From contig CANQEW010000001.1 of assembly GCA_947596085.1 (NCBI GenBank), forward strand, positions 62,001-126,000: a stretch of DNA of 64,000 nucleotides. Direction: 5' to 3'. Under the pieces are notes generated by a model. The model was not told where the DNA came from. It was given only the letters and a program-made list of their open reading frames with translations, and searched no databases. Positions 1-64,000 of the stretch are shown here, piece after piece. The stretch's first letter is position 1, and each line of letters starts with the position of its first letter. The position numbers were made by a program, and so were the translations under genes. The DNA comes from an uncultured Clostridia bacterium (GTDB lineage Bacteria; Bacillota; Clostridia; Christensenellales; Aristaeellaceae).

Positions 1-346
1 TACCTCCCCTCGCGCCGCAAATCAAGCTTTTGACGACATTATACCGTCCCGCTAGGCAAAGCGCAAATAATAATTGGCAGCATCATTCAAAGTTTTTCTT
101 ATGATTTGGCGCGTTTTCATCCATTTTGTCCGATGTTCAAATTCACATTCTGTGCAAATCTATGGAAAATCCTCCGGGACCCATAAGAAATTTCTTGGTC
201 TCCCATAGTTATATTTATTCCTTTTTTCGGAACAAATCACAAAACTCCCATATCCATTTTGTGAATATCATTGTAAGCGGCGCTTCGCGAATCGCGAAGC
301 GCCGCCTCTCGTGTGAAGTTTCCGATTCCGGTTTCGAGGGGTCATC
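1..346. other. AT-rich gene-free stretch
   Basis: I see no credible gene here. An open frame at 126-467 has no ribosome binding site, starts in AT-rich DNA and runs antisense into the end of the anti-sigma-like gene. The only clear structure is the palindrome at 277-305, listed separately. Confidence 0.6.
277..305 (-). terminator. hairpin after the sigma/anti-sigma operon
   Basis: A perfect 14-bp inverted repeat, 277-290 against 292-305, is centred on A291 about 40 bp beyond the stop at 347. Read on the minus strand it is followed by a moderately T-rich run without a classic poly-U tract. It probably ends the minus-strand operon. Confidence 0.5.
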
Positions 347-1537
347 CTACTTCTCCGCGCTGAAGCCCTGGCTCGGCGGCATGGTCACAACGGGCGCGTC
401 CACCTCGCGCACCCTGCACTCGATCCGCCCCATCGGCGGGCCGTCGATGACATCCGGCATCAGGTAGAGCACGTCGGGGAGTTCGTCGAAGGGCTTCACC
501 TCATACGACCAGTAGTACTTGCCGTCGATTTCGGGCGACCCCTCGCCGCCGCTGCTGCCGCAAAGGTTGTGCCCCTCCGCGTCGTAGAGGCCGATAGAGA
601 TGCCCATGAGCTCCTCGGGGAGCGGATCGTAGACGTATTCCAACGTGAGATAGCCCCGCACCGGGGTCAGATTGATGCCCGCCCGAAGCACCTCCACGCG
701 GTCGAGCTTTGTCTGCGGAACCAGCTCGATATAGCGCTCCGCGGCCGAGAGCTTCATCGGTGTCTCAATGGCGTCCATCGCGCAGGATTCATATGCGCCC
801 CTCCCCGCATCCACAAATTTGCCGTCCGGGGTCTTCTCATCCCACTTCACGCGCAGCCGCACCTTCGGCTCCACGCACAGCGTCACACTCTCCCCGAGGG
901 GAATCTCCGATCTACCGCTGCCGTGAAGGACGATGCTGCCGTCCTCCATGGCGTCGCCCAGCCAGGATTCAATGGGAATTTCCTCGCCATTTTCAGCGAT
1001 GATGTTCGCATTCACGTCGCAGTCGATCTCCCGCCTGCCGTCCTTGCGGCCGAGGAAGTGCCACCTGACGGCTCCATCGACTTCTTCCTCCCCGACCACA
1101 TAATCGGTGTCGCCCCAGCCCCAGCTTCCCTCGAAGCAGGGGTTCTGCAGCGCGTACTCCCGCGCGTCCACCTTCGGCGTGAAGCGCAGCTGCACCAGCG
1201 CGCCCTGGCCGTCGTACACGGCCTCCTCCACCGTGAGCTTCACCAGCTCGTTCTCCGCCGAACCCAGCTCCGTCTCCACCATCTCCTCCGCCTCCGGCAG
1301 GGGCTTATAGGAATCGTACCGGAAATATTCGAATATCCCCAGCTCCCGCGCCGCCAGCGCGCCGCCGGCCAGCGCCAGTATCGCGATGATCGCCGCGATC
1401 AGCGCGGTGGTCAGCTTGTGCCGCTTGCGAATATGTCTCATCTCTTCTTCCTCCAATCCGTCCAGCGCCTCCAGCAGCCGGCGGTGGAAGGCCTCGGGCG
1501 CTTCGCCGTAAGCGTCCTGCCAATCCTTGCGATTCAT
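347..1537 (-). CDS. membrane anti-sigma-factor-like protein (DUF4179-like)
   Basis: A 396-residue protein with a short cytosolic N-terminus, one transmembrane helix at about residues 41-62 (after the RKRHK stretch) and a large extracytoplasmic domain. The ATG at 1537 overlaps the stop of the upstream ECF sigma gene as ATGA, so the two are translationally coupled. Sigma gene followed by a single-pass membrane protein is the usual layout of an ECF sigma/anti-sigma pair, in which the membrane protein sequesters the sigma factor until an envelope signal arrives. The short N-terminus lacks an obvious zinc-binding anti-sigma (ZAS) motif. It resembles DUF4179-type proteins that accompany ECF factors in Firmicutes. 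The signal and the target genes are unknown. Confidence 0.7.
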   Translation of the reverse strand: MNRKDWQDAYGEAPEAFHRRLLEALDGLEEEEMRHIRKRHKLTTALIAAIIAILALAGGALAARELGIFEYFRYDSYKPLPEAEEMVETELGSAENELVKLTVEEAVYDGQGALVQLRFTPKVDAREYALQNPCFEGSWGWGDTDYVVGEEEVDGAVRWHFLGRKDGRREIDCDVNANIIAENGEEIPIESWLGDAMEDGSIVLHGSGRSEIPLGESVTLCVEPKVRLRVKWDEKTPDGKFVDAGRGAYESCAMDAIETPMKLSAAERYIELVPQTKLDRVEVLRAGINLTPVRGYLTLEYVYDPLPEELMGISIGLYDAEGHNLCGSSGGEGSPEIDGKYYWSYEVKPFDELPDVLYLMPDVIDGPPMGRIECRVREVDAPVVTMPPSQGFSAEK

Positions 1538-2007
1538 GCCCGTCCCTCCTCTCCGTCCAGCAGCCTGCGCAGCTCCTTCTTCGCCCGCGCCAGCCGCGAC
1601 TTGACCGTGCCCTCGGAAAGCTCCAATATCTGCGCGACCTCCCGGATCCGGTAGCCCTCCATGTAGCACAGCACCACCGGCAGCCGAAGCTCCCGCTCCA
1701 ACGCGTCCAGCGCGTCCCGAAGCTCCGGGTTCGCGCCCTCCGGCGCGATTTGCTCCGGCAGTTCCTCCATCGGCACGACGTGCTTCCTCCGGCGCAGCTG
1801 ATCGCAGCAGGCGTTGATGAGGATGCGCGTGAGCCAGGTTTCGAAGAACTGCGGCTTGCGCAGGCTGTCCCGGCGCTCCCATGCGCGCGCAATGGCCTCC
1901 TGCACCGCGTCCATCTGATCCTGCGGCTCCCGGAGCAGGCCCCTGCTCACCCGGTACAGGCGATTCTCCATCGCCAGCACCCGCCGCGCGAATTCCGCCC
2001 TGTCCAT
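1534..2007 (-). CDS. ECF-type RNA polymerase sigma factor
   Basis: A 157-residue sigma-70 family protein of the extracytoplasmic-function class. Region 2 covers about residues 20-75 (DAVQEAIARAWERRDSL, then FETWLTRILINACCDQLRRRK). Region 4 covers about residues 105-155, with the helix-turn-helix IREVAQILELSEGTVKSRLARA. No region 3 is present, as expected for ECF factors. An ATG at 2013 also opens the frame, but the GGAGGGG box abuts it. The ATG at 2007 has about 7 bases of spacing and is the better start. It is coupled to the anti-sigma-like gene downstream. Confidence 0.85.
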   Translation of the reverse strand: MDRAEFARRVLAMENRLYRVSRGLLREPQDQMDAVQEAIARAWERRDSLRKPQFFETWLTRILINACCDQLRRRKHVVPMEELPEQIAPEGANPELRDALDALERELRLPVVLCYMEGYRIREVAQILELSEGTVKSRLARAKKELRRLLDGEEGRA

Positions 2008-2132
2008 GCGCATCCCCTCCGTGTAACACCAAGCCTGGTTTCATCCATGCAAACCGTTCGAACCGTCTACACCCATTAGACGCGCAAGCGATGGCTTTGG
2101 ATTTTGGAACCCTTCCTTTTTGAACATTTTAC

Positions 2133-2161
2133 TTGCAAAAGCGCCCGCGCCGGGCTATAAT
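2133..2161 (+). promoter_or_regulatory. sigma-A promoter of the serS T-box leader
   Basis: TTGCAA at 2133-2138 and TATAAT at 2156-2161, with a 17-bp spacer. Transcription should start near 2168, some 45 bases before the T-box. Confidence 0.8.
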
Positions 2162-2210
2162 AATTGTAGTCAAATATCGCGCATGGAAAGAACATGACCG
2201 CTTCAAGCGC

Positions 2211-2470
2211 ACAGAGAGCCGGGGAAGGTGGAAGCCCGGCGGCGGCGGCGGCCCTTCCGCTTTCCACGGCGGTTCGCTCAAACGCTTTGATCGAACCGGC
2301 CGGCCCCGCGGGGCCGCTTGGACTCCCACCGGAGTTCCAACCTTGCGTCCGGCGACGAGCCGGAGGGTCGCGCCCCTTATCGCGCGTCGAGCGGCCGAAG
2401 CAACTTCGGCAATTTGGGTGGCAACGCGGAAGTCCTCCGTCCCAAGCGGGACGATGGGCTTTTTCTTTTG
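2211..2470 (+). promoter_or_regulatory. T-box leader of serS
   Basis: The leader begins with the AGAGAG K-turn element and a GGTGGAAG segment typical of T-box stem I. It carries the conserved T-box GGGTGGCAACGCGG at 2416-2429. A terminator follows, with GTCCC pairing GGGAC at about 2439-2454 and then a T-run at about 2461-2468. Uncharged tRNA pairing with the T-box would favour the antiterminator and allow serS transcription. TCC (Ser) at 2336-2338, in the context GGAGT-TCC, is my tentative specifier codon. Stem I is unusually GC-rich. Confidence 0.85.
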
Positions 2471-2508
2471 TCAAAGCGCTCAATCAACTACTGTATGGAG
2501 GGAACATC

Positions 2509-3789
2509 ATGATCGACATCAGCCTCATTCGCAACAATCCCGACCTCGTGCGCGAGAACATCAGGAAGAAGTTCCAGGACGCGAAGCTGCCCCTCGTGGA
2601 CGAGGTGCTCGAGCTGGATCGCAAGAACCGCGATTCCATCCAACGCGCCAGCGACCTGCGCGCCCAGCGCAACAAGATTTCCAAGCAGATCGGCGTGTTC
2701 ATGAAGAACGGCCAGAGGGACGAGGCCGAGGCTGCCAAGGCCCAGGTCGCCGCCATCAACAAGGAGCTGCCCGAGCTCGAGGCCCAGGAGGAGGAGTACG
2801 CCGCCGAGATCAGGAAGCGCATGATGGTGATTCCCAACATCATCGACGAATCCGTGCCCATCGGCAGGGACGACAGCGAGAACGTGGAGAACGAGCGCTT
2901 CGGCGAGCCGGTCGTGCCGGACTTCGAGGTGCCCTACCACGTGGACATCATGGAGCGGCTGGACGGCATCGACCTGGACGCCGCGCGGCGCACCAGCGGC
3001 AACGGCTTCTACTACCTCAAGGGCGACATCGCGCGCCTGCACAGCGCCATCCTCTCCTACGCCCGCGACTTTATGATCGACCGTGGCTTCACCTACTACG
3101 TGCCGCCGTTCATGATTCGCTCTGCGGTGGTCAACGGCGTGATGTCGTTTGCCGAGATGGAGAACATGATGTACAAGATCGAGGGCGAGGACCTCTATCT
3201 GATCGGCACCAGCGAGCATTCGATGATCGGCAAGTTCATCGACACCATCCTCGACGAGAAGGACCTGCCCCAGACGCTCACCAGCTACTCTCCCTGCTTC
3301 CGCAAGGAGGTGGGCGCGCACGGCATCGAGGAGCGCGGCGTGTACCGCATCCACCAGTTCGAGAAGCAGGAGATGATCGTGGTCTGCAAGCCGGAGGACA
3401 GCATGATGTGGTATAACAAGCTCTGGCAGAACACAGTGGACTTCTTCCGCACGCTGGACATCCCGGTGCGCACGCTGGAGTGCTGCTCGGGCGATCTGGC
3501 CGACCTGAAGGTCAAGAGCTGCGACGTGGAGGCCTGGTCGCCGCGCCAGCAGAAGTACTTCGAAGTCGGCTCCTGCTCGAACCTGGGCGACGCGCAGGCG
3601 CGCAGGCTGGGCATCCGCGTCAAGGGCGCGGACGGCAAGAAGTATCTGGCCCACACGCTGAATAACACGGTGGTCGCCCCGCCGCGCATGCTGATCGCCT
3701 TCCTGGAGAACAACCTGCAGTCCGACGGCCGCACCCGCATCCCCAAGGCCCTGCGCATGTACATGGGCGGCAAGGAGTACATCGGATAA
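2509..3789 (+). CDS. serS: seryl-tRNA synthetase
   Basis: A 426-residue class II synthetase that charges tRNA-Ser with serine in the cytosol. The N-terminal coiled-coil arm that grips the long variable arm of tRNA-Ser covers about residues 1-105. The catalytic core has motif 2 (CFRKEVGAHGIEERGVYRIHQFE as seen around residues 265-290) and motif 3 (LNNTVVAPPRMLIAFLEN near the C-terminus). Motif 3 is a variant of the more common bacterial LNGSGLAVGR-type sequence. The start is fixed by GGAGGG about 7 bases upstream. The longer open frame back to 2194 covers the T-box leader and is not coding. Expression is T-box controlled. Confidence 0.95.
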   Translation: MIDISLIRNNPDLVRENIRKKFQDAKLPLVDEVLELDRKNRDSIQRASDLRAQRNKISKQIGVFMKNGQRDEAEAAKAQVAAINKELPELEAQEEEYAAEIRKRMMVIPNIIDESVPIGRDDSENVENERFGEPVVPDFEVPYHVDIMERLDGIDLDAARRTSGNGFYYLKGDIARLHSAILSYARDFMIDRGFTYYVPPFMIRSAVVNGVMSFAEMENMMYKIEGEDLYLIGTSEHSMIGKFIDTILDEKDLPQTLTSYSPCFRKEVGAHGIEERGVYRIHQFEKQEMIVVCKPEDSMMWYNKLWQNTVDFFRTLDIPVRTLECCSGDLADLKVKSCDVEAWSPRQQKYFEVGSCSNLGDAQARRLGIRVKGADGKKYLAHTLNNTVVAPPRMLIAFLENNLQSDGRTRIPKALRMYMGGKEYIG

Positions 3790-3809
3790 GCCGCCGTCCC
3801 CCAAAAAGG

Positions 3810-4312
3810 GAGAATCCAAGGAACCTCAGGTTCCTTGGTGGGTCTGGGCAAAGCCCAGCGTAGCCCCGTAACCCCAGCGGCCCGCGCGCGAAAATCCAAT
3901 CGTTGATTCGCACCAACCTTTTCAAATGCCACAATGCGCGGGCCGCGCGGCGCCTGCATCGGAGTGGAAAGCGGAGCTTTCCACCGCCGAGGCCGCCGCA
4001 CAAACTTTCAGAGCGCTGCGAATATCCAAAAAAGTCACGGCGGGACTGCCTCTCGAGAGGCAGTCCCGCTTCGTAATATCGTTGCGTTGACTGGAACACC
4101 GCATAATGCGAAAGGATTCGCTTGCTCTTTGGGCCCGGAAAGCGCTCGCTTTTCGCTCCAAAAACTCGCCTCGCCGCGGCCCATGCATGGGACAATGAAG
4201 CCTTCATACACCTTATCGAAACGCAAATTGTCTGCGCGGGCCGCTGGGAGTATGGAAATAGCGCTGGGCTCCGCCCAGACCCGCCAAGGAACCTGAGGTT
4301 CCTTGGATTCTC
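3810..4312. repeat. ~503-bp element with long inverted ends between convergent genes
   Basis: The left end (3810-3887) and the right end (about 4234-4312) are inverted copies. Each carries GAGAAT, then the 23-nt palindrome CCAAGGAACCT-C-AGGTTCCTTGG (3816-3838 and 4284-4306), then GGGTCTGGGC, AGCCCAGCG and CCCAGCGGCCCGCGC blocks with diverged spacers. The interior holds a perfect 30-nt palindrome at 4040-4069 and has no credible gene. The element starts 20 bp after the serS stop and ends 2 bp before the stop of the TraX-like gene. It could be a MITE-like insertion or a pair of related terminators that fold together. Confidence 0.7.
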
Positions 4313-4314
4313 AC

Positions 4315-5163
4315 TCAAATCATCTTCGCCAGCAGGCCCAGGATCAGCAGATGCGCCGGATAGAAGGCGTAGCAGGCGTACTGCAGCGCGCGGCTGTGGC
4401 GGCCCTGCTTGCCGTTGTACATCCAGATGGGAATCAGCGCGAGCGCGGCGAGCCCCTGAAACGACAGCTCCCACGTCCAGCCGCGCCCGATGACCGGCAG
4501 GCAAAACTCATAGTTTCCGAGCATGGCCCATTCGCTCGCCTGCGCGCCAACCATGGTGCAGGCCGCCACGGAGAGGTCGAACCAGCGATACGACTGCGCG
4601 CCGAGCAGCACCAGGTGAATCAGCAGCATGCCCGCGATCTGTCCGATCCAGCCGAAGCGCAGGTCGCGGAAGATGTAGAACAGCAGCACCGTGCAAACGC
4701 CCAGGCCGTAGTAGTCCACCTGCGCCGCAAAACCGGCCAGATTGCCCAGTGCGAAACAGGCGATCACGGTCGGGACATAGACTTTCCAGCCCCTCCCGCG
4801 TGCCTTCTCCATCAGCGCCAGCAGGGGCAGGGCGATGCAGAATGTGAAGATCACGTTTTGATGGTTTGGAAACAGCAGCCTGCCCTCCACAAACAGGTTG
4901 AACGGGATCTCGGAGATCAGGGCGAACAGGAACATGCGCCCCCAGTAGCGCGCGAAGCTGCGGGTGTGAACGAAGCCCTCCACGATCTGAAACGCGAAAA
5001 TGGGAAAGGCCAGCCGCCCGATCCAGTTCATCCATTCAAAGCCCGCGCCCTGCGGGAAGAGGTAGTACGCATGATCGCAGAGCATCAGCGCCATGGCGAT
5101 CAGCTTCAATTGCAGCGCGTCGAGGCATTTGAAGGACGCCAGTTTGCCCTTCGTTTCTTCCAT
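4315..5163 (-). CDS. TraX-like multi-pass membrane protein
   Basis: A 282-residue protein with about eight or nine hydrophobic helices, for example LKLIAMALMLCDHAYYLF near the N-terminus and LLILGLLAKMI at the C-terminus. The sequence GRLAFPIFAFQIVEGFVHT and the overall hydropathy fit the TraX family. That family was named for F-pilin acetylation and is widespread in Firmicutes with no conjugation role known. The ATG at 5163 is preceded by GAAGGCGG. The frame continues to 5289 but without a ribosome binding site. The gene stands alone and converges on serS. Confidence 0.8.
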   Translation of the reverse strand: MEETKGKLASFKCLDALQLKLIAMALMLCDHAYYLFPQGAGFEWMNWIGRLAFPIFAFQIVEGFVHTRSFARYWGRMFLFALISEIPFNLFVEGRLLFPNHQNVIFTFCIALPLLALMEKARGRGWKVYVPTVIACFALGNLAGFAAQVDYYGLGVCTVLLFYIFRDLRFGWIGQIAGMLLIHLVLLGAQSYRWFDLSVAACTMVGAQASEWAMLGNYEFCLPVIGRGWTWELSFQGLAALALIPIWMYNGKQGRHSRALQYACYAFYPAHLLILGLLAKMI

Positions 5164-5610
5164 ACAATCCGCCTTCTCTGAACGCGCAAGCGCGCGTTTT
5201 TTCGATCCCAATGATACTCCCATACTCGAGCGCTTGTCAAGCGCGCGCTGCGGTAGAATGGAGGCGAGGCCCAGGCCCATTCGCGCCAACCGTCCCCAAG
5301 CGGCGCATCAGCGAGTGCAAGCAAAAATCCGAATTCAGCAAAACCAACGAAAGGGAGCGGTGATCCCCGCGCCGGAATGCCGCTTTCTTTCTTCCATCAT
5401 GTTCAACCTGAGACCGTACAAACTCCGATGATTTAAGAAACGAAACCCCGCCGCTTGCGGAATAATCCTCCGCGGCGGCGATTTGGGCATTGAAAAAAAC
5501 GCGTCCGCGCGATATACTATTTGTAGATATAACTATAACGCATTGCAAAGGAACCATCGTTTCGAAAATTCGAAGCAATGCGAGAATGAATGGGCAGGGG
5601 GTTATACGTT
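5164..5610. other. intergenic region upstream of the restriction operon
   Basis: Several short overlapping frames are present here but none has a convincing ribosome binding site. There is an imperfect hairpin, CCGCCGC with GCGGCGG, at about 5448-5480, and then the hsd promoter at 5490-5518. I see no further feature. Confidence 0.5.
5490..5518 (+). promoter_or_regulatory. sigma-A promoter of the hsd operon
   Basis: TTGAAA at 5490-5495 and TATACT at 5513-5518, with a 17-bp spacer, about 90 bp before the hsdR start. Confidence 0.7.
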
Positions 5611-8349
5611 ATGGCTCCGGAGGAACAAGCACGGCTGATGATCGACGCCCGACTTGAACAATCCGGCTGGGTTTTGCAGAATGTGCGAAATATCAATCCA
5701 ATGGCGTCGCTTGGCGTTGCGGTTCGGGAATATCCCACCAGCACCGGGCCGGTGGATTACGCCCTTTTCGTGGATGGGCGGCCCGTCGGCGTGGTGGAAG
5801 CGAAGAAAAGCGAGGCCGGAGAAAGCATCACAACGGTGGAGGAGCAATCCGCCCGCTACGCGGCCAGCACCTTCAAGTGGATCAAGGCGCAACATTCCAT
5901 CCGCTTCGCCTATGAAGCGACTGATAAGCTGATCCGCTTTACAGACTATAAGGACATCAAATACCGCTCGCGCCCGGTCTTTTCCTTCCATCGGCCGGAG
6001 ACGTTGCGAGCGCTCCTGGCGCAGCCGGATACGGTGCGCAACAATATGAAGCGCTTCCCGCCGCTGGACGAGACGGGATTTCGCAAATGCCAGGTCGAGG
6101 CGATCCAAAACCTGGACGCGTCCTTTGCCCAGAACCGGCCCAAGGCGCTGGTGCAGATGGCCACGGGCGCAGGCAAGACCTTTACCGCCATTACGGCCGC
6201 TTACCGTCTGCTCAAATATGGCAAGATGAACCGAATTCTGTTTCTTGTGGATACCAAATCGCTCGGCGAGCAGGCGGAGCGGGAATTCCTCGCCTACACC
6301 CCGAACGACGATCCGCGCTCCTTCTCCCAGCTCTACGGCGTTTGCAGATTGAAATCGTCCTATATTCCCGCCGACGTGCAGATCTGCGTCAGCACCATTC
6401 AGCGCATGTACTCCATCCTGAAGGGCGAGGAACTGGACGAGTCGGCGGAGGAAACGCCCTTTGCCGAATATCAATCCGCCGACAGCAGGCCGCCGAAGGA
6501 GGTGGTCTACAACGAGAAATATCCGCCCGAGTTTTTCGACTGCATCATCGTGGACGAGTGTCACCGCTCCATCTACAACGTATGGAGTCAGGTGCTCGCC
6601 TACTTTGACGCCTTCATCATCGGCTTGACCGCCACACCGGAAAAGCGCACCTTTGCCTTCTTCGATCAGAATATCGTCAGCGAGTATCCCCGCGAGCAAG
6701 CAATCGTGGACGGCGTAAACGTGGGCGAGGACATCTTTTTGATCGAAACCGAAATCACGAAAAACGGCGCGCATCTGCTGAAACAGGTCGTCGAGCACCG
6801 CAACCGCCTGTCCCGCGAAAAGCGCTGGCAGCAGATGGACGAGGATATCGACTATGCGCCGACGCAGTTGGATCGGGACATTGTGAACCCCAGTCAGATC
6901 CGCACCGTAATCCGCACCTTCCGGGATAACCTCTTTACGACCCTGTTTCCGCGCCGGAAAGAGGTGCCGAAAACGCTGATCTTCGCAAAGACCGACAGCC
7001 ATGCGGACGACATCGTGCAAATCGTCCGGGAGGAATTTGGCGAGAGCAATTTCTTTTGCCAGAAGATCACCTGCAGGGCGGTCAAGCCGGAGGAGCTGCT
7101 GCGGGATTTTCGGAATTCAATGAATCCCCGCATCGCCGTCACGGTGGACATGATCGCCACCGGCACGGACGTGAAGCCCATCGAGTGCCTGATCTTCATG
7201 CGCGACGTGCGCAGCAAGAACTTCTTTGAGCAGATGAAGGGCCGCGGCACCCGCACGCTGGACAAGGACGACTTGCAGAAGGTCTCCCCGTCCGCGACGG
7301 AGAACAAGGATCACTTTGTCATTGTGGACGCGGTGGGCGTGACAAAATCCAAGAAGTGCGACACCCGGCCGTTGGAGCGCAAACCCAGCGTCAGCCTCAA
7401 AGAGCTGATGATGATCGTGACGATGGATTCCAGCGACGAGGACACGATGACCTCCCTCGCCAACCGCATCATTCGGCTGAACAGCCAAATGACCAACGCG
7501 GAGCGCAAGCGGTTTGAATCCGTCGTCGGCGTGAGCGCCGGAAGGGCGGCGGAGAACCTGCTGAACGCCTTCGACGAGGATGTGATCCGCGAGCGGGCGC
7601 GGGCGTTGGCCGAAGCGGCGGAGCCGACGGAGGCGCAGCTTCGGCAGGCGCAAAAAGATCTGACGCGGGAGGCGGCGGCCCCGTTTTGCAATGCCGACGC
7701 CCGGGAATTTATCGAAAATGTGCGGCGCAGCCACGATCAGATCATCGACAACGTCAACCTTGATTCGGTGCTGTTCGCCGGATTCGACGCGCAGAGGGAA
7801 GAAAACGCCGGCCGCGTGATTCAAACCTTCCGCGCGTTCATCGAAGAGAACCGGGACGAGATCACCGCCCTGCGGATCGTCTACAGCGAGGCGTACAGGG
7901 ATCGCCCGATGGTGATCGACCGGCTCAAGGCGCTGTACGAAAAGCTGCGGGCGAAGGGCGTCACCATCGAGCGGCTGTGGGACTGCTACGCCATCCAGCG
8001 GCCGGAGAAGGTCAAGCGCGGCGCGGCGGCGCAGCTCGCCGACCTCGTCTCCATCATTCGCTTTGAGATGGGCTGCGCGGATCAGCTCGCGCCCTTCGTG
8101 GATCGGGTGAACTACAACTTCATGCAGTGGACGCTCCGCCGCAACGCCGGCTCCGTACACTTCACGGACGAGCAGATGGACTGGCTGCGGCTGATCAAGG
8201 ATCACATCGCCGCCTCCCTGAGCATCGAGCCGGACGACCTCGACCTGAGCCCCTTCGACCGCAAGGGCGGGCTGGGAAGGTTCTACGAGGTGTTTGGGGA
8301 GGAGTATGAGGCGGTGTTGGCGGAAATGAATCGAGAGTTAGTGGCATGA
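5611..8349 (+). CDS. hsdR: type I restriction enzyme R subunit (EcoEI-like)
   Basis: A 912-residue ATP-dependent restriction subunit that translocates DNA and cuts it when recognition sites are unmodified. The N-terminal nuclease has D49 and the E63-A-K65 motif. The helicase core shows Walker A ATGAGKT (184-190), DECH (315-318), GLTATP (338-343) and the late motif QMKGRGTRT. The helical C-terminus resembles the EcoEI R C-terminal domain. The ATG at 5611 follows AGGGGG by 9 bases. The ATG at 5590 in the same frame lacks a good site. It is the first gene of an R - small ORF - S - M operon. The GC content matches the host. Confidence 0.93.
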   Translation: MAPEEQARLMIDARLEQSGWVLQNVRNINPMASLGVAVREYPTSTGPVDYALFVDGRPVGVVEAKKSEAGESITTVEEQSARYAASTFKWIKAQHSIRFAYEATDKLIRFTDYKDIKYRSRPVFSFHRPETLRALLAQPDTVRNNMKRFPPLDETGFRKCQVEAIQNLDASFAQNRPKALVQMATGAGKTFTAITAAYRLLKYGKMNRILFLVDTKSLGEQAEREFLAYTPNDDPRSFSQLYGVCRLKSSYIPADVQICVSTIQRMYSILKGEELDESAEETPFAEYQSADSRPPKEVVYNEKYPPEFFDCIIVDECHRSIYNVWSQVLAYFDAFIIGLTATPEKRTFAFFDQNIVSEYPREQAIVDGVNVGEDIFLIETEITKNGAHLLKQVVEHRNRLSREKRWQQMDEDIDYAPTQLDRDIVNPSQIRTVIRTFRDNLFTTLFPRRKEVPKTLIFAKTDSHADDIVQIVREEFGESNFFCQKITCRAVKPEELLRDFRNSMNPRIAVTVDMIATGTDVKPIECLIFMRDVRSKNFFEQMKGRGTRTLDKDDLQKVSPSATENKDHFVIVDAVGVTKSKKCDTRPLERKPSVSLKELMMIVTMDSSDEDTMTSLANRIIRLNSQMTNAERKRFESVVGVSAGRAAENLLNAFDEDVIRERARALAEAAEPTEAQLRQAQKDLTREAAAPFCNADAREFIENVRRSHDQIIDNVNLDSVLFAGFDAQREENAGRVIQTFRAFIEENRDEITALRIVYSEAYRDRPMVIDRLKALYEKLRAKGVTIERLWDCYAIQRPEKVKRGAAAQLADLVSIIRFEMGCADQLAPFVDRVNYNFMQWTLRRNAGSVHFTDEQMDWLRLIKDHIAASLSIEPDDLDLSPFDRKGGLGRFYEVFGEEYEAVLAEMNRELVA

Positions 8350-8388
8350 TAAAATGTATAGTTAGCGATGGTAAAGGAGAAATATTAG

Positions 8389-8601
8389 ATGACCTTTATA
8401 GAACTAATTAGTTTCTGCAAAGTGTTTAGCGTCGCGTTGCATCTTGATAATGAAAGGATTTTGACAAGAGCGGATTTGGAAATCACATCGGAAGCTCTCA
8501 AAAGGATGGGCAGCGAAGCACCCTATTGGAATCAATATCAGCGGGAAATATATAAAGCAATGGTTGACTACACAAAACACAAGTTGGAAGAAATGATATG
8601 A
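8389..8601 (+). CDS. small protein inside the hsd operon
   Basis: A 70-residue protein with a hydrophobic N-terminal third (MTFIELISFCKVFSVALHL) and a charged helical remainder. AAAGGAG precedes the ATG at good spacing. The stop overlaps the hsdS start as ATGA, so it is very likely translated and coupled to hsdS. The DNA is much more AT-rich than hsdR or hsdM. I do not recognise the family. It could be an accessory or antirestriction-type factor acquired with this specificity gene. Confidence 0.65.
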   Translation: MTFIELISFCKVFSVALHLDNERILTRADLEITSEALKRMGSEAPYWNQYQREIYKAMVDYTKHKLEEMI

Positions 8602-9719
8602 AACATATAATGAAATGGCAAGATGTCTTAACAATAGTAAGTGGGAAAAACCAAAAAGCAGTGGCCGCCTCGGAAGGGATCTATCCAATATATGGGAGTG
8701 GTGGCATTATGGGACGTGCCAACAAATACTTATGCGAGGCAGGCACGACAGTAGTTGGGCGAAAAGGAACAATAAATAAACCTATTTTTGTCAACGAGCG
8801 CTTCTGGAATGTTGACACAGCTTTTGGCATTTCTCCAGGCTCAAATTTGAATCCAAAGTATCTATATTATTTTTGCTGTCTATTCAATTTCAAATCTCTG
8901 GATAAGTCTACAACGATTCCAAGCCTAGCAAAACGCGATTTGCTTAATATTGAAATGCCTGTCCCCCTTCTCCCCGAACAGAAGCACATTGTTGCCCGCA
9001 TCGAGGAGCTGTTCTCTCAACTGGACAACGGCGTGGAAACGCTGAAAAAGACAAAGCAACAACTGGCGGTATATCGTCAGGCGGTTCTGAAAGACGCGTT
9101 TGATCGAATTAAAAACCGCAGTTCCTTGCTGCCCATAAAGGATGTTTGCAAGGATATAAAAGTTGGAATTGTCATTAAGCCATCCCAGTATTACACGGAC
9201 GGTTCTCGTGGAATTAAGGCATTCCGTTCTGCTAACGTGCGAGAGTTCAAAGTATTTGATTCTGATTGGGTGTATCTCTCGAAGGAGGGACATGAAGCAA
9301 ATAAGCGAAGCGAAATTCATACGGGTGATGTGCTAATTGTACGTTCAGGCTATCCAGGAACCGCTTGCGTCGTGAATGAAAAATATGATGGATGCAATGC
9401 AATAGATATTCTGATAGCTGTTCCTGATACAAAAAAAGTGCTGCCTGAATATCTATGTGCTTACACAAACTCTCCATATGGCCGCAAATTGGTATCCGAG
9501 AAAAAAAGAGGCGTTGCGCAAGCACATCTAAATGTTGGAGGCTACTCAAAGATGGAAATCATGCTTCCAACTATTGAGGAACAAAAAGAAGTAGTTCTTT
9601 CTATAGAGAGCCGATTGTCAATCTATGAAGAAATATCACGAACCATCGACACCGCCTTGCAGCAGGCCGAAGCCCTGCGACAGAGCATCTTGAAAAAAGC
9701 GTTTGAAGGAGGATTATGA
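8598..9719 (+). CDS. hsdS: type I restriction-modification S subunit
   Basis: A 373-residue specificity subunit that directs both methylation and cleavage. Two target-recognition domains are each followed by a conserved helix. The central one begins LLPEQKHIVARIEELFSQLD at about residue 118, and the C-terminal one contains LPTIEEQKEVVLSIESRL. The recognition domains are AT-rich, while the central helix returns to host-like GC. That mosaic is typical of domain shuffling in hsdS. The ATG at 8598 overlaps the stop of the small ORF. A second ATG four codons later (8610) is possible. Confidence 0.9.
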   Translation: MKHIMKWQDVLTIVSGKNQKAVAASEGIYPIYGSGGIMGRANKYLCEAGTTVVGRKGTINKPIFVNERFWNVDTAFGISPGSNLNPKYLYYFCCLFNFKSLDKSTTIPSLAKRDLLNIEMPVPLLPEQKHIVARIEELFSQLDNGVETLKKTKQQLAVYRQAVLKDAFDRIKNRSSLLPIKDVCKDIKVGIVIKPSQYYTDGSRGIKAFRSANVREFKVFDSDWVYLSKEGHEANKRSEIHTGDVLIVRSGYPGTACVVNEKYDGCNAIDILIAVPDTKKVLPEYLCAYTNSPYGRKLVSEKKRGVAQAHLNVGGYSKMEIMLPTIEEQKEVVLSIESRLSIYEEISRTIDTALQQAEALRQSILKKAFEGGL

Positions 9720-9721
9720 GC

Positions 9722-11206
9722 ATGCCTGACCAAACTTCCACCATCGTCTCCCGCGTGTGGGGGATGTGCAATCCGCTGCGGGACGACGGCGTGTCCTACG
9801 GGGACTATCTGGAACAGCTCACCTATCTGATCTTCCTCAAGATGGCGGACGAGTATTCCAGGCCGCCCTACCGGCGGGACGCGGGCATCCCCGCCGGCTG
9901 CCGTTGGCCGGATCTGAACGCCCTCAAGGGCGCCGAGCTGGAGGAGAAGTACAAGACCATCCTCGAAACGCTGGGCGAGCAGGGCGGCATCCTCGGCCAG
10001 ATCTTCAGGGGCGCGGTCAACAAGATCAGCAGCGCCGCGATCCTCTACCGCATCGTGCAGATGATCGACCGGGAACGGTGGGTCTCCATGTCCTCCGACG
10101 TCAAGGGCGAAATCTACGAGGGCCTGCTGCAAAAGAACGCCGAGGACATCAAGAGCGGCGCGGGCCAGTATTTCACGCCCCGACCGCTGATTCGCGCCAT
10201 GGTGGCCTGCGTCCGCCCCGAGCCGATGAAGACCATCGCCGATCCCTGCTGCGGAAGCGGCGGTTTCTTCCTCGCCGCGCAGGACTTTCTCGCCGATCCC
10301 GCGAACTACGCGCTGGATCGAGCGCAGAAGGAGTTTCTCAAAAACGAGACGTTCTACGGCAATGAGATCGTGCCCGCCACCTACAAGACGGCGCTGATGA
10401 ATCTATATCTGCACAACATCGGCGACATCTATGGGAACGTGCCCGTCACGCTGGGCGACGCCCTGCTCACCGATCCGGGCTATCGCGTGGACTACGTGCT
10501 GACCAATCCGCCCTTCGGCAAAAAGTCCTCCATCACCTTCACCAACGAGGAGGGCGAGCAGGAGGACGAGGATCTGGTCTACAACCGGCAGGATTTCTGG
10601 ACGACCAGCTCCAACAAGCAGCTCAACTTCGTCCAGCACATCAACACCATCCTCAAGGCGACGGGCAAGGCCGCCGTGGTGGTGCCGGACAACGTGCTCT
10701 TTGAGGGCGGCGCGGGCGAAACCGTGCGCAAAAAGCTGCTGGAAACCACCGATCTGCACACGATCCTGCGCCTGCCGACTGGCATATTCTACAAACCGGG
10801 CGTCAAGGCGAACGTGCTCTTTTTCGACAAGCGCCCCGCCTCGGCGGAGCGGCAGACGGAGGAGGTCTGGATCTACGATTTCCGCACCAACATCCACTTC
10901 ACGCTGAAGCAGCATCCGATGACCGACGCGGATTTGGAGGACTTCATCCGCTGTTATCATCCGGAAAATCGCCGCATGCGCGCCGAGACCTATTCCGAAT
11001 CGAACCCGGAGGGGCGGTTCCGCAGATTCACCATCGACGAAATTCTGGCGCGCGACAAGACGAGCCTGGATATTTTCTGGATCAAGGATAAATCGCTCGC
11101 CGATCTCGACAATCTACCATCGCCGGACGAGCTCGCGGATGAAATCATCGAAAACCTCCAGAGCGCGCTGGAGAGCTTTCAGGATCTAAAGGCACAGCTC
11201 GGCTGA
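9722..11206 (+). CDS. hsdM: type I restriction-modification M subunit (adenine-N6 methylase)
   Basis: A 494-residue methylase that, with HsdS, adds a methyl group to adenine in the recognition site. An N-terminal helical domain (about 1-140) is followed by the SAM-binding motif DPCCGSGGF (174-182) and the catalytic TNPPFG (261-266). AAGGAGG at 9706-9712 lies 9 bases before the ATG at 9722. The ATG at 9716, which overlaps the hsdS stop, is only 3 bases away, so I prefer 9722. It is the last gene of the operon and is followed by a strong terminator. Confidence 0.93.
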   Translation: MPDQTSTIVSRVWGMCNPLRDDGVSYGDYLEQLTYLIFLKMADEYSRPPYRRDAGIPAGCRWPDLNALKGAELEEKYKTILETLGEQGGILGQIFRGAVNKISSAAILYRIVQMIDRERWVSMSSDVKGEIYEGLLQKNAEDIKSGAGQYFTPRPLIRAMVACVRPEPMKTIADPCCGSGGFFLAAQDFLADPANYALDRAQKEFLKNETFYGNEIVPATYKTALMNLYLHNIGDIYGNVPVTLGDALLTDPGYRVDYVLTNPPFGKKSSITFTNEEGEQEDEDLVYNRQDFWTTSSNKQLNFVQHINTILKATGKAAVVVPDNVLFEGGAGETVRKKLLETTDLHTILRLPTGIFYKPGVKANVLFFDKRPASAERQTEEVWIYDFRTNIHFTLKQHPMTDADLEDFIRCYHPENRRMRAETYSESNPEGRFRRFTIDEILARDKTSLDIFWIKDKSLADLDNLPSPDELADEIIENLQSALESFQDLKAQLG

Positions 11207-11216
11207 ACAAGCCAAA

Positions 11217-11252
11217 CTCCCCGGCATCGCTGCCGGGGAGCCCTTTTCTCTT
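11217..11252 (+). terminator. terminator of the hsd operon
   Basis: A 10-bp stem CTCCCCGGCA / TGCCGGGGAG with a TCGC loop (11217-11240) is followed by CCC and a T-rich run. Confidence 0.9.
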
Positions 11253-11262
11253 TGACGATGAA

Positions 11263-12642
11263 TCAGAACTCGATCTTCTTCTCCAGCCAGCTCACGAGCT
11301 CGCTGATCGGGACGATCTCCTGTTGCATCGTGTCGCGGTCGCGCACGGTCACGTTGCCGGTGGATTCGGTATCGAAGTCCACGCAGATGCAGTACGGCGT
11401 GCCGATCTCGTCCTGGCGGCGATAGCGCTTGCCGATGGAGCCGGTCTCGTCGTAGTCCACGCGGAACTTCTTGGCCAGCATCTTGTACAGTTCCTTCGCC
11501 TGGTCACCCAGCTTGTTCTTCTGCAGCGGCATCACGGCCACCTTGAACGGGGCCAGCGCCGGGTGCAAGTGCAGCACCGTGCGCACGTCGCCGCCCTCGA
11601 GCTCCTCCTCGTCGTAGGCGTCGCAGAGGAAGGCCAGCACCAGACGGTCCACGCCCACCGACGGCTCCACGCAGTAGGGGATGTACTTCTCGTTGGTGAC
11701 GGGATCGAGGTAATCCAGCGCCTTGCCCGAGTGGTTGGTGTGCTGGGTGAGGTCGTAATCCGTGCGGTCGGCCACGCCCCAGAGCTCGCCCCAGCCGAAG
11801 GGGAAGAGGTATTCAAAGTCCGTGGTCGCCTTGGAGTAGAACGCGAGCTGCTCCTTCTCGTGGTCGCGCAGGCGCAGATGCTCCGGGTTCATGCCCAGGG
11901 AGAGCAGCCAGTCGCGGCAGAAGCTGCGCCAATACTCGAACCATTCCAGGTCCTCGCCCGGCTTGCAGAAGAATTCCAGCTCCATCTGCTCGAACTCGCG
12001 CACGCGGAAGATGAAGTTGCCGGGGGTGATCTCGTTGCGGAAGGACTTGCCGATCTGGCAGATGCCCGCCGGGAGCTTCTTGCGCGTGGTGCGCATGGCG
12101 TTCAGGAAGTTTACAAAGATGCCCTGCGCGGTCTCCGGGCGCAGGAAGATCTCGGTGGCGGAATCCTCGTTCACGCCCTGATGGGTCTTGAACATCAGGT
12201 TAAACTGGCGAATGCCGGTGAAGTCCTTCTTGCCGCAGACCGGGCAGACGATGTCGTGCTCGGCGATGTAGCTTTCGAGCTGCTCGTTGGACCAACCGTC
12301 GCCGGTCTCCGCGCCCTGGGTGAAGTCCTCAATGAGCTTGTCCGCGCGGAAGCGGGCCTTGCAGGCCTTGCAGTCCATCAGCGGATCGTTGAAGCCGCCC
12401 ACGTGGCCGGAGGCCACCCACACGTCGCGGTTCATCAGAATCGCGCAGTCCAGGCCGGTGTTGTACGGGCTCTCCTGGACGAACTTCTGCCACCAGGCCT
12501 TCTTGATGTTGTTCTTGTACTCCACGCCCAGCGGGCCGTAGTCCCAGGTGTTCGCCAGGCCACCGTAAATCTCGGAGCCGGCGAAGATGAAGCCGCGGTT
12601 CTTGCACAGGGCCACCAGTTTATCCATCGTGAGCTTTGCCAT
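11263..12642 (-). CDS. glyS: glycyl-tRNA synthetase, dimeric type
   Basis: A 459-residue class II synthetase of the single-chain type, which attaches glycine to tRNA-Gly. The sequence shows the insert with cysteine pairs (CKACKARF and CPVCGKKDF, probably zinc-binding), motif 2 around [19 protein letters not shown] and motif 3 around [10 protein letters not shown], then an anticodon-binding C-terminal domain ([13 protein letters not shown] onward). The ATG at 12642 has AAGGGA upstream. The frame extends to 13005 but that part lies upstream of the promoter. No T-box is seen, unlike serS. Confidence 0.95.
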
Positions 12643-12676
12643 CGCGTTTCCCTTCTTCTTCTGATTTATGCTGCCA

Positions 12677-12705
12677 ATTCTACCAGAAACGCCCCGGAGT
12701 TTCAA
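12677..12705 (-). promoter_or_regulatory. sigma-A promoter of glyS
   Basis: On the minus strand TTGAAA (12705-12700) and TAGAAT (12682-12677) are separated by 17 bp, about 35 bp before the glyS ATG. Confidence 0.75.
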
Positions 12706-12744
12706 GCAGATTGTGTTAACAAAGCGGCCGCGCGGCAAAGTTGT

Positions 12745-12767
12745 CGCCCCGCTGCGGACGCGGGGCG
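12745..12767 (-). terminator. possible terminator upstream of glyS
   Basis: An 8-bp stem CGCCCCGC / GCGGGGCG with a 7-base loop lies after the stop at 12792 on the minus strand. The tail (ACAACTTTG) is a poor U-tract, so termination is only a suggestion. Confidence 0.4.
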
Positions 12768-12791
12768 GCCATTGTCCTCCTTCGGCGGCGG

Positions 12792-13679
12792 TCAGGGCGT
12801 CTCCAGCGGCACCTCCGTGACCCACCAGCCCCGGTTCTGATCGCCCACCCAGGCATAGTCCTCCAAACCGGCCGGCGCCTCCTGCGTCCACGCGGCGGGC
12901 AGCGCGTAGCGCACCGCCGCCAGCGCGCCGCCCAGCGCCAGCACGCCCGCCGCCACGCAGGGAAAGCCGCTGCCCTCCGGCATCGGGGCTTCGACGTATA
13001 CGCACTGGTCGTCCGGCGCGTCCGTCAGCGCGGGCGCGGTCAAGAACAGCGCGCGCAGCGGCTCCGCCGCCTGGGGCCAGGGCGCGTCCAGGTCGATTCC
13101 TTCCGCCCTGAGTCGGTCGCAGGCGGCGCTCTCCGCGGCCGCTTCGCTGCGCGCGTCTTCAGCTGCAGCTTCGCCGGAATCGACGGCCGCATCCGGTTCG
13201 GCCGCGCCGGGACCGGCGCTCTCCCCCGCCTCCGGCAGCCCCGCGACGGGCTCCCTAGCGTCCGCTGCGCCGTAGAGCTCCCGCAGCGCCGCGCGCACGC
13301 TGTCCCAGTTGAGCTCCGCGTGGCCGCAGACGTTGCCGAACAGCGCGATCGCGCAGCTCGCGTCCCCGGCGCAGGTGATCGCGAGCAGCTGATACTGTTC
13401 CAGCTCCCGCCCGCACACGTCGCGCGGATCAAAGGTATATCCCAGCACCGTCTGCCCCCGGCTGTCGCGCTGCAGTTCGCCCAGGGCGCAAGCGTAGTAG
13501 GCCCCGTCCCTGCTGCGCCCTACCAGCGCCGCGCGCAGCGTGGGACAGTCGTCGGGCGACTGCACCAGAAAGTACATGGTTCCCATCAGCGTGCGCCGCT
13601 CCAGGCGCACGTGGCCCGAATAGCCGGACGCGTTGCTCCTGAGCAGGATCAGCGAGCGCCGGTAATCGTTTCGCATCAT
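12792..13679 (-). CDS. conserved-looking protein of unknown function
   Basis: A 295-residue protein with two parts. The N-terminal domain (about 1-140) is well ordered, with [15 protein letters not shown], a run of beta-like segments and paired cysteines. A low-complexity Ala/Glu/Gly linker (about 145-190) separates it from a C-terminal part ending in [18 protein letters not shown] weakly hydrophobic stretch near residue 250 could be one membrane segment. GGGGG precedes two adjacent ATGs (13679 and 13676). The gene follows the small gene at 13705 by 25 bp, probably in one operon. I do not recognise the family. Confidence 0.6.
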
Positions 13680-13704
13680 CGCGCAAACCCCCTTCCCGCC
13701 AATT

Positions 13705-13920
13705 CTATGCGCGCCTTTCTCCGTCTTGCACCGGCAGATGCCGCGTGCGAAGCCTGTCGTGGCTGCGCATCAGCGCCGTGTATGTCGCGTGTCCCTCGTG
13801 CACTGCTGCGCGCGGCAGCGCGACGGGTTCCGTGGCGGTGGGCACTGCGGCCTCCGGCGCGGCGGACGCCCGACGGCGACTGTTCGCCGCGCGGCGCAGA
13901 AGATCCCTCGGCCCGTCCAT
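13705..13920 (-). CDS. small basic protein of unknown function
   Basis: A 71-residue Arg/Ala-rich protein. The perfect AAAGGAGG seven bases before the ATG at 13920 and a promoter behind it make it a credible gene despite its size. The C-terminal half (YTALMRSHDRLRTRHL) looks like a conserved amphipathic motif and the N-terminal half is low in complexity. It heads a two-gene minus-strand operon with the 295-residue unknown protein. Confidence 0.6.
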   Translation of the reverse strand: MDGPRDLLRRAANSRRRASAAPEAAVPTATEPVALPRAAVHEGHATYTALMRSHDRLRTRHLPVQDGERRA

Positions 13921-13953
13921 AAGCTTTCCTCCTTTTCGCTGAATTTCGATGGA

Positions 13954-13983
13954 ATTGTATGCAAAAATTGACTTAAATGTCTA
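13954..13983 (-). promoter_or_regulatory. probable promoter of the 71-residue and 295-residue genes
   Basis: TAGACA (13983-13978) and TACAAT (13959-13954) on the minus strand with an 18-bp spacer, about 30 bp before the ATG at 13920. Confidence 0.5.
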
Positions 13984-14030
13984 TTTCTAAGCCGCCAGGT
14001 TAATATTTTTTGCTATCTGCGGCGGGATAC

Positions 14031-14058
14031 TTGCGTGAATTCTAGTTTGTGTTATAAT
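14031..14058 (+). promoter_or_regulatory. promoter of the acidic membrane protein gene
   Basis: TTGCGT (14031-14036) and TATAAT (14053-14058) with a 16-bp spacer in an AT-rich stretch. Confidence 0.6.
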
Positions 14059-14124
14059 AACATTGTATAATTAGAATATGTTGTATATTTCAGATATCAG
14101 GTGATAATGAGAGGCGGTAACGCT

Positions 14125-16140
14125 ATGAACAACAGAGATAACGACCGCGAGCTCGATTATTACGAGCTTCGCAGAAGGCATCAGGAGTTCAAGGCCCGTT
14201 CGCACGCACCGCGCTCCCCGGAGGCGACGCCGTCCGATGCTAAAACCACTCCGGAAAGGAAGCCCGCGCCCGGCAGGAAGGTTGAGCCGGCCGTTGAGCC
14301 GCAGGAGGTTTTGCATCCCGACGACGTGCAGGACATGCCCGCCGACGCCCCCGCGCCGTCTAACGAGGAGCGGGATTCGCTCGCCGACTTCGTCCTCCAC
14401 GATGAAGAAAATTATGAGGATGACGGGGAGTTTGATGACGATTCGGAGGATTTGAACCCCAATCCCTTCGGTTCCTTCATCCGATTTTTCCACGGCGTCA
14501 AGGATAATATCTCCGCGCGGCGCGAGGCGGAGGAGGACGCCGAGCTCGAGGCGCTGGACGACGACTCTGACGATGCGCTGGAGGAAGTCGAGGACGATCG
14601 CTCCGCTTCCGGGCGCGGCGCGTCCCGCCGCCGCTTCAAAAGGGACAAAAAGGACGAGGACTTCGACGATTTCGACGATGAGGATCTCGACGACGAAGAC
14701 TTCGACGATTTCGATGAGGATGAAGATCAGGAGAGCGGCTTCAAACGCTTCCTGCATCTGTTCGTCACCCGCGACGATCTGCAGGAGCGGTATGCAAAGC
14801 GCTTCCGGGCCGAGATGGGATACTACGATGAGGACGACGACTTCGATTCAGACGAAGATGGCGATTCCCTCGAAGACGCGCGCGCTGCGCAAAGCAAAGC
14901 CGAAGGAGGACACACCACCATGGACGAACAGTACAAGCCGGTCTCCGAGCCCGCTCCGCACAAGGCGGAGGAGTTGGAAGCAGGCGGCATGACCCGCCGC
15001 GAGCGTCGGGAGCGCGCCATGCGTCTGGCCGCTGAGGAAGCCGCTCGCAAGGCGCAGGAGGCAGCCGCCGCAGCCCCGTCTGAACCGGCTGTAGAACCGA
15101 TTTCCGTCGAACCGGCGGCCGAGGAACCGGCCGTAAAGCCGCTCTTTGCGGAAGAACCCGTTGCGGCCGAGCCCGCTCCGGCCGCGGAACCCGTTGTGGA
15201 GGAGCCCACCCGCGAATTTAAGCCCGTCAGCGTCCGCGATATCGACGAAGAAAAGCAAGATCTCTTTGAAATCTCGGACGGAGACGAGGGCGAAGAGGAA
15301 GAAGAGGAAGCCCCCCGCCGGGGCCTGTTTGGAAGATTCCGCGGCCATGGCAGGGACGAGGATGCCGACGCGGACGACGACCTCGACTTGGACGAAGACG
15401 AGGATGCCGGCGCGGACGACGATGATGAGGACGAGGATCTCCCCGTCAAGCCTCGCCGCGGCCTGTTCGGCCTCTTCGGAAGATCCCGTGACGAGGATGA
15501 AGATGACGAAGACGACGATGAGGACGAAGACGACGAGGACGATGAAGACGATGACGATGAAGACGAGGATCTTCCCGTGAAGCCCCGTCGCGGTCTCTTT
15601 GGCCGCCGCAAGGATGACCTCGACGATGAAGACGAGGACGATGAAGACGACGAATACGAAGACGAAGATGACGACGAGGATGATGAGGACGAAGACGAAT
15701 ACGATGAATACGACGATGAGGACGACGACTATGACGAATTCGACGACGAGCCCCAGCGTTCCATCGGCTACCACATCATCGGCGTGCTGAAATGGATGTT
15801 GCGCATTGTCGTGTTCCTGCTGGTCTGCGTCATCGTGCTAAACTTCCTCTACGTCACCGGCACGGACACCATCGTTCCGGCCATGCACGACGCCATGGGA
15901 GATTCCACCGCCTTCCACTTCCTGTTCTTCGGTTATGACGTGCGTCAGATGCGCGAGGAGCCCGCGGAAGTGATCGACGCGTCCGATGTCGTCGACGAAC
16001 AGGAGCCGGTTCAGGAGCCCGAGACGGCCCCCGAGGAGGAAGCGCCCATCGCAATTCCGGATCTCGACACCAACGGCGAATTCACCGAAACGCCTGAAGT
16101 GAATGCCGCGCCCGTCGAGGGCGAGGGTACCATTGGCTGA
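14125..16140 (+). CDS. highly acidic single-pass membrane protein with RRGLFG repeats
   Basis: A 671-residue protein. Most of the first 550 residues is Asp/Glu-rich and probably disordered, with a Pro/Ala/Glu-rich middle. Three PRRGLFG motifs (DNA near 15310, 15450 and 15583) sit between nearly pure Asp/Glu tracts, two of them preceded by DLPVK. One transmembrane helix at about 557-577 ([20 protein letters not shown]), flanked by Lys/Arg on its N-side, predicts the acidic part in the cytosol and a 92-residue acidic tail outside. Start candidates are GTG 14101, ATG 14107 and ATG 14125. GAGAGGCGG fits 14125 best. No family is recognised. The acidic tracts mix codons, which argues against simple slippage. 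Confidence 0.75.
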
Positions 16141-16150
16141 CAATTCATAC

Positions 16151-16221
16151 TGACCGGCCACCGGTCAAAGGCATCCGGCGACGGCGCGCGGAATGTTCCA
16201 CGCACCATGCCGGATGTTTTG
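16151..16221 (+). other. palindrome and possible attenuator before glpK
   Basis: TGACCGG-CCA-CCGGTCA (16151-16167) is a perfect dyad. Further on, GCATCCGG and CCGGATG (about 16171 and 16211) can pair across a long loop, followed by TTTTG. This may end the upstream transcript or control glpK. I cannot decide which. Confidence 0.35.
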
Positions 16222-16247
16222 TACACGCGCAGGAGGTGTATTATCGC

Positions 16248-17738
<1,491 letters not shown>

Positions 17739-17761
17739 TTCGTCCATCGCATCCTTATGAG

Positions 17762-17786
17762 CTCCCGGCGAAGCCGGGAGTTTTTC
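17762..17786 (+). terminator. terminator of glpK
   Basis: Stem CTCCCGGC / GCCGGGAG with a GAA loop (17762-17780) followed by five T. Confidence 0.9.
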
Positions 17787-17813
17787 ATGCCCGCCACTCC
17801 CTCCGCATACACT
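17784..17813 (+). promoter_or_regulatory. candidate sigma-E (sporulation) promoter of yabP
   Basis: CATACACT at 17806-17813 matches the sigma-E -10 consensus CATACAnT. A weak -35 (TTCATGC, 17784-17790) lies 15 bp upstream. In Bacillus subtilis yabP and yabQ belong to the sigma-E mother-cell regulon, which fits. Confidence 0.55.
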
Positions 17814-17844
17814 GACCCAGGTTAAATCGACGGAGGCGAAAGAT

Positions 17845-18114
17845 ATGCAGGCGGAAAACGGCGGCCATTCGAGCTTTACGCTCGTCGATCGCACCCACGC
17901 GGAGATCACCGGTGTGAGCGACGTGGACTGCTTCAACGATGCGCTGGTCGTGCTGATCACCGAACTCGGCGTCATGACCATCAATGGCAGTTCTCTCAAC
18001 ATCTCCCAACTCAACAAGGAGGAGGGCCGATTGGTCGTAGACGGCGAATTCGACGCGGTGGAATACAGCGGCAGGGCGAAGGGCAAGGGGCTCTTTTCGC
18101 GCCTGCTGCGCTGA
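17845..18114 (+). CDS. yabP: sporulation protein YabP
   Basis: An 89-residue protein of the YabP/YqfC family, needed in the mother cell for spore cortex formation in Bacillus. The family pattern is clear: R-x-x-x-x-ITGVSDVDCFND, then VLITELGVMTINGSSLNI and a basic C-terminus. GGAGG lies 9 bases before the ATG. yabQ follows after a single base, so the two are co-transcribed. The presence of this pair implies a spore-forming lineage. Confidence 0.92.
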   Translation: MQAENGGHSSFTLVDRTHAEITGVSDVDCFNDALVVLITELGVMTINGSSLNISQLNKEEGRLVVDGEFDAVEYSGRAKGKGLFSRLLR

Positions 18115-18115
18115 C

Positions 18116-18484
18116 GTGCTGTTCGCCACCGTCGGCCAGGGCGCGCGCTTCGTCTGGATGATGGCCGCGGGAGCGGTCGTGGGCGCATGGTATCTGCTCA
18201 CGGCGCTGCTGCGACGCTTCATTCAGGCGGGCTTCTGGCTGACGCTGGCCTGCGACCTGCTCTTCGGCGCGGGCGCGGCGGTCATATTGATCGCGGCGCT
18301 CGTCGCGGGCAGCTACGGACAGGCGCGGCCCTTCGAGCTATTGGGCGCGGCGCTGGGCGCGACGCTGTTCGGCGTGGGACTCCTCTCCCCCATCTGGGAG
18401 CTTCTGCGCCGTCTGCGCGGCAAATTGGCGCGAATTATGATCTCGCTGGCCAAAAAACGTCCAATTAACATCATATTCAAATGA
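18116..18484 (+). CDS. yabQ: sporulation protein YabQ
   Basis: A 122-residue membrane protein with three or more hydrophobic helices (FVWMMAAGAVVGAWYLLTAL, LACDLLFGAGAAVILIAAL and a third at about 70-95) and a basic C-terminus. It sits one base after yabP, as in other spore formers, where YabQ is needed for cortex assembly in the outer forespore membrane. A GTG start at 18116 is used because no ATG is available in frame nearby. Confidence 0.85.
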   Translation: MLFATVGQGARFVWMMAAGAVVGAWYLLTALLRRFIQAGFWLTLACDLLFGAGAAVILIAALVAGSYGQARPFELLGAALGATLFGVGLLSPIWELLRRLRGKLARIMISLAKKRPINIIFK

Positions 18485-18562
18485 CAGGGATTTTTTGTTA
18501 AACGTCGAACATTGAAAAAGACCGAAGTCTGATAAACAGACCCTGGTCGGGGAGGGAATTTT

Positions 18563-18841
18563 ATGCAGCGCCGAATCAATGTGCAGCCCCGGTTTTGGGT
18601 GTTCGTCATCGTTGTGATGCTCCTCTGTTTCGGCACGAGCTACGCAGTGACGCAACTGCGATACGGTCAGATCACGGACCACGTTCAGGCGTTGAGCCAG
18701 GAAAAAGTAGGCCTGATGGATCGCATCAACGAGCTCTCCACCCAGCTCGACTACGTGAGCACCGACGCCTATGTGGAGCGCGTCGCCCGGGATGAATTGA
18801 ACATGATTCGCCCCGGTGAAATCCGCTACGTTTCCAACTGA
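18563..18841 (+). CDS. divIC: septum formation initiator (DivIC/FtsB-like)
   Basis: A 92-residue bitopic protein with a short basic N-terminus, a transmembrane helix at about 11-30 (FWVFVIVVMLLCFGTSYAV), a coiled coil at about 33-63 and the C-terminal motif YVERVARDELNMIRPGEI, typical of DivIC/FtsB. It would join FtsL and DivIB in the divisome. Its place right after yabP-yabQ matches the conserved yabP-yabQ-divIC order of Bacillus and Clostridia. GGGGAGGG precedes the ATG. Confidence 0.9.
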   Translation: MQRRINVQPRFWVFVIVVMLLCFGTSYAVTQLRYGQITDHVQALSQEKVGLMDRINELSTQLDYVSTDAYVERVARDELNMIRPGEIRYVSN

Positions 18842-18857
18842 ATCCTTCACGATCGCG

Positions 18858-18888
18858 ACGGGCCGCCCGAACGGGTGGCCCGTTTTTC
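18858..18888 (+). terminator. terminator of the yabP-yabQ-divIC cluster
   Basis: ACGGGCC(G)CCCG / CGGG(T)GGCCCGT hairpin at 18858-18883 with a following T-tract. Confidence 0.85.
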
Positions 18889-19039
18889 CTTGCTCGTCTC
18901 CCCCCACACGCCCGCAGAATTTCCCGAGTAAGCATTTGCCGCCGCTTCCCTGGAAGGATTTTCTGCGCAGGCGGCAAAAACTCTTTGACATGCAAAAGGG
19001 AGCGCATGCGCGCTCCCTCAATTGTGTCTCGTTCCTCGG

Positions 19040-22000
19040 TCACTTTACCGACGTCGGCGGATTGCAGTACGGGCAGGCCTTGAAGTCCCACCGAACCGCG
19101 AAGTCCAGATCCACACTGGTTCCGCCGGAGAAGCCCGCGTCGCTGCAGCGCGCGTTCTTGTGGTAGTAGAACTGCGTGCTGTCCGGATCGACGTACACCT
19201 GCGTGTCGCCGCTCGCGGAATACTTAACGTCGGATTCCTCGTATGCCTCGGAGCCCGTGATGCAGACCGGGCAGGCCTTCTTGCCCAGCGCCAGCGCCGC
19301 AGCCCAAGTGCCGGAGGAAGCCCCTGAGCCCGCATGAGTGCGGCTGGCGTGGTAGTATTTATCGGAGGACGTGGCGTACACCGTCTTCTTTGCGGCGCTC
19401 GCGCAGTTCGGGCAGGGCTTCTTGCCATAGTTCATGGCCGTCTCCAGCGTGACCTGCTGCGCACTCTCGCCCGCGCAGGACTTGCGCGTGTGGTAGTAAC
19501 TGCCGGACACGGTGGCGTACACCTTGAGCCCCGACGCGCCCGACTTATAGGTCTTGGAGTTGGACACCTCCTGCGTGCGCGTCACGCAGATCGGACAGGC
19601 GTCCAAGCCGTAAGCCAGCGCCGAGGAGAGCGAGCCGGATTTTGCGCCCGCGCCCGCGCAGGTCTTGGAGCGATGGTAGTACCGCCCGCCGGCCACCGCG
19701 TATACCGTCGTTCGGGCCGCCGAAAGGCAGGTCGGGCAGGCCTTCTTGCCGTAGTTCAGAGCTGTCTCCAGCGATACCTGCCGCGCGCCCGACCCGGCGT
19801 GCTCCTTGTACCTGTGGTAGTAGCTTCCTTCCGCCGTCGCGTATACCTTGACGCCCGAGGTGCCCGCCTTGTAGGTCCCGGAGGACGAGAGGGCCGGGCC
19901 GTCGGAGCTGGTGACAGCGGAAACGTTCATCTGATGGGACTGCACGTTGGTCACCGTGCCATTGCCCGCACTGCTATTCGTACTGTTATTCGCGCTGTTC
20001 GCGCCGCTCGTGCTGCCAATGCAGACCGGGCAGGCGCTCTGGCCCAGGATCAGGGCGTCCTGCAGCGTGCGCTGCTGGGCGTTATGCATCCCGGAGCAGC
20101 TGGCGTTCGTATGATAGTACTGGCCGCCCGAGGTGGAGTACACCATGCGGTTCGCCGCGGAAGCGCAGGTCGGGCAGGCCGTCTTGCCAGCCTTGACCGC
20201 CGCGGAGAGCTCGCCCCGCGTGGCGCCCGTCATGCCGGAGCAGGTGGCATTCGTGTGGTAATACTGGCCGTTCTTCGTGGCGTACACATAGACCTTACCG
20301 TCGCCGGAGCCAGCCTCATCGCCGTTCTTCCAGCAATCCGGGCACTCCTGCTTGCCCAGCGCCATGGCCTGCGCCTTGGTGCCCGCGACGGCATTCTTCA
20401 TGCCGGAACAGGTCGCGTAGGAGTGATAGTACTTGCCGTCGGGCGTGGCATACACCACGGCGTTCGCGCCGGTGGCGCAGGTGGGACAAGCCTTGCGACC
20501 CATCTCGATCATCGTGGTCAGCGGCACGCGCGTGGCATTCTGCATGCCGGAGCAAGTGGAATTGGTATGGTAATACTGGCCGTTCTCGGTGGCGTACACA
20601 TAGACCGTGCCGCCGCTGCTGCCGGAGCCTCCGGAACCGCCGGTGGCTCCGTTGAAGCCGACGGTGGACGCGCCCCAGCACTTGGCGCAGCGATCCTTAC
20701 CCAGAATCAAAGCTTCCGCCAACGTGCCCTGCACGGCGTTCTTCATTCCGTCGCAATCGCTCTTGTTGTGATAGCGGTCGCCATTACGCGTGAACCAGAC
20801 CGAGGTCTCCGCGGAGGAGGCGCAGGTCGGGCAGGCCGTCTTGCCATCGAGAATCGCCTTCAAGAGGCCCACGGATTTCGCGTCCTTCATGCTGGAACAG
20901 GTGGCGTTGGTGTGATAATACTTGCCATTGTCGGTGACATACACGCTCTTGCCGCTCTTGTCCGTGGAGGAGGAGGTGACGAAGCGCATCTCGCCCTTCT
21001 TCACTGAGTTGACCGTCTTCAGAATGCACACCGGGCAGGCCGTCTTGCCTTCCTTCTCGGCGGCTTCCTTGGTGATTTCCACCGCGTCCTTCATATCGGA
21101 GCAGTTGGGGTCCACGTGGTACCAGGTGCCGTTTGCGGTGGCGTAATACTTCTCCTGGCCGGGATAGCAGCTCGGGCAGGCCGTCTTACCCTGCTGGATC
21201 GCCGCCTCCTGCGTCAGAGTGGAGACGGCCGCGCCCGCCTCAATGTACGTGCAGTTCGGATTGTTGTGGTAGTACAGGCCGGTCGCCGTGGTCATCACCG
21301 TGCCGGTGGCCGTCGTGCCGGTTCCACCGCTGTAGCCGGCGATCGGAGTCGCCGACGCGTCGGGCGAGAGCGCGTCCATGGTCTGCACGGGCGTGAGGCC
21401 GTCGGTCGCGCCGGGCTGCGCGCTGCCCGAAGGCGCCGCGCTCGACGAAGCGTTCCCCAGCGGGGACACGCCGCTGCTCAGCGCGTCCTCCAGCAGCGAA
21501 CCGGCCGTCGCTTCGGCCGAGGGCCCCACGGAGGGCTGCGCCGTGGCGGGCGGATTCATGGTGATCGGCGGGTTCGTCTTGGCATCGCCACCGCCCGCCA
21601 GAATCGCCGAGATCAGCAGGATCAGCAGAATCACGAACCAAACGCCCGAGGCCGCAGAGACGATCCAGCGGATCGGCGTCTCGAAGCGCCGCCTGCGCCA
21701 GAGCAGATAGATGCCCAGCGGCGGCAACAGCACCAACAGCGCGTAGGTGACCCAGTCGTTTTCATCAATATAGCGCATCAGCGGGTTTTCGCTGCCATAG
21801 CCCGGATCGTCATCGTAGCCGCCGGCGTCCTCGTCGGAGTAGCGATCGTCATAATCGCCCTCGGCGTAGTCGTCGTCGTAATAGCCATCGTCCGAGTAGC
21901 CGTCTTCGGCATAATCGTCCTCGGCGTAGTCGTCGTCCGCGTAGCGGTCGTCGGGATAGCCATCCTCGTCGTAGCCGCCGTAATCATCGCCGTAGTCGTC

Positions 22001-22255
22001 ATAGCGCGATGCGCTCCGCCCGCGTGAAGCGAAGCGGCCGGTATATCCGCCGGTGACAGCAGCGTCGTCGTCCGCCGGGTAGGCGTCGTCCACGTACGCC
22101 TGATCATCCATATAGGCGTCGTCGTAGGTTTCCTCCGCGTCCTGGCCCCGCTTTTTTCCAAAGCCGATGCGATGGATCTTGCCGTCCCCGATACGGAAGG
22201 CAATTCCATCGTCAGACGTGTTGAATTTTAAAAATCCAATCTTGTGTGTTGCCAT
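19040..22255 (-). CDS. membrane-anchored protein with 13 tandem His/Cys modules
   Basis: A 1071-residue protein. Residues 1-40 are basic with short repeats (HKIGFLKF, HRIGFGKK). Residues 40-160 are Asp/Tyr-rich. Two transmembrane helices lie at about 169-186 and 197-221. A Pro/Ser/Thr/Ala linker runs to about 320. Thirteen modules of about 45-60 residues follow, most with the pattern VYAT-x-x-G-x-YYH...C-x-G-M...A...G-K-x-A-CP-x-C. In modules 9 and 12 the first cysteine is replaced by histidine, which would keep a zinc-ligand set. Single modules of this YH...C...CxxC kind occur at the ends of various Firmicutes surface or nuclease proteins. A 13-fold array is exceptional. Zinc or redox roles are inference. 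GAGGTGG precedes the ATG. Confidence 0.8.
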   Translation of the reverse strand: MATHKIGFLKFNTSDDGIAFRIGDGKIHRIGFGKKRGQDAEETYDDAYMDDQAYVDDAYPADDDAAVTGGYTGRFASRGRSASRYDDYGDDYGGYDEDGYPDDRYADDDYAEDDYAEDGYSDDGYYDDDYAEGDYDDRYSDEDAGGYDDDPGYGSENPLMRYIDENDWVTYALLVLLPPLGIYLLWRRRRFETPIRWIVSAASGVWFVILLILLISAILAGGGDAKTNPPITMNPPATAQPSVGPSAEATAGSLLEDALSSGVSPLGNASSSAAPSGSAQPGATDGLTPVQTMDALSPDASATPIAGYSGGTGTTATGTVMTTATGLYYHNNPNCTYIEAGAAVSTLTQEAAIQQGKTACPSCYPGQEKYYATANGTWYHVDPNCSDMKDAVEITKEAAEKEGKTACPVCILKTVNSVKKGEMRFVTSSSTDKSGKSVYVTDNGKYYHTNATCSSMKDAKSVGLLKAILDGKTACPTCASSAETSVWFTRNGDRYHNKSDCDGMKNAVQGTLAEALILGKDRCAKCWGASTVGFNGATGGSGGSGSSGGTVYVYATENGQYYHTNSTCSGMQNATRVPLTTMIEMGRKACPTCATGANAVVYATPDGKYYHSYATCSGMKNAVAGTKAQAMALGKQECPDCWKNGDEAGSGDGKVYVYATKNGQYYHTNATCSGMTGATRGELSAAVKAGKTACPTCASAANRMVYSTSGGQYYHTNASCSGMHNAQQRTLQDALILGQSACPVCIGSTSGANSANNSTNSSAGNGTVTNVQSHQMNVSAVTSSDGPALSSSGTYKAGTSGVKVYATAEGSYYHRYKEHAGSGARQVSLETALNYGKKACPTCLSAARTTVYAVAGGRYYHRSKTCAGAGAKSGSLSSALAYGLDACPICVTRTQEVSNSKTYKSGASGLKVYATVSGSYYHTRKSCAGESAQQVTLETAMNYGKKPCPNCASAAKKTVYATSSDKYYHASRTHAGSGASSGTWAAALALGKKACPVCITGSEAYEESDVKYSASGDTQVYVDPDSTQFYYHKNARCSDAGFSGGTSVDLDFAVRWDFKACPYCNPPTSVK

Positions 22256-22354
22256 ATATTTCCACCTCTATCGTGCAAGCTCACTCGTTCGTCCGATCGT
22301 ATCTCCCGCACGAAGTTTCCACGGGATGCCCTTGCGCCTCGCGTACCGATTATA

Positions 22355-22382
22355 ATTATACCTGCTTTCCTGCGGGCCACAA
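22355..22382 (-). promoter_or_regulatory. promoter of the 13-module protein gene
   Basis: TTGTGG (22382-22377) and TATAAT (22360-22355) on the minus strand with a 16-bp spacer. Confidence 0.55.
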
Positions 22383-22613
22383 GTACGCACTTCCTTGTAA
22401 CCTATTTACTTTATTTGTAATAATTATAATCACTATAAGCATACAACAGAACCCTTTCTCTGTCAATATGATTGTGATGAAAAATTTTAGCCATAATCTT
22501 GCGTTTGAATTGACATTTATAACTTATCTAATTTAATATGTCTGCAATTATACGAAATACTTTTGAAATACATATAGAAACCCATTGATTGTCATTTTTT
22601 TCTGATATTTTTA

Positions 22614-22622
22614 TGCTATAAT
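22614..22622 (+). promoter_or_regulatory. extended -10 promoter of the CapA-like gene
   Basis: TGCTATAAT at 22614-22622 lies about 37 bp before the ATG. No good -35 box is at standard distance, so the TGn extension probably compensates. Confidence 0.55.
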
Positions 22623-22658
22623 CATTGTAGGAGACATATCATTTGGAGGAGAACGACA

Positions 22659-23945
22659 ATGTCCAGAAACAGAGGTCTGCGAATCGGCAACTACAGAATT
22701 CAGCCGCTGGGGCTGGCCGCCCTGATCCTGATTCTACTGATTATCATTGCGTGCGTGATCATGTTCGCCGGCAAGCCCTTCGAGGTGGGCGGCGGTGGGT
22801 TCCTTTCGCCCACGGCCACGCCCAGCCCGACGCCCTACATCACGCCCGAGCCCACACCCGTGCCCACGCCCACTCCGGCGCCCACGCCGCGCTCGGCGAC
22901 GATCCGTTCGCTGGGAGAGATTGCCATCCAGGACAATCTGCTCGCCGCGGCCAGGACCGACGACGGTAACTACGACTTCGGCGACATGTTCAGCGAGATT
23001 TCCGGCGTCATGGGCAACGCGGATTACACCGTGGCGGACGTCGAAGGTTCCCTCGGCGGAACTGCGGATGCCTCCGGCAGCGGGCAGATGCTGACCCCGC
23101 CGTCGCTGATCGAGGCGCTCGCGGCCAACGGCGTGGACATGCTCAATATCGCCAACGACCACGCGCTGGACGGCGGCTGGACCGATCTGCAGGCGGCGTT
23201 CGCGAACTGCAGCGCGGCGGGCATGGAGTACGTCGGCGGCGCGCCCTCCCAGGCCGAGCACGACGCGGCCAAGGTCATCGACATCAACGGCATCAAGGTG
23301 GGCTTCGTCGCCTACACCGAGACGCTCAATGGCATGGAGGAGCAGACCGACGCCGACGCCGTGAAGTACGGCGTGAACCTCGCGCTCAAGAGCAAGCCGC
23401 AGGACGACGTGCAGGCCTGCCGCAACGCGGGCGCGGAGATCGTGGTGGCCTACGTCAGCTGGGGCGAGATGTTCAACCGCGAGCCCACAAAGAACCAGCA
23501 GACCATGGCCCAGGTGCTGGTGAAGTGCGGCGTGGATGTGATCATCGGCTACAACCCCCACGTCATCCAGCGCGCCCTGTGGCTCGAGCTGAAGGACGGC
23601 TCCGGCAACGTGACCCAGCGCACGCTGTGCATGCTCTCCAATGGCAACTTCCTGTCCGACTCCCGCGAGCAGTACAGCGACTCCGGCGTGATCTTCCAGT
23701 TCACCATCCAGGAGAAGGATGATCTGAGCGGTCTGGAGATCGTGAATCCGACGTATATTCCCACCTACGTCTGGCGCATCGAGAACGAGGACGGCACCTA
23801 CGACTATCGCCCGGTCGCCTGCGGCCAGTGGCTGGAGAGCGCGCCGGAGGGCATGAACTACACCCAGGAGAGCCGCATGCGCGCGGTATGGGCCGAGGCC
23901 CAGAGCGCCATGGGCTCCGACGTGGCGACGGTGGCCAACGAATAG
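22659..23945 (+). CDS. CapA-family (PGA_cap) metallophosphatase-fold surface protein
   Basis: A 428-residue protein with an N-terminal signal anchor (about 17-38), a Pro/Thr linker with repeated PTP units (about 50-75) and a PGA_cap domain (about 85-350). The family is related to CapA of polyglutamate capsule synthesis and to calcineurin-like phosphoesterases. Visible motifs are DVEGSL, NIANDHALDGG, YVSWGEM and LSNGNF. The usual GHHPHxxQ reads GYNPHVIQ, so one metal-site histidine is replaced. GGAGGAG precedes the ATG. No other capsule genes adjoin it, so the true substrate is unknown. Confidence 0.85.
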   Translation: MSRNRGLRIGNYRIQPLGLAALILILLIIIACVIMFAGKPFEVGGGGFLSPTATPSPTPYITPEPTPVPTPTPAPTPRSATIRSLGEIAIQDNLLAAARTDDGNYDFGDMFSEISGVMGNADYTVADVEGSLGGTADASGSGQMLTPPSLIEALAANGVDMLNIANDHALDGGWTDLQAAFANCSAAGMEYVGGAPSQAEHDAAKVIDINGIKVGFVAYTETLNGMEEQTDADAVKYGVNLALKSKPQDDVQACRNAGAEIVVAYVSWGEMFNREPTKNQQTMAQVLVKCGVDVIIGYNPHVIQRALWLELKDGSGNVTQRTLCMLSNGNFLSDSREQYSDSGVIFQFTIQEKDDLSGLEIVNPTYIPTYVWRIENEDGTYDYRPVACGQWLESAPEGMNYTQESRMRAVWAEAQSAMGSDVATVANE

Positions 23946-23968
23946 TCCGTCCACCCCGCGGTGATCAT

Positions 23969-23999
23969 CGGCTCCAAAACGCTGTTTTGGAGCCGAATT
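23969..23999 (+). terminator. 12-bp hairpin between the CapA-like gene and mutY
   Basis: CGGCTCCAAAAC / GTTTTGGAGCCG with a GCT loop (23969-23995), followed by AATTTG. The U-tract is short, and the hairpin ends seven bases before the mutY ribosome binding site. Confidence 0.6.
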
Positions 24000-24013
24000 T
24001 GTAGGTGAAACGC

Positions 24014-25048
24014 ATGATGAAGCTGAACGAACTGCTGCTGGATTGGTACGACGCCAACGCCCGCGAACTGCCCTGGCGCGGCGAGCGCGACCCCTATCGG
24101 ATCTGGCTGTCGGAGATCATGCTCCAGCAGACGCGCGCGGGCGCGGTGGAGCGCTACTATGCCCGCTTTCTGGAGCGCTTTCCGGACGTATTCGCGCTGG
24201 CGGACGCACCGCAGGACGAAGTGCTCAAGCTCTGGGAGGGGTTGGGCTACTATTCCCGCGCCCGCAACCTGCACGCGGCGGCGAAGCGCGTAGCGGCAGG
24301 CGGCGGGCGCTTTCCCGACAGCGTGGAGGGACTGATGGAGCTCCCCGGCGTGGGGCCCTACGTGGCGCGGGCCGTGGCGTCCATCGCCTACGGCGTCCCC
24401 GCGCCCGCGCTGGACGGCAACCAGATGCGCGTGCTCTCCCGCTGCTTCGCCGTGGAGCGCGTGCTCAAAACGCCCTTCGACCTGGAGACTGAAGCGGCGG
24501 TCTGCCTGGATCGCGCGCGCCCCGGCGACTACAATCAGGCGCTGATGGACCTGGGGGCAGGCATATGCGTCCCGAAGAATCCGCGCTGCGCGGACTGCCC
24601 CCTCGCGCCCCTCTGCCGCGCCCGCGCGCTGGGCGAGCCGGAGCGCTATCCGCTGCGCCCCGCGCCCATCCCCAAGCGCGAAGAGCCGCGCACCGTGTTC
24701 CTGATCGAGCTGCCGGACGGCATTGCCATCCGCCGCAGGGCCGAGGGCGGCCTGCTGGGCGGTCTGTACGAATTTCCCTCCGTCGAGGGGCATCCGGACC
24801 AGGCGGGGGCCGAGGCGCTGCTCGCAGAGCTCGGCTTCGCTGGTGTGTGTGTGGTCGATCCCCTGCCCTCCGCGAAGCACGTGTTCACCCACCTGATTTG
24901 GCGGATGCAGGGTTGGCGCGTGCGTGCGGAACGCGCGCCCGGCGGCGTGCTTGCCGCCGATGCGGACGGCCTGCGCACGCGCGCTTTCCCCAGCGCGCTG
25001 CGAAGATACTTCGAAATCGCGCTGGAACTGGCCGATTCTCACTCCTAA
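24014..25048 (+). CDS. mutY: A/G-specific adenine glycosylase
   Basis: A 344-residue base-excision repair enzyme that removes adenine mispaired with 8-oxoguanine or guanine. Seen are LPWRGERDPYRIWLSEIMLQQT at the N-terminus, the helix-hairpin-helix LPGVGPYVARAVAS, the catalytic Asp in PALDGNQMRVLSR, the [4Fe-4S] loop C-x6-C-x2-C-x5-C (CVPKNPRCADCPLAPLC) and a C-terminal NUDIX-like 8-oxoG recognition domain with KHVFTHLIW. AGGTG lies 7 bases before the ATG at 24014. A GTG at 24005 is in frame but lies within that site. Confidence 0.95.
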   Translation: MMKLNELLLDWYDANARELPWRGERDPYRIWLSEIMLQQTRAGAVERYYARFLERFPDVFALADAPQDEVLKLWEGLGYYSRARNLHAAAKRVAAGGGRFPDSVEGLMELPGVGPYVARAVASIAYGVPAPALDGNQMRVLSRCFAVERVLKTPFDLETEAAVCLDRARPGDYNQALMDLGAGICVPKNPRCADCPLAPLCRARALGEPERYPLRPAPIPKREEPRTVFLIELPDGIAIRRRAEGGLLGGLYEFPSVEGHPDQAGAEALLAELGFAGVCVVDPLPSAKHVFTHLIWRMQGWRVRAERAPGGVLAADADGLRTRAFPSALRRYFEIALELADSHS

Positions 25049-25072
25049 AGCAAATTCCGCGCGCTTTTCGCA

Positions 25073-25101
25073 TTGAAAAGCCCTGGCATATGTGTTAGAA
25101 T
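25073..25101 (+). promoter_or_regulatory. sigma-A promoter of nagA
   Basis: TTGAAA (25073-25078) and TAGAAT (25096-25101) with a 17-bp spacer. Confidence 0.75.
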
Positions 25102-25134
25102 AAATTGATATTTTGGACAATGAGGTGAAACGAC

Positions 25135-26277
25135 ATGCGAGCAATCATAGATGGCACGATCGTGCTGCCCGACCGCGTCCGGGAAAACTCGGCGCTGCTG
25201 TTTGACGAAAAGATCATCAACATCATCCCCGCGTCTGAGCTTCCGGCGGACGCGGAGGTCATCGACGCGGCGGGCGGTCTCGTGATCCCCGGCCTGATCG
25301 ACATGCACATCCACGGCTATCTGGGCGAGGACGCCTCGGACGGCAACTTCGAGGGCATCCGCACCATGGCGGAGGGCGTGGCAAAGAACGGCGTGACCGG
25401 CTTTTTGCCCACCACGATGACCGTCTCCTACGCCGAACTGCGCGCGGCTTTCGATCAGATCCGCAAGGGCATGGCCGAGTCTGTGAAGCCGGATTGGAAG
25501 GGCGCGGAGGTCCTCGGCGCGAACGCGGAGGGGCCCTTCATCAACCCCGGCAAAAAGGGCGCGCAGGCGGGCGAAAACATCCGCCCCGGCGATGCGGCGT
25601 TTTTAAAGGAGCACCTCGACGTCATTCGGGTGTTCACCATCGCGCCGGAGATGCCCGGCAACATGGACTGCATCCGGGAGATGGCCGGCAGTGTGCTGAT
25701 CTCCATGGGGCACACCGCGGCCACCTATGACGAGGCCCACGCGGCCATCGAGGCGGGCGTCGGCCACGTGACCCACCTGTTCAACGCTCAGACGGGCCTC
25801 CTGCACCGCGATCCCGGCGTGGTAGGCGCGGCGCTCACCGATGAGCGCGTCAGCGCGGAGCTGATCGCGGACACCTTCCACGTCAGCCGCCACCTCTTCC
25901 CCCTCGTGGCAAAGATGAAGGGCGACAAACTGGTGCTCATCACTGACTGCACCCGCGCGGGCGGCCTCGCCGACGGCGAGTACACGCTGGGCGGCCAGCC
26001 GATCTTCGTCAAGGGCATCGAGTGCCGGCTCGCCGACGGCACCATCGCAGGCAGCGTGCTCAAGCTGAACTGCGCCGTGCGCAACCTGCTCGAAAACACG
26101 AACCTGCCGCTCTGGGAGGCCGTGAACGCCGCCAGCCTCAACCCGGCCCGGCACATCGGACTGGACGGCCGCAAGGGCTCCCTCGAACCCGGCAAGGACG
26201 CGGACATCGCCATCTGCGACCGCGATTTCAACATCCGCCGCACCATCCGTGGCGGCGAGAGCATCTACATCGCCTGA
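25135..26277 (+). CDS. nagA: N-acetylglucosamine-6-phosphate deacetylase
   Basis: A 380-residue amidohydrolase that converts GlcNAc-6-phosphate to glucosamine-6-phosphate plus acetate during amino-sugar and cell-wall recycling. Motifs in order: PGLIDMHIHGY, NAEGPFINPGKKGAQ, the metal-site GHTAAT and THLFNA, DTFHVS, the catalytic Asp in LITDCTRAGG (usually TDA or TDG) and the C-terminal GSLEPGKDADI. AGGTG precedes the ATG. No nagB is adjacent. Confidence 0.93.
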   Translation: MRAIIDGTIVLPDRVRENSALLFDEKIINIIPASELPADAEVIDAAGGLVIPGLIDMHIHGYLGEDASDGNFEGIRTMAEGVAKNGVTGFLPTTMTVSYAELRAAFDQIRKGMAESVKPDWKGAEVLGANAEGPFINPGKKGAQAGENIRPGDAAFLKEHLDVIRVFTIAPEMPGNMDCIREMAGSVLISMGHTAATYDEAHAAIEAGVGHVTHLFNAQTGLLHRDPGVVGAALTDERVSAELIADTFHVSRHLFPLVAKMKGDKLVLITDCTRAGGLADGEYTLGGQPIFVKGIECRLADGTIAGSVLKLNCAVRNLLENTNLPLWEAVNAASLNPARHIGLDGRKGSLEPGKDADIAICDRDFNIRRTIRGGESIYIA

Positions 26278-26300
26278 CCGCAATCGCCGCGACATAGCGA

Positions 26301-26338
26301 AGCGGAGGCCCCAAACGCGGATGCCTCCGCTCTCTTTC
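26301..26338 (+). terminator. terminator of nagA
   Basis: AGCGGAGGC (26301-26309) pairs with GCCTCCGCT (26323-26331), followed by a T/C-rich tail. It lies between nagA and the convergent LCP gene. Confidence 0.7.
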
Positions 26339-26374
26339 ATTTGTCTGCTTGCGCCGGAAATGCGACGCTCTCGC

Positions 26375-27229
26375 TCACTCTCCGTAGATGAACGCGTGCA
26401 AAAGCTCCCGGTTGCGCTCGAAATTCGGAACGATTTTCCATATGCCGCCCATCATGCCGGATTGGAAGGTTCCATCCGCGGGAATGCGGTTCTGCTCGAC
26501 CTCCGAGACGTCCATGACCATGAACGCCATGCTGAGATCTTCCAACTCGTCGTCATCCAGGCTCGTCTGGATGATGCTCTCGATGTCGTCCGCGACCGCC
26601 GCCAGCTCGTCGACCTCCATGTTCTGCGCCTTGTCCGCCATCGTGAGCAGCACCTTCTGCTGCCGCATGACGCGCCTATAGTCGCTGTCGATGTAGCGGA
26701 TGCGGCAATAACTCATCGCCAACAGGCCGTTGAGGTGCACCATCCCGCTCTCGTTGATTGAGCGCGCGCCCGCGTATGCCTTCCCGGTGTAACCGCTCGC
26801 GTAGCTGTTGATCTGTTTGCGCTCCTTCTCCGTGATCTCGATGTCGATGCCGCCCAGGAGGTCGATGATCTCCACCAGATCCTCCATGTTCACGATCACA
26901 TAGTCCTCAATATCGGTACCAAAGCACTGGTTGACCGTCTCCACCGCCAGTTCCGGACCGCCGTAGACGGTGGCGGCGTTGATCTTTCCGGTGGAGGACC
27001 TGCCGGGAAACTGGACCCAAGTGTCGCGCATGATGCTCGTCATCTTCACGAGGGATTCGTTCCGATTGATGGAGAGTATGATCATCGAATCCGAACGATC
27101 GTACTTGTCCATGTTCCGCGCGTCCCCGCCCAGCAGCAGGATGTTCTTCCATCCGCCCTCCTCCGCCTGGACAGCCGAAAAGGAGAGCGCCGCGACAATC
27201 GCGAGCGCGATCAAAAACAGCTTGCGCAT
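26375..27229 (-). CDS. LytR-CpsA-Psr family protein
   Basis: A 284-residue exported LCP protein. The family transfers lipid-linked polymers such as teichoic acid or capsule to peptidoglycan outside the membrane. The ATG at 27229 begins a clear signal peptide (RKLFLIALAIVAALSFSAVQA). The LCP core has DRSDSMIILSINR, SIMRDTWVQFPG, GGPELAVETVNQ and RIRYIDSDYRRVMRQQKVL, which keep the Arg and Asp residues that bind pyrophosphate. The gene follows the CpsB-type phosphatase by 4 bp and ends the loaP operon. The upstream frame to 27322 lacks a site. Confidence 0.9.
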   Translation of the reverse strand: MRKLFLIALAIVAALSFSAVQAEEGGWKNILLLGGDARNMDKYDRSDSMIILSINRNESLVKMTSIMRDTWVQFPGRSSTGKINAATVYGGPELAVETVNQCFGTDIEDYVIVNMEDLVEIIDLLGGIDIEITEKERKQINSYASGYTGKAYAGARSINESGMVHLNGLLAMSYCRIRYIDSDYRRVMRQQKVLLTMADKAQNMEVDELAAVADDIESIIQTSLDDDELEDLSMAFMVMDVSEVEQNRIPADGTFQSGMMGGIWKIVPNFERNRELLHAFIYGE

Positions 27230-27233
27230 GATT

Positions 27234-27980
27234 CTATTCCGCGTCCTCCGTATTTTCCTCATTCGCGCCGAACAGCAGATGGCCGTCGGCGAGTTCATTC
27301 GCGTAATCCTCTCCGAATTCATGCTTCAGCGTCAGCCACGCCTCGCGCATGTTGATCACGCGCACCGACGCCGCACGATGCGCATCCGTGGAGATGATGT
27401 CCAGCAAATCCCAATCCAAAATCTTGTTGACAAAGTGCCGCGTGCGCATGTCGTGCCCGCGGATGATGCTGGAACAATTCACCTGATAGTATACGCCCAG
27501 CTCGTGCTTGATCTCATTCAGGCGGGCGGGATGCTTGAGCAGGCAGTTGTAGCGTTCCACGTGCGCCACGATCGGCAAATAGCCGCTGTGCAGCAGGTTC
27601 GTGAGCGCGCCGTGCAGGCTTCCATAGCGCACGTCCGGGGAAAACTCAACGAGCACATAGTCGGTCCCCGCCATCGTGGGAATGCGGCCGTCCTCCAGAA
27701 AGCGGCAGGTCTGATCCGTATAGAGGATCTCCGCTCCACCGAATATTTCAATGTCCAACCGCTTTTCCGCGCAGTAGGCGCGGGCGTCCTCCAGGGCGCG
27801 GTCGTACTTTTCCCGGTTGAAGCGCTCGATGCCGGGCGTGGCGTGGGGCGTGGCGACGATTCTGCCGATTCCCTGCTCCGCGGCCTTGCGCAGCATCGCG
27901 TACATTTCTTCCATGCTCTGCGCACCATCATCGATTCCATGGAGAATATGACAGTGCATATCCGTCAATTTTTGCATCAT
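27234..27980 (-). CDS. CpsB/YwqE-type tyrosine phosphatase (PHP fold)
   Basis: A 248-residue metal-dependent phosphatase that removes phosphate from the tyrosine cluster of the partner BY-kinase, resetting polysaccharide export. PHP motifs are visible: DMHCHILHGIDDGAQS, ATPHATP, GAEI, VEFS, VAHVERY and STDAHR. Its ATG overlaps the stop of the kinase gene by 4 bp, so kinase and phosphatase are translationally coupled. Confidence 0.92.
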   Translation of the reverse strand: MMQKLTDMHCHILHGIDDGAQSMEEMYAMLRKAAEQGIGRIVATPHATPGIERFNREKYDRALEDARAYCAEKRLDIEIFGGAEILYTDQTCRFLEDGRIPTMAGTDYVLVEFSPDVRYGSLHGALTNLLHSGYLPIVAHVERYNCLLKHPARLNEIKHELGVYYQVNCSSIIRGHDMRTRHFVNKILDWDLLDIISTDAHRAASVRVINMREAWLTLKHEFGEDYANELADGHLLFGANEENTEDAE

Positions 27981-28738
27981 TGATCACTCTCATCGGAACT
28001 GACGCGCCGCACTTTCGCTTGATCGCTCGTCGGCTTGTAGTAATCCGAATAATAATTGGAATAATAGGATCTGTTGTAATACTTCTTGCTGCTGAGCGCA
28101 TCCAGATCCACTTCGTTGAGCACCGCGCCCAGCACCGCGCAGCCGGTGCGCATGATTTGGCGCTTGGCCTCCAGCAGTTCGCGGCGGCCGACCGAGTTAT
28201 ACTTCACCGCGAAGATCGTCCCATCGCAAGACTTCGCGATCTCCGCCGCGTCGATGATGACGCCCACCGGCGGCGCGTCCACGATCACAAAATCGAAGCG
28301 CTCCGACAGGTAGCTGAACATCTGCTTGAGCCGGGGCGTGCTCAGCAGCGCCAGCGAGTTGGACACCTCGCGGCCCACCGGAATCATGTACGCCCAGGGG
28401 ATGCTCGTCTCATACAGCGCGTCGTTCAGGGAGCACATGCCCGCAAGGTAGTGCGCCGTCCCGTAGCCCGTTCCCGCCAGAACGTGCACGCCATACTTGG
28501 CAGAGACCTGCGATCTGCGCAGGTCGCAGTCCACCAGAACCGTCTTTTTGCCCAGTTGCGCCATGGTGCGCAGAATGTTCATCGACAGGAAAGATTTGCC
28601 CTCATGGGCCTGCGTGCTCGTCACCATGATGACGCGCTTCTCATTGCCCACGAAGGTCAGATTCGTGCACAGGGTATTGATAGCTTCCTTACAGGCATAA
28701 TCCAGCCCCTGGAACCGCGTAAACTCCAGCTTATTCAT
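27977..28738 (-). CDS. CpsD/YwqD-type tyrosine kinase (BY-kinase)
   Basis: A 253-residue cytosolic autokinase of the polysaccharide co-polymerase system. Walker A is AHEGKSFLSMN, Walker A-prime is VLVDCDLRRSQ and Walker B is FDFVIVDAPP. The C-terminus carries the tyrosine cluster YYNRSYYSNYYSDYY that is autophosphorylated in this family. It needs the membrane modulator encoded just upstream (28740). The start is separated from that gene by a single base. Confidence 0.93.
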   Translation of the reverse strand: MNKLEFTRFQGLDYACKEAINTLCTNLTFVGNEKRVIMVTSTQAHEGKSFLSMNILRTMAQLGKKTVLVDCDLRRSQVSAKYGVHVLAGTGYGTAHYLAGMCSLNDALYETSIPWAYMIPVGREVSNSLALLSTPRLKQMFSYLSERFDFVIVDAPPVGVIIDAAEIAKSCDGTIFAVKYNSVGRRELLEAKRQIMRTGCAVLGAVLNEVDLDALSSKKYYNRSYYSNYYSDYYKPTSDQAKVRRVSSDESDQ

Positions 28739-28739
28739 C

Positions 28740-29507
28740 TCAGCGCCTCCGCTTTTTGCCGTCCGAACCCCTGCGCTCGGGCCTCTCGGCGTTGCTATTC
28801 GTGGGCACGACGGCCAGCGCGGCCATATCGGCGTATTTGCGAATGTCGTCGGACGTCTTGATCCGGTCGTCCATCAAAAACTGCACCGTGAGCACGGCGA
28901 TCATCAGCAGTGCCCCGATCACGAAACCGATGACAATATTGAGCACCCTGCGGGGACGAACCGGCTTCTGCGGCAACAGCGCCTTGGAGAGAATGGACGG
29001 CTCGTTGGTATCCATGGTCCGAGATATGTAAGCGCACGCGACCTCGGCATACGTATTGGCGAGATCCATCGCCTCCTTGGCATCGTTCGAGGTGATCGTA
29101 ACGTCCAGTATGCGCGTATCGCTCGGATTGGTGATGGCGAGCATGTCTTCCAGCTCTTCATAGCTGTAGTCCAGCCCCAGGTTCTGAATCACCTGCTCAT
29201 GAACTTCCCAGGTATGGAATACCTCCTGATAGTCGGCCGTGAGGTAGTTGCCAATCTGAAAATCGGAGAGATTGATGGCCGAATCACTGCTGTGGGTCAC
29301 GTAGATGCGGCATGTCGCCTCGTACTCCGGCACCGCCAGCACGAAGCTGTAGATTGCGAAAATCACCATGCCCACCACAGCTGCGGCGGCAATTTTTCCG
29401 ATATTCTCCAGCAGACGATAGGGGAGTTCGAGTAAATCAATCTCGATTTCGCCGTCCTCCACAGTCTCCACGGCGCGATCCATTCCCTGTAAATCTCTTT
29501 CCGCCAT
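28740..29507 (-). CDS. CpsC/Wzz-type chain-length modulator
   Basis: A 255-residue membrane protein with two transmembrane helices, at about 36-58 (IAAAAVVGMVIFAIYSFVL) and about 190-210 (IVIGFVIGALLMIAVLTVQF), around an extracytoplasmic loop. The second helix is preceded by the Pro-rich KPVRPRR. This is the Wzz/YveK layout that activates the BY-kinase and sets polymer length. The C-terminus (RPERRGSDGKKRRR) is strongly basic. Confidence 0.9.
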   Translation of the reverse strand: MAERDLQGMDRAVETVEDGEIEIDLLELPYRLLENIGKIAAAAVVGMVIFAIYSFVLAVPEYEATCRIYVTHSSDSAINLSDFQIGNYLTADYQEVFHTWEVHEQVIQNLGLDYSYEELEDMLAITNPSDTRILDVTITSNDAKEAMDLANTYAEVACAYISRTMDTNEPSILSKALLPQKPVRPRRVLNIVIGFVIGALLMIAVLTVQFLMDDRIKTSDDIRKYADMAALAVVPTNSNAERPERRGSDGKKRRR

Positions 29508-29529
29508 ACCTTCGCCTCAATTTTGTATT

Positions 29530-30279
29530 TCAGAACAAGCTATCCTCGTAAAACACACCGATCGCAAGCTCTTGAATCGCGGCCTCGTCCGGCAGAAGCT
29601 CGTCCGCCCGGAAAATCGTCGGCAGATCGACCGTCTCCGCGACCTCGTAGCGGTCGGCCTTATCCAGCGCGCGCATCACCGCGCCGCTTTTCATATCCGT
29701 GATAAGATATTCGCTGAGCACACCGTACAACTCGTTGAGCTGCTTCGACGGCATCGCCTCCAGCGCCAGCCGCAGCAGGTGCAGCCGCTGCCGCGCGTCG
29801 CCCTCGATTCGCCCGAGCTCCGTTACGGCGCTGACGCCATCCAGATCGACGCCCATGTAATCATTGATCAATTCGACGCCAAACATGCCGTTCACCGCCG
29901 CCGCCATGCGCAGCAGGTCTTCATTCGGATCCTCCCCCAGCGCATAGACTTCCCGCAACGGCAACCGGCGGCCCTCGACTTCCACCATCACCGCGCCGTC
30001 GATGTAGACCGGCGCGATCCGCTTTTCATTATCGTCAATCGCGAACAGCGCCGCAAAATCCGCGCGCGGCACGCCCGCCTCGTCCGGCAGAATTCCGGCG
30101 ACCAGTATCGTCGTCATTCGATCGCGCAGGTAGTAGGTCTTGCCGGCGTACTCCATGCGCGGCACGTTGCTGAAGCGCTCCTCCAGGTCGCCATGCCCCG
30201 ACTCTCCCAGAGCCAGCCCCGCCGCCAGGTACAGCAACAGCACAAGGATCGCGCAGCGCCGCGCGGAAGGCTTTCTCAT
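29530..30279 (-). CDS. degenerate LCP-like exported protein
   Basis: A 249-residue protein with a signal peptide or anchor (about residues 10-27). The segment MTTILVAGILPDEAG...RADFAALFAIDD resembles the start of an LCP domain. Where active LCP enzymes have SLPRDT, this protein reads VYIDGAV, so the catalytic Arg region is missing. It may be a non-catalytic partner or adaptor. The ATG at 30279 overlaps the stop of the loaP-like gene as ATGA, so it is coupled to it. Confidence 0.65.
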   Translation of the reverse strand: MRKPSARRCAILVLLLYLAAGLALGESGHGDLEERFSNVPRMEYAGKTYYLRDRMTTILVAGILPDEAGVPRADFAALFAIDDNEKRIAPVYIDGAVMVEVEGRRLPLREVYALGEDPNEDLLRMAAAVNGMFGVELINDYMGVDLDGVSAVTELGRIEGDARQRLHLLRLALEAMPSKQLNELYGVLSEYLITDMKSGAVMRALDKADRYEVAETVDLPTIFRADELLPDEAAIQELAIGVFYEDSLF

Positions 30280-30827
30280 TCTTCTTCCCTTTCGATCAAT
30301 TCGAACCCCAGCCAAACCGTGACCCGGTTGCCACCCACTTCCAGCGCGATCTGCGCCGTCTGCGACCGCCGGTTCACGCGAATGATCTGCCCCGCGTATG
30401 CCTTGAGCAGACCGTCCGTGACGCAGATGCGGTCCCCCTCGTAATAGGCCTTCGAAAAGCCAACCACGCCGTTTTGCGTGAACAGATAGCGCGCGATGTG
30501 CAGATCCTCACCGCGCAGCGCCCAGATGCCCTCCGAATCGCGCAACAATCGAAACACATCCTGCCGCCGCACGAACTGCCGCGCGTCGATATTCGCGCCG
30601 GTGCGGAAAAATAAATAGCCCGGGAAGAGCGGCACGGCTTCCTCAATTTTACCGGGACCCACCCTGCGCCTGCGCAGCTTCTCCGCGAAGATCGCCTGAA
30701 CTTCCGGAAATTCCGATTCAATCTCGGCAGCGAGGCTCTTCTCCTTGCCCGTCCGGCAGAACAGGCAACCGTATTTCATCCTCCCGTCCCTCTCGGGGGG
30801 GAGTATGTCTACCTCCCATGCGGACAT
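30276..30827 (-). CDS. loaP: LoaP/NusG-like transcription antiterminator
   Basis: A 183-residue NusG paralogue. The N-terminal NGN domain starts at KYGCLFCRTGKEKSLA and contains VPLFPGYLFFRT. The C-terminal KOW domain includes YEGDRICVTDGLLKAYAG. LoaP proteins in Firmicutes sit at the front of long polysaccharide or antibiotic operons and suppress termination within them. GGGAGG 7 bases before the ATG at 30827 selects this start. ATG 30779 and an upstream start at 30869 are weaker. It is the first gene of the LCP/CpsC/CpsD/CpsB operon. Confidence 0.85.
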   Translation of the reverse strand: MSAWEVDILPPERDGRMKYGCLFCRTGKEKSLAAEIESEFPEVQAIFAEKLRRRRVGPGKIEEAVPLFPGYLFFRTGANIDARQFVRRQDVFRLLRDSEGIWALRGEDLHIARYLFTQNGVVGFSKAYYEGDRICVTDGLLKAYAGQIIRVNRRSQTAQIALEVGGNRVTVWLGFELIEREEE

Positions 30828-30871
30828 CGCTTCGCCTCCCGAATGGACAGTTCTGCGCACAATACACATTT

Positions 30872-30901
30872 ATTCTATACCTCGGCGCAACAAAAAGTCA
30901 A
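30872..30901 (-). promoter_or_regulatory. promoter of the loaP operon
   Basis: TTGACT (30901-30896) and TAGAAT (30877-30872) on the minus strand, spacer 18. TATAGA two bases earlier is an alternative -10. Confidence 0.65.
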
Positions 30902-31036
30902 ATTATATTCTTGTGAATTTCAAAATTCATCCAGGGCAGAAACTGCCATCCATTTATGCCGCTGTGGCGCGAATTTTCCCGGAAGCATAAAAATGAAGCG
31001 GAGGCCACGGCCTCCCAAATCGAAGGAGGAATGCGA

Positions 31037-31942
31037 ATGCCCGCTTTTTATAACCAGGCCACGCTCACCTATGGCGACCGCGTCGTCAACTCCAACACCG
31101 TTCAGGGCGAACTCAGCGCCGCGCTGCGCCTCGAAAAGACCGCCCTTCAGGAACGCTACCGCCCCGGCGACATGATCAGCTACGCGATTTCCGTCATCAA
31201 CTCCGGCGCGACGGACGCCGAGGACCTTCAGCTCACCGACGATCTGGGCGCCTATGACTTCGGCTCCGGCACGCTGGTTCCGATGGAATTCGTGCGGGGC
31301 TCCGCGAAATACTACGTCAACGGCGAGCTTCAGGATGGCCCCGACATGAGCGCCGAAGTGCCGCTCACGATCCGCGGCGTCAGCATTCCCGCGGGCGGAA
31401 ACGCGATCGTCCTCTTCACGGCGCGCGTGAACGAGTTCGCCCCGCTCGGCTCCTGCGCGACGCTCACCAGCACCGCCCGGCTGGATCGGGGCGCGTCCGC
31501 CGGGCTCGCCCGCGCGGCCGCCATGCCCGCTGCTGAGAGCGGGGTCACGCTGCCGCTGTCCGCCTCATCGGACATCCATCCGGAGACGGAGGCACTGCTG
31601 ACGATTCACAAGAGCCTGACTCCGACTACCGTATCCGTCGGCGAGCCGCTGACCTACACGCTGCGCATCGAAAACAGCGGCGCGACCCCGGTGCAGGCCG
31701 GCGACGGCGCGATGGTGACGGACCGTTTCGATCCCCTGCTGGACATCTCCTCGGTGCGCTACAACGGCGAGGAGTGGACTTCGCCCGCCAACTACAGCTA
31801 CGACCGCAGCAGCGGACTGTTCTCCAGCGCCGCGGGCCAGCTCATCGTGCCCGCCGCCACCTTCACCCAGAGCGTGCACACCGGCCGCTGGCAGATCGAG
31901 CCCGGCGTGAGCACCATCGAAATCACGGGCACGCTGCGCTAG
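31037..31942 (+). CDS. DUF11-repeat protein without signal peptide
   Basis: A 301-residue protein with two DUF11-type beta-sandwich repeats. The first starts near residue 30 (RLEKTALQERYRPGDMISYAISVINSGA) and the second near 195 (HKSLTPTTVSVGEPLTYTLRIENSGA). The N-terminus (MPAFYNQATLTYGDRVVNSN) shows no signal peptide, and there is no sorting motif or C-terminal anchor. DUF11 proteins are usually surface adhesin-like. Signal-less versions of this kind recur in Clostridia, perhaps released or placed on spores, which is inference. AAGGAGG lies 7 bases before the ATG at 31037, while ATG 31031 is too close. Confidence 0.8.
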   Translation: MPAFYNQATLTYGDRVVNSNTVQGELSAALRLEKTALQERYRPGDMISYAISVINSGATDAEDLQLTDDLGAYDFGSGTLVPMEFVRGSAKYYVNGELQDGPDMSAEVPLTIRGVSIPAGGNAIVLFTARVNEFAPLGSCATLTSTARLDRGASAGLARAAAMPAAESGVTLPLSASSDIHPETEALLTIHKSLTPTTVSVGEPLTYTLRIENSGATPVQAGDGAMVTDRFDPLLDISSVRYNGEEWTSPANYSYDRSSGLFSSAAGQLIVPAATFTQSVHTGRWQIEPGVSTIEITGTLR

Positions 31943-32081
31943 CGCGTCCGGGCGGCGGTCGGGCCCGCCGCTTACATAGCTGAACCCTTTGTTAACCCGA
32001 AACCCCTTTCCCCGCGCCTTTTGATGTGTTAGCATATATATAAGTTCGTTTAAAATCGGAAATCGACTCGGAGGTGCCTTC

Positions 32082-33476
32082 ATGCGCGCAAAGCTTCGCG
32101 GGCTGATCGGAAGCCGCGCTTTCTACGTGATGGTGCTGGGCGTGGTGCTGCCGATCATCGTGCAGAACGCCATCAGCAACTTCGTCAATTTGCTGGACAA
32201 CCTCATGGTGGGCCGCATCGGCACGGAGCAGATGTCCGGCGTGGCCATCGCGAACCAGCTGATCTTTGTATTCAATCTGGCCGTGTTCGGCGCGATCTCC
32301 GGCGCGGGCATCTTCACCGCCCAGTTTCACGGCTCGGGCAACGTGGACGGCGTGCGCGCGACGTTCCGCTACAAGCTGCTGATCTGCCTGGGCATCTCCG
32401 CGATCGCGCTGCTACTGTTCGCGCTGCGCGGCCCGCAGCTCATCGGCCTGTACCTGACGGATACCACCGATCCCCAGCGCGCGCAGCAGACGCTTTCCTA
32501 CGCGCTCGAATACCTGCGCGTGATGCTCGCCGGCCTGATCCCCTTCGCCCTGACCCAGTGCTACGCGGGCACGCTGCGCGAGACGGGCGAGACCGCCATG
32601 CCCATGTACGCGGGCGTGGCCGCCGTGGGCGTCAACCTCCTGTTCAACTACCTGCTGATCTTCGGACACCTGGGCTTCCCGGCGATGGGCGTGCGCGGCG
32701 CGGCCTATGCCACCGTGCTCTCCCGCTTCGTGGAGCTGATCATCATCGCGGCCTACACCCATCTGAATCGCGCGAAGCACCCCTTCGCGAAGGGCCTCTA
32801 TCGCTCGATGCGGATTCCCGCCCCGCTGGCGGCGGCCATCACCCGCAAGGGCACGCCGCTGCTGGTCAACGAATTTCTCTGGTCACTGGGCATGGCGATG
32901 CTCTCGCAAATTTACTCGCTGCGCGGCCTGGACGTGGTGGCGGCCACCAACATCTCCAGCACCGTGTACAACCTGTTCAGCGTCGCCTTCCTGTCCATGG
33001 GCAGCGCCGCGGCCATCATCGTGGGCCAGGCGCTGGGCGCGAGCGACGTGGAGCGCGCAAAGGACTACAGCTGGAAGCTGATGGCCTTTTCCGTGGCGAT
33101 GAGCGTGGCGCTGGGCGCGGCGCTGCTGGCGCTATCGGGGCTGATTCCGCTATTGTACAACACCACGGACTCGGTGCACGCGCTCGCGGCCAATCTGCTG
33201 CGCGTCTCCGCCTGCATCATGCCGCTGAACGCCGTCACCAACTGCTCCTACTTCATCCTGCGCTCGGGCGGGCGCACGGGCGTCACCTTCCTGTTCGACA
33301 GCGTATTCGTCTGGGCGGTCAACATCACGCTGGCCTGGTGCCTCGCCCACCTCACGGGCATGAACATCGTGGGCATCTACCTCTGCGTGCAGCTGACGGA
33401 GCTCATCAAGTGCGCCATCGGGCTGTTTCTGGTGCATCGGGGCATCTGGATTAACAACATCGTCGCGGAAAGCTAA
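32082..33476 (+). CDS. MATE-family multidrug/metabolite efflux transporter
   Basis: A 464-residue protein with 12 predicted transmembrane helices in two homologous halves. Each half carries a MATE pattern, such as PIIVQNAISNFVNLLDNLMVGRIG at the start and PLLVNEFLWSLGMAMLSQIYSLRG at mid-protein. These transporters export cationic drugs or metabolites using Na+ or H+ gradients. GGAGGTG precedes the ATG. It is a single gene, and its substrate cannot be deduced. Confidence 0.92.
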   Translation: MRAKLRGLIGSRAFYVMVLGVVLPIIVQNAISNFVNLLDNLMVGRIGTEQMSGVAIANQLIFVFNLAVFGAISGAGIFTAQFHGSGNVDGVRATFRYKLLICLGISAIALLLFALRGPQLIGLYLTDTTDPQRAQQTLSYALEYLRVMLAGLIPFALTQCYAGTLRETGETAMPMYAGVAAVGVNLLFNYLLIFGHLGFPAMGVRGAAYATVLSRFVELIIIAAYTHLNRAKHPFAKGLYRSMRIPAPLAAAITRKGTPLLVNEFLWSLGMAMLSQIYSLRGLDVVAATNISSTVYNLFSVAFLSMGSAAAIIVGQALGASDVERAKDYSWKLMAFSVAMSVALGAALLALSGLIPLLYNTTDSVHALAANLLRVSACIMPLNAVTNCSYFILRSGGRTGVTFLFDSVFVWAVNITLAWCLAHLTGMNIVGIYLCVQLTELIKCAIGLFLVHRGIWINNIVAES

Positions 33477-33479
33477 AAG

Positions 33480-33640
33480 GCGCGGGAAATCTGTGAATTT
33501 CCCGCGCGAGGGAAGAGAGAACTGCGGTTTCCTGAATTTCTCACGGAATTCAGGGCGGAAACCTGACTGGCCAGTATTGTTTTCCTTTCGCTTGCGCTCC
33601 AGGGAAACCAAATCCGGCGCGCAGGTCGTCGGATTTGATT
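33480..33640. other. structured non-coding stretch downstream of the MATE gene
   Basis: Three or four hairpins in series. An 11-bp stem at 33480-33490/33497-33507 lies right after the MATE stop and probably terminates it although no T-tract follows. GGTTTCC-TGAATT pairs with AATTCA-GG and GGAAACC at about 33523-33567. GTTTTCC pairs with GGGAAAC at about 33579-33608. AAATCCG pairs with CGGATTT at about 33610-33637. No reading frame is credible. Confidence 0.5.
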
Positions 33641-33709
33641 GAATATGCTGTCCTGCGGTTGGTTTTTTGACAGACAGGGCGGGAGGGGCGTCCCCCTCCC
33701 GCGCGTTGG

Positions 33710-34144
33710 TCACTTTCCGAACAGCTGCACCCAGTAGCAGACGTTCCCGACCTTCATGCAGCAGCCGCCGATGGAGCCGAAGCTCGCGCGCAGCACGTTC
33801 TGCCGGTGGCCGCTGGAGCTCATCCACGCCGCCAGCACGCGGTCGGGATTGTTGTGGCCCCGGGCGATGTTCTCGCCGTAGACCGCGTCCGACACCGTGC
33901 GCCAGGACGAGCCATCGGGCCGCGTGTGGCTGAACTTTTGCACGATCTCCTCGCAGCGCTCCCGCGCCGCGGCCATCAGTTCCTCGTCCACGCGCAACAG
34001 CTCCAGGCCGTAGCGGGCGCGCTCCACGTTGGTCTCGTCGATCATGGCGTAGGTGTAGCTCTCCGAATAGCTCGCTGCCTGCGCTGCGCCCAGCGCCAGC
34101 AGCAAAAGCGCCGCCAGCAGGGCGATGCGTCGCCTGTGTTTCAT
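33710..34144 (-). CDS. secreted CAP/SCP-domain protein
   Basis: A 144-residue exported protein. The signal peptide is MKHRRRIALLAALLLLALGAAQA. The CAP fold then shows ETNVERARYGLELL, FSHTRPDGSSW, YGENIARGHNN and WMSSSGHRQNVLR. Bacterial CAP proteins of this size (YkwD-like) are common in spore formers and their role is uncertain. GGGAG fits the ATG at 34144. ATGs at 34153 and 34165 are in frame but badly placed. The promoter carries a palindrome (see below). Confidence 0.9.
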   Translation of the reverse strand: MKHRRRIALLAALLLLALGAAQAASYSESYTYAMIDETNVERARYGLELLRVDEELMAAARERCEEIVQKFSHTRPDGSSWRTVSDAVYGENIARGHNNPDRVLAAWMSSSGHRQNVLRASFGSIGGCCMKVGNVCYWVQLFGK

Positions 34145-34174
34145 ATTCTTCATCTCCCGTGTCATAAAATATGG

Positions 34175-34190
34175 TTGAAATATATTTCAA
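34175..34190 (-). promoter_or_regulatory. operator-like palindrome at the CAP gene start site
   Basis: TTGAAATATATTTCAA is a perfect 16-bp dyad located 5 to 20 bases after the -10 box of the CAP gene, around or just after the expected +1. That is a typical position for a repressor site. The regulator is unknown. Confidence 0.5.
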
Positions 34191-34194
34191 CTGT

Positions 34195-34223
34195 ATTTTA
34201 GCGAAATTGTACAAAATAGTCAA
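34195..34223 (-). promoter_or_regulatory. sigma-A promoter of the CAP gene
   Basis: TTGACT (34223-34218) and TAAAAT (34200-34195) on the minus strand, spacer 17. Confidence 0.7.
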
Positions 34224-34273
34224 TCATATACGAACGTATTTCCACAAATTGCCTTGCAAGGAGGGGTAGAAAG

Positions 34274-35086
34274 ATGGCGGAAGAACTGCCGCGGGCGGAC
34301 GTCGCCCTATGCGCGCGGGGATTGGCGGCGAGCCGGGAGCGCGCTCGGGCGCTGATCGAGACCGGCTTCGCGTTCGCGGACGGCGAGCGAATCGACAAGC
34401 CCTCCCGGCGCGTTTCTCCGGACGCGGCGCTGGAGGTGCGCGGCGAGTGCTGCCCTTACGTGAGCCGGGGTGGCTTCAAGCTGGAGCGCGCGCTGAAGGC
34501 GTTTCATGTGAACGCCGCGGGCGCGGTCGCCATCGACGTGGGCGCGTCCACCGGCGGCTTCACGGACGTGCTGCTGCGCGCGGGCGCGCGGCGCGTGTAC
34601 GCGGTGGACGTGGGCACGGCCCAGCTCGACGCGCGCCTCGCCGCCGATGCGCGCGTGGTCTCCATGGAGCGCGTCAACGCCCGGACGCTGACGCGTGAGA
34701 TGTTCCCGGAGCCGCCGTCGCTGGGGGTGATGGACGTGTCCTTCATCTCGATCACAAAAATTCTCCCGGCGCTGCGGGAGGTATTGGGCGATGGCGGGCG
34801 GCTGATCTCGCTCGTCAAGCCCCAGTTTGAAGCGGGGCGAGCCGCCCTGGGCAAGAACGGAATCGTCGCCTCTCCCGCCGCCCACGAGCGCGTGCTGCGG
34901 GAGCTGACCGCCGCCGCGCCGAACCTCGGCTGGCGGGTGCGGGCGCTGGACTTCTCCCCGATCGCCGGAGGCAGCGGCAACATCGAGTTCCTGGCGGATC
35001 TCATCCCCGGCGACGGCCGCACGCCCTCCCCCACACCAGAAGAAATTCGCGCGCTGGTGCGCCGCGCGCACGCAGAAGTAAAATAA
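34274..35086 (+). CDS. tlyA: TlyA-family rRNA 2'-O-methyltransferase
   Basis: A 270-residue protein with an N-terminal S4 RNA-binding domain (about 7-62) and an FtsJ-like methyltransferase domain (about 63-245). The SAM-binding motif is AIDVGASTGGFTDVLL, followed by VYAVDVGTAQLD and GVMDVSFISITKILP. Homologues methylate cytidine 2'-OH on rRNA and are often called hemolysin A. AAGGAGG precedes the ATG. In many Firmicutes tlyA lies with recN or xseB, but not here. Confidence 0.9.
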   Translation: MAEELPRADVALCARGLAASRERARALIETGFAFADGERIDKPSRRVSPDAALEVRGECCPYVSRGGFKLERALKAFHVNAAGAVAIDVGASTGGFTDVLLRAGARRVYAVDVGTAQLDARLAADARVVSMERVNARTLTREMFPEPPSLGVMDVSFISITKILPALREVLGDGGRLISLVKPQFEAGRAALGKNGIVASPAAHERVLRELTAAAPNLGWRVRALDFSPIAGGSGNIEFLADLIPGDGRTPSPTPEEIRALVRRAHAEVK

Positions 35087-35111
35087 GGCTGATGGAAGGC
35101 CATTGATACGA

Positions 35112-35154
35112 CAAACCGAGGAGTTGATCACAGGTAAGCAAAATCCTCGGTTTG
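35112..35154 (+). terminator. inverted repeat after tlyA
   Basis: CAAACCGAGGA (35112-35122) pairs with TCCTCGGTTTG (35144-35154) across a 21-base loop. It may terminate tlyA, although no T-tract follows. Confidence 0.4.
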
Positions 35155-35304
35155 GTCCTTCATATAGGGAACGGACGTGGCATAGCCGCGCCCGCAGACT
35201 GTCAAAAAACTAAACGCAGGCCAGCCTGTTCAATCAAATCCGGCGACAAGGTTGCAAATCCTTTGGGTCTGCAAGTCGGCCGATAGGCCGACCGGCTGGC
35301 AGTA

Positions 35305-35322
35305 TTCAAGATTTTCTGTAAA
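35305..35322 (+). repeat. left inverted repeat of the IS256-like remnant
   Basis: TTCAAGATTTTCTGTAAA, 17 of 18 identical to the inverted copy at 36389-36406. Confidence 0.6.
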
Positions 35323-35528
35323 GCAGGGAACCGCAAACGCAGCCACCGCGTCAGCGGCCTGGCCCTGGCAGGTTGCCGGGGAAATGCGAAAATGGATGAC
35401 CGACCCGAAGGCATTGAAGCCTGTGATTCCCATCGTCGTCGGTGAGGACAGCATAGCATTTCTCCGGTGTTCTGTCAAGGTTGGCGTCAATTGACGCTCG
35501 CCCGCAGGCATCCTCCCCGGCACTCAGC

Positions 35529-36342
35529 CTAATTCCGGCTCAGCCGGCCGGGATACATAATATCCAGCTCCGCGTAGACCTGCCCCCAGTTCCGAACGGG
35601 CATGGTCCACTTTTTCGTAAGTTCCCAAGTCGCCAGGATATGTCCTGCATGTCGCGGTTCTTCAGCTCGTTCAGCACACTCTGCCAGAACTTCGCCGATT
35701 CGTTTTCACCGATCGTGATGCTCAGCTCTTCCTTCCGCCCTTCCTCGTTGATGCCGAGGATTCCATAGGCCGCCGCTTTGCGGATCACATTGTTCTCCCG
35801 CATGTTGAATACCATGGCGTCGATGTACACGATGGGATAGACCATGCTCAGCGGCCGCTTCTGTCACGCCTCGATCTCCGGCAGCAGTTTGTTCGTGATC
35901 GCAGTGACCATCCCTTCGCTGACCTCGAACCCGTAGATGTCCTGGATCTGCTCCGATACCTGCGCCACGCTCATCCCCCGGGCGTACATCGCGATGATCT
36001 TCCCTTCGATCTCGCTGATGTTCTTCTTGTACTTCGGCACCACCTGCGGCTCAAAGTCGCTGTTCCGATCCTGCGGTACCTGAATCGGAATCTCGCCCAT
36101 ACTCGACCGCAGCGTCTTTGGCTTGTACCCGTTCCGGCTGTCCGTGTATTCCGGCTCAGCCTCCTCCCGCGCCTCCATCTGCTGGTCCGACTCTGCCTCC
36201 AGCATGTCCTGGATCGTTCCGCCCAGCAGATCCTTCAGTGCCTCCTGGATATCTTCGCCGTCCTGATATCGTACATCTCGATGAGTTGCCCGATGATGTC
36301 TCATTTCTCTTCATTCATCCCGTTTTTCCTTTTCCTGCCCAT
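35529..36342 (-). pseudogene. IS256/mutator-family transposase, broken
   Basis: The original start is the ATG at 36342, behind GGAGGG. Reading minus, the frame meets a TGA after MGRKRKNGMNEEK, then needs a frameshift to continue into DIQEALKDLLGGTIQDMLEAE. A second TGA at about 35864 replaces the Trp expected before QKRPLSMVYPIVYIDAM. After NELKNRDMQDI the reading jumps straight to TKKWTMPVRNWGQVYAELDI and stops at 35529. That removes the central segment with the second catalytic Asp and the Glu. With two stops, a frameshift and a deletion it cannot make an active DDE transposase. Confidence 0.88.
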
Positions 36343-36388
36343 TCGTTTCCCTCCTGTGATATCTCTATTCTATCACAGTCCCTTGTCT

Positions 36389-36406
36389 TTTACAGAAAAT
36401 GTTGAA
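36389..36406 (-). repeat. right inverted repeat of the IS256-like remnant
   Basis: Inverted partner of 35305-35322, located about 47 bp upstream of the transposase start. Confidence 0.6.
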
Positions 36407-36637
36407 CAGGCTCGCACAAGCGGAATTTTTCCTTCAAAATTAACGTTTTTCAAACGCTTTTCAACGAAAAAAGCGGCCATTTGCAGGTTATTTGGTCCGC
36501 TCTTTCATTTCCGTCAATTCAAAATCGAGCTATTCTAGTATCAAAAACGAGATTCTTCCTCCGCTCGCACACATGCGTCCGGCGTGTAAAAACATTGTAA
36601 TTCTTTTCCAAAGCCAAAAAATTTGGCAGAAAGCCGC

Positions 36638-36666
36638 TTGACAGCTTCGGCGACTTGTGATAAAAT
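36638..36666 (+). promoter_or_regulatory. consensus sigma-A promoter of the alanine T-box leader
   Basis: TTGACA (36638-36643) and TAAAAT (36661-36666), spacer 17. Confidence 0.85.
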
Positions 36667-36712
36667 TTCGACATATTCGATGACGGGACGAGAGTAGTCA
36701 ATGCCTGTGCCG

Positions 36713-36955
36713 CACAGAGAGCGCCCGGGTGGTGGAAGGGCGCGGGGCAGCTTGGCGAAGGCCTTCCCAGAGAAGCGCACCGAAAGCACGGGAGTATGGG
36801 GAAGCGAGTAAGCTGCGCTGGGTTCGCCCATTACAGCGTCGGGCAGATGGATCTGTCCATGAGGCCGGTTTCCGCAAGGTTGCCGGTGAAATAAGGTGGT
36901 ACCGCGAAGCGACGCTTCGCCCTTATGGTTTTCATCAAGGGCGGAGCGTCTTTTG
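36713..36955 (+). promoter_or_regulatory. T-box leader (alanine) of the Na+/alanine symporter
   Basis: AGAGAG near 36715 starts stem I. The specifier region GAGTAA-GCT-GCG puts the Ala codon GCT at 36812-36814. The T-box GGTGGTACCGCG at 36895-36906 is a perfect match. The terminator pairs GACGCTTCGCCCTT (36911-36924) with AAGGGCGGAGCGTC (36937-36950) before TTTTG. Uncharged tRNA-Ala should allow read-through into the symporter gene. The Ala assignment agrees with the product. Confidence 0.88.
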
Positions 36956-37005
36956 TTCTGCCCGGGAAAGGGTTCTCGTACCATTCAACGAAAGGGGCAA
37001 CAAGT

Positions 37006-38412
37006 ATGCAAATCATCGAGTCTGTCAACAATGCTGTCAACGGCATCGTCTGGGGCTGGCCGGGAATGATCCTGCTCCTGGGCGTGGGCCTGTATCTCAC
37101 GCTCTTTACCAAGGGCCTGCAGTTCCGCAAGTTCGGCTTCGCCATGAAGAACACCATCGGCAAGATCTTCAAGAAGCAGGAAGCCGGCAAGGGCGCCATC
37201 ACCCCGTTCCAGGCGGTCTGCACCGCGCTGGCGGCCACGGTCGGCACGGGCAACATCGCGGGCGTCGCGGGCGCGATCGCGCTGGGCGGCCCGGGCGCGG
37301 TGTTCTGGATGTGGATTTCCGCCCTTCTGGGCATGTGCACCAAGTTTTCCGAGGTCACGCTGGCGGTGAAATTCCGCGAGCGCAACGATAAGGGCGAGTG
37401 GGTCGGCGGCCCGATGTACTACATTACCAACGGCCTGGGCAAGAGCTGGAAATGGCTAGCCTGCATCTTCGCGGCGCTGGCGGTTCTGGCCTCCTTCGGC
37501 ATTGGCAACGCCACGCAGGTGGGCTCCATCAAGGACTCCATCAACTCCATGCTCTACAACTTCGGCGTGTTTGACTCCACCAAGGGCCTGCCGGTCGTCA
37601 ACTGGATCATCGGCATCGCGCTGGCGGTCATCCTGCTGCTGGTCATGGTGGGCGGACTGAAGCGCCTGGCGAGCGTCACCGAGAAGCTCGTGCCCTTCAT
37701 GGCGGTCATTTACATCGTGTTCGGCCTGGGCGTGCTGATCATGCACATCGGCAAGATCCCCGCCGCCCTCGTCTCCATCTTTGAGGGCGCGTTCTCCCCG
37801 AAGGCCGTCACCGGCGGCATCGTGGGCAGCATGGTCGTCGCGATGCAGCGCGGCATCTCCCGCGGCATCTTTTCCAACGAGGCCGGCATGGGCTCCGCGC
37901 CGATGGCGCACGCCTCCGCGGAGACCGATCATCCCGTACGTCAGGGCCTCTACGGCATCTTCGAGGTGTTCATGGACACCATCGTGATCTGCACCATGAC
38001 CGCGCTGGTCGTGCTGTGCGCGGGCCAGGGCCTGGAGTACGGCACCAACGTCGGCGCCGAGATGACGATCTCCGGCTTCACCGCCACCTACGGCGGCTGG
38101 GTCTCGATCATCACCGCGATCGCGATCTGTTCCTTCGCCTTCTCCACGATCCTTGGCTGGAGCCTGTACGGTTCCCGCTGCTGCGAATACCTGTTCGGGC
38201 CCAAGAGCGTGACCCCCTATGTGGTGATCTTCGGCCTGGTGGCCATCGTGGGCGCGGTCGCGGACCTCGGCCTGCTCTGGAGCATCGCCGATACGCTCAA
38301 CGGCCTGATGGCGGTTCCGAACCTGATCGCGCTGGCGCTGCTGTCCCCGGTGGTGTTCAAGCTCGTGAAGGAGTTCTTCTCCAAGGAATCGCAGCCTGAT
38401 CTGCGCAAGTGA
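37006..38412 (+). CDS. sodium:alanine/glycine symporter (AGCS family)
   Basis: A 468-residue transporter with about 11 transmembrane helices that imports alanine or glycine with Na+. Family signatures are GTGNIAGVAGAIALGGPGAVFWMW, KFRERNDKGEWVGGPMYYI, the half-way GIFSNEAGMGSAPMAHASA and FSTILGWSLYGSRCCEYLFG. AAAGGGG precedes the ATG at 37006. The upstream frame back to 36925 overlaps the terminator arm of the T-box and is not coding. It is the target of the alanine T-box. Confidence 0.94.
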   Translation: MQIIESVNNAVNGIVWGWPGMILLLGVGLYLTLFTKGLQFRKFGFAMKNTIGKIFKKQEAGKGAITPFQAVCTALAATVGTGNIAGVAGAIALGGPGAVFWMWISALLGMCTKFSEVTLAVKFRERNDKGEWVGGPMYYITNGLGKSWKWLACIFAALAVLASFGIGNATQVGSIKDSINSMLYNFGVFDSTKGLPVVNWIIGIALAVILLLVMVGGLKRLASVTEKLVPFMAVIYIVFGLGVLIMHIGKIPAALVSIFEGAFSPKAVTGGIVGSMVVAMQRGISRGIFSNEAGMGSAPMAHASAETDHPVRQGLYGIFEVFMDTIVICTMTALVVLCAGQGLEYGTNVGAEMTISGFTATYGGWVSIITAIAICSFAFSTILGWSLYGSRCCEYLFGPKSVTPYVVIFGLVAIVGAVADLGLLWSIADTLNGLMAVPNLIALALLSPVVFKLVKEFFSKESQPDLRK

Positions 38413-38422
38413 GTCTTCCCCG

Positions 38423-38460
38423 GCGCCTCCGGCAAATCGCCGGAGGCGCTTTTTCTCTTT
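38423..38460 (+). terminator. terminator of the alanine symporter gene
   Basis: An 11-bp stem GCGCCTCCGGC / GCCGGAGGCGC with an AAATC loop, then TTTTTCTCTTT. Confidence 0.92.
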
Positions 38461-38508
38461 ACACAGATGTGCTATCCTAAATTCAATGAACGATTCGGGA
38501 GGACCGCC

Positions 38509-39084
38509 ATGAAGATGATGATCGCATCCGACATCCACGGCTCCGCTCGCTGGTGTGAGAAGCTGCTCGCCGCCTGGGAGGCCGAAGGCCGCCCGCGCCT
38601 GCTCCTGCTGGGCGACCTGCTCTACCACGGTCCTCGCAACGATCTGCCCGATGGCTACGCCCCCAAGCGCGTAATCGAGCTCCTGAACGGCATTCGCGAT
38701 CACATCCTCTGCGTGCGCGGCAACTGCGAGGCGGAGGTCGATCAGATGGTGCTCGCTTTTCCCGTGATGGCGGACTACTGCGTGCTTCCCCTCCCCGACC
38801 GTGCGATCTACGCCACGCACGGCCACGTCCACGGTGAAAAGAATCCTCCGCCGCTGCTTCCCGGCGACATCCTCCTCTGCGGCCATACCCACGTGCCGGC
38901 ATTCAACCGCCACGAAAGCTTCCTCTACGTCAATCCTGGTTCCACGTCCATCCCCAAAAACGAGACGCCGCACAGCTACATGACGCTGGAAGACGAACAG
39001 TTTTTCTGGAAGGATCTGGCCTCGGGCGAAACATACCGAAGTGAATCCATCAATCGCGGCTCGGATTCATTTCTTAACAATTGA
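38509..39084 (+). CDS. yfcE: YfcE/MJ0936-type metallophosphodiesterase
   Basis: A 191-residue calcineurin-fold phosphodiesterase. Metal ligands are visible in SDIHGS (D8, H10), LLGDLLYHG, RGNCE, THGHVHGE and LCGHTHVPAF. YfcE homologues hydrolyse phosphodiesters in vitro, and physiological substrates are unclear. GGGAGG 6 bases before the ATG at 38509 selects this start over a frame opening at 38467. The gene stands alone between a terminator and the tRNA gene. Confidence 0.88.
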   Translation: MKMMIASDIHGSARWCEKLLAAWEAEGRPRLLLLGDLLYHGPRNDLPDGYAPKRVIELLNGIRDHILCVRGNCEAEVDQMVLAFPVMADYCVLPLPDRAIYATHGHVHGEKNPPPLLPGDILLCGHTHVPAFNRHESFLYVNPGSTSIPKNETPHSYMTLEDEQFFWKDLASGETYRSESINRGSDSFLNN

Positions 39085-39088
39085 TCTC

Positions 39089-39117
39089 TTGACAAACTTC
39101 CCCAAATGCGCTATGGT
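39089..39117 (+). promoter_or_regulatory. promoter of tRNA-Arg
   Basis: TTGACA (39089-39094) and TATGGT (39112-39117), spacer 17. The mature tRNA starts 27 bases later. Confidence 0.75.
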
Positions 39118-39143
39118 ATATGAGCACTCCGAGAGGGGCGCAA

Positions 39144-39220
39144 GGTCCTTTAGCTCAGCTGGATAGAGCGTCTGGCTACGGACCAGAAGGTCGGGGGTTC
39201 GAATCCCTCAAGGTCCGCCA
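39144..39220 (+). tRNA. tRNA-Arg (anticodon ACG)
   Basis: A 77-nt cloverleaf with encoded CCA (39218-39220). The acceptor arm is 39144-39150 with 39210-39216. The D-stem is GCTC/GAGC. The anticodon stem TCTGG/CCAGA holds loop CTACGGA with ACG at 39178-39180. The T-stem GGGGG/CCCTC holds TTCGAAT. The acceptor stem has one U-U mismatch at position 3:70 (39146 and 39214). The first anticodon A is normally edited to inosine by TadA to read CGU, CGC and CGA. Confidence 0.95.
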
Positions 39221-39221
39221 T

Positions 39222-39265
39222 ATCACCTACTCGCTTTTGATACAAGCCGGTAGGTGATTTATTTT
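39222..39265 (+). terminator. terminator of tRNA-Arg
   Basis: ATCACCTAC (39222-39230) pairs with GTAGGTGAT (39250-39258), followed by TTATTTTA. Confidence 0.75.
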
Positions 39266-39440
39266 ACCCCTTTCGCCCCGAAACCCGCTGCGGCAGAGGA
39301 TTTCTGTCAATATTTCGCCAAATCATAAGCGCTTCAATATTCGCGTCATTCTCGGCGGGTGAAGCGCCACAACCACTGAATGTTGCAATTGTGAACGCCA
39401 AAGACCGCTACACATCAACCCTTTTCACTGAGCCGCTTTC

Positions 39441-40370
39441 TTAATACCAGTCGTGTTTCTCGCCACGGTCGAGGGCGTTGATGCGCGCCATTTCGTCGTC
39501 GGTCAGCGAGAAGTGATAGAGTTGCGCATTCTCCCGGATGTGGTCGGGGTTGCTGGAGCCAGGGATCACCACCACGCCCTTCTGCAAATTCCAGCGCAGG
39601 ATCACCTGCGCCGCGGATACACCGTGGGCCTGGGCGATTTCGTTGATCGTCGCGTCGCCCAGCAGTTCCGTCGTGTGTCCCCGGCCGCCCAGTGGATACC
39701 AGCCCTGCACCACGATGTCATGATTCTGGATGAAGGGAATCACGTCGTTCTCCTGATAGTAGGGATGAATTTCGTTTTGCACCAGCGCGGGCATGATTTC
39801 CACCTGCGATAGAAACTCCGTCAGCTCCTCCACGTACCAGTTGGACAGCCCCAGGGAGTGAATCTTGCCATCCCGCACAAATTGCTCCATCGCATGATAC
39901 GCCGAAACGTCGTTCGGGTCGGGGTGGTGTAGCAGCATCATGTCCACATAGCCGAGATCCAACCGATCCAGGCACGCCTGAATGGATTCCTCCGGGTTCG
40001 CCATCTCACTTCCAGGGTAGATCTTCGTGATGACAAACACATCTTCGCGCTGCACGGTGCCCTCGGCGATTGCCTCGCGGATGGCCTGACCGACCTCCTG
40101 CTCGTTGCCGTAGGCGGAGGCTGTGTCGATCAGCCGCACGCCGCATTCCAGCGCCGCCTTCACGGAGTTGACGCACTCGTCCCCGTGCAGACTATAGGTG
40201 CCCAGGCCGTTGATGGGCATCGTATAGCCGCTGTTGAGCAGCACCGTTCCGTGTTCCAAATCAAATTCCGGACGTGCGTCGGGTTTCACTCCGCTCTCTT
40301 CCGCGTATGCGCCTGTCGCCGTAAGTGCTGTCAATATCAAGACGAGTGTAAGTCGAAACAATCCATTCAT
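39441..40370 (-). CDS. exported aldo/keto reductase
   Basis: A 309-residue aldo/keto reductase with an N-terminal signal sequence (MNGLFRLTLVLILTALTATGAYA, cleavage near 23). The AKR catalytic tetrad is intact: D82, Y87 (DTASAYGNE), K116 (ITKIYPG) and H148 (LLHHP). The NADPH-binding end is VVIPGSSNPDHIREN. AKRs act in the cytosol where NADPH is available, so an exported version is odd. The leader may have been added by fusion. GGAGG precedes the ATG. It lies about 110 bp after the acetyltransferase gene in the same direction. Confidence 0.85.
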   Translation of the reverse strand: MNGLFRLTLVLILTALTATGAYAEESGVKPDARPEFDLEHGTVLLNSGYTMPINGLGTYSLHGDECVNSVKAALECGVRLIDTASAYGNEQEVGQAIREAIAEGTVQREDVFVITKIYPGSEMANPEESIQACLDRLDLGYVDMMLLHHPDPNDVSAYHAMEQFVRDGKIHSLGLSNWYVEELTEFLSQVEIMPALVQNEIHPYYQENDVIPFIQNHDIVVQGWYPLGGRGHTTELLGDATINEIAQAHGVSAAQVILRWNLQKGVVVIPGSSNPDHIRENAQLYHFSLTDDEMARINALDRGEKHDWY

Positions 40371-40478
40371 AATTCAAATCCTCCCATCCGTTGATTCTGC
40401 GATGTTTACTGACTCCATTGATAGAACAATATCAGCAGGGCACGATCGGCATCAGACGATCTCCGCCCACAAGCGGCT

Positions 40479-41072
40479 TTATTCCTCCGGAGGCTCGATG
40501 GTTCGGATCACCTTTGCGGGCACGCCACCGACGATCGTCAGTGGCGGCACATCCCGTGTGACCACGGCACCGGCGGCGACGACCGACCAATCGCCGAGGG
40601 TGACGCCTGGCAGAATCGCAGCGTTGGAGCCGATCCAGACATGCGCACCAATATGGATGGGCGCGTAGCGGTTCCGGCGGCCGCACCTCGGATCGAGGTC
40701 GTGGTTGATCGTCGCCAGCACGACATTGTGACCGATCAGTACCCCGTCGCCGATGGTGATGCCCCCCTGATCCTGAAAGTGGCAGCCGGAATTGATGAAC
40801 ACATCCCTGCCGATGGTGATGTTCTTCCCAAAATCCGCGTAGAACGGCGGAAACAGTCGGAAGGATTCGTCGATCTCCTTCCCCGTGAGCCTGGACATCA
40901 GCGCGCGAAGCTCCTTCGGTGGATGGTAGTGGGCGTTCATCTCCATGCCGATCTCGATGGCCTCCTGGCAGAGCGCGTCGAACATCGCCCGCCACTCCGG
41001 ACGCTTCGCACCCTCTCCCTCCACGCCGTGAAATTCCCGAAGAATGTCCTCAAGGGTCAAAACAGTCGGCAT
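40479..41072 (-). CDS. maltose/galactoside O-acetyltransferase family protein
   Basis: A 197-residue left-handed beta-helix acetyltransferase of the Maa/LacA/NodL group, which moves acetyl from acetyl-CoA to a sugar hydroxyl. The N-terminal helix is followed by hexapeptide repeats ([50 protein letters not shown]). The catalytic His is in ATINHDLDP. It is transcribed away from a LysR gene, which may control it. Confidence 0.88.
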
Positions 41073-41174
41073 TGTGCAACTCCCTTCCCCAGCGCGGCTG
41101 AGATTTCCTTTTTATATGAGCTTCCTTTTGCCTCTTTCGCAAAAACAATCCTGCTGGGCTTCTCCGATAAAAAG

Positions 41175-41203
41175 ATTATATCGACTTCCAAAAGAAATAT
41201 CAA
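41175..41203 (-). promoter_or_regulatory. promoter of the acetyltransferase gene
   Basis: TTGATA (41203-41198) and TATAAT (41180-41175) on the minus strand, spacer 17. It lies back to back with the LysR promoter. The sequence between the two -35 boxes, about 41198-41220, is an imperfect AT-rich dyad that could be the LysR site. Confidence 0.7.
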
Positions 41204-41230
41204 ATACATATATTGAATATCCGTTTATAC

Positions 41231-41259
41231 TTGAAAAGTATGAAATGCTGTGCTATAAT
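41231..41259 (+). promoter_or_regulatory. promoter of the LysR gene at 41284
   Basis: TTGAAA (41231-41236) and TATAAT (41254-41259) with a TGn extension, spacer 17. Confidence 0.8.
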
Positions 41260-41283
41260 GAAATAAAGAGAGGAGCGCTTGAC

Positions 41284-42171
41284 TTGGACATTCGCGTGTT
41301 GGAATATTTTCTGGCGGTCGCCCGGGAACAAAGCATCACAAAGGCTGCCGAAGCGCTGCACATGACGCAGCCGCCCCTCTCCCGCGCGCTCAAGGATTTG
41401 GAAGAGGAACTGGGGACGCAGCTTCTGATTCGCGGTCGCAGGGTGGAGCTCACGGAGGACGGCCTGCTGCTCAAGCAGCGCGCCCGGGAGATCGTGGAGC
41501 TGATGGAAAAGACGAAGGACGCCTTCCATGATGGCGGCGAAGATGTCGCCGGCGACGTGTACATCGGTTGCGGCGAAACCGAAGGAATGCGCACGGTAGC
41601 TCGGACGATCCACTCCATCCGCCAGGCGCATCCGCAGATTCGCTTTCACCTGTCCAGTGGCAACTCCGAGGATTTGACGGAGCGGCTGGATCGGGGGCTA
41701 TTCGACTTCTGTGCGCTGTTTGAGCCCTGCGACTACGCCAAGTACGACCACATCCGGCTGCCTGGCCGCGACCAATGGGGCGTGCTGATGCGCCGGGACT
41801 GCCTGTTGGCCGCGCGGAAAGTGATCCATCCCGAGGATTTGCGGAACCTGCCGCTCATCGCGTCCAGTCAGTCCATCGCCCACAACGAGCTCTCCGGCTG
41901 GCTGGGACAGGATACGAAGGAGCTAAACATCGTCGCCACCTACAATCTGATTTACAACGCGGCATTGCTCGTCGCCGAGGGCGTCGGCTACATGATTTGC
42001 CTGGATCGCATCGTGCGGGAGCCGGGAGAGGGTCTCTTCTGCTTCCGCCCGTTGGAGCCGAGGATCGAAACCGGTTTGGATATCGTGTGGAAGAAGTATC
42101 ATGTCTTCTCCCGAGCCGCTGAAGTCTTTCTGACCAAATTAAAACAGCAGATTTCCGAGAAGGACGAATAA
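41284..42171 (+). CDS. LysR-family transcriptional regulator
   Basis: A 295-residue regulator. The winged helix-turn-helix at the N-terminus reads DIRVLEYFLAVAREQSITKAAEALHMTQPPLSRALKDLEEELG-like (about 1-60), followed by a linker helix and a periplasmic-binding-fold effector domain. No ATG is suitable. A TTG at 41284, 8 bases after AGGAG, gives the standard LysR N-terminus and length. The longer frame from 41044 runs through the promoter. It is divergent from the acetyltransferase and exported reductase genes, the likely targets. Confidence 0.9.
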   Translation: MDIRVLEYFLAVAREQSITKAAEALHMTQPPLSRALKDLEEELGTQLLIRGRRVELTEDGLLLKQRAREIVELMEKTKDAFHDGGEDVAGDVYIGCGETEGMRTVARTIHSIRQAHPQIRFHLSSGNSEDLTERLDRGLFDFCALFEPCDYAKYDHIRLPGRDQWGVLMRRDCLLAARKVIHPEDLRNLPLIASSQSIAHNELSGWLGQDTKELNIVATYNLIYNAALLVAEGVGYMICLDRIVREPGEGLFCFRPLEPRIETGLDIVWKKYHVFSRAAEVFLTKLKQQISEKDE

Positions 42172-42221
42172 GCGCCGCCATCCATATCTTTCAGGTATGG
42201 ATGGGCAGTCTTTTTCTGTAT

Positions 42222-42250
42222 TTGAATTTCATCTGGCGGTATGCTATAAT
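42222..42250 (+). promoter_or_regulatory. promoter of the ferredoxin-type aldo/keto reductase gene
   Basis: TTGAAT (42222-42227) and TATAAT (42245-42250) with a TGn extension, spacer 17. Confidence 0.75.
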
Positions 42251-42309
42251 CTTAAATGGAATATATTGTAACTCTGGGACGCATCGGCTTCAACAGGGAG
42301 GACATGGCG

Positions 42310-43440
42310 ATGATTTACAGGGAATTTCAAGGAATGAAGCTTTCAGCGCTGGGGCTGGGCGCGATGCGCCTGCCGGTGATCGACGGCGACGACGCGAGGA
42401 TCGACGCGCTGGCCGTGGAGGAGATGGTCTCCTACGCGATGGCGCACGGCATCAACTACTACGACACCGCCTGGGGCTACCACGACGGCAATTCGGAGAC
42501 CGTGCTTGGCGCGGCGCTTCGCAAGTATCCCCGGGAGAGCTACCATCTGGCGACCAAGTTCCCCGGCTACGATCTTGCCAACATGCAGAAGGTGCAGGAG
42601 ATTTTCGAGCGCCAGCTGGAGAAGTGCGGCGTGGACTACTTCGACTTCTACCTGTTCCACAATGTGTGCGAAATGAATATCGACGCCTACCTCGACCCGA
42701 AGTACGGCATCTTCGACTATCTGGTCGAACAGAAGAGGGCAGGGCGCATCAAACACCTGGGCTTCTCCGCCCACGGCAACATTCCGGTATTGGAGCGCTT
42801 CCTGAACGCCTATGGCAAGGAGATGGAATTCTGCCAGATTCAACTGAACTATCTGGACTGGACATTCCAGGACGCGAAGGTCAAAGTGGAACTTTTGAAT
42901 AAGTGGAGGCTCCCAGTGTGGGTGATGGAGCCGCTGCGGGGCGGCAAACTGGCGAAGCTTCCGGAGAGCGTCGAACACGAACTTAAGGCGCTTCGCCCGG
43001 ACGAGGGCATTCCCGCTTGGGCGTTCCGCTTCCTGCAGGGCGTACCGGGCGTGACGATGGTGCTTTCCGGCATGTCCAACGCCGAGCAGCTGAAGGCGAA
43101 CGTCGCCACCTTCGAGACGGACAAACCGCTCACTGAAGCGGAGCTAGAGAAGCTGCTGGCGCTGGCGGGCGGCATGCTCAACAACACGCTGCCCTGCACG
43201 GCCTGCCGCTACTGCACGAGCCACTGCCCGCAAGGGTTGGACATTCCAATGCTATTGAAGCTCTACAACGAGCACAGCTTCACCGGCGGCGGCTTCCTCG
43301 TGCCGATGGCGCTGATGGCGGTGCCGGAGGACAAGCAGCCTACGGCCTGCCTGGGCTGCCGCAGCTGCGAACAGGTCTGTCCCCAGCAGATCAAGATTTC
43401 CGAGGCGATGGCGGACTTCGCCAAAAAGCTCAACGGCTGA
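42310..43440 (+). CDS. aldo/keto reductase with C-terminal [4Fe-4S] ferredoxin domain
   Basis: A 376-residue cytosolic oxidoreductase. The AKR barrel carries the tetrad D52, Y57 (YYDTAWGYH), K83 (ATKFPGY) and H117 (YLFHNVC). The C-terminus has two clusters of the type C-x2-C-x2-C-x3-CP (residues 296-306 and 347-357), enough for two [4Fe-4S] centres. This fusion is common in anaerobes and probably links AKR chemistry to ferredoxin electrons. GGGAGG fits the ATG at 42310. The ATG at 42304 is too close. Confidence 0.92.
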   Translation: MIYREFQGMKLSALGLGAMRLPVIDGDDARIDALAVEEMVSYAMAHGINYYDTAWGYHDGNSETVLGAALRKYPRESYHLATKFPGYDLANMQKVQEIFERQLEKCGVDYFDFYLFHNVCEMNIDAYLDPKYGIFDYLVEQKRAGRIKHLGFSAHGNIPVLERFLNAYGKEMEFCQIQLNYLDWTFQDAKVKVELLNKWRLPVWVMEPLRGGKLAKLPESVEHELKALRPDEGIPAWAFRFLQGVPGVTMVLSGMSNAEQLKANVATFETDKPLTEAELEKLLALAGGMLNNTLPCTACRYCTSHCPQGLDIPMLLKLYNEHSFTGGGFLVPMALMAVPEDKQPTACLGCRSCEQVCPQQIKISEAMADFAKKLNG

Positions 43441-43490
43441 ACCGCCGCGAATCCTCATCATTTTCGGCAAACGCTGCTCACTTTTCACTC

Positions 43491-43519
43491 AATGCGCTCC
43501 ACTGTGGGCGCATTTTTCA
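43491..43519 (+). terminator. terminator of the ferredoxin-type reductase gene
   Basis: AATGCGC (43491-43497) and GCGCATT (43508-43514) with a 10-base loop, then TTTTC. Confidence 0.65.
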
Positions 43520-43633
43520 TGCCCCTTGAGATGGCTCAGAACGCAAAGCAACGGTTTGATACATCGCAAAATGAGTCGTATCATATCCCAAGATGGAGGG
43601 TGAATTGCCTCCATAGCGGCGCAAGCGATTAAC

Positions 43634-43662
43634 GGGGCCGCCGCTCAATGAGCGGCGGCCCC
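43634..43662 (-). terminator. strong hairpin after the Cys-rich gene
   Basis: GGGGCCGCCGCT (43634-43645) pairs perfectly with AGCGGCGGCCCC (43651-43662) only 5 bp after the stop at 43668 on the minus strand. No T-tract follows, so it may act as a stabiliser or a Rho-independent site of low efficiency. Confidence 0.5.
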
Positions 43663-43667
43663 CTACC

Positions 43668-43943
43668 TCACCAGCAGCTGCCGCAGACCGGCGGCCTGCA
43701 GCGCTTCTTCTTCGGCGGCAGACAGGGCTTCGGCGGCCTGCGCACGCAGATGCTCAGGTTTCCCCCCATGTCCACGCACAGCTCCACGTCCGCGTACTCC
43801 CCGGGGCACGCTGGATTCTGAATGCGCACGCACTGACAGTTTTCCTGCGGCGGCGGACATTCGCAGCCATTGAACAGGGGCATCTGCACGCTGCTCTGAG
43901 GCGCATAGCAGGACGGGAACAGAGGCATCCGTCCGTATGTCAT
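43668..43943 (-). CDS. small Cys/Pro-rich protein
   Basis: A 91-residue protein with 12 cysteines and many prolines, ending PPKPCLPPKKKRCRPPVCGSCW. It has no signal peptide and no membrane helix. GGAGGGAGAG before the ATG at 43943 supports translation. A core segment (ECPPPQENCQCVRIQNPACP) looks like a compact disulphide or metal-binding fold. Small Cys-rich proteins without a leader in spore formers are often coat or crust components, but no sporulation promoter was recognised here, so that is speculative. Confidence 0.65.
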   Translation of the reverse strand: MTYGRMPLFPSCYAPQSSVQMPLFNGCECPPPQENCQCVRIQNPACPGEYADVELCVDMGGNLSICVRRPPKPCLPPKKKRCRPPVCGSCW

Positions 43944-44068
43944 TTCTCTCCCTCCTCACTTCGGCCGTTCCACCGCTCAATGTAAAAGATCGCGGCCCGA
44001 ATCCGGCGCGCGATCGCGCGGAATCGGCCGCTTTAAACTATGTCCGCGCGTCGTTTCCCGTTCCATGA

Positions 44069-44098
44069 TTGAAGAAAAGCGCGCCAATATGGTATACT
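44069..44098 (+). promoter_or_regulatory. promoter of the yitT-like gene
   Basis: TTGAAG (44069-44074) and TATACT (44093-44098), spacer 18. Confidence 0.6.
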
Positions 44099-44135
44099 GT
44101 ATTCGTGAACATTCAATCTAGGAGGAGGGGTTCGC

Positions 44136-44984
44136 ATGCGGTTTCTACCGAAGGGTGAGTGGAAAAACGCGCTCTACATTCTGTCCGGTCTGTGCTTCAG
44201 CGTGCTTGGCTATGAGCTGTTTCTGATTCCGAACAGCATCGCGGCGGGCGGCTTCACCGGCATCGCACAGCTCATCAACAGCGCCACGGGACTGCCCATC
44301 GGCGCGATGGCGCTGGCGCTGAATGCCCCGCTGTTTCTGCTCTCGATCCGCTCGATCGGCTGGCGCTTCGCGCTGCGCTCGCTGATCGCTGCCTTCGCCT
44401 TTTCGCTGGCGCTGGACACCCTGGGGCTGCGCTTTGCCGTGCAGGATATCTGGCTCGCGGCGGTCTATGGCGGGCTGTTCAGCGGCGCGGGCTTCGGCCT
44501 CGTGATGCGCGGCAGCGCCACCACCGGCGGCAGCGAGATGCTCGCCAGCCTCCTCCACCGCCTGATCCCGCCGCTGCGGGTGAGCGTCGGCACCTTTCTG
44601 GTGGACGGCCTGGTCATCGCCGCCTCCGCCTTCGTGTTCGACGCGACGCGCGCCATGTACGCGCTGATCTGCACCTTCATCACCAACCTGATGGTCGATC
44701 TCGTGCTGGAAGGGCCGGACTCCTCCCACGCCTTTTTCATCATCTCCGATCACAGCGACGAAATCGCGCGGCGCATCCTTCAGGAGCTCGACCGCGGCGT
44801 GACCGCCCTTGACGGAACCGGCATGTTCAGCGGCGCTCCGAAGCGCGTGCTGCTCTGCGCCGTCAACCGCCTGGAGACAGTGAGCCTGCGCCGCATCATC
44901 TTCGCGGTGGATCCCAGCGCCTTCATCATCTCCACACGCAGCCGCGAAACCTACGGGGAGGGCTTCAAGGCGCTCTACCGCTAG
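44136..44984 (+). CDS. YitT-family membrane protein (DUF2179)
   Basis: A 282-residue protein with five or six transmembrane helices (about 10-195), carrying the family pattern FLIPNSIAAGGFTGIAQLIN and RGSATTGGSEMLASLL, and a C-terminal cytosolic DUF2179 domain (about 200-282, AFIISTRSRETYGEGF). The function is not established in this family. GGAGGAGG precedes the ATG. The stop codon TAG at 44982-44984 is part of CTAG, which also supplies the stop of lepB on the other strand. Confidence 0.9.
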   Translation: MRFLPKGEWKNALYILSGLCFSVLGYELFLIPNSIAAGGFTGIAQLINSATGLPIGAMALALNAPLFLLSIRSIGWRFALRSLIAAFAFSLALDTLGLRFAVQDIWLAAVYGGLFSGAGFGLVMRGSATTGGSEMLASLLHRLIPPLRVSVGTFLVDGLVIAASAFVFDATRAMYALICTFITNLMVDLVLEGPDSSHAFFIISDHSDEIARRILQELDRGVTALDGTGMFSGAPKRVLLCAVNRLETVSLRRIIFAVDPSAFIISTRSRETYGEGFKALYR

Positions 44985-45487
44985 GCGCGCAGCCGCTGAA
45001 TCCGTCGCGGCGGAAAGACCGTACAGAGCGCGACCGCTTCGATCTTTTCGTCCCGAATCGGGCCCACGCCGCGGCTGTCGTGGGAGCTCGGGCGGTTGTC
45101 CCCCAGCAGGAAGTACTCGCCCGGCCCAAGCGTGCGCTCATCCATGTCCCGAAGCCAGGGCCGAAGCGCAAAGCGCTCCTCAACCGGCGCTCCGTCGATC
45201 CACAGCCGCCCCTCCGCCAGCGCCACACGCTCGCCCGGGAGCGCGGCCACGCGCTTGATGAAGAGTTCCTTCCGTCCGGGATAGCGGCACAGCACCACGT
45301 CGAAGCGCCGCAGCTTTCCGCAGAGTCCGCGCCGCAGAGCAAAGACCAGATCGCCGTTTTGCAGCGTATCCCGCATGGAATTTCCTTTCACCACCGCGAA
45401 CAGGCATACAAATCGCCGCAGGAGCAGCGCAAGCGCGACTCCCGCGGCGATTTCCATTGTCCATTCCAGCAGCAGATTCCAGCGCAT
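44981..45487 (-). CDS. lepB: signal peptidase I
   Basis: A 168-residue membrane serine peptidase that removes signal peptides from exported proteins. One N-terminal transmembrane helix (about 9-32) is followed by the catalytic Ser37 (GNSMRDTL), Lys78 (ELFIKRVAALPGE) and the late box LGDNRPSSHDSRGVG. It is compact like other Firmicutes paralogues. It follows the small membrane protein gene by 3 bp and ends in a stop shared with convergent yitT. Confidence 0.93.
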   Translation of the reverse strand: MRWNLLLEWTMEIAAGVALALLLRRFVCLFAVVKGNSMRDTLQNGDLVFALRRGLCGKLRRFDVVLCRYPGRKELFIKRVAALPGERVALAEGRLWIDGAPVEERFALRPWLRDMDERTLGPGEYFLLGDNRPSSHDSRGVGPIRDEKIEAVALCTVFPPRRIQRLRA

Positions 45488-45490
45488 CGC

Positions 45491-45880
45491 TCACTCCACG
45501 CCGCGGCTGCGACGGAATCGCAGCATCTTCGCCCGCAACACGGCCAGCGTCTTTCGATCCTTGGGATAGAGCACGCGCAGCAGCAATATTGCAAGCGCCA
45601 CCGTGATCAACTTCTCCGGCGTGAAAGGCAGCCACAAAAAGCCCATATACGCTCCACCCACCGCGCGCATCCAGTTGATCTCCATCGCCATTCCGAGCCC
45701 AAACAGGATGTAGCTCCAACCATTGGTGATCATCCACGCGATGGCCAGGCAGAGCAAAAGCCGCGGATTCAGAAGCACACGCAGCGCGCGCTTCGCCTTT
45801 TCCACAAGCTTTTCCCGAGTGAGCGAGCGTCGAAACGCCGCAAGTCTTGCTCCAATTCTCACAGCCATCCTCCATCGCAT
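45491..45880 (-). CDS. small membrane protein in an operon with lepB
   Basis: A 129-residue protein with a basic N-terminus, two or three hydrophobic segments (LLLCLAIAWMITNGWSYILF, AVGGAYMGFLWLPF and ITVALAILLLRVLY) and a basic C-terminus. I do not recognise a characterised family. The promoter at 45899-45927 puts the transcript start near 45892, so the ATG at 45880 has only about a 12-base leader and no proper ribosome binding site. A GTG at 45886 and an ATG at 45868 (GGAGG directly abutting) are alternatives. Confidence 0.6.
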   Translation of the reverse strand: MRWRMAVRIGARLAAFRRSLTREKLVEKAKRALRVLLNPRLLLCLAIAWMITNGWSYILFGLGMAMEINWMRAVGGAYMGFLWLPFTPEKLITVALAILLLRVLYPKDRKTLAVLRAKMLRFRRSRGVE

Positions 45881-46358
45881 GGACACAATTTCATCATCAT
45901 TATAACATACTCGCCACGCCGGGTCAATCCCCCATTGCCGTCGCCGTTCGATAGCATTGTAGGTTTGTCAAACATCTTGGACAAGAGCGGCAGGTAAAGC
46001 AAACGCATCGGCATGGAGCTGGAGCGGCATTGATGGGTAACAGGCTGGAAGCGGAAGCCGGCGAGGGAACAGGAGCGGGAGAAATCGTCATAGCAGTGTA
46101 CTGGTGGAGCTGAGATCAGGGTTGGCAATGCGGCACAGAGGGACGACCCTGACGTCAATCCGAATTTGCTTGCCCGAATGCGCCTCTGCTCATACAGCTT
46201 GGAAATGCGCTTCTTCTTTCCCTTCTTCTCCTCTTTTCCAAGATGTATTGTGGTCCTGCACTTACTCCAGATGGAATGCGTAAACATTACTTGCGCAATC
46301 GCCATAAATATGCTAATATAATATTAACTTGAATGTGTTATGCATATGGAGGATGCGC
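45881..46358. other. gene-poor stretch between lepB operon and GIY-YIG gene
   Basis: Apart from the lepB-operon promoter I see no supported gene. A minus-strand frame across 45859-46305 has no ribosome binding site and overlaps the promoter. The DNA before the GIY-YIG gene turns AT-rich and probably holds its promoter (TATAAT at 46317-46322 with a poor -35). Confidence 0.5.
45899..45927 (-). promoter_or_regulatory. strong sigma-A promoter of the lepB operon
   Basis: TTGACC (45927-45922) and TATAAT (45904-45899) on the minus strand, spacer 17. Confidence 0.8.
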
Positions 46359-47207
46359 ATGCCATACAATAAGACAATCAATTTGCTAATATTCGATGGC
46401 GATCCAAACGGTAGAATGATGGCGGAATTATCGAATTGGAACGGCCGGGTTTATAAAATCGCGCGCAATGCGCTGACGGTTTTCTCTGAACGCGATGATG
46501 CGGAGAATACGGGCGTTTATTTCCTCTTTGGACGGGATATCAACAACAACGGTACGATTTACGTCGGAGAAGCGGAACACATGTTTACGCGCCTCAAACA
46601 ACACGTAAACGATCAGGAGTATTGGACCGATTGTGTCGCCGTGATCAGCAAAGATGATCATTTGAACAAGGCGCATGTCAAATACCTGGAGCATGAATTT
46701 TACGATGCGGCTAAATCCGCAGGCAGATATGTAATCGTCAACTCGACAATACCTACGCGAAGCTCTGTCTCTGAATATGATGCCGCAATGCTGTTGGAAT
46801 TCTTCGATTATACAAAGCTATTGGTTAACACGATGGGCTATAAAGCGTTTGACTCCATATCGCAGGCCGTAGATACGGGGGTATCCTTCGATACGTTTTT
46901 GCTGACGGGGCCGCGAGGCGCGGATGCCAAAGGAATACTGACCGCGGATGGATTCACCGTTCTGAAGGGATCGATGATCGCAGATGGGGTTACCAGAAGT
47001 TATCCAAGCAGCATCAATAAGATAAGGGCGCGACTTCTTCAGGATGGAATCATTGACAGCGAATACAAATTCACGAAAGATTATCTGTTTTCGAGTCCTT
47101 CTTACGCGGCGGCCGTCGTGCTGGGGCGCAATGCGAATGGGCGCACGGAATGGCTGACGGAAACAGGACAAACTCTGAAATCAATCGAAGAGGCACGTTT
47201 GGCGTAG
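46359..47207 (+). CDS. GIY-YIG nuclease-family protein with DUF4357
   Basis: A 282-residue protein. The GIY-YIG-like domain spans about residues 45-130, with GVYFLFG (52-58), IYVGEAE (67-73) and RLKQH shortly after, plus EHEFYD. DUF4357 at the C-terminus carries FTVLKGSMI and FSSPSYAAAVVLGR. Proteins of this architecture are scattered among Firmicutes and may act in DNA restriction or phage defence, which is unproven. GGAGG lies 6 bases before the ATG at 46359. The DNA is more AT-rich than its neighbours and suggests transfer. Confidence 0.85.
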   Translation: MPYNKTINLLIFDGDPNGRMMAELSNWNGRVYKIARNALTVFSERDDAENTGVYFLFGRDINNNGTIYVGEAEHMFTRLKQHVNDQEYWTDCVAVISKDDHLNKAHVKYLEHEFYDAAKSAGRYVIVNSTIPTRSSVSEYDAAMLLEFFDYTKLLVNTMGYKAFDSISQAVDTGVSFDTFLLTGPRGADAKGILTADGFTVLKGSMIADGVTRSYPSSINKIRARLLQDGIIDSEYKFTKDYLFSSPSYAAAVVLGRNANGRTEWLTETGQTLKSIEEARLA

Positions 47208-47209
47208 AA

Positions 47210-47237
47210 AGAGGGAGGCACGAAAGTGCTTCCCTCT
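47210..47237 (-). terminator. terminator overlapping the stop of the ApbE-like gene
   Basis: AGAGGGAGGCAC (47210-47221) pairs with GTGCTTCCCTCT (47226-47237) over a GAAA loop. On the minus strand it is followed by TTTCTA. The stop codon of the ApbE-like gene lies in the hairpin arm. Confidence 0.7.
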
Positions 47238-48498
47238 AAAAATCTGCGATGCGATATTGAACGTCCTCCCCGGCATACAGCTGCGTGAGCGAAAGCGCTT
47301 CCTCGGTGTGATGGATGGCCGCGTTTTCGCAGTAGACGCTGTAAACGCCCTCCCGGGCAAGATCGTCCAGCGCGGCGGGATCGAACTCGTCCGCGATGTA
47401 GACGGGGATGAGCTTCAAAAGAATCTCGGCACAGCCCGCGCTCGTGGAGTAGGCCGTAAGGTCGTTGATCGCGTCCCGGCACAGGCCATCCCGCGCGTCC
47501 AGGTGGGACGTTCGCATCTCGCCGCCCGGGAGCGCGCGATAGTACCGGCCGTCCGATGGATCGCCGGGGTAGCCGCGCAGGCTGACGATGGCGTGCGCGC
47601 CGCGATACCGCATCACGGCGGCGGGATAGACGGTCGCGCCCACGCGGTCGTAGAGGTTGAGTGCGTAGTCCGTCTCCCCCGCCGCGTCCAGGTTGCGCGC
47701 GAAGCCGTCGCAGCTTGAGATCGTGCCGATGGAGTAGCCGCTCGCCGTCAATCGCTCGGCCAGTTCGTCCGCGATGAAGGCGTTCTTCATCCAATAGAAG
47801 TCGATGAAGCTTTCGATTTCCTCCGACCGGGCGAAGGCGAGGTATTCGTCCGACACGCGCAGGCGGACGCGATTGCCGCCCAGCAGTTCGAGATTCACCT
47901 GCGCCGGGTCGTTGACGTAGGCGCAGACCGATTCACACCACGCGCGCAGCGCGTCGTTCTGGCGCGGGTCGAACTCAGCGGTCTGGGACGCGTCCTCACA
48001 GTGAAAGATGCCGCTGTAGATTTCATAAACCGGCGCGAGGTAGAGCGAGCGGTCGCCGCTCCCCGCGACGCGCTCGAAGGCGCGGTACAGCGCCGCGTCC
48101 ACTTCAATCTCCTCGTTGGGGCGGAGGTTGAGGCTGCGCACGTTGACCACGCCGTCGAACTCCACGTCGTTGGAAAAGAGGCGATAGGCGTCCACGCAGG
48201 CCTCGGAATAGAGGCGGACGAGCGCACCGCGCTCGGCGGCGGGAGAATCCGTCGTGCCCAGCGGATAGAGGAAGGTGAAGTCCCCCGCGCAGCTCGCCTC
48301 TCCGGAGGTTTCTGCCTCGATTTCGGCCCAGCCCGCCTCGACCGAGGAGCGGGAGTTCAGCGAAAAGACGATCAGACTCACGCCGAGGGCAAACAGAATC
48401 AGCGCGAGCGCCAGGCGCAGCTTTGTGTGCCTGGCGTTCAGTTCGATCTTTTGTACCGGCGGGACATAGGGCCGCTTGTCCCTGGCAGTGCGTCCCAA
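47236..48498 (-). CDS. degenerate ApbE-like membrane-anchored protein
   Basis: A 420-residue protein with one N-terminal transmembrane helix (about 28-47) and an exported domain. The order of segments (LYLAPVYEIYSGIF, FDPRQNDALRAWCE, VNLELLGGNRVRLRVSDEYL, FIADELAERLTASGYSIGTISS) recalls FAD:protein FMN transferase ApbE. The key Gly and Asp motifs (DLGGIAKGYAAD and GGN) are not recognisable, so flavin transfer is doubtful. It starts with TTG directly after the oppF stop, with GGCGGTGAT upstream, and is the last gene of the opp operon. Confidence 0.55.
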   Translation of the reverse strand: MGRTARDKRPYVPPVQKIELNARHTKLRLALALILFALGVSLIVFSLNSRSSVEAGWAEIEAETSGEASCAGDFTFLYPLGTTDSPAAERGALVRLYSEACVDAYRLFSNDVEFDGVVNVRSLNLRPNEEIEVDAALYRAFERVAGSGDRSLYLAPVYEIYSGIFHCEDASQTAEFDPRQNDALRAWCESVCAYVNDPAQVNLELLGGNRVRLRVSDEYLAFARSEEIESFIDFYWMKNAFIADELAERLTASGYSIGTISSCDGFARNLDAAGETDYALNLYDRVGATVYPAAVMRYRGAHAIVSLRGYPGDPSDGRYYRALPGGEMRTSHLDARDGLCRDAINDLTAYSTSAGCAEILLKLIPVYIADEFDPAALDDLAREGVYSVYCENAAIHHTEEALSLTQLYAGEDVQYRIADF

Positions 48499-49812
48499 TC
48501 AGATCACCGCCAGTATCAGCAGCAGGGCGAATATCAGCAGTATCACGCCGATGGTGATGAAGCCGATGACCGCGCCCTTCTTACACGCCTTATAGTTGCG
48601 GATGTGCCTGTGCTTCTTGAACAGCAGCGCGGCGATGATGCCGAGCACGGGCAGGAAGAAGGAGAGCACCGCATACCAAGCGCTGCCGGTATCGTGCACG
48701 GGCGCGCTCAGGAACTGCGCCTCCGCGGCGGCCTCGGTCGCGTCCGCATGTCCCTCCTGGACGTGCGCGCCGCCCTCGGCGATCTGGATGGGCTTGAGGG
48801 GCACGCCGCGCTCGCGAATGGCCTTGTACTCCTCGATCTCCTTCTTGTTGCCGTAGACATAGTGATCGTGGCCGATGCAGACGAACTCCGGCTTGTCCAC
48901 GGAGTAGTCGTGCATGGAGGGATCGTAGATGTACTGCACCTTGTTCTTCTCCAGCTTCGGATCGGGGATCGGGATCGCCGAGATCAGCGAGTGGGTGTAG
49001 GGGTGCAGCGGATAGTCGAACAGCTCCTCCGCGTCCGCCACCTCCACGATGCGCCCCTTGTAGATCACGCCGATGCGATCCGAAATGAAGCGCACGATGG
49101 ACAGGTCGTGGGCGATGAACAGGTAGGTGACCTGCTGCTCGCGCTGGAACTTCTTCAGAAGGTTCAACACCTGCGCGCGGATGGACACGTCCAGCGCAGA
49201 GATGGGCTCGTCGGCGACCACCAGCTCCGGCTCCATGACCATGGCGCGGGCCAGGCCGATGCGCTGGCGCTGGCCGCCGGAGAATTCGTGGGGATAGCGG
49301 GTCAGGTGCTCGGGCAGCAGACCCACCTCGTGGATCATGTTTTCGACCTTGCGTACGCGGTCCGCCTCGTTCTCGAACAGGTGGAAGTTGTACAGGCCCT
49401 CGGAGATGATGTAGTCCACGGTGGCGCGCTCGTTCAGCGAGGCGGCGGGGTCCTGGAACACCATCTGCACGTTGCGGATGACCTCGCGATCCAGCGCGTG
49501 CGCGATCTTGCCGCTGATGCGCACGCCCTTGTACTGAATCTCGCCCGCGGCCAGCGGGTTCACGCGAATCACCGCGCGGCCGATGGTGGTCTTGCCCGAG
49601 CCGGATTCGCCCACCAGCGAGAAGGTCTCGCCCTTGTAGATGTCAAAGGAGGCGTCGGTGACGGCGCGCACGGCGCTGTCGCCCTTGCCGAAAGTGATGT
49701 CGATGTCCTTGATGGACAGAAGGATTTCCTTGCCGTTCTCCGCGATGGGCCCATGCTCCGGGAAGCGGGAGACGCGGCCGGCCGTTTTCGCATTCGTTGC
49801 AGTCACGTTCAT
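48499..49812 (-). CDS. oppF: oligopeptide ABC transporter ATPase (OppF-like) with membrane tail
   Basis: A 437-residue ATPase of the OppF group. Walker A is GESGSGKTT, the Q-loop is [11 protein letters not shown], the signature is [14 protein letters not shown], Walker B is [12 protein letters not shown] and the switch His is in FIAHDLS. The oligopeptide C-terminal region follows [12 protein letters not shown]. Unusually, the last 65 residues contain two transmembrane helices ([19 protein letters not shown] and [20 protein letters not shown]). ABC ATPases of importers are normally soluble. The ATG at 49812 follows GAGGGGAG. Confidence 0.88.
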
Positions 49813-49822
49813 CACTCCCCTC

Positions 49823-51571
49823 TCAAATATTGAAGGCGGCCATCAGCTTCTCGTGGATGCCGCAGATGCCCTCGGGCTTTTCCACCTTGGGCGCGCGCGG
49901 GTCGAGCAGCCAAGTCTTCGCGTAGTGGGTCTCGGACACCTGGAACATCGGCGGCTCGGCGAGCGTGTCGATCTTCAGGCAGTAGGGATTGCGCGGCGCG
50001 AAGGCGTCGCCCACGATGGCATTGTACAGCGACGGCGGCGTGCCGGTGATGGAGTAGAGCTGCGTGTTTCGCTGCGCCAACTGTGGAAGCGAGGACAGCA
50101 GCGCCCAGGTGTAGGGATGCCGGGGATCGTAGAATACCTCCTCCACGGTGCCCAGCTCCACAATCTGGCCCGCGTAGAGCACCGCGACGCGGTCGGCGAT
50201 GTTCGCCACCACGCCCAGGTCGTGCGTGATGAACACGGTGGTGAAGTTGAACTCCTTCTGCAGATCCTTTATCAGCTGCAATATCTGCGCCTGGATGGTC
50301 ACGTCCAGCGCCGTGGTCGGTTCGTCGCAGATCAGAATCTTCGGCTGGCACGACAGGGCGATGGCGATGACGATCCTCTGGCGCATGCCGCCCGAATATT
50401 GGAACGGATAGTCGTCGAAGCGCTGCTCCGCCTTCGGGATGCCCACCTTGTGCATCAGCTCCAGCGCGCGCTTGCGGGCCTCCACCTCGGAGCAGCCCTG
50501 GTGCTTGATGATGACGCTGGTGATCTGCTTGCCGATGGTGATAATCGGGTTCAGCGAGGTCATCGGGTCCTGGAACACGGTGGCGATCCTGCGGCCGCGA
50601 ATCTGCATCCAGTCCTGATTGTACTTGACGCTGGCGAGGTTGAGCACGCAGGTGCCGTGCAGCTTGTCGCTCGTCTCGTCCAGGTAGCGCACGCGGAAGG
50701 CCACAGTGTCGAACACCTTGTTGCGCTGCGTCTCGTCGTCCAGATCCACGCCCATCTGCATGGCCTTCTTGAGCGCGGCGAGCAGCCTGTGGGTCAGCTG
50801 CACGCGCTTGATCAGCGGGTAGCGGCCCACGGAGAGGCGAATCTCCTTGCCCAGTATCTCGTTGCGCGCGCGGGTCTTTTCGCTGATCTCGCCGCGAATC
50901 TGCTGGGCATAGCGCGCCTTGAGCTCGGCCATCTCGCGCTTGTAGCGCTCGGTGGCGGCGGCGTCGCGCGCGGCCTCGGCCTTGTGCTTCCGCTCCGCCT
51001 CCACCTGCGCGGCCTGCGCGGCCTTGATGCGCGCGTCAAACTCCTTCAGCCTGCGGTCGGCATCGCGCACGCGGTCGCGCTCCTTGCGGGGGTCGTAGGT
51101 CTGGCGCTCGTTGAACAGCGTGGTGCGCGCGTCGCGCAGCGCCTTGATTTCGGCCTCGGCCCTGGCGCGCTCCTCGTCGCTCAGGCTGCCCGCGCGCGCA
51201 CGCTCGGCCTCGAGCTCGGTCATTTTGCGGTAGGTCTCCGCGCCCAGCTCCAGCTTGGAGAGCGCGTTGAGCCGCGAGAGCGTGCCCTTCATCAGCTGCC
51301 GCGCGCCGGGGGTGAGCGTAACGTGGGTGTCGGCCAGAGACGGGTCGTTGAAGATGATCTCGCCCTGGTCGATGAAGCCGTTGGAATCCAGCATGCCGGC
51401 GAAGGTCTTGGTGAACACCGACTTGCCGCTGCCGGATTCGCCCACGATGGCGATGGATTCATTTTCGTAGATGTCCAGCGATATGCCGCGAATGGCGGTC
51501 AGCACGCGGCCGCGCACGCGGAACTTCACGTAGAGATCCTTGACGGAGAGCAAAACCTTCTTATCTTCCAT
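49823..51571 (-). CDS. oppD: oligopeptide ABC transporter ATPase (OppD-like) with large insertion
   Basis: A 582-residue ATPase, where family members are about 330. Walker A GESGSGKS is at 44-51, the Q-loop [11 protein letters not shown] at 332-341, the signature YSGGMRQR at 392-399, Walker B ILICDEP at 412-418 and the switch His at 450. The distance from Walker A to the Q-loop is about 280 residues instead of about 55. The extra ~230 residues (about 95-310) are highly charged and helical ([19 protein letters not shown] and similar) and probably form a coiled coil projecting from the nucleotide-binding domain. The coding frame is unbroken, so this is a real insertion. Confidence 0.9.
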
Positions 51572-51583
51572 GATTTACCCTCC

Positions 51584-52546
51584 TCACATGTGCGTCCGGG
51601 GATCGGACGCGTCGCCCAGGTTCTGGCCCACCACGTAGAGCACCACGGTGATGATCGACGCGATGGCGACGGGGCTCCAGAATTCCATCTCCCAGCCGGG
51701 CGTGACCATGGCGCTCTCGGCCGAGTAGATCAGCCGTCCCAGCGACATGTCGCTCATGCCCAGGCCGATGTAGGACAAGAAGACCTCGTAGGAGATGTAG
51801 GAGGGAATCTCGGTGGCCAGCAGGGTCACGATGACGCTGGTCATGAAGGGCAGGATGTTCTTCATGGCGATCTTAAAGGTGGAGGTGCCCAGGCACTTGG
51901 AGGCCAGGTTGTACTCCCGGTCGCGGATGATGACCACCTGCGTGCGGATGAAGTAGGCGATGAACAGCCAGCCGATGACGGTCAGCGCGAACACCATCGT
52001 CCAGAAGGTCGGGGCGAACAGCATGGCCATCACCGCGATCAGCAGAATCTGCGGGATGTTGCCGATGATGTTGTAGACCTCCGTCATAAACAGATCCACG
52101 CGCTTGGAGAAGCCCCAGATGGAGCCGATGATCACGCCCACGGTCATGTTGATCGCGCCGCAGACCAGCGCCAGCGAGATCGAGATGCGCGAGCCGTTCC
52201 AGATGGCGTCGAAGGTGGACTCGCCGGACGCGCCCGCGCCCAGAATCCACTGCAAATCCTTGCCGAAGTAGGCCATCGCCTCCGACGGGGAGAGGTGCTT
52301 GGACGCCGGGTCCATCAGGTTGGCGAAGGGATCATAGGCCACCACCGTGGGATAGACGTAGGCGAAGATAATCAGGAATGCCAGCAGCGCCAGCACAAAG
52401 ATATTGATCTTCTTGCGGAAGAACACGCGGAACACCGATCTCCAATAGGAATAGCGCGGCGCGACGATCTTTTCGGATTCCAGCGCGCTGTGATCCACGT
52501 GAGAGAACAATTCCTGTTCCGAAAGGCCGAATTTTTCCAAATCCAT
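51584..52546 (-). CDS. oppC: oligopeptide ABC transporter permease (OppC-like)
   Basis: A 320-residue permease with six transmembrane helices and the N-terminal extension typical of OppC. The inner-membrane coupling motif is around ECLG-like LASKCLGTSTFKIAMKNILP. AGGTGAG lies upstream of the ATG at 52546, and a GTG at 52555 is less likely. The gene is between oppB and oppD with short gaps. Confidence 0.92.
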   Translation of the reverse strand: MDLEKFGLSEQELFSHVDHSALESEKIVAPRYSYWRSVFRVFFRKKINIFVLALLAFLIIFAYVYPTVVAYDPFANLMDPASKHLSPSEAMAYFGKDLQWILGAGASGESTFDAIWNGSRISISLALVCGAINMTVGVIIGSIWGFSKRVDLFMTEVYNIIGNIPQILLIAVMAMLFAPTFWTMVFALTVIGWLFIAYFIRTQVVIIRDREYNLASKCLGTSTFKIAMKNILPFMTSVIVTLLATEIPSYISYEVFLSYIGLGMSDMSLGRLIYSAESAMVTPGWEMEFWSPVAIASIITVVLYVVGQNLGDASDPRTHM

Positions 52547-52556
52547 ACTGCTCACC

Positions 52557-54149
52557 TCACCTGTCTTTGGTCGTAAAGGAGATGCGCGGATCGACCGCGG
52601 CCATCAGCACGTCGCCCAATATGATGGACAGCACGCTCAGCACCGCGTAGAACAGCGTCACGCCCACGATTACGCCGTTGTCGTATCGGTTGATCGCCTG
52701 CGTCAGCAGGTTGCCCGCGCCGGGAACGACGTACACGCGCTCGGTGATGATCGCGCCGGTCATCGCGCCCAGTACGCTGCTGGGGATGCCGTGGACGATG
52801 GGTATAAGCGCGTTCTTCCAGACGTGTCGGGTGAAGATTTCGCCCTCGCTCAGGCCGCCCGAGCGGGCGAACTTCACGTAGTCGGAATTCATCTGGTCAA
52901 TCATATAGCGGCGCATCCACTTCATCAGGTTCGCGATGGAGGGCAGCGCCAGGGAAACGATGGGGAGCACGTACATGAGCTTGCCGTTGGAGTCCATATC
53001 GAACAGCGTCGGCAGGCCCGCCTTTCCGCCGATGGCCTTGAACAGGAAGATGTAGGCCAGGCTGGGAACGGCGATGATGAACATGATGTAGATGGTGCCG
53101 ATTTTATCGAGCAGCCTGTCCTTGCGCAGCGCCATGACCAGGCCGACGGGCAGGCCCAGCACGTAGGACAGGATGGTGGATATGATGCCGATCACAAAGG
53201 AATACCCGAGCTTGGACATGCCCTTTTTGTGGGTATTCACATTGGTATAGTCGTCTGTAAACCACTGGGCGTTGGATGCGGTGGCGTTCAGGGAGCCCTG
53301 AACGTAGGTGGCGGTGTGCAAATCGTCCGCGCGATTCTCCGTCACGCCGGTGGGATAGGTCACGCTGGAGAGCACGTAGGCGCCCTGGGATTCCGTCATC
53401 GTGGTGAACACGTCCACGCCGCGGTTGACGGTGTAGGATTCGCCCAGGTTCAGCGTGAGCAGATTCTGATGAATGAAGGGGAACTTGTTATCAAAGTACA
53501 GCAGATACTTGTGGAACGTGCCGTTGCCGATGATGGCGGGAGAGAACACCTTCTTCGCCTCGCCCTCCGGATTCTTGGTCGGATCGTAGAGCGTGAAGCT
53601 CAGGCCGCGCTTGCCCATGTCCACGTAGTCCGGCACGTAGTGAATGTTGTCCACGAAGAACATCTTCGTGAAATAGGTGAAGGCCCGCTGGATGAGCGGG
53701 ATGTCCCGAGTGGCGTAGAGCTGGGGCTGACCGCCGTCGCGAAGCTGTCCATTGCGCTTCGCGTCCGCGTCCAGGCGCTCCACGGTGTAGCCCTGAGACT
53801 GGTAATACTGGGTAAATTTCTCCACATATTCGGCGGTGACTTCGGAGTCCTTTTCCGCGGTGCGGCCGATCTGCACGGCGGCGGCGCGGGTCTCCTCGTC
53901 AATCTCGCCCTTGAGCGCGAGCTCGTTGATATAGTCCGCGTAGGGCACATAGTCCAGATAGCCGAAGTCCTCCCAGCGGGACTGCTGATAGGTGACGCGG
54001 TTGTTGCTGGCGGTGTGGTTGAAGTTGGGATCGCCGGAGAAGATCTTTCCCCTGTCCAGGATGGAGTAGATCAGCACCATGACGATCAGCACCACGCAGA
54101 TGATGGACACCACGCCGTGCAGCAGACGTTTGACGATATACTTTCCCAT
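52557..54149 (-). CDS. oppB: oligopeptide ABC transporter permease (OppB-like) with long loop
   Basis: A 530-residue permease, where usual OppB proteins are about 310. The first helix (VVSIICVVLIVMVLIYSIL) is followed by an external segment of about 285 residues before the remaining five helices (from KLGYSFVIGIISTILSYVLG on). The coupling motif is YVKFARSGGLSEGEIFTRHVWKNAL. The large loop likely faces outward and may contact the matching binding protein, which is also oversized. The ATG is preceded by a weak GGTCAGG. Confidence 0.9.
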   Translation of the reverse strand: MGKYIVKRLLHGVVSIICVVLIVMVLIYSILDRGKIFSGDPNFNHTASNNRVTYQQSRWEDFGYLDYVPYADYINELALKGEIDEETRAAAVQIGRTAEKDSEVTAEYVEKFTQYYQSQGYTVERLDADAKRNGQLRDGGQPQLYATRDIPLIQRAFTYFTKMFFVDNIHYVPDYVDMGKRGLSFTLYDPTKNPEGEAKKVFSPAIIGNGTFHKYLLYFDNKFPFIHQNLLTLNLGESYTVNRGVDVFTTMTESQGAYVLSSVTYPTGVTENRADDLHTATYVQGSLNATASNAQWFTDDYTNVNTHKKGMSKLGYSFVIGIISTILSYVLGLPVGLVMALRKDRLLDKIGTIYIMFIIAVPSLAYIFLFKAIGGKAGLPTLFDMDSNGKLMYVLPIVSLALPSIANLMKWMRRYMIDQMNSDYVKFARSGGLSEGEIFTRHVWKNALIPIVHGIPSSVLGAMTGAIITERVYVVPGAGNLLTQAINRYDNGVIVGVTLFYAVLSVLSIILGDVLMAAVDPRISFTTKDR

Positions 54150-54182
54150 GTGCCTGACCTCGCTCTGCTAAAATTATGGAGA

Positions 54183-54209
54183 GAGGGGGTGGGGAACCCC
54201 CACCCCCTC
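54183..54209 (-). terminator. intercistronic hairpin between oppA and oppB
   Basis: A 12-bp GC-rich stem GAGGGGGTGGGG / CCCCACCCCCTC with a 3-base loop (54183-54194 and 54198-54209). On the minus strand it is followed by TCTCCATAATTTTAG. A partial terminator or mRNA stabiliser here would give more OppA than permease. Confidence 0.6.
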
Positions 54210-54245
54210 GTGAGCCTTTTGTTTATCGCGAAGGGTCAGCTCAAA

Positions 54246-56411
54246 TTAGAACAGACCGATGTTCTTGCACATGTAGCCGTAAGCCTGAATGGTATCCAGA
54301 TAGGACTGGGCGTCGCCGTAGTCCGGGCCCCAGCCGGAGCCGGTGGAGAAGTCGAAGTTCGCCTCGTCGCCGTAGGAGAAGCGGTAGACCGCTCCCTCCT
54401 CGTCGGTGTCCTTGTCGAAGGCGATCAGGTTCACGATGACCTTGCCCTCGAGGGAAGCCTCGATGCTCTGCTTGGTCACGTTGGCCTGGTTGGTGGAGAT
54501 CTCCGAATAGGAGCCGTAGGGGTAATCGACGTAGATCGGCTGCTCCGCGGAGACCTCGACGCCCTGCTCCGCCAGCTCGGCGATGGCCTGCTCGAGCTCG
54601 GCCTTGGCGTTCTCGGCGCTATACCAGCCGTCGAAGCCGTCGCCGGAGCCCGCGCCGCTGTCGCCCTCGGGATCCCAAACCTTCAGCGCCACACCGTCCG
54701 CGTCCAGCTGCGCCTGCTCGATCACGCCGTAGGCGGTGCCGGCCGGGAAGGTGACGTCCTCGCCGTTGATGGACACGGTGGTCTCGGCGGAGAGGAACTG
54801 GAAGGTGCCGGGGGTGTAGGAGTTGCGGATGGCGGCGTTCTTGAGCTCCTCGCCCACGCGGGTGGCGTTCCAGGCGCCGCGATCCAGACCCATGGCCAGC
54901 GCCAGGCGGAAGTGCTTGTTCAGCATCGCGGCGGTGGTGCGGTCGATCTCCTCCTGGGTCTTCGGGGAGACGCCCACATCGGGGTTGTCAAAGTTGGCCC
55001 AGGTGCCGCGATGGACGTTCATCCAGCCGCAGAAGGTGGTGCCGTCGCAGGGGGTGATGTAGCCGTAGAGCTCGAAGTAGGTCTTGTCCTGGCCCTCGGG
55101 CTTCTCGGTCTTCATCAGCTCCAGAGCGGAGGAGTTCATGCCGCAGCCGGAGATGGTGCCCGCCTTGTTCTCGTTGTAGGAGCGCAGCACGTCGCTGCCG
55201 TCGTTGTAGCTGTACTCGAGGGAGTGGATGTTCATGGCATCCGCGTTCCAGTAGGTCGGGTTCGCCTCGTAGCGGGTGGTATTCTGCGCGGTGTAGTTGG
55301 TGATCAGGAACGGGCCGCAGTAGGCGATGTTGGCGGGCGTCTTGCCGAAGTCGCCGGGGGTGTAGGTCTCGCCCTCGCAGCCGAAGGTGCCGCCCTGAGA
55401 GCGGTAGAAGTCGCGGTTCAGCGGCGCGAAGCAGCCGTAGCCCAGCATGGTGGTGAAGGGAGCGAACGGCGCCTCAAGGGTGTACTCGAGGGTGTAGTCG
55501 TCGATGGCCTTCACGCCGATCTGGGTGTAGTCGGTGATCTCGCCGTTCAGATAGGCGGTGAAGTTGAGCAGGCCGCAGCCGTCGGTGTTGGTCAGCAGAT
55601 AGCCCAGCGCGTCGGAGTTGTCGAGCAGGTGCTCCATGGAGGCGACCCAGTCATCGGCGGTGACTTCGCCGATCTCGGTGCCCTGCTGATCGACCCACTT
55701 CACGCCCTGGCGCAGGTGGAAGGTGTAGACGGTGCCGTCCTCGGAGACTTCGTAGCTCTCCGCGATGCCCGGCTGCTGCACGCCCTTGGCGTCGTACTCC
55801 AGCAGGTTGTCGTAGGTGCCGGAGATGAACATGGAGTCGGAGGTGTAGGACGTGGCAATGGTGTCCCAGATGTTGACATTGTAGGGACTGGATTCCACGT
55901 AGGAGTCGGACAGGGTGTAGCCCTTGCCGGTCAAGTAGTCCTTGGCGGCGGCGATGTACTGATCGGCGGTCTCCGCCTCGCTCCAGAGGGCCAGCAGGCT
56001 GGCGCGATCCTCGGCGGTGATCAGCTCGTTGGTCACAACCAGGGTGTGATAGCGATACTCGTCCAGGCCCCAGAGGATCGTGTCGGCGTTGGTGTGCACC
56101 GCGCGGCGGCTCATGGCGTAGTTGCCGCCGTTGGAGATGTTCGGCAGGAAGGCGCCGGACTCCAGCAGCTTGGCCTCGGCCAGGGCCATCTTGGCCATGC
56201 GCAGGTTGCCGGTCTCGGCCTTCGCCTCGTCATAGGCGGCGGCGAAGTCGCCCAGTACGTAGTCATAAATGACCTCGCTGGCCTCGTCGTGATCCATCTC
56301 TGCGATGGCGGCGAGATCCGGGACCTCGACCGCTTCCTCAGCGAAAGCGGCGACGCCCAGGCACATGACGAGCGCCAGGAGCATTGCAAGAAGTTTCTTC
56401 GCGTTGTTCAT
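54246..56411 (-). CDS. oppA: oligopeptide ABC transporter substrate-binding protein
   Basis: A 721-residue family 5 binding protein, where usual length is about 540. The signal sequence is NNAKKLLAMLLALVMCLGVAAFA. The Cys is preceded by Met, which is a poor lipobox, and AFA|EE is a normal signal peptidase I site. Lipid anchoring is therefore uncertain. Residues 30-130 form an extra acidic helical region before the SBP_bac_5 core (IAESYEVSEDGTVYTFHLRQGVKWVD). GGAGG precedes the ATG. The first gene of the operon, with a strong promoter and structured leader. Confidence 0.92.
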   Translation of the reverse strand: MNNAKKLLAMLLALVMCLGVAAFAEEAVEVPDLAAIAEMDHDEASEVIYDYVLGDFAAAYDEAKAETGNLRMAKMALAEAKLLESGAFLPNISNGGNYAMSRRAVHTNADTILWGLDEYRYHTLVVTNELITAEDRASLLALWSEAETADQYIAAAKDYLTGKGYTLSDSYVESSPYNVNIWDTIATSYTSDSMFISGTYDNLLEYDAKGVQQPGIAESYEVSEDGTVYTFHLRQGVKWVDQQGTEIGEVTADDWVASMEHLLDNSDALGYLLTNTDGCGLLNFTAYLNGEITDYTQIGVKAIDDYTLEYTLEAPFAPFTTMLGYGCFAPLNRDFYRSQGGTFGCEGETYTPGDFGKTPANIAYCGPFLITNYTAQNTTRYEANPTYWNADAMNIHSLEYSYNDGSDVLRSYNENKAGTISGCGMNSSALELMKTEKPEGQDKTYFELYGYITPCDGTTFCGWMNVHRGTWANFDNPDVGVSPKTQEEIDRTTAAMLNKHFRLALAMGLDRGAWNATRVGEELKNAAIRNSYTPGTFQFLSAETTVSINGEDVTFPAGTAYGVIEQAQLDADGVALKVWDPEGDSGAGSGDGFDGWYSAENAKAELEQAIAELAEQGVEVSAEQPIYVDYPYGSYSEISTNQANVTKQSIEASLEGKVIVNLIAFDKDTDEEGAVYRFSYGDEANFDFSTGSGWGPDYGDAQSYLDTIQAYGYMCKNIGLF

Positions 56412-56594
56412 GGATGTTTGACCTCCTTCTCAAAATACCAACATGGATATTGAACAGGGGCGCGCCCGCCCCGAGTTCGTGAAGTTGTTTTTGCTTGCAT
56501 CTTTGATGCAAGCAAGTGGGCCGGCCCACTTGAAAATTTTTTACGCAGACAGCCGCTTTTTCGCGGGAATTCGGCTGAAAAACGCCTAATATAT
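56412..56594 (-). other. structured leader of oppA
   Basis: About 180 bases lie between the promoter and the oppA ATG. They contain GCTTGCATC/GATGCAAGC with a TTT loop (56493-56513) and the 18-nt palindrome AAGTGGGCCGGCCCACTT (56514-56531), plus a weaker GCCG...CGGC hairpin further upstream. No known riboswitch class is recognised. Confidence 0.5.
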
Positions 56595-56623
56595 ATTTTA
56601 ACCCATATACGCGATTATGTCAA
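56595..56623 (-). promoter_or_regulatory. consensus sigma-A promoter of the opp operon
   Basis: TTGACA (56623-56618) and TAAAAT (56600-56595) on the minus strand, spacer 17. Confidence 0.85.
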
Positions 56624-56714
56624 TCAAAGTTTACGTGTTTCAAAATATATTTTCGGAAATGAAAAATATTTTGGCAGATATTGAAGGAATCGGCGAACAT
56701 TGCCATGCGTTCGC

Positions 56715-57611
56715 CTATTCCTCGCGCTCCGCCGCCTCCAGTATGAAATCCCGAAACTCCACCTGCGCGGGAGAGAGCAGCTTCTTCTTGCTCACGAAAT
56801 AGAGGGGCTGGGGCATGATCCCCTCCAGCGGAAACGAAAGGAGCTTCCCGCCGCGCACCATTTCCCGCACGGCCACCTCGGAGAGCACCGAGATGCCGAT
56901 GCCCTCGGCCACGAGCTGCTTGATGGTCTCCGTGTCGTCGATGGCGGCGGCCACCTGCAGCTTGACGTCCGGCAAATGCCGCCGCACCCAGCGCAGGAAC
57001 TCCTGCTGCAGCGCGGAGGTCGAGCTGCGGGTGATGACGCGCTCCGTGGCGAACAGCTCCGTGGGAAAGGGCTTGCCTGCCAGCGCCCGGAAGCGCTCCA
57101 CGTTGGGGGTGATGATGACCAGCCCCGCCGAGCTGTACTTGGATACGGCGTACTCCGAATCCATGATCTTGGTGTTGCTGAATGCGAACTGAAAGCCGCC
57201 GGCGCGCAGCTTGGGCGCGATCTCCGAATTGTAGCAGACCGTGATGTGGAAGCCCACGTCCGGATGGGAGCGCGCGAACTCGGCGATCCGGCCGGAGAGG
57301 TAGTAGCGGCTGGTGTAGGGCGTGGCGACGATGTTGACGATGCGCTCGCCCGACTCCGCGCGGCTCAGCGCGAACATGCTGTCGCGGTTGAGCTTGAGAA
57401 TCTGGCGCGCGTAGTAATAGTAGGTCTGGCCGTCGGGGGTCAGCTCCATGCTGCGCGTGGTGCGATTGATGAGCTTCACGCCCAGCTCGCTCTCCAGGCT
57501 GCGCACGTAGACCGTCACCATCGACTGGGAAATCTGCAGCCGCGCCGCCGCATTGGAGAAGCTCCCCTCGTCCACCACGGAGACAAACGCCTCCAAGTGC
57601 CGGAAATCCAT
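56715..57611 (-). CDS. LysR-family transcriptional regulator next to the opp operon
   Basis: A 298-residue LysR protein with the N-terminal helix-turn-helix (DFRHLEAFVSVVDEGSFSNAAARLQISQ-type, about 1-60) and a substrate-binding domain (about 90-295). It lies upstream of oppA in the same direction, about 300 bp away, and could regulate the transporter or respond to imported peptides. AGAGGTGA precedes the ATG. Confidence 0.92.
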   Translation of the reverse strand: MDFRHLEAFVSVVDEGSFSNAAARLQISQSMVTVYVRSLESELGVKLINRTTRSMELTPDGQTYYYYARQILKLNRDSMFALSRAESGERIVNIVATPYTSRYYLSGRIAEFARSHPDVGFHITVCYNSEIAPKLRAGGFQFAFSNTKIMDSEYAVSKYSSAGLVIITPNVERFRALAGKPFPTELFATERVITRSSTSALQQEFLRWVRRHLPDVKLQVAAAIDDTETIKQLVAEGIGISVLSEVAVREMVRGGKLLSFPLEGIMPQPLYFVSKKKLLSPAQVEFRDFILEAAEREE

Positions 57612-57663
57612 AGTTCACCTCTGCGTCTGCTGAAATATTTGGATTATTGAATGATTTAAATAA

Positions 57664-57692
57664 ATTATAGCAGAGGGAGGCCGCTTTGTCAA
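57664..57692 (-). promoter_or_regulatory. consensus promoter of the LysR gene at 57611
   Basis: TTGACA (57692-57687) and TATAAT (57669-57664) on the minus strand, spacer 17. Confidence 0.85.
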
Positions 57693-57728
57693 CGCCGCGC
57701 GAATGCCGCCCAGCGCCTGGCCGGCGCG

Positions 57729-57763
57729 GAGAACCTCCCTTCGCGTGGCGGAGGGAGGTTCTC
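57729..57763 (-). terminator. hairpin after the DUF3786 gene
   Basis: GAGAACCTCCCT (57729-57740) pairs with AGGGAGGTTCTC (57752-57763) directly after the stop at 57765. No T-tract follows on the minus strand. Confidence 0.5.
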
Positions 57764-57764
57764 A

Positions 57765-58400
57765 TCAGCGCATTCGCCGCTTCAGCTCATTGATGACCAG
57801 ATCGCCGGTCACGGTTCGATCCTCGGCGGAAAACGCGAGGGGATAGTTGTCCGAGAACAGCAGCTGCGCGTTGGGCGGGAATTCGTCGTCGCCCTCCCAG
57901 ACGATCAGGCGCACCTCGTAGCCGGGGATCACCTCGATCTGATAGGCCGCGTCACCGTAGCGGATCGGGATGGCCGGGGTCTGCTCCGCCGCCGCGCGGA
58001 AGGCGTCCAGCCTCGTTCCGAAGCTGAACGCCGCGCGCTTGAGCACGCGGCCCGTGAAGGGCGTGAGATACACGTCCCCCCAGGGCATCTCGCGGTAGTT
58101 GAGGAAGCGCCCGCTTCCGGTCGAGGCGCGGCCCTCCAGCAGGTAGCGGATCAGGTAGATCTGCGCCGGAATGCTTCCGAGCGCCAGCGCCGCCGGATCG
58201 TCCGACTCGATGCGGTACGCGGGGTGGTACACGCGGTAGTCCGCGTATAAAAAGCGCACGTGGAAGCAGCCCGCCGGCGCGTCCCAGCGGCAGAGCGTGC
58301 GCTGGCCCGCCTCGTCGGGGTCGAGCTTCCGAAATTCTTCCACGTAGTGCTCGAAGGGCACCATTTCCTTATTATTCTCAATCGCTTTGTTTTCAGCCAT
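57765..58400 (-). CDS. DUF3786 domain protein
   Basis: A 211-residue soluble protein matching DUF3786 in pattern (LARRTLC-like TLCRWDAPAGCFHVRFLYADYRVYHP, then RYLLEGR and FPPNAQLLFSDN). The family often accompanies corrinoid-dependent methyl transfer genes. Here it sits 3 bp after an RACo-like activator gene, in agreement with that link, but no corrinoid protein or methyltransferase is in the window. GGAGTAAACG precedes the ATG. Confidence 0.85.
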   Translation of the reverse strand: MAENKAIENNKEMVPFEHYVEEFRKLDPDEAGQRTLCRWDAPAGCFHVRFLYADYRVYHPAYRIESDDPAALALGSIPAQIYLIRYLLEGRASTGSGRFLNYREMPWGDVYLTPFTGRVLKRAAFSFGTRLDAFRAAAEQTPAIPIRYGDAAYQIEVIPGYEVRLIVWEGDDEFPPNAQLLFSDNYPLAFSAEDRTVTGDLVINELKRRMR

Positions 58401-58403
58401 CGT

Positions 58404-60329
58404 TTACTCCATTGCGCTGGGGAACAGCTCGGCGTTGGTGTGGGGCAGGAAGCAGGCGGCCATGAACTCGTCCATGTAGCCGGGGGTGGTGGAGAGCTCC
58501 ACGTAGGTCATCGACTGGGCCAGCTCCTCCACCTTGTCGCGCGCCTGATCGCTCATCAGCATCGCGTACGCGCCCGCCAGGGACGAGTTGCCGATGTAGT
58601 GGAAGCGGTCGAGGTCCAGATCGGGGAACATGCCGATGCGCACGGTGTTCCTCATGTTGATGCCGCTGCCGATGCCGCCCGCCACGTACATGCGCTCGAT
58701 GCAGGAGACGTCCATGTCCAGCGACTTGAGCAGCGTGCAGATGGCGGAGAAGATCGCGCCCTTCGCGCGGATGAAGTTGTCGATGTCGACCACGTTGATG
58801 GTGATCGGCCGCCCGGACACGGACTCCTCGGCGGTGGCGAGCACGTAGCAGTCGAAGCCGCTGGCATCCTGGGTCACGCGCGCGCCCTCGCGCACGAACT
58901 GGCCCTTGGCCGAGATGATGCCGCAGCGGAACAGCTCGGCGATCACGTCGATGATGCCCGAGCCGCAGAGGCCGACGGGCTTCTGATCCGCGCCGCCGAT
59001 GATGCGGAACGTGGGCTCCATGGTCTCCCTGTCGATCGTGCAGGCCTCGATCGCGCCGTCGGTGGCGCGCATGCCGCAGGAGATGTCGCCGCCCTCGAAG
59101 GCCGGGCCCGCCGAGCAGGCGCAGCTCATCAGAAAGTCGCGATTGCCGAACACGATTTCGCCGTTGGTGCCCAGGTCGATGAACAGGGACATTTCATCGT
59201 GGTTCCAGATCATGCTCATCAGCGCGCCGGCGGTGATGTCGCCGCCCACGTAGCTGCCGATGTTCGGCGCGAGGATCACCCGCGCCTCTGGATTGACGGG
59301 GAGCTTCACGTCGCGCGCCGTCAGGCCGTCCCAGTGAAAGAACGCGGGGATGTAGGGCTCGGTGCGCACCGGATCGGCGTCCACGCCCACGAACAGGTGG
59401 TTCATCGTGGTGTTGCCCGCCACGGTGACGCAGAGCACGCGCTCGGCCGCGACGTTCGCCTCGGCGCACATCGTGCGGATCAGCGGCTGCAGCGTCTCCT
59501 TAACGATGGCGTCCTGCAGGCGCTTGCGCCCGCCGGGCCTGGTGGACTCGATGATGCGGTTGATGACGTCCGCGCCATAGCGGATCTGGCCGTTGCCCGC
59601 CGAGCCGCGGGAGAGCAGCTCGCCGGTCTCCAGGTTGACGAGCACGGCGGTGACGGTGGTGGTGCCGATGTCGATGGCGACGCCGCAGATGGGAGACGCG
59701 TCGTCCGCGGGGGCCAGGGCCATCAGCGTAAAGCGGTCGCCGGTCCTGCGGCCCATGCAGCGCACGTTCCAATTCGCCGCGCGCAGTGCGCCCGGCAGCT
59801 CGACCATCGCGCAGTGGGGAATGTCCACGAACTCCACTTCCAGTTCCTCCATCAGCGCGCGGGTCAGGCGCTCGTTGTCGGGCATGGTATCATCCAGCGT
59901 GGGCGCGTCGAGCGCGATTGTGCAGGAAAGAAAGTCGTTGATGAAGGCAATGCCCGCGTCCTCGACGCTTTGCTTGGCGTCGTTGAAGATGCGCACCTCC
60001 TCGCCGGTGGAGAGGTCGGCGGTCTTCATGCGGGACTTATAGGCGGAGGCGATGTCGGGCACCTCGATCTCCACGTCGGAAACGACGCGGCTCAGGCAGG
60101 CCAGCCGCCAGCCGCCGGCGTAATCCTCCTTGGAGATCTGGCGGGGCTTGGGGGAATCCAGCTCGCCCGAAAGCAGCCGCACCCGGCACTTGCCGCAGGA
60201 GCCGTTGCCCGAACAGGGCGCGTCGATGGCGACGTTCGCCTTGCGCGCCAGCTCCAGCAGATTCTCATTCTCGGCGGCAAAGATCTCCTTCGACTCGCCG
60301 TGTTCAAAACGGAAGGTGACTTTCAGCAT
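58404..60329 (-). CDS. RACo-like corrinoid-activating protein ([2Fe-2S] plus ASKHA domain)
   Basis: A 641-residue protein. The N-terminal [2Fe-2S] domain has the cysteine pattern of plant-type ferredoxins (APCSGNGSCGKC, then ACLS). A middle domain joins it to a C-terminal DUF4445/ASKHA ATPase domain (IDIGTTTVTAVLV, VAGNTTMNHL, FIDLGTNGEIVFGN, VAGGIGSGINMRN). RACo and RamA-type proteins reduce inactive cob(II)amide cofactors in an ATP-dependent way. AAAGGAGA before the ATG at 60329 fixes the start. It forms an operon with the DUF3786 gene. Confidence 0.88.
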   Translation of the reverse strand: MLKVTFRFEHGESKEIFAAENENLLELARKANVAIDAPCSGNGSCGKCRVRLLSGELDSPKPRQISKEDYAGGWRLACLSRVVSDVEIEVPDIASAYKSRMKTADLSTGEEVRIFNDAKQSVEDAGIAFINDFLSCTIALDAPTLDDTMPDNERLTRALMEELEVEFVDIPHCAMVELPGALRAANWNVRCMGRRTGDRFTLMALAPADDASPICGVAIDIGTTTVTAVLVNLETGELLSRGSAGNGQIRYGADVINRIIESTRPGGRKRLQDAIVKETLQPLIRTMCAEANVAAERVLCVTVAGNTTMNHLFVGVDADPVRTEPYIPAFFHWDGLTARDVKLPVNPEARVILAPNIGSYVGGDITAGALMSMIWNHDEMSLFIDLGTNGEIVFGNRDFLMSCACSAGPAFEGGDISCGMRATDGAIEACTIDRETMEPTFRIIGGADQKPVGLCGSGIIDVIAELFRCGIISAKGQFVREGARVTQDASGFDCYVLATAEESVSGRPITINVVDIDNFIRAKGAIFSAICTLLKSLDMDVSCIERMYVAGGIGSGINMRNTVRIGMFPDLDLDRFHYIGNSSLAGAYAMLMSDQARDKVEELAQSMTYVELSTTPGYMDEFMAACFLPHTNAELFPSAME

Positions 60330-60434
60330 GGACGTTCTCCTTTTTCGCATATTCTCATTACTGCTATTTTACCGCGGAAGGATAGATTTGGCAAGAAGAA
60401 AGGCGGGGCGCTCTCCGGAAAAACGGCAGATAAA

Positions 60435-60468
60435 TGAGGATTCAGCGCGCGGCCGCGCCAAATCCTCA
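60435..60468 (-). terminator. terminator of pgi
   Basis: TGAGGATT (60435-60442) pairs with AATCCTCA (60461-60468). The minus-strand tail is TTTATC. Confidence 0.6.
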
Positions 60469-60482
60469 CTGTCCATTATAAT

Positions 60483-61889
60483 TTACAGAATATACTCCGC
60501 CTTCGGCGCGGGACGATTCTTCATCTCCTCGCGCTTCGCGGTGTGCACTTCGGAGTCGTAGCCCATGACCGCGTAGGCGGCAATCTTGCTCTCCTCCACG
60601 CCGGGCTGATTGAAGGTGTTGATGTTGAGCAGCGCGCCGGTGTAGGCCGTGACCAGCTCGAAGAAGTACAGCAGCTGGCCGATCGTGCCCGCGTTGACCT
60701 CCGGCAGCGTGATGGTCTGGCACATGCGCTGCGCCTTGAACAGCGCGTATTCGGTGCCCTGACGCTCCGCCTCGATCAGCTGGTTGTGGCTCTTGCCGCC
60801 CAGGAACGCGATGGTCGGAATGTCGTCGCAGCCGTGCGGGATGGGCGTGGTCGCGCGGAACTTCTCCACCTTCAGGAAGGTGATCACCTTGTCGTAGGGG
60901 CCCTCGGTGTAGAGCTGGAGCTGGGAGTGCTGGTCGGTGACACCCAGCGTCTTGATTGGCGTCTGGCCTGCGTTGCAGGGCTTGCCGTCCAGCGTGACGT
61001 TCTTGCCCAGGGACTCCGCCCAGAGCTGCGCGTACCAGTCCGCCATCAGCTTCAGGCTGTCGGCGTAGGGCATCATCACGGACATGTTCGCGCCCTTCTT
61101 CATCGCCAGGAACATCAGACCCGCGTCCAGCAGCGCCGGATTGGCGAATGCGTCGTCGGTCTTGCAGCGCTGATCCATCTCCTTCGCCCCGGCGACCATC
61201 GCGCGGATGTCGATACCCGTCACCGCCGCGGCGATCAGGCCCACCGGGCACAGCTCGGAGAAGCGGCCGCCCACGCCGTCCGGAATGTAGAAGGTCTCGA
61301 AGCCCTCGCGCTGGGCGATCTTGATCAGGAAGCCCTTCTTCTCGGAGGTGGTGATGAGGATGTGCTTCTTCCACTCGTCGCCCAGCGCCGCCTTGAGCGC
61401 GTCGGTGACGATTAGATACTGGCTCATGGTCTCGGCCGTGCCGCCGGACTTGGTGATGACGTTGAAGCAGGTGGTCTTGAGGTCGATCACGTCCATCAGC
61501 GCCGCCATGCGCTCGGGGTCGATGTTGTCCTCGATGTAGAGCCTCGGCCCGCCGCGCTTTTCGGCGGGAAGCTCATTGTAGTGCAGGTGATTGAGCGCCT
61601 GCTGCACCGCCGCCGGACCCAGCGCGCTGCCGCCGATGCCCAGCACCACGAACGCGTCGAACTCCTTGCGAATGCGCGCCGCGGCAGCTTCAATCCTGGC
61701 AAGGATTTCCTGCTGATTGTAGGGCAGATCCATCCAGCCCTGCATGTCCACGCCGCGCCCGGCCTCCACCGCCGCGTGCGCCTTCTTCAGCTCGGGGATC
61801 ATCGCGTCCAGCTCCGCGCGGGCGATGCCCTTCGGGCCGACGTACTCCGCCATCATGGCGTTTACATCCAGACGAATTTGATTGCTCAT
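60483..61889 (-). CDS. pgi: glucose-6-phosphate isomerase
   Basis: A 468-residue glycolytic enzyme that interconverts glucose 6-phosphate and fructose 6-phosphate. The sugar-phosphate site is LGIGGSALGPAAVQQAL, and ITKSGGTAETMSQYLI and VGGRFSELCPVGLIAAAV follow, with the late His in FLGGKSHNQLIEAE. The length fits the shorter Firmicutes form. GGAGG lies about 10 bases before the ATG. It is separated from the RACo-like gene by its own terminator. Confidence 0.94.
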   Translation of the reverse strand: MSNQIRLDVNAMMAEYVGPKGIARAELDAMIPELKKAHAAVEAGRGVDMQGWMDLPYNQQEILARIEAAAARIRKEFDAFVVLGIGGSALGPAAVQQALNHLHYNELPAEKRGGPRLYIEDNIDPERMAALMDVIDLKTTCFNVITKSGGTAETMSQYLIVTDALKAALGDEWKKHILITTSEKKGFLIKIAQREGFETFYIPDGVGGRFSELCPVGLIAAAVTGIDIRAMVAGAKEMDQRCKTDDAFANPALLDAGLMFLAMKKGANMSVMMPYADSLKLMADWYAQLWAESLGKNVTLDGKPCNAGQTPIKTLGVTDQHSQLQLYTEGPYDKVITFLKVEKFRATTPIPHGCDDIPTIAFLGGKSHNQLIEAERQGTEYALFKAQRMCQTITLPEVNAGTIGQLLYFFELVTAYTGALLNINTFNQPGVEESKIAAYAVMGYDSEVHTAKREEMKNRPAPKAEYIL

Positions 61890-61923
61890 AGTCCATAATC
61901 CTCCATGTTATATTTATGTTCAT

Positions 61924-61952
61924 ATTATAGGCGATTCGGCGGCTTTTTGCAA
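61924..61952 (-). promoter_or_regulatory. sigma-A promoter of pgi
   Basis: TTGCAA (61952-61947) and TATAAT (61929-61924) on the minus strand, spacer 17. Confidence 0.8.
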
Positions 61953-61976
61953 GACGTAGGATACCACAAATTACAT

Positions 61977-62006
61977 TTGATTTTGGCCGCGCCGCGGTGC
62001 GATAAT
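61977..62006 (+). promoter_or_regulatory. promoter of the DUF3810 gene
   Basis: TTGATT (61977-61982) and GATAAT (62001-62006), spacer 18, back to back with the pgi promoter. Confidence 0.6.
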
Positions 62007-62035
62007 ACACATATAGAAGTTGAGGAGGTTTCACC

Positions 62036-62959
62036 ATGCGGATTCGTCGCGCGTTTGCGGCTCTGACCGCTCTGCTCGCGGCGGCGCTGGCCGCCGCCGT
62101 GCGCCTGTGCCCGGGATTTGCGCGCATGTGGTCCGGCGCGGTGGCGCGGCCCGCGCTGCGCGCGCTCTCCGCGCTCACCGCCCGGCTGCCGTTCGCATTG
62201 CTGGAATGGGGGCTCCTGGCGCTGGCGCTTCTGCTGTTCGGCGCGGTCTGCTTCCGCTGGGGCCGAAGCGGCCCGCGCGCCGCGTGCGCCCTGCTCGTTC
62301 GCCGAATCCTGGGCTTCGCGCTAGCTGTGGCGGTGATGTTCGCATCCCTCTGGCTCCCCCTCTACCCCGCCGCCTCCGCGTCCGCCCGCGCCGCCACGAG
62401 CGCGCAGCTGATCGCCTCCTGCGAGCGGCTGATCGGCGAATTGAACGCCTCCGCGCAGAGCTTCGCCCGCGCGCCCTCCGACCTGCCGGCGAAGAGGATC
62501 GCCTTCCCCTTCTGGATGCGCGCGTTCGGCATCACGGGCTTCTTCTCCTTCCCCACCGGCGAGGCGCTCGTCTCCCCGGAGCTGCCGGACTGCGCGCTGC
62601 CCTTCGTGGCAGTGCACGAGCGCATGCACGCGAACGGCGTCGCGGGCGAAGGCGCGGCCAACATCGCCGCCTGGGAGGACTGCATGGAGCGCGGCGGACT
62701 CTACGCGGACTCGGCGCGGATCTGGGCGCTCAAATACTCCATGGACATGCTCTACGACGACGATCCCGCCGCCTACTCCGCCTGCCGCGGGCAGATGAGC
62801 GACGCCACCGCCGCGCACTATCGCGCCGTGGGCGGCGGCTGCCGCGGCGAGGCGATCCGCCCCGGCGCGCGGGCGGCGTTTTCGGCACTGGGCGTGGGCG
62901 AAGCGGCCAGCGACTACGAAATTCTGGCACTGTACCTTGCGTCGCGGATTCCGATCTGA
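62036..62959 (+). CDS. DUF3810 membrane protein with HExxH motif
   Basis: A 307-residue protein with two or three N-terminal membrane helices (about 6-24, 55-75 and 92-112) and an exported domain that carries HERMH (in FVAVHERMHANGVAGEGAANIAAW), the zinc-protease type HExxH followed by a helical Glu. This matches DUF3810 in layout. A protease activity is likely by motif but untested for most members. GGAGGTTTCACC precedes the ATG. It is very Arg/Ala-rich. Confidence 0.85.
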   Translation: MRIRRAFAALTALLAAALAAAVRLCPGFARMWSGAVARPALRALSALTARLPFALLEWGLLALALLLFGAVCFRWGRSGPRAACALLVRRILGFALAVAVMFASLWLPLYPAASASARAATSAQLIASCERLIGELNASAQSFARAPSDLPAKRIAFPFWMRAFGITGFFSFPTGEALVSPELPDCALPFVAVHERMHANGVAGEGAANIAAWEDCMERGGLYADSARIWALKYSMDMLYDDDPAAYSACRGQMSDATAAHYRAVGGGCRGEAIRPGARAAFSALGVGEAASDYEILALYLASRIPI

Positions 62960-62965
62960 TATAAT
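62937..62965 (+). promoter_or_regulatory. promoter of the rluA-type gene inside the end of the DUF3810 gene
   Basis: TTGCGT (62937-62942) and TATAAT (62960-62965), spacer 17, overlapping the stop of the upstream gene. Confidence 0.65.
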
Positions 62966-62997
62966 TCGGGCAGGATGTGGATGGAGATGTTTTGCCC

Positions 62998-63966
62998 GTG
63001 AAGGAATTCGTAATCGCGAAGGCCGACGACGGCCGGAAGTTGGAGAAGTGGCTCATCCGGGAGATGCCCGCCGTGGGCATCGGGCAGCGGCGCAAGTTCT
63101 TTCGCCTGAAGCGGTACAAGCTGAACGGCCGCCCCGCCCGCGAGGACGCGCGGCTATGCGCAGGCGACGTGCTGCAAATCTACTTAAACGACGAGCTGTT
63201 CGAACGGCCGAAGCGGGAGGATCCCTTCCTGTCGAAGATCCGCCCCGCGCTGCGGGTCGTCTATGAGGACGAGGGCGTATTGATCGTGGACAAAAAGCCC
63301 GGCCTGGCCGCCCACCCCGACGCGAACGAAAAGGTGGACACCCTCCTCACTCACGCGCAGGCCTACCTCTATCAGAAGGGAGAATACGATCCCGCCGCGC
63401 CGGGCGCCTTTGCGCCCGCGCTGTGCAATCGGCTGGACCGCTTCACCGGCGGTTTAGAGCTGATCGCCAAGACGCGGGAGGCGATGGAGGCGCTCAACCG
63501 CGCCATTCGGGAGCGCGAGGTCGCGAAGTTCTACCTCTGCGCCGCCTTCGGCCGCTTTCGCCGCCGGGAGGGGATGCTGGACAACTACATCGTCAAGCGC
63601 CCCGGCGCGCGAAAGGTGGAAATCAGCTTGCGCCCCTGCCCCAGCGGCCAGCGCGCGCGCACGCGCTGGCGCGTGCTGGCGGAGCATGGAGAGCTGACGC
63701 TGCTGGAGTGCGAGCTGCTCACCGGCCGTACCCATCAAATCCGCGCCCAGCTCGCCCACGCGGGGCACCCGCTGCTGGGCGACGGCCAGTACGGCGATCC
63801 CCGCCGCAGCGAGCGCTGCGGCAGGAGCTATCAGGCGCTGTGCGCCTACCGCCTGAAGTTCAACTTCGCGGGCGATCCCGGCCCGCTGGCGGCGCTCGCC
63901 GGGCGGGAATTCATCGCCGGACTGCCCGGCTTCGTCCGCGAATACTTTCCGGAGTTCGAGCCATGA
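62998..63966 (+). CDS. RluA-family pseudouridine synthase
   Basis: A 322-residue RNA-modifying enzyme. An S4-like N-terminal domain is followed by the catalytic Asp in CNRLDRFTGGLEL (the family usually has HRLDRxTSG, so the His and Ser are replaced while Asp is kept) and the C-terminal RTHQIRAQLAHAGHPLLGDGQYG. It converts uridine to pseudouridine in rRNA or tRNA; which site cannot be told from sequence. GTG at 62998 gives the usual N-terminus (KEFVIAKADDGRKLEKWL) with GGAG upstream. A GTG at 62977 extends it. Confidence 0.88.
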   Translation: MKEFVIAKADDGRKLEKWLIREMPAVGIGQRRKFFRLKRYKLNGRPAREDARLCAGDVLQIYLNDELFERPKREDPFLSKIRPALRVVYEDEGVLIVDKKPGLAAHPDANEKVDTLLTHAQAYLYQKGEYDPAAPGAFAPALCNRLDRFTGGLELIAKTREAMEALNRAIREREVAKFYLCAAFGRFRRREGMLDNYIVKRPGARKVEISLRPCPSGQRARTRWRVLAEHGELTLLECELLTGRTHQIRAQLAHAGHPLLGDGQYGDPRRSERCGRSYQALCAYRLKFNFAGDPGPLAALAGREFIAGLPGFVREYFPEFEP

Positions 63967-64000
63967 GCCTGCTGCTGATCGCCGAGATTCAAGGCGAAAC
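63963..64000 (+). CDS. start of an unidentified gene, cut by the window end
   Basis: ATG at 63963 overlaps the stop of the pseudouridine synthase gene as ATGA, and the frame MSLLLIAEIQGE stays open to the end. Translational coupling suggests a real gene, but twelve residues do not identify it. Confidence 0.5.
   Translation, partial: MSLLLIAEIQGE

Follow-up and report, generated by a model that had tools for sequence, protein, structure and literature searches.

Within the window, a stretch of 64,000 nucleotides, one minus-strand gene encodes a protein built largely of repeated His/Cys modules. The locus raises the question of what these modules are, on which side of the membrane they lie, and what a protein carrying so many of them could be for.

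Architecture of the array protein

The coordinates of the gene, its protein regions and the adjacent partner gene are collected in Table 1. The ATG is preceded by a plausible Shine-Dalgarno sequence, and the GC3 of the reading frame is 0.84. The product begins with an acidic tail, continues with two hydrophobic segments that enclose an RRRRFETPIR loop, and reaches the modules through a Pro/Thr-rich linker; the modules occupy the C-terminal ~750 residues. Exactly 13 matches to the pattern [Y/W]H-x4-[C/H]-x(18-24)-C-x2-C were found, compared with a mean of 0.0045 and a maximum of 2 when the array residues were shuffled, so the thirteen tandem modules described in the earlier note are confirmed. 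All 37 Cys of the protein fall at module ligand positions (13 x 3 minus two His replacements), and the replacements in modules 9 and 12 that had been pointed out previously are present in the sequence.

Table 1 Features of the array gene, its protein product and the adjacent partner gene
Feature	Position	Strand	Evidence or remark
Array protein, 1071 aa (N-terminal tail, two hydrophobic segments, linker, 13 modules)	19040..22255	-	Intact ORF, orthologues
Acidic N-terminal region, aa 1-165	21761..22255	-	Net charge -35
Conserved N-terminal motif MATxxIGKLKFNxSxxGIAFRxGDGEI	22166-22255	-	Within aa 1-30
First hydrophobic segment WVTYALLVLLPPLGIYLLW	21698..21754	-	Conserved PP-x-G
Second hydrophobic segment	21587..21673	-	Preceded by RRRRFETPIR loop
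Module 1 core (YH...CxxC)	21167..21271	-	
Module 2 core	21026..21121	-	
Module 3 core	20822..20917	-	
Module 4 core	20678..20773	-	
Module 5 core	20477..20572	-	Modelled jointly with module 6, mean pLDDT 94.6
Module 6 core	20333..20428	-	Modelled jointly with module 5
Module 7 core	20165..20260	-	
Module 8 core	20021..20116	-	
Module 9 core	19727..19819	-	His as second ligand
Module 10 core	19586..19678	-	
Module 11 core	19403..19495	-	
Module 12 core	19262..19354	-	His as second ligand; modelled singly, mean pLDDT 93.8
Module 13 core	19064..19165	-	Terminal, unpaired
Intergenic region common to array and CapA genes	22256..22658		
CapA-family gene, divergent, conserved partner	22659..23945	+	PGA_cap PF09587, E 9.6e-45

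No NCBIfam model matched the array protein. Pfam matches of the full protein to PAS_9 and PilJ_C were rejected because they are below cut-off, short and span repeats. DUF4236 at the N-terminus was retained as a lead only (hhalign probability 24%, no Pfam match); the N-terminal motif of the array protein, MATxxIGKLKFNLSKxGIAFRWGDGEI in its more specific form, weakly resembles this domain, which likewise precedes a nuclease with one terminal module (L090). A phage origin was also discarded, as there was one PHROG end-match of unknown function and no IMG/VR relative, and the best-matching 'phage' record turned out to be a tad-pilus operon. That record (L201, MT835924.1 1897-10184) bears the label 'Bacteriophage sp.' (unverified, human faeces); its content reads as bacterial, and its TadE-like protein ends in two modules of the array type. 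A plasmid search gave no match.

Probable metal ligands and predicted relationship to the Ada domain

The first ligand is His in every one of 674 distinct modules. At the second position Cys is found in 611, His in 49, Asp in 12 and another residue in two (Cys/His/Asp in 672/674), and each of the last two ligands is Cys in 673/673 countable modules. For comparison, His and Asp together account for 3.4% of the residues at other positions. A set of 58 array proteins contains 2049 Cys, of which 1890 are ligands and 19 lie outside the modules. Replacements of the second ligand cluster in modules 10 and 12 across genera; among orthologues L107-L173, module 10 carries His or Asp in 25/34 and module 12 carries His in 30/34. 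Exchange of this Cys almost solely for metal-binding residues is hard to explain other than by a metal site, and one invariant His with three Cys (two in the His/Asp variants) per module is a poor fit to disulfide stabilisation. Each module probably folds about a single zinc ion, with His, Cys (or His/Asp), Cys and Cys as its ligands. The metal site suggested earlier is thereby upheld, the ligands being near-invariant rather than freely variable among family members. Metallothioneins likewise carry many metal-binding Cys on one chain but are short and very Cys-rich, with metal-thiolate clusters, whereas Cys makes up 3.5% of the array protein (37 in 1071 residues), with one ligand set per predicted folded domain of ~47 residues and no such clusters.

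Confident folds were predicted by AlphaFold2 both for modules 5-6 and for module 12 alone, one of the two His variants (Table 1). With the single-module model as Foldseek query, the sole PDB entries returned were 1wpk, 1u8b and 1zgw, all of them the Ada N-domain (TMq 0.53-0.61, E 1.8-3.0), and VIA gave Z scores of 3.5, 3.3 and 2.2 against the three Ada chains, each below 4. Only Ada chains reached Z >= 2 in structure comparison (Z 3.9 to 2.2, 44-48 aligned residues, 2.4-3.2 Å). Taken singly these Ada matches are not significant (Foldseek E > 1, Z < 4), and no other fold appears. Viral models named 'Metal binding domain of Ada' matched the module model with a probability of 1.00.

Profile comparison by hhalign linked the array modules to single modules of other Bacillota (99.2%) and these single modules to Ada (94.4%). 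A bridging set that the Pfam Ada model detects was linked to Ada at 97.9%. Along the hhalign chain A2-A7-A6-A5, the H-C/H/D-C-C ligands of the modules align to the positions of Ada Cys38, 42, 69 and 72, with the invariant His opposite the methyl-acceptor Cys38. These four Cys are the zinc ligands of Ada, and Cys38 accepts the methyl group (PMC10814553). Since His replaces this nucleophilic Cys of the methylphosphotriester repair protein throughout the 674 modules, they are predicted to be incapable of Ada methyl transfer.

A PDB sequence search with module profiles reached Ada at E 1, not significant on its own, and PF02805 matched neither the full array protein at E up to 1 nor anything in the whole host genome at E <= 0.01. 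Against individual modules PF02805 matched 1 of 22 (best E 0.0036), and paralogue L003 scored 14.9 bits, the Pfam cut-off being 23. Because the modules fall below this cut-off, they should not be filed as PF02805 members. By computation from fold models and profiles, the array modules are relatives of the Ada zinc domain, in agreement with the Ada-type resemblance noted before. The Ada N-terminal metal-binding domain (PF02805; 1u8b, 1zgw, 1wpk) appears to share the small fold and has the four ligands in equal order; the array modules have His for Cys38, an x4 spacer, where Ada has x3, ahead of the second ligand, and a shorter middle. Compared with the Ada protein, the array protein is without repair or AraC domains, and its modules stand in membrane-anchored arrays of 5-16.

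Conservation of the array and distribution of its modules

Sampling of the host's family turned up array orthologues in 59 of 200 genomes, representing 23 of 50 genera. All three host-genus genomes examined have an array gene, one of them in split form. In one species of the genus (L127, also L038) the array gene is divided between two overlapping ORFs, one with two modules and the other with twelve, through a frameshift or an assembly error. A scan of named genomes gave 71 loci, and almost all of these come from metagenome-assembled Clostridia of the gut or rumen; Candidatus Pullichristensenella, Candidatus Faecivicinus and Candidatus Excrementavichristensenella are among the named relatives.

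Array copy number and module identity are conserved across genera. Exactly 13 modules are present in 32/59 complete array ORFs, the remainder having 2 to 16, and among 14 diverged 13-module proteins the best match of a module elsewhere is nearly always the same-numbered module, which indicates that the array layout is old and fixed. Start-to-start spacing alternates between about 47-52 and 62-93 residues and so divides the array into six pairs and one terminal module. The most alike are pairs 9-10 and 11-12 (61.1% identity), followed by pairs 5-6 and 7-8 (57.6%), which supports pair duplication as an ancient event. The proposal that the array grew by duplication of pairs is thus sound as to the pair sub-types; recent or free expansion is contradicted by the predominance of 13 and the orthology of positions. 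Four other proteins of the host genome carry modules: one has five, one has two and the remaining two have one each. The five-module protein (L002:52-2019, minus strand; G000 C37) is a second array protein with one N-terminal hydrophobic segment, and its relative in the same genus (L047:3726-6908) has nine modules.

Across the phylum, the module was present in 50 of 398 genomes, with no more than two per protein examined outside the host's family, and 291 genomes of the class gave one- or two-module matches only, the window's own genome excepted. Single modules terminate secreted SNase-like nucleases, DNA/RNA non-specific endonucleases, metallo-beta-lactamase-fold proteins, TadE-like pilins, a trypsin-like protease and peptidoglycan-binding proteins. 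The occurrence of single copies in other Firmicutes, mentioned in the earlier note, is borne out by these counts, and within the sampled genomes long arrays seem to have arisen in the host's family alone. The C-terminal modules of Bacillota SNase, DNA/RNA non-specific endonuclease and ComEC-like metallo-beta-lactamase-fold proteins share the His-Cys-Cys-Cys ligands (hhalign 99.2% and 92.8%) but occur in one copy, occasionally two, joined to an enzyme and without a long array. TadE-like pilins resemble the array protein in their one or two C-terminal modules and expected surface location, and differ from it in having at most two modules, another anchor and a tad pilus operon context. The modules are no new type but members of a widespread Ada-like zinc module group carried singly or in pairs on secreted proteins; it is the long array that is undescribed in the literature searched.

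Probable surface location, the CapA neighbour and possible roles

The loop that joins the two hydrophobic segments carries 4.5 Lys plus Arg residues on average, as against 0.8 in each 20-residue flank. Under the positive-inside rule this excess would place the loop inside and both the N-terminus and the array outside. Two true transmembrane helices would leave both ends on the same side, so that a cytosolic tail with a surface array requires a first segment that does not cross the membrane; the N-termini of paralogues that share the anchor are basic, which is compatible with such a segment. The acidic N-terminus and the two hydrophobic segments of the earlier description stand, while its cytosolic placement of the N-terminus is at odds with the charge counts. 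Membrane topology is ambiguous, and under either arrangement the array is probably outside the cell. In the opposite orientation, with both termini inside and the loop outside, the array would be cytosolic. The Ada domain acts on DNA within the cell (PMC10814553), and no cleavable signal peptide was recognised by eye in the array protein, in keeping with that orientation; we consider it very unlikely in view of the loop charge, the Pro/Thr-rich linker that follows the hydrophobic segments, an N-terminal hydrophobic segment and Pro/Thr-rich linker in the CapA partner, and relatives with the same anchor that bear secreted-type domains (L089).

A divergent CapA-family gene lies beside the array gene in 39 of 56 loci with sufficient upstream sequence and is usually followed by mutY. 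A poly-gamma-glutamate capsule system would pair such a CapA/PgsA protein with PgsB and PgsC. A conserved capsule operon or downstream gene was rejected, since only CapA, often with MutY, is common to the loci and other neighbours in the window are not kept. On the minus strand at 26375-30869, a few kb from the CapA gene, genes assigned by eye resemble NusG/antiterminator, Wzz-type CpsC, tyrosine kinase CpsD, phosphatase CpsB and LCP proteins and suggest a capsule-regulation operon.

The intergenic region shared by the array and CapA genes contains a PerR/Fur-like palindrome (TTATAGTGATTATAATTATTACAA, 13/14) that is similar in the close relative L173 and absent from other genera. Its 15-bp core has one mismatch-free occurrence in the genome, the palindrome overlaps a likely -10 sequence, and PerR/Fur control of the array was rejected on these grounds. 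The palindrome would suit a surface shield of reactive thiols or a surface redox sensor, as would 37 Cys per chain. Such a role is nonetheless highly improbable, because the palindrome is confined to the host genus, with that single exact copy in the genome, and the invariant His and the Cys-to-His/Asp exchanges retain metal binding yet cut thiol content.

Thirteen probable sites per chain with nearly invariant ligands could serve as a surface reservoir or buffer that loads zinc or another metal in plenty and releases it in scarcity. A Cys3His site within a fold usually binds zinc tightly, however, and single copies are found on nucleases, metallo-beta-lactamase-fold proteins and pilins, for which storage would be senseless. 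Copy number and module identity are also fixed, and no Zur operator common to the orthologues was found (best matches at 8-11/14 positions, mostly no better than shuffles, with no common site). No metal transporter or other metal gene was seen among the array-gene neighbours examined. A reservoir is, on balance, distinctly unlikely. The roles first considered, namely zinc store, sensor or thiol shield, are less favoured now that the sites look structural, with one His and two or three Cys per module, a fixed copy number and no adjacent metal gene seen.

The array is positively charged in 36/46 orthologues (median +41); the other 10 are not positive, and some arrays are acidic. This charge, together with the enzymes that bear single modules, underlies the suggestion that the array binds an anionic polymer. 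One form of this suggestion is a multivalent extracellular DNA/RNA binder for uptake, feeding or biofilm, by analogy with DNA binding by the Ada N-domain. The usually basic arrays agree with it, as do related modules on three nuclease-like kinds of secreted protein (SNase, DNA/RNA non-specific endonuclease and the ComEC-like metallo-beta-lactamase fold) and on TadE-like pilins; a metal-dependent nuclease activity reported for ComEC (PMC8579336) points the same way. Nucleic acid as the specific ligand is still unlikely, as the basic residues flanking the last two Cys of Ada (FRPCKRCRP) are mostly missing in array modules (GKTACPxC), modules also occur on protease and peptidoglycan-binding proteins, and the acidic arrays do not fit.

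We favour a zinc-stabilised, fixed-length, multivalent surface scaffold that acts with CapA and is not a zinc store, and put its chances at about even. The array protein would be a membrane-anchored, most likely surface-exposed scaffold in which structural zinc does in an anaerobe what disulfides do elsewhere, and the six pairs and one module would give a multivalent array of fixed length. It may display binding surfaces for an anionic polymer, which could be a polymer of the capsule or wall or else nucleic acid outside the cell, and on which it would act jointly with the divergently encoded CapA-family protein. More tentatively, the pair may constitute an undescribed surface system of gut and rumen Clostridia, in which a thirteen-module zinc-stabilised array derived from a disabled DNA-repair zinc domain and a CapA-family protein would jointly bind an anionic surface polymer or extracellular nucleic acid, or help to organise it.

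The module type is already known, being Ada-like; descriptions of the long fixed array, its anchor and its linkage to CapA were not found in the open-access literature searched. Array and CapA form a conserved gene pair of uncultured gut and rumen bacteria, the array half of which is covered by none of the Pfam and NCBIfam models used. The array also offers a testable case of zinc in lieu of disulfides in the surface proteins of anaerobes. If the proposed reading is true, a zinc domain familiar chiefly from a DNA-repair sensor would be a general extracellular building block in anaerobic Bacillota, assembled into arrays of 13-16 copies.
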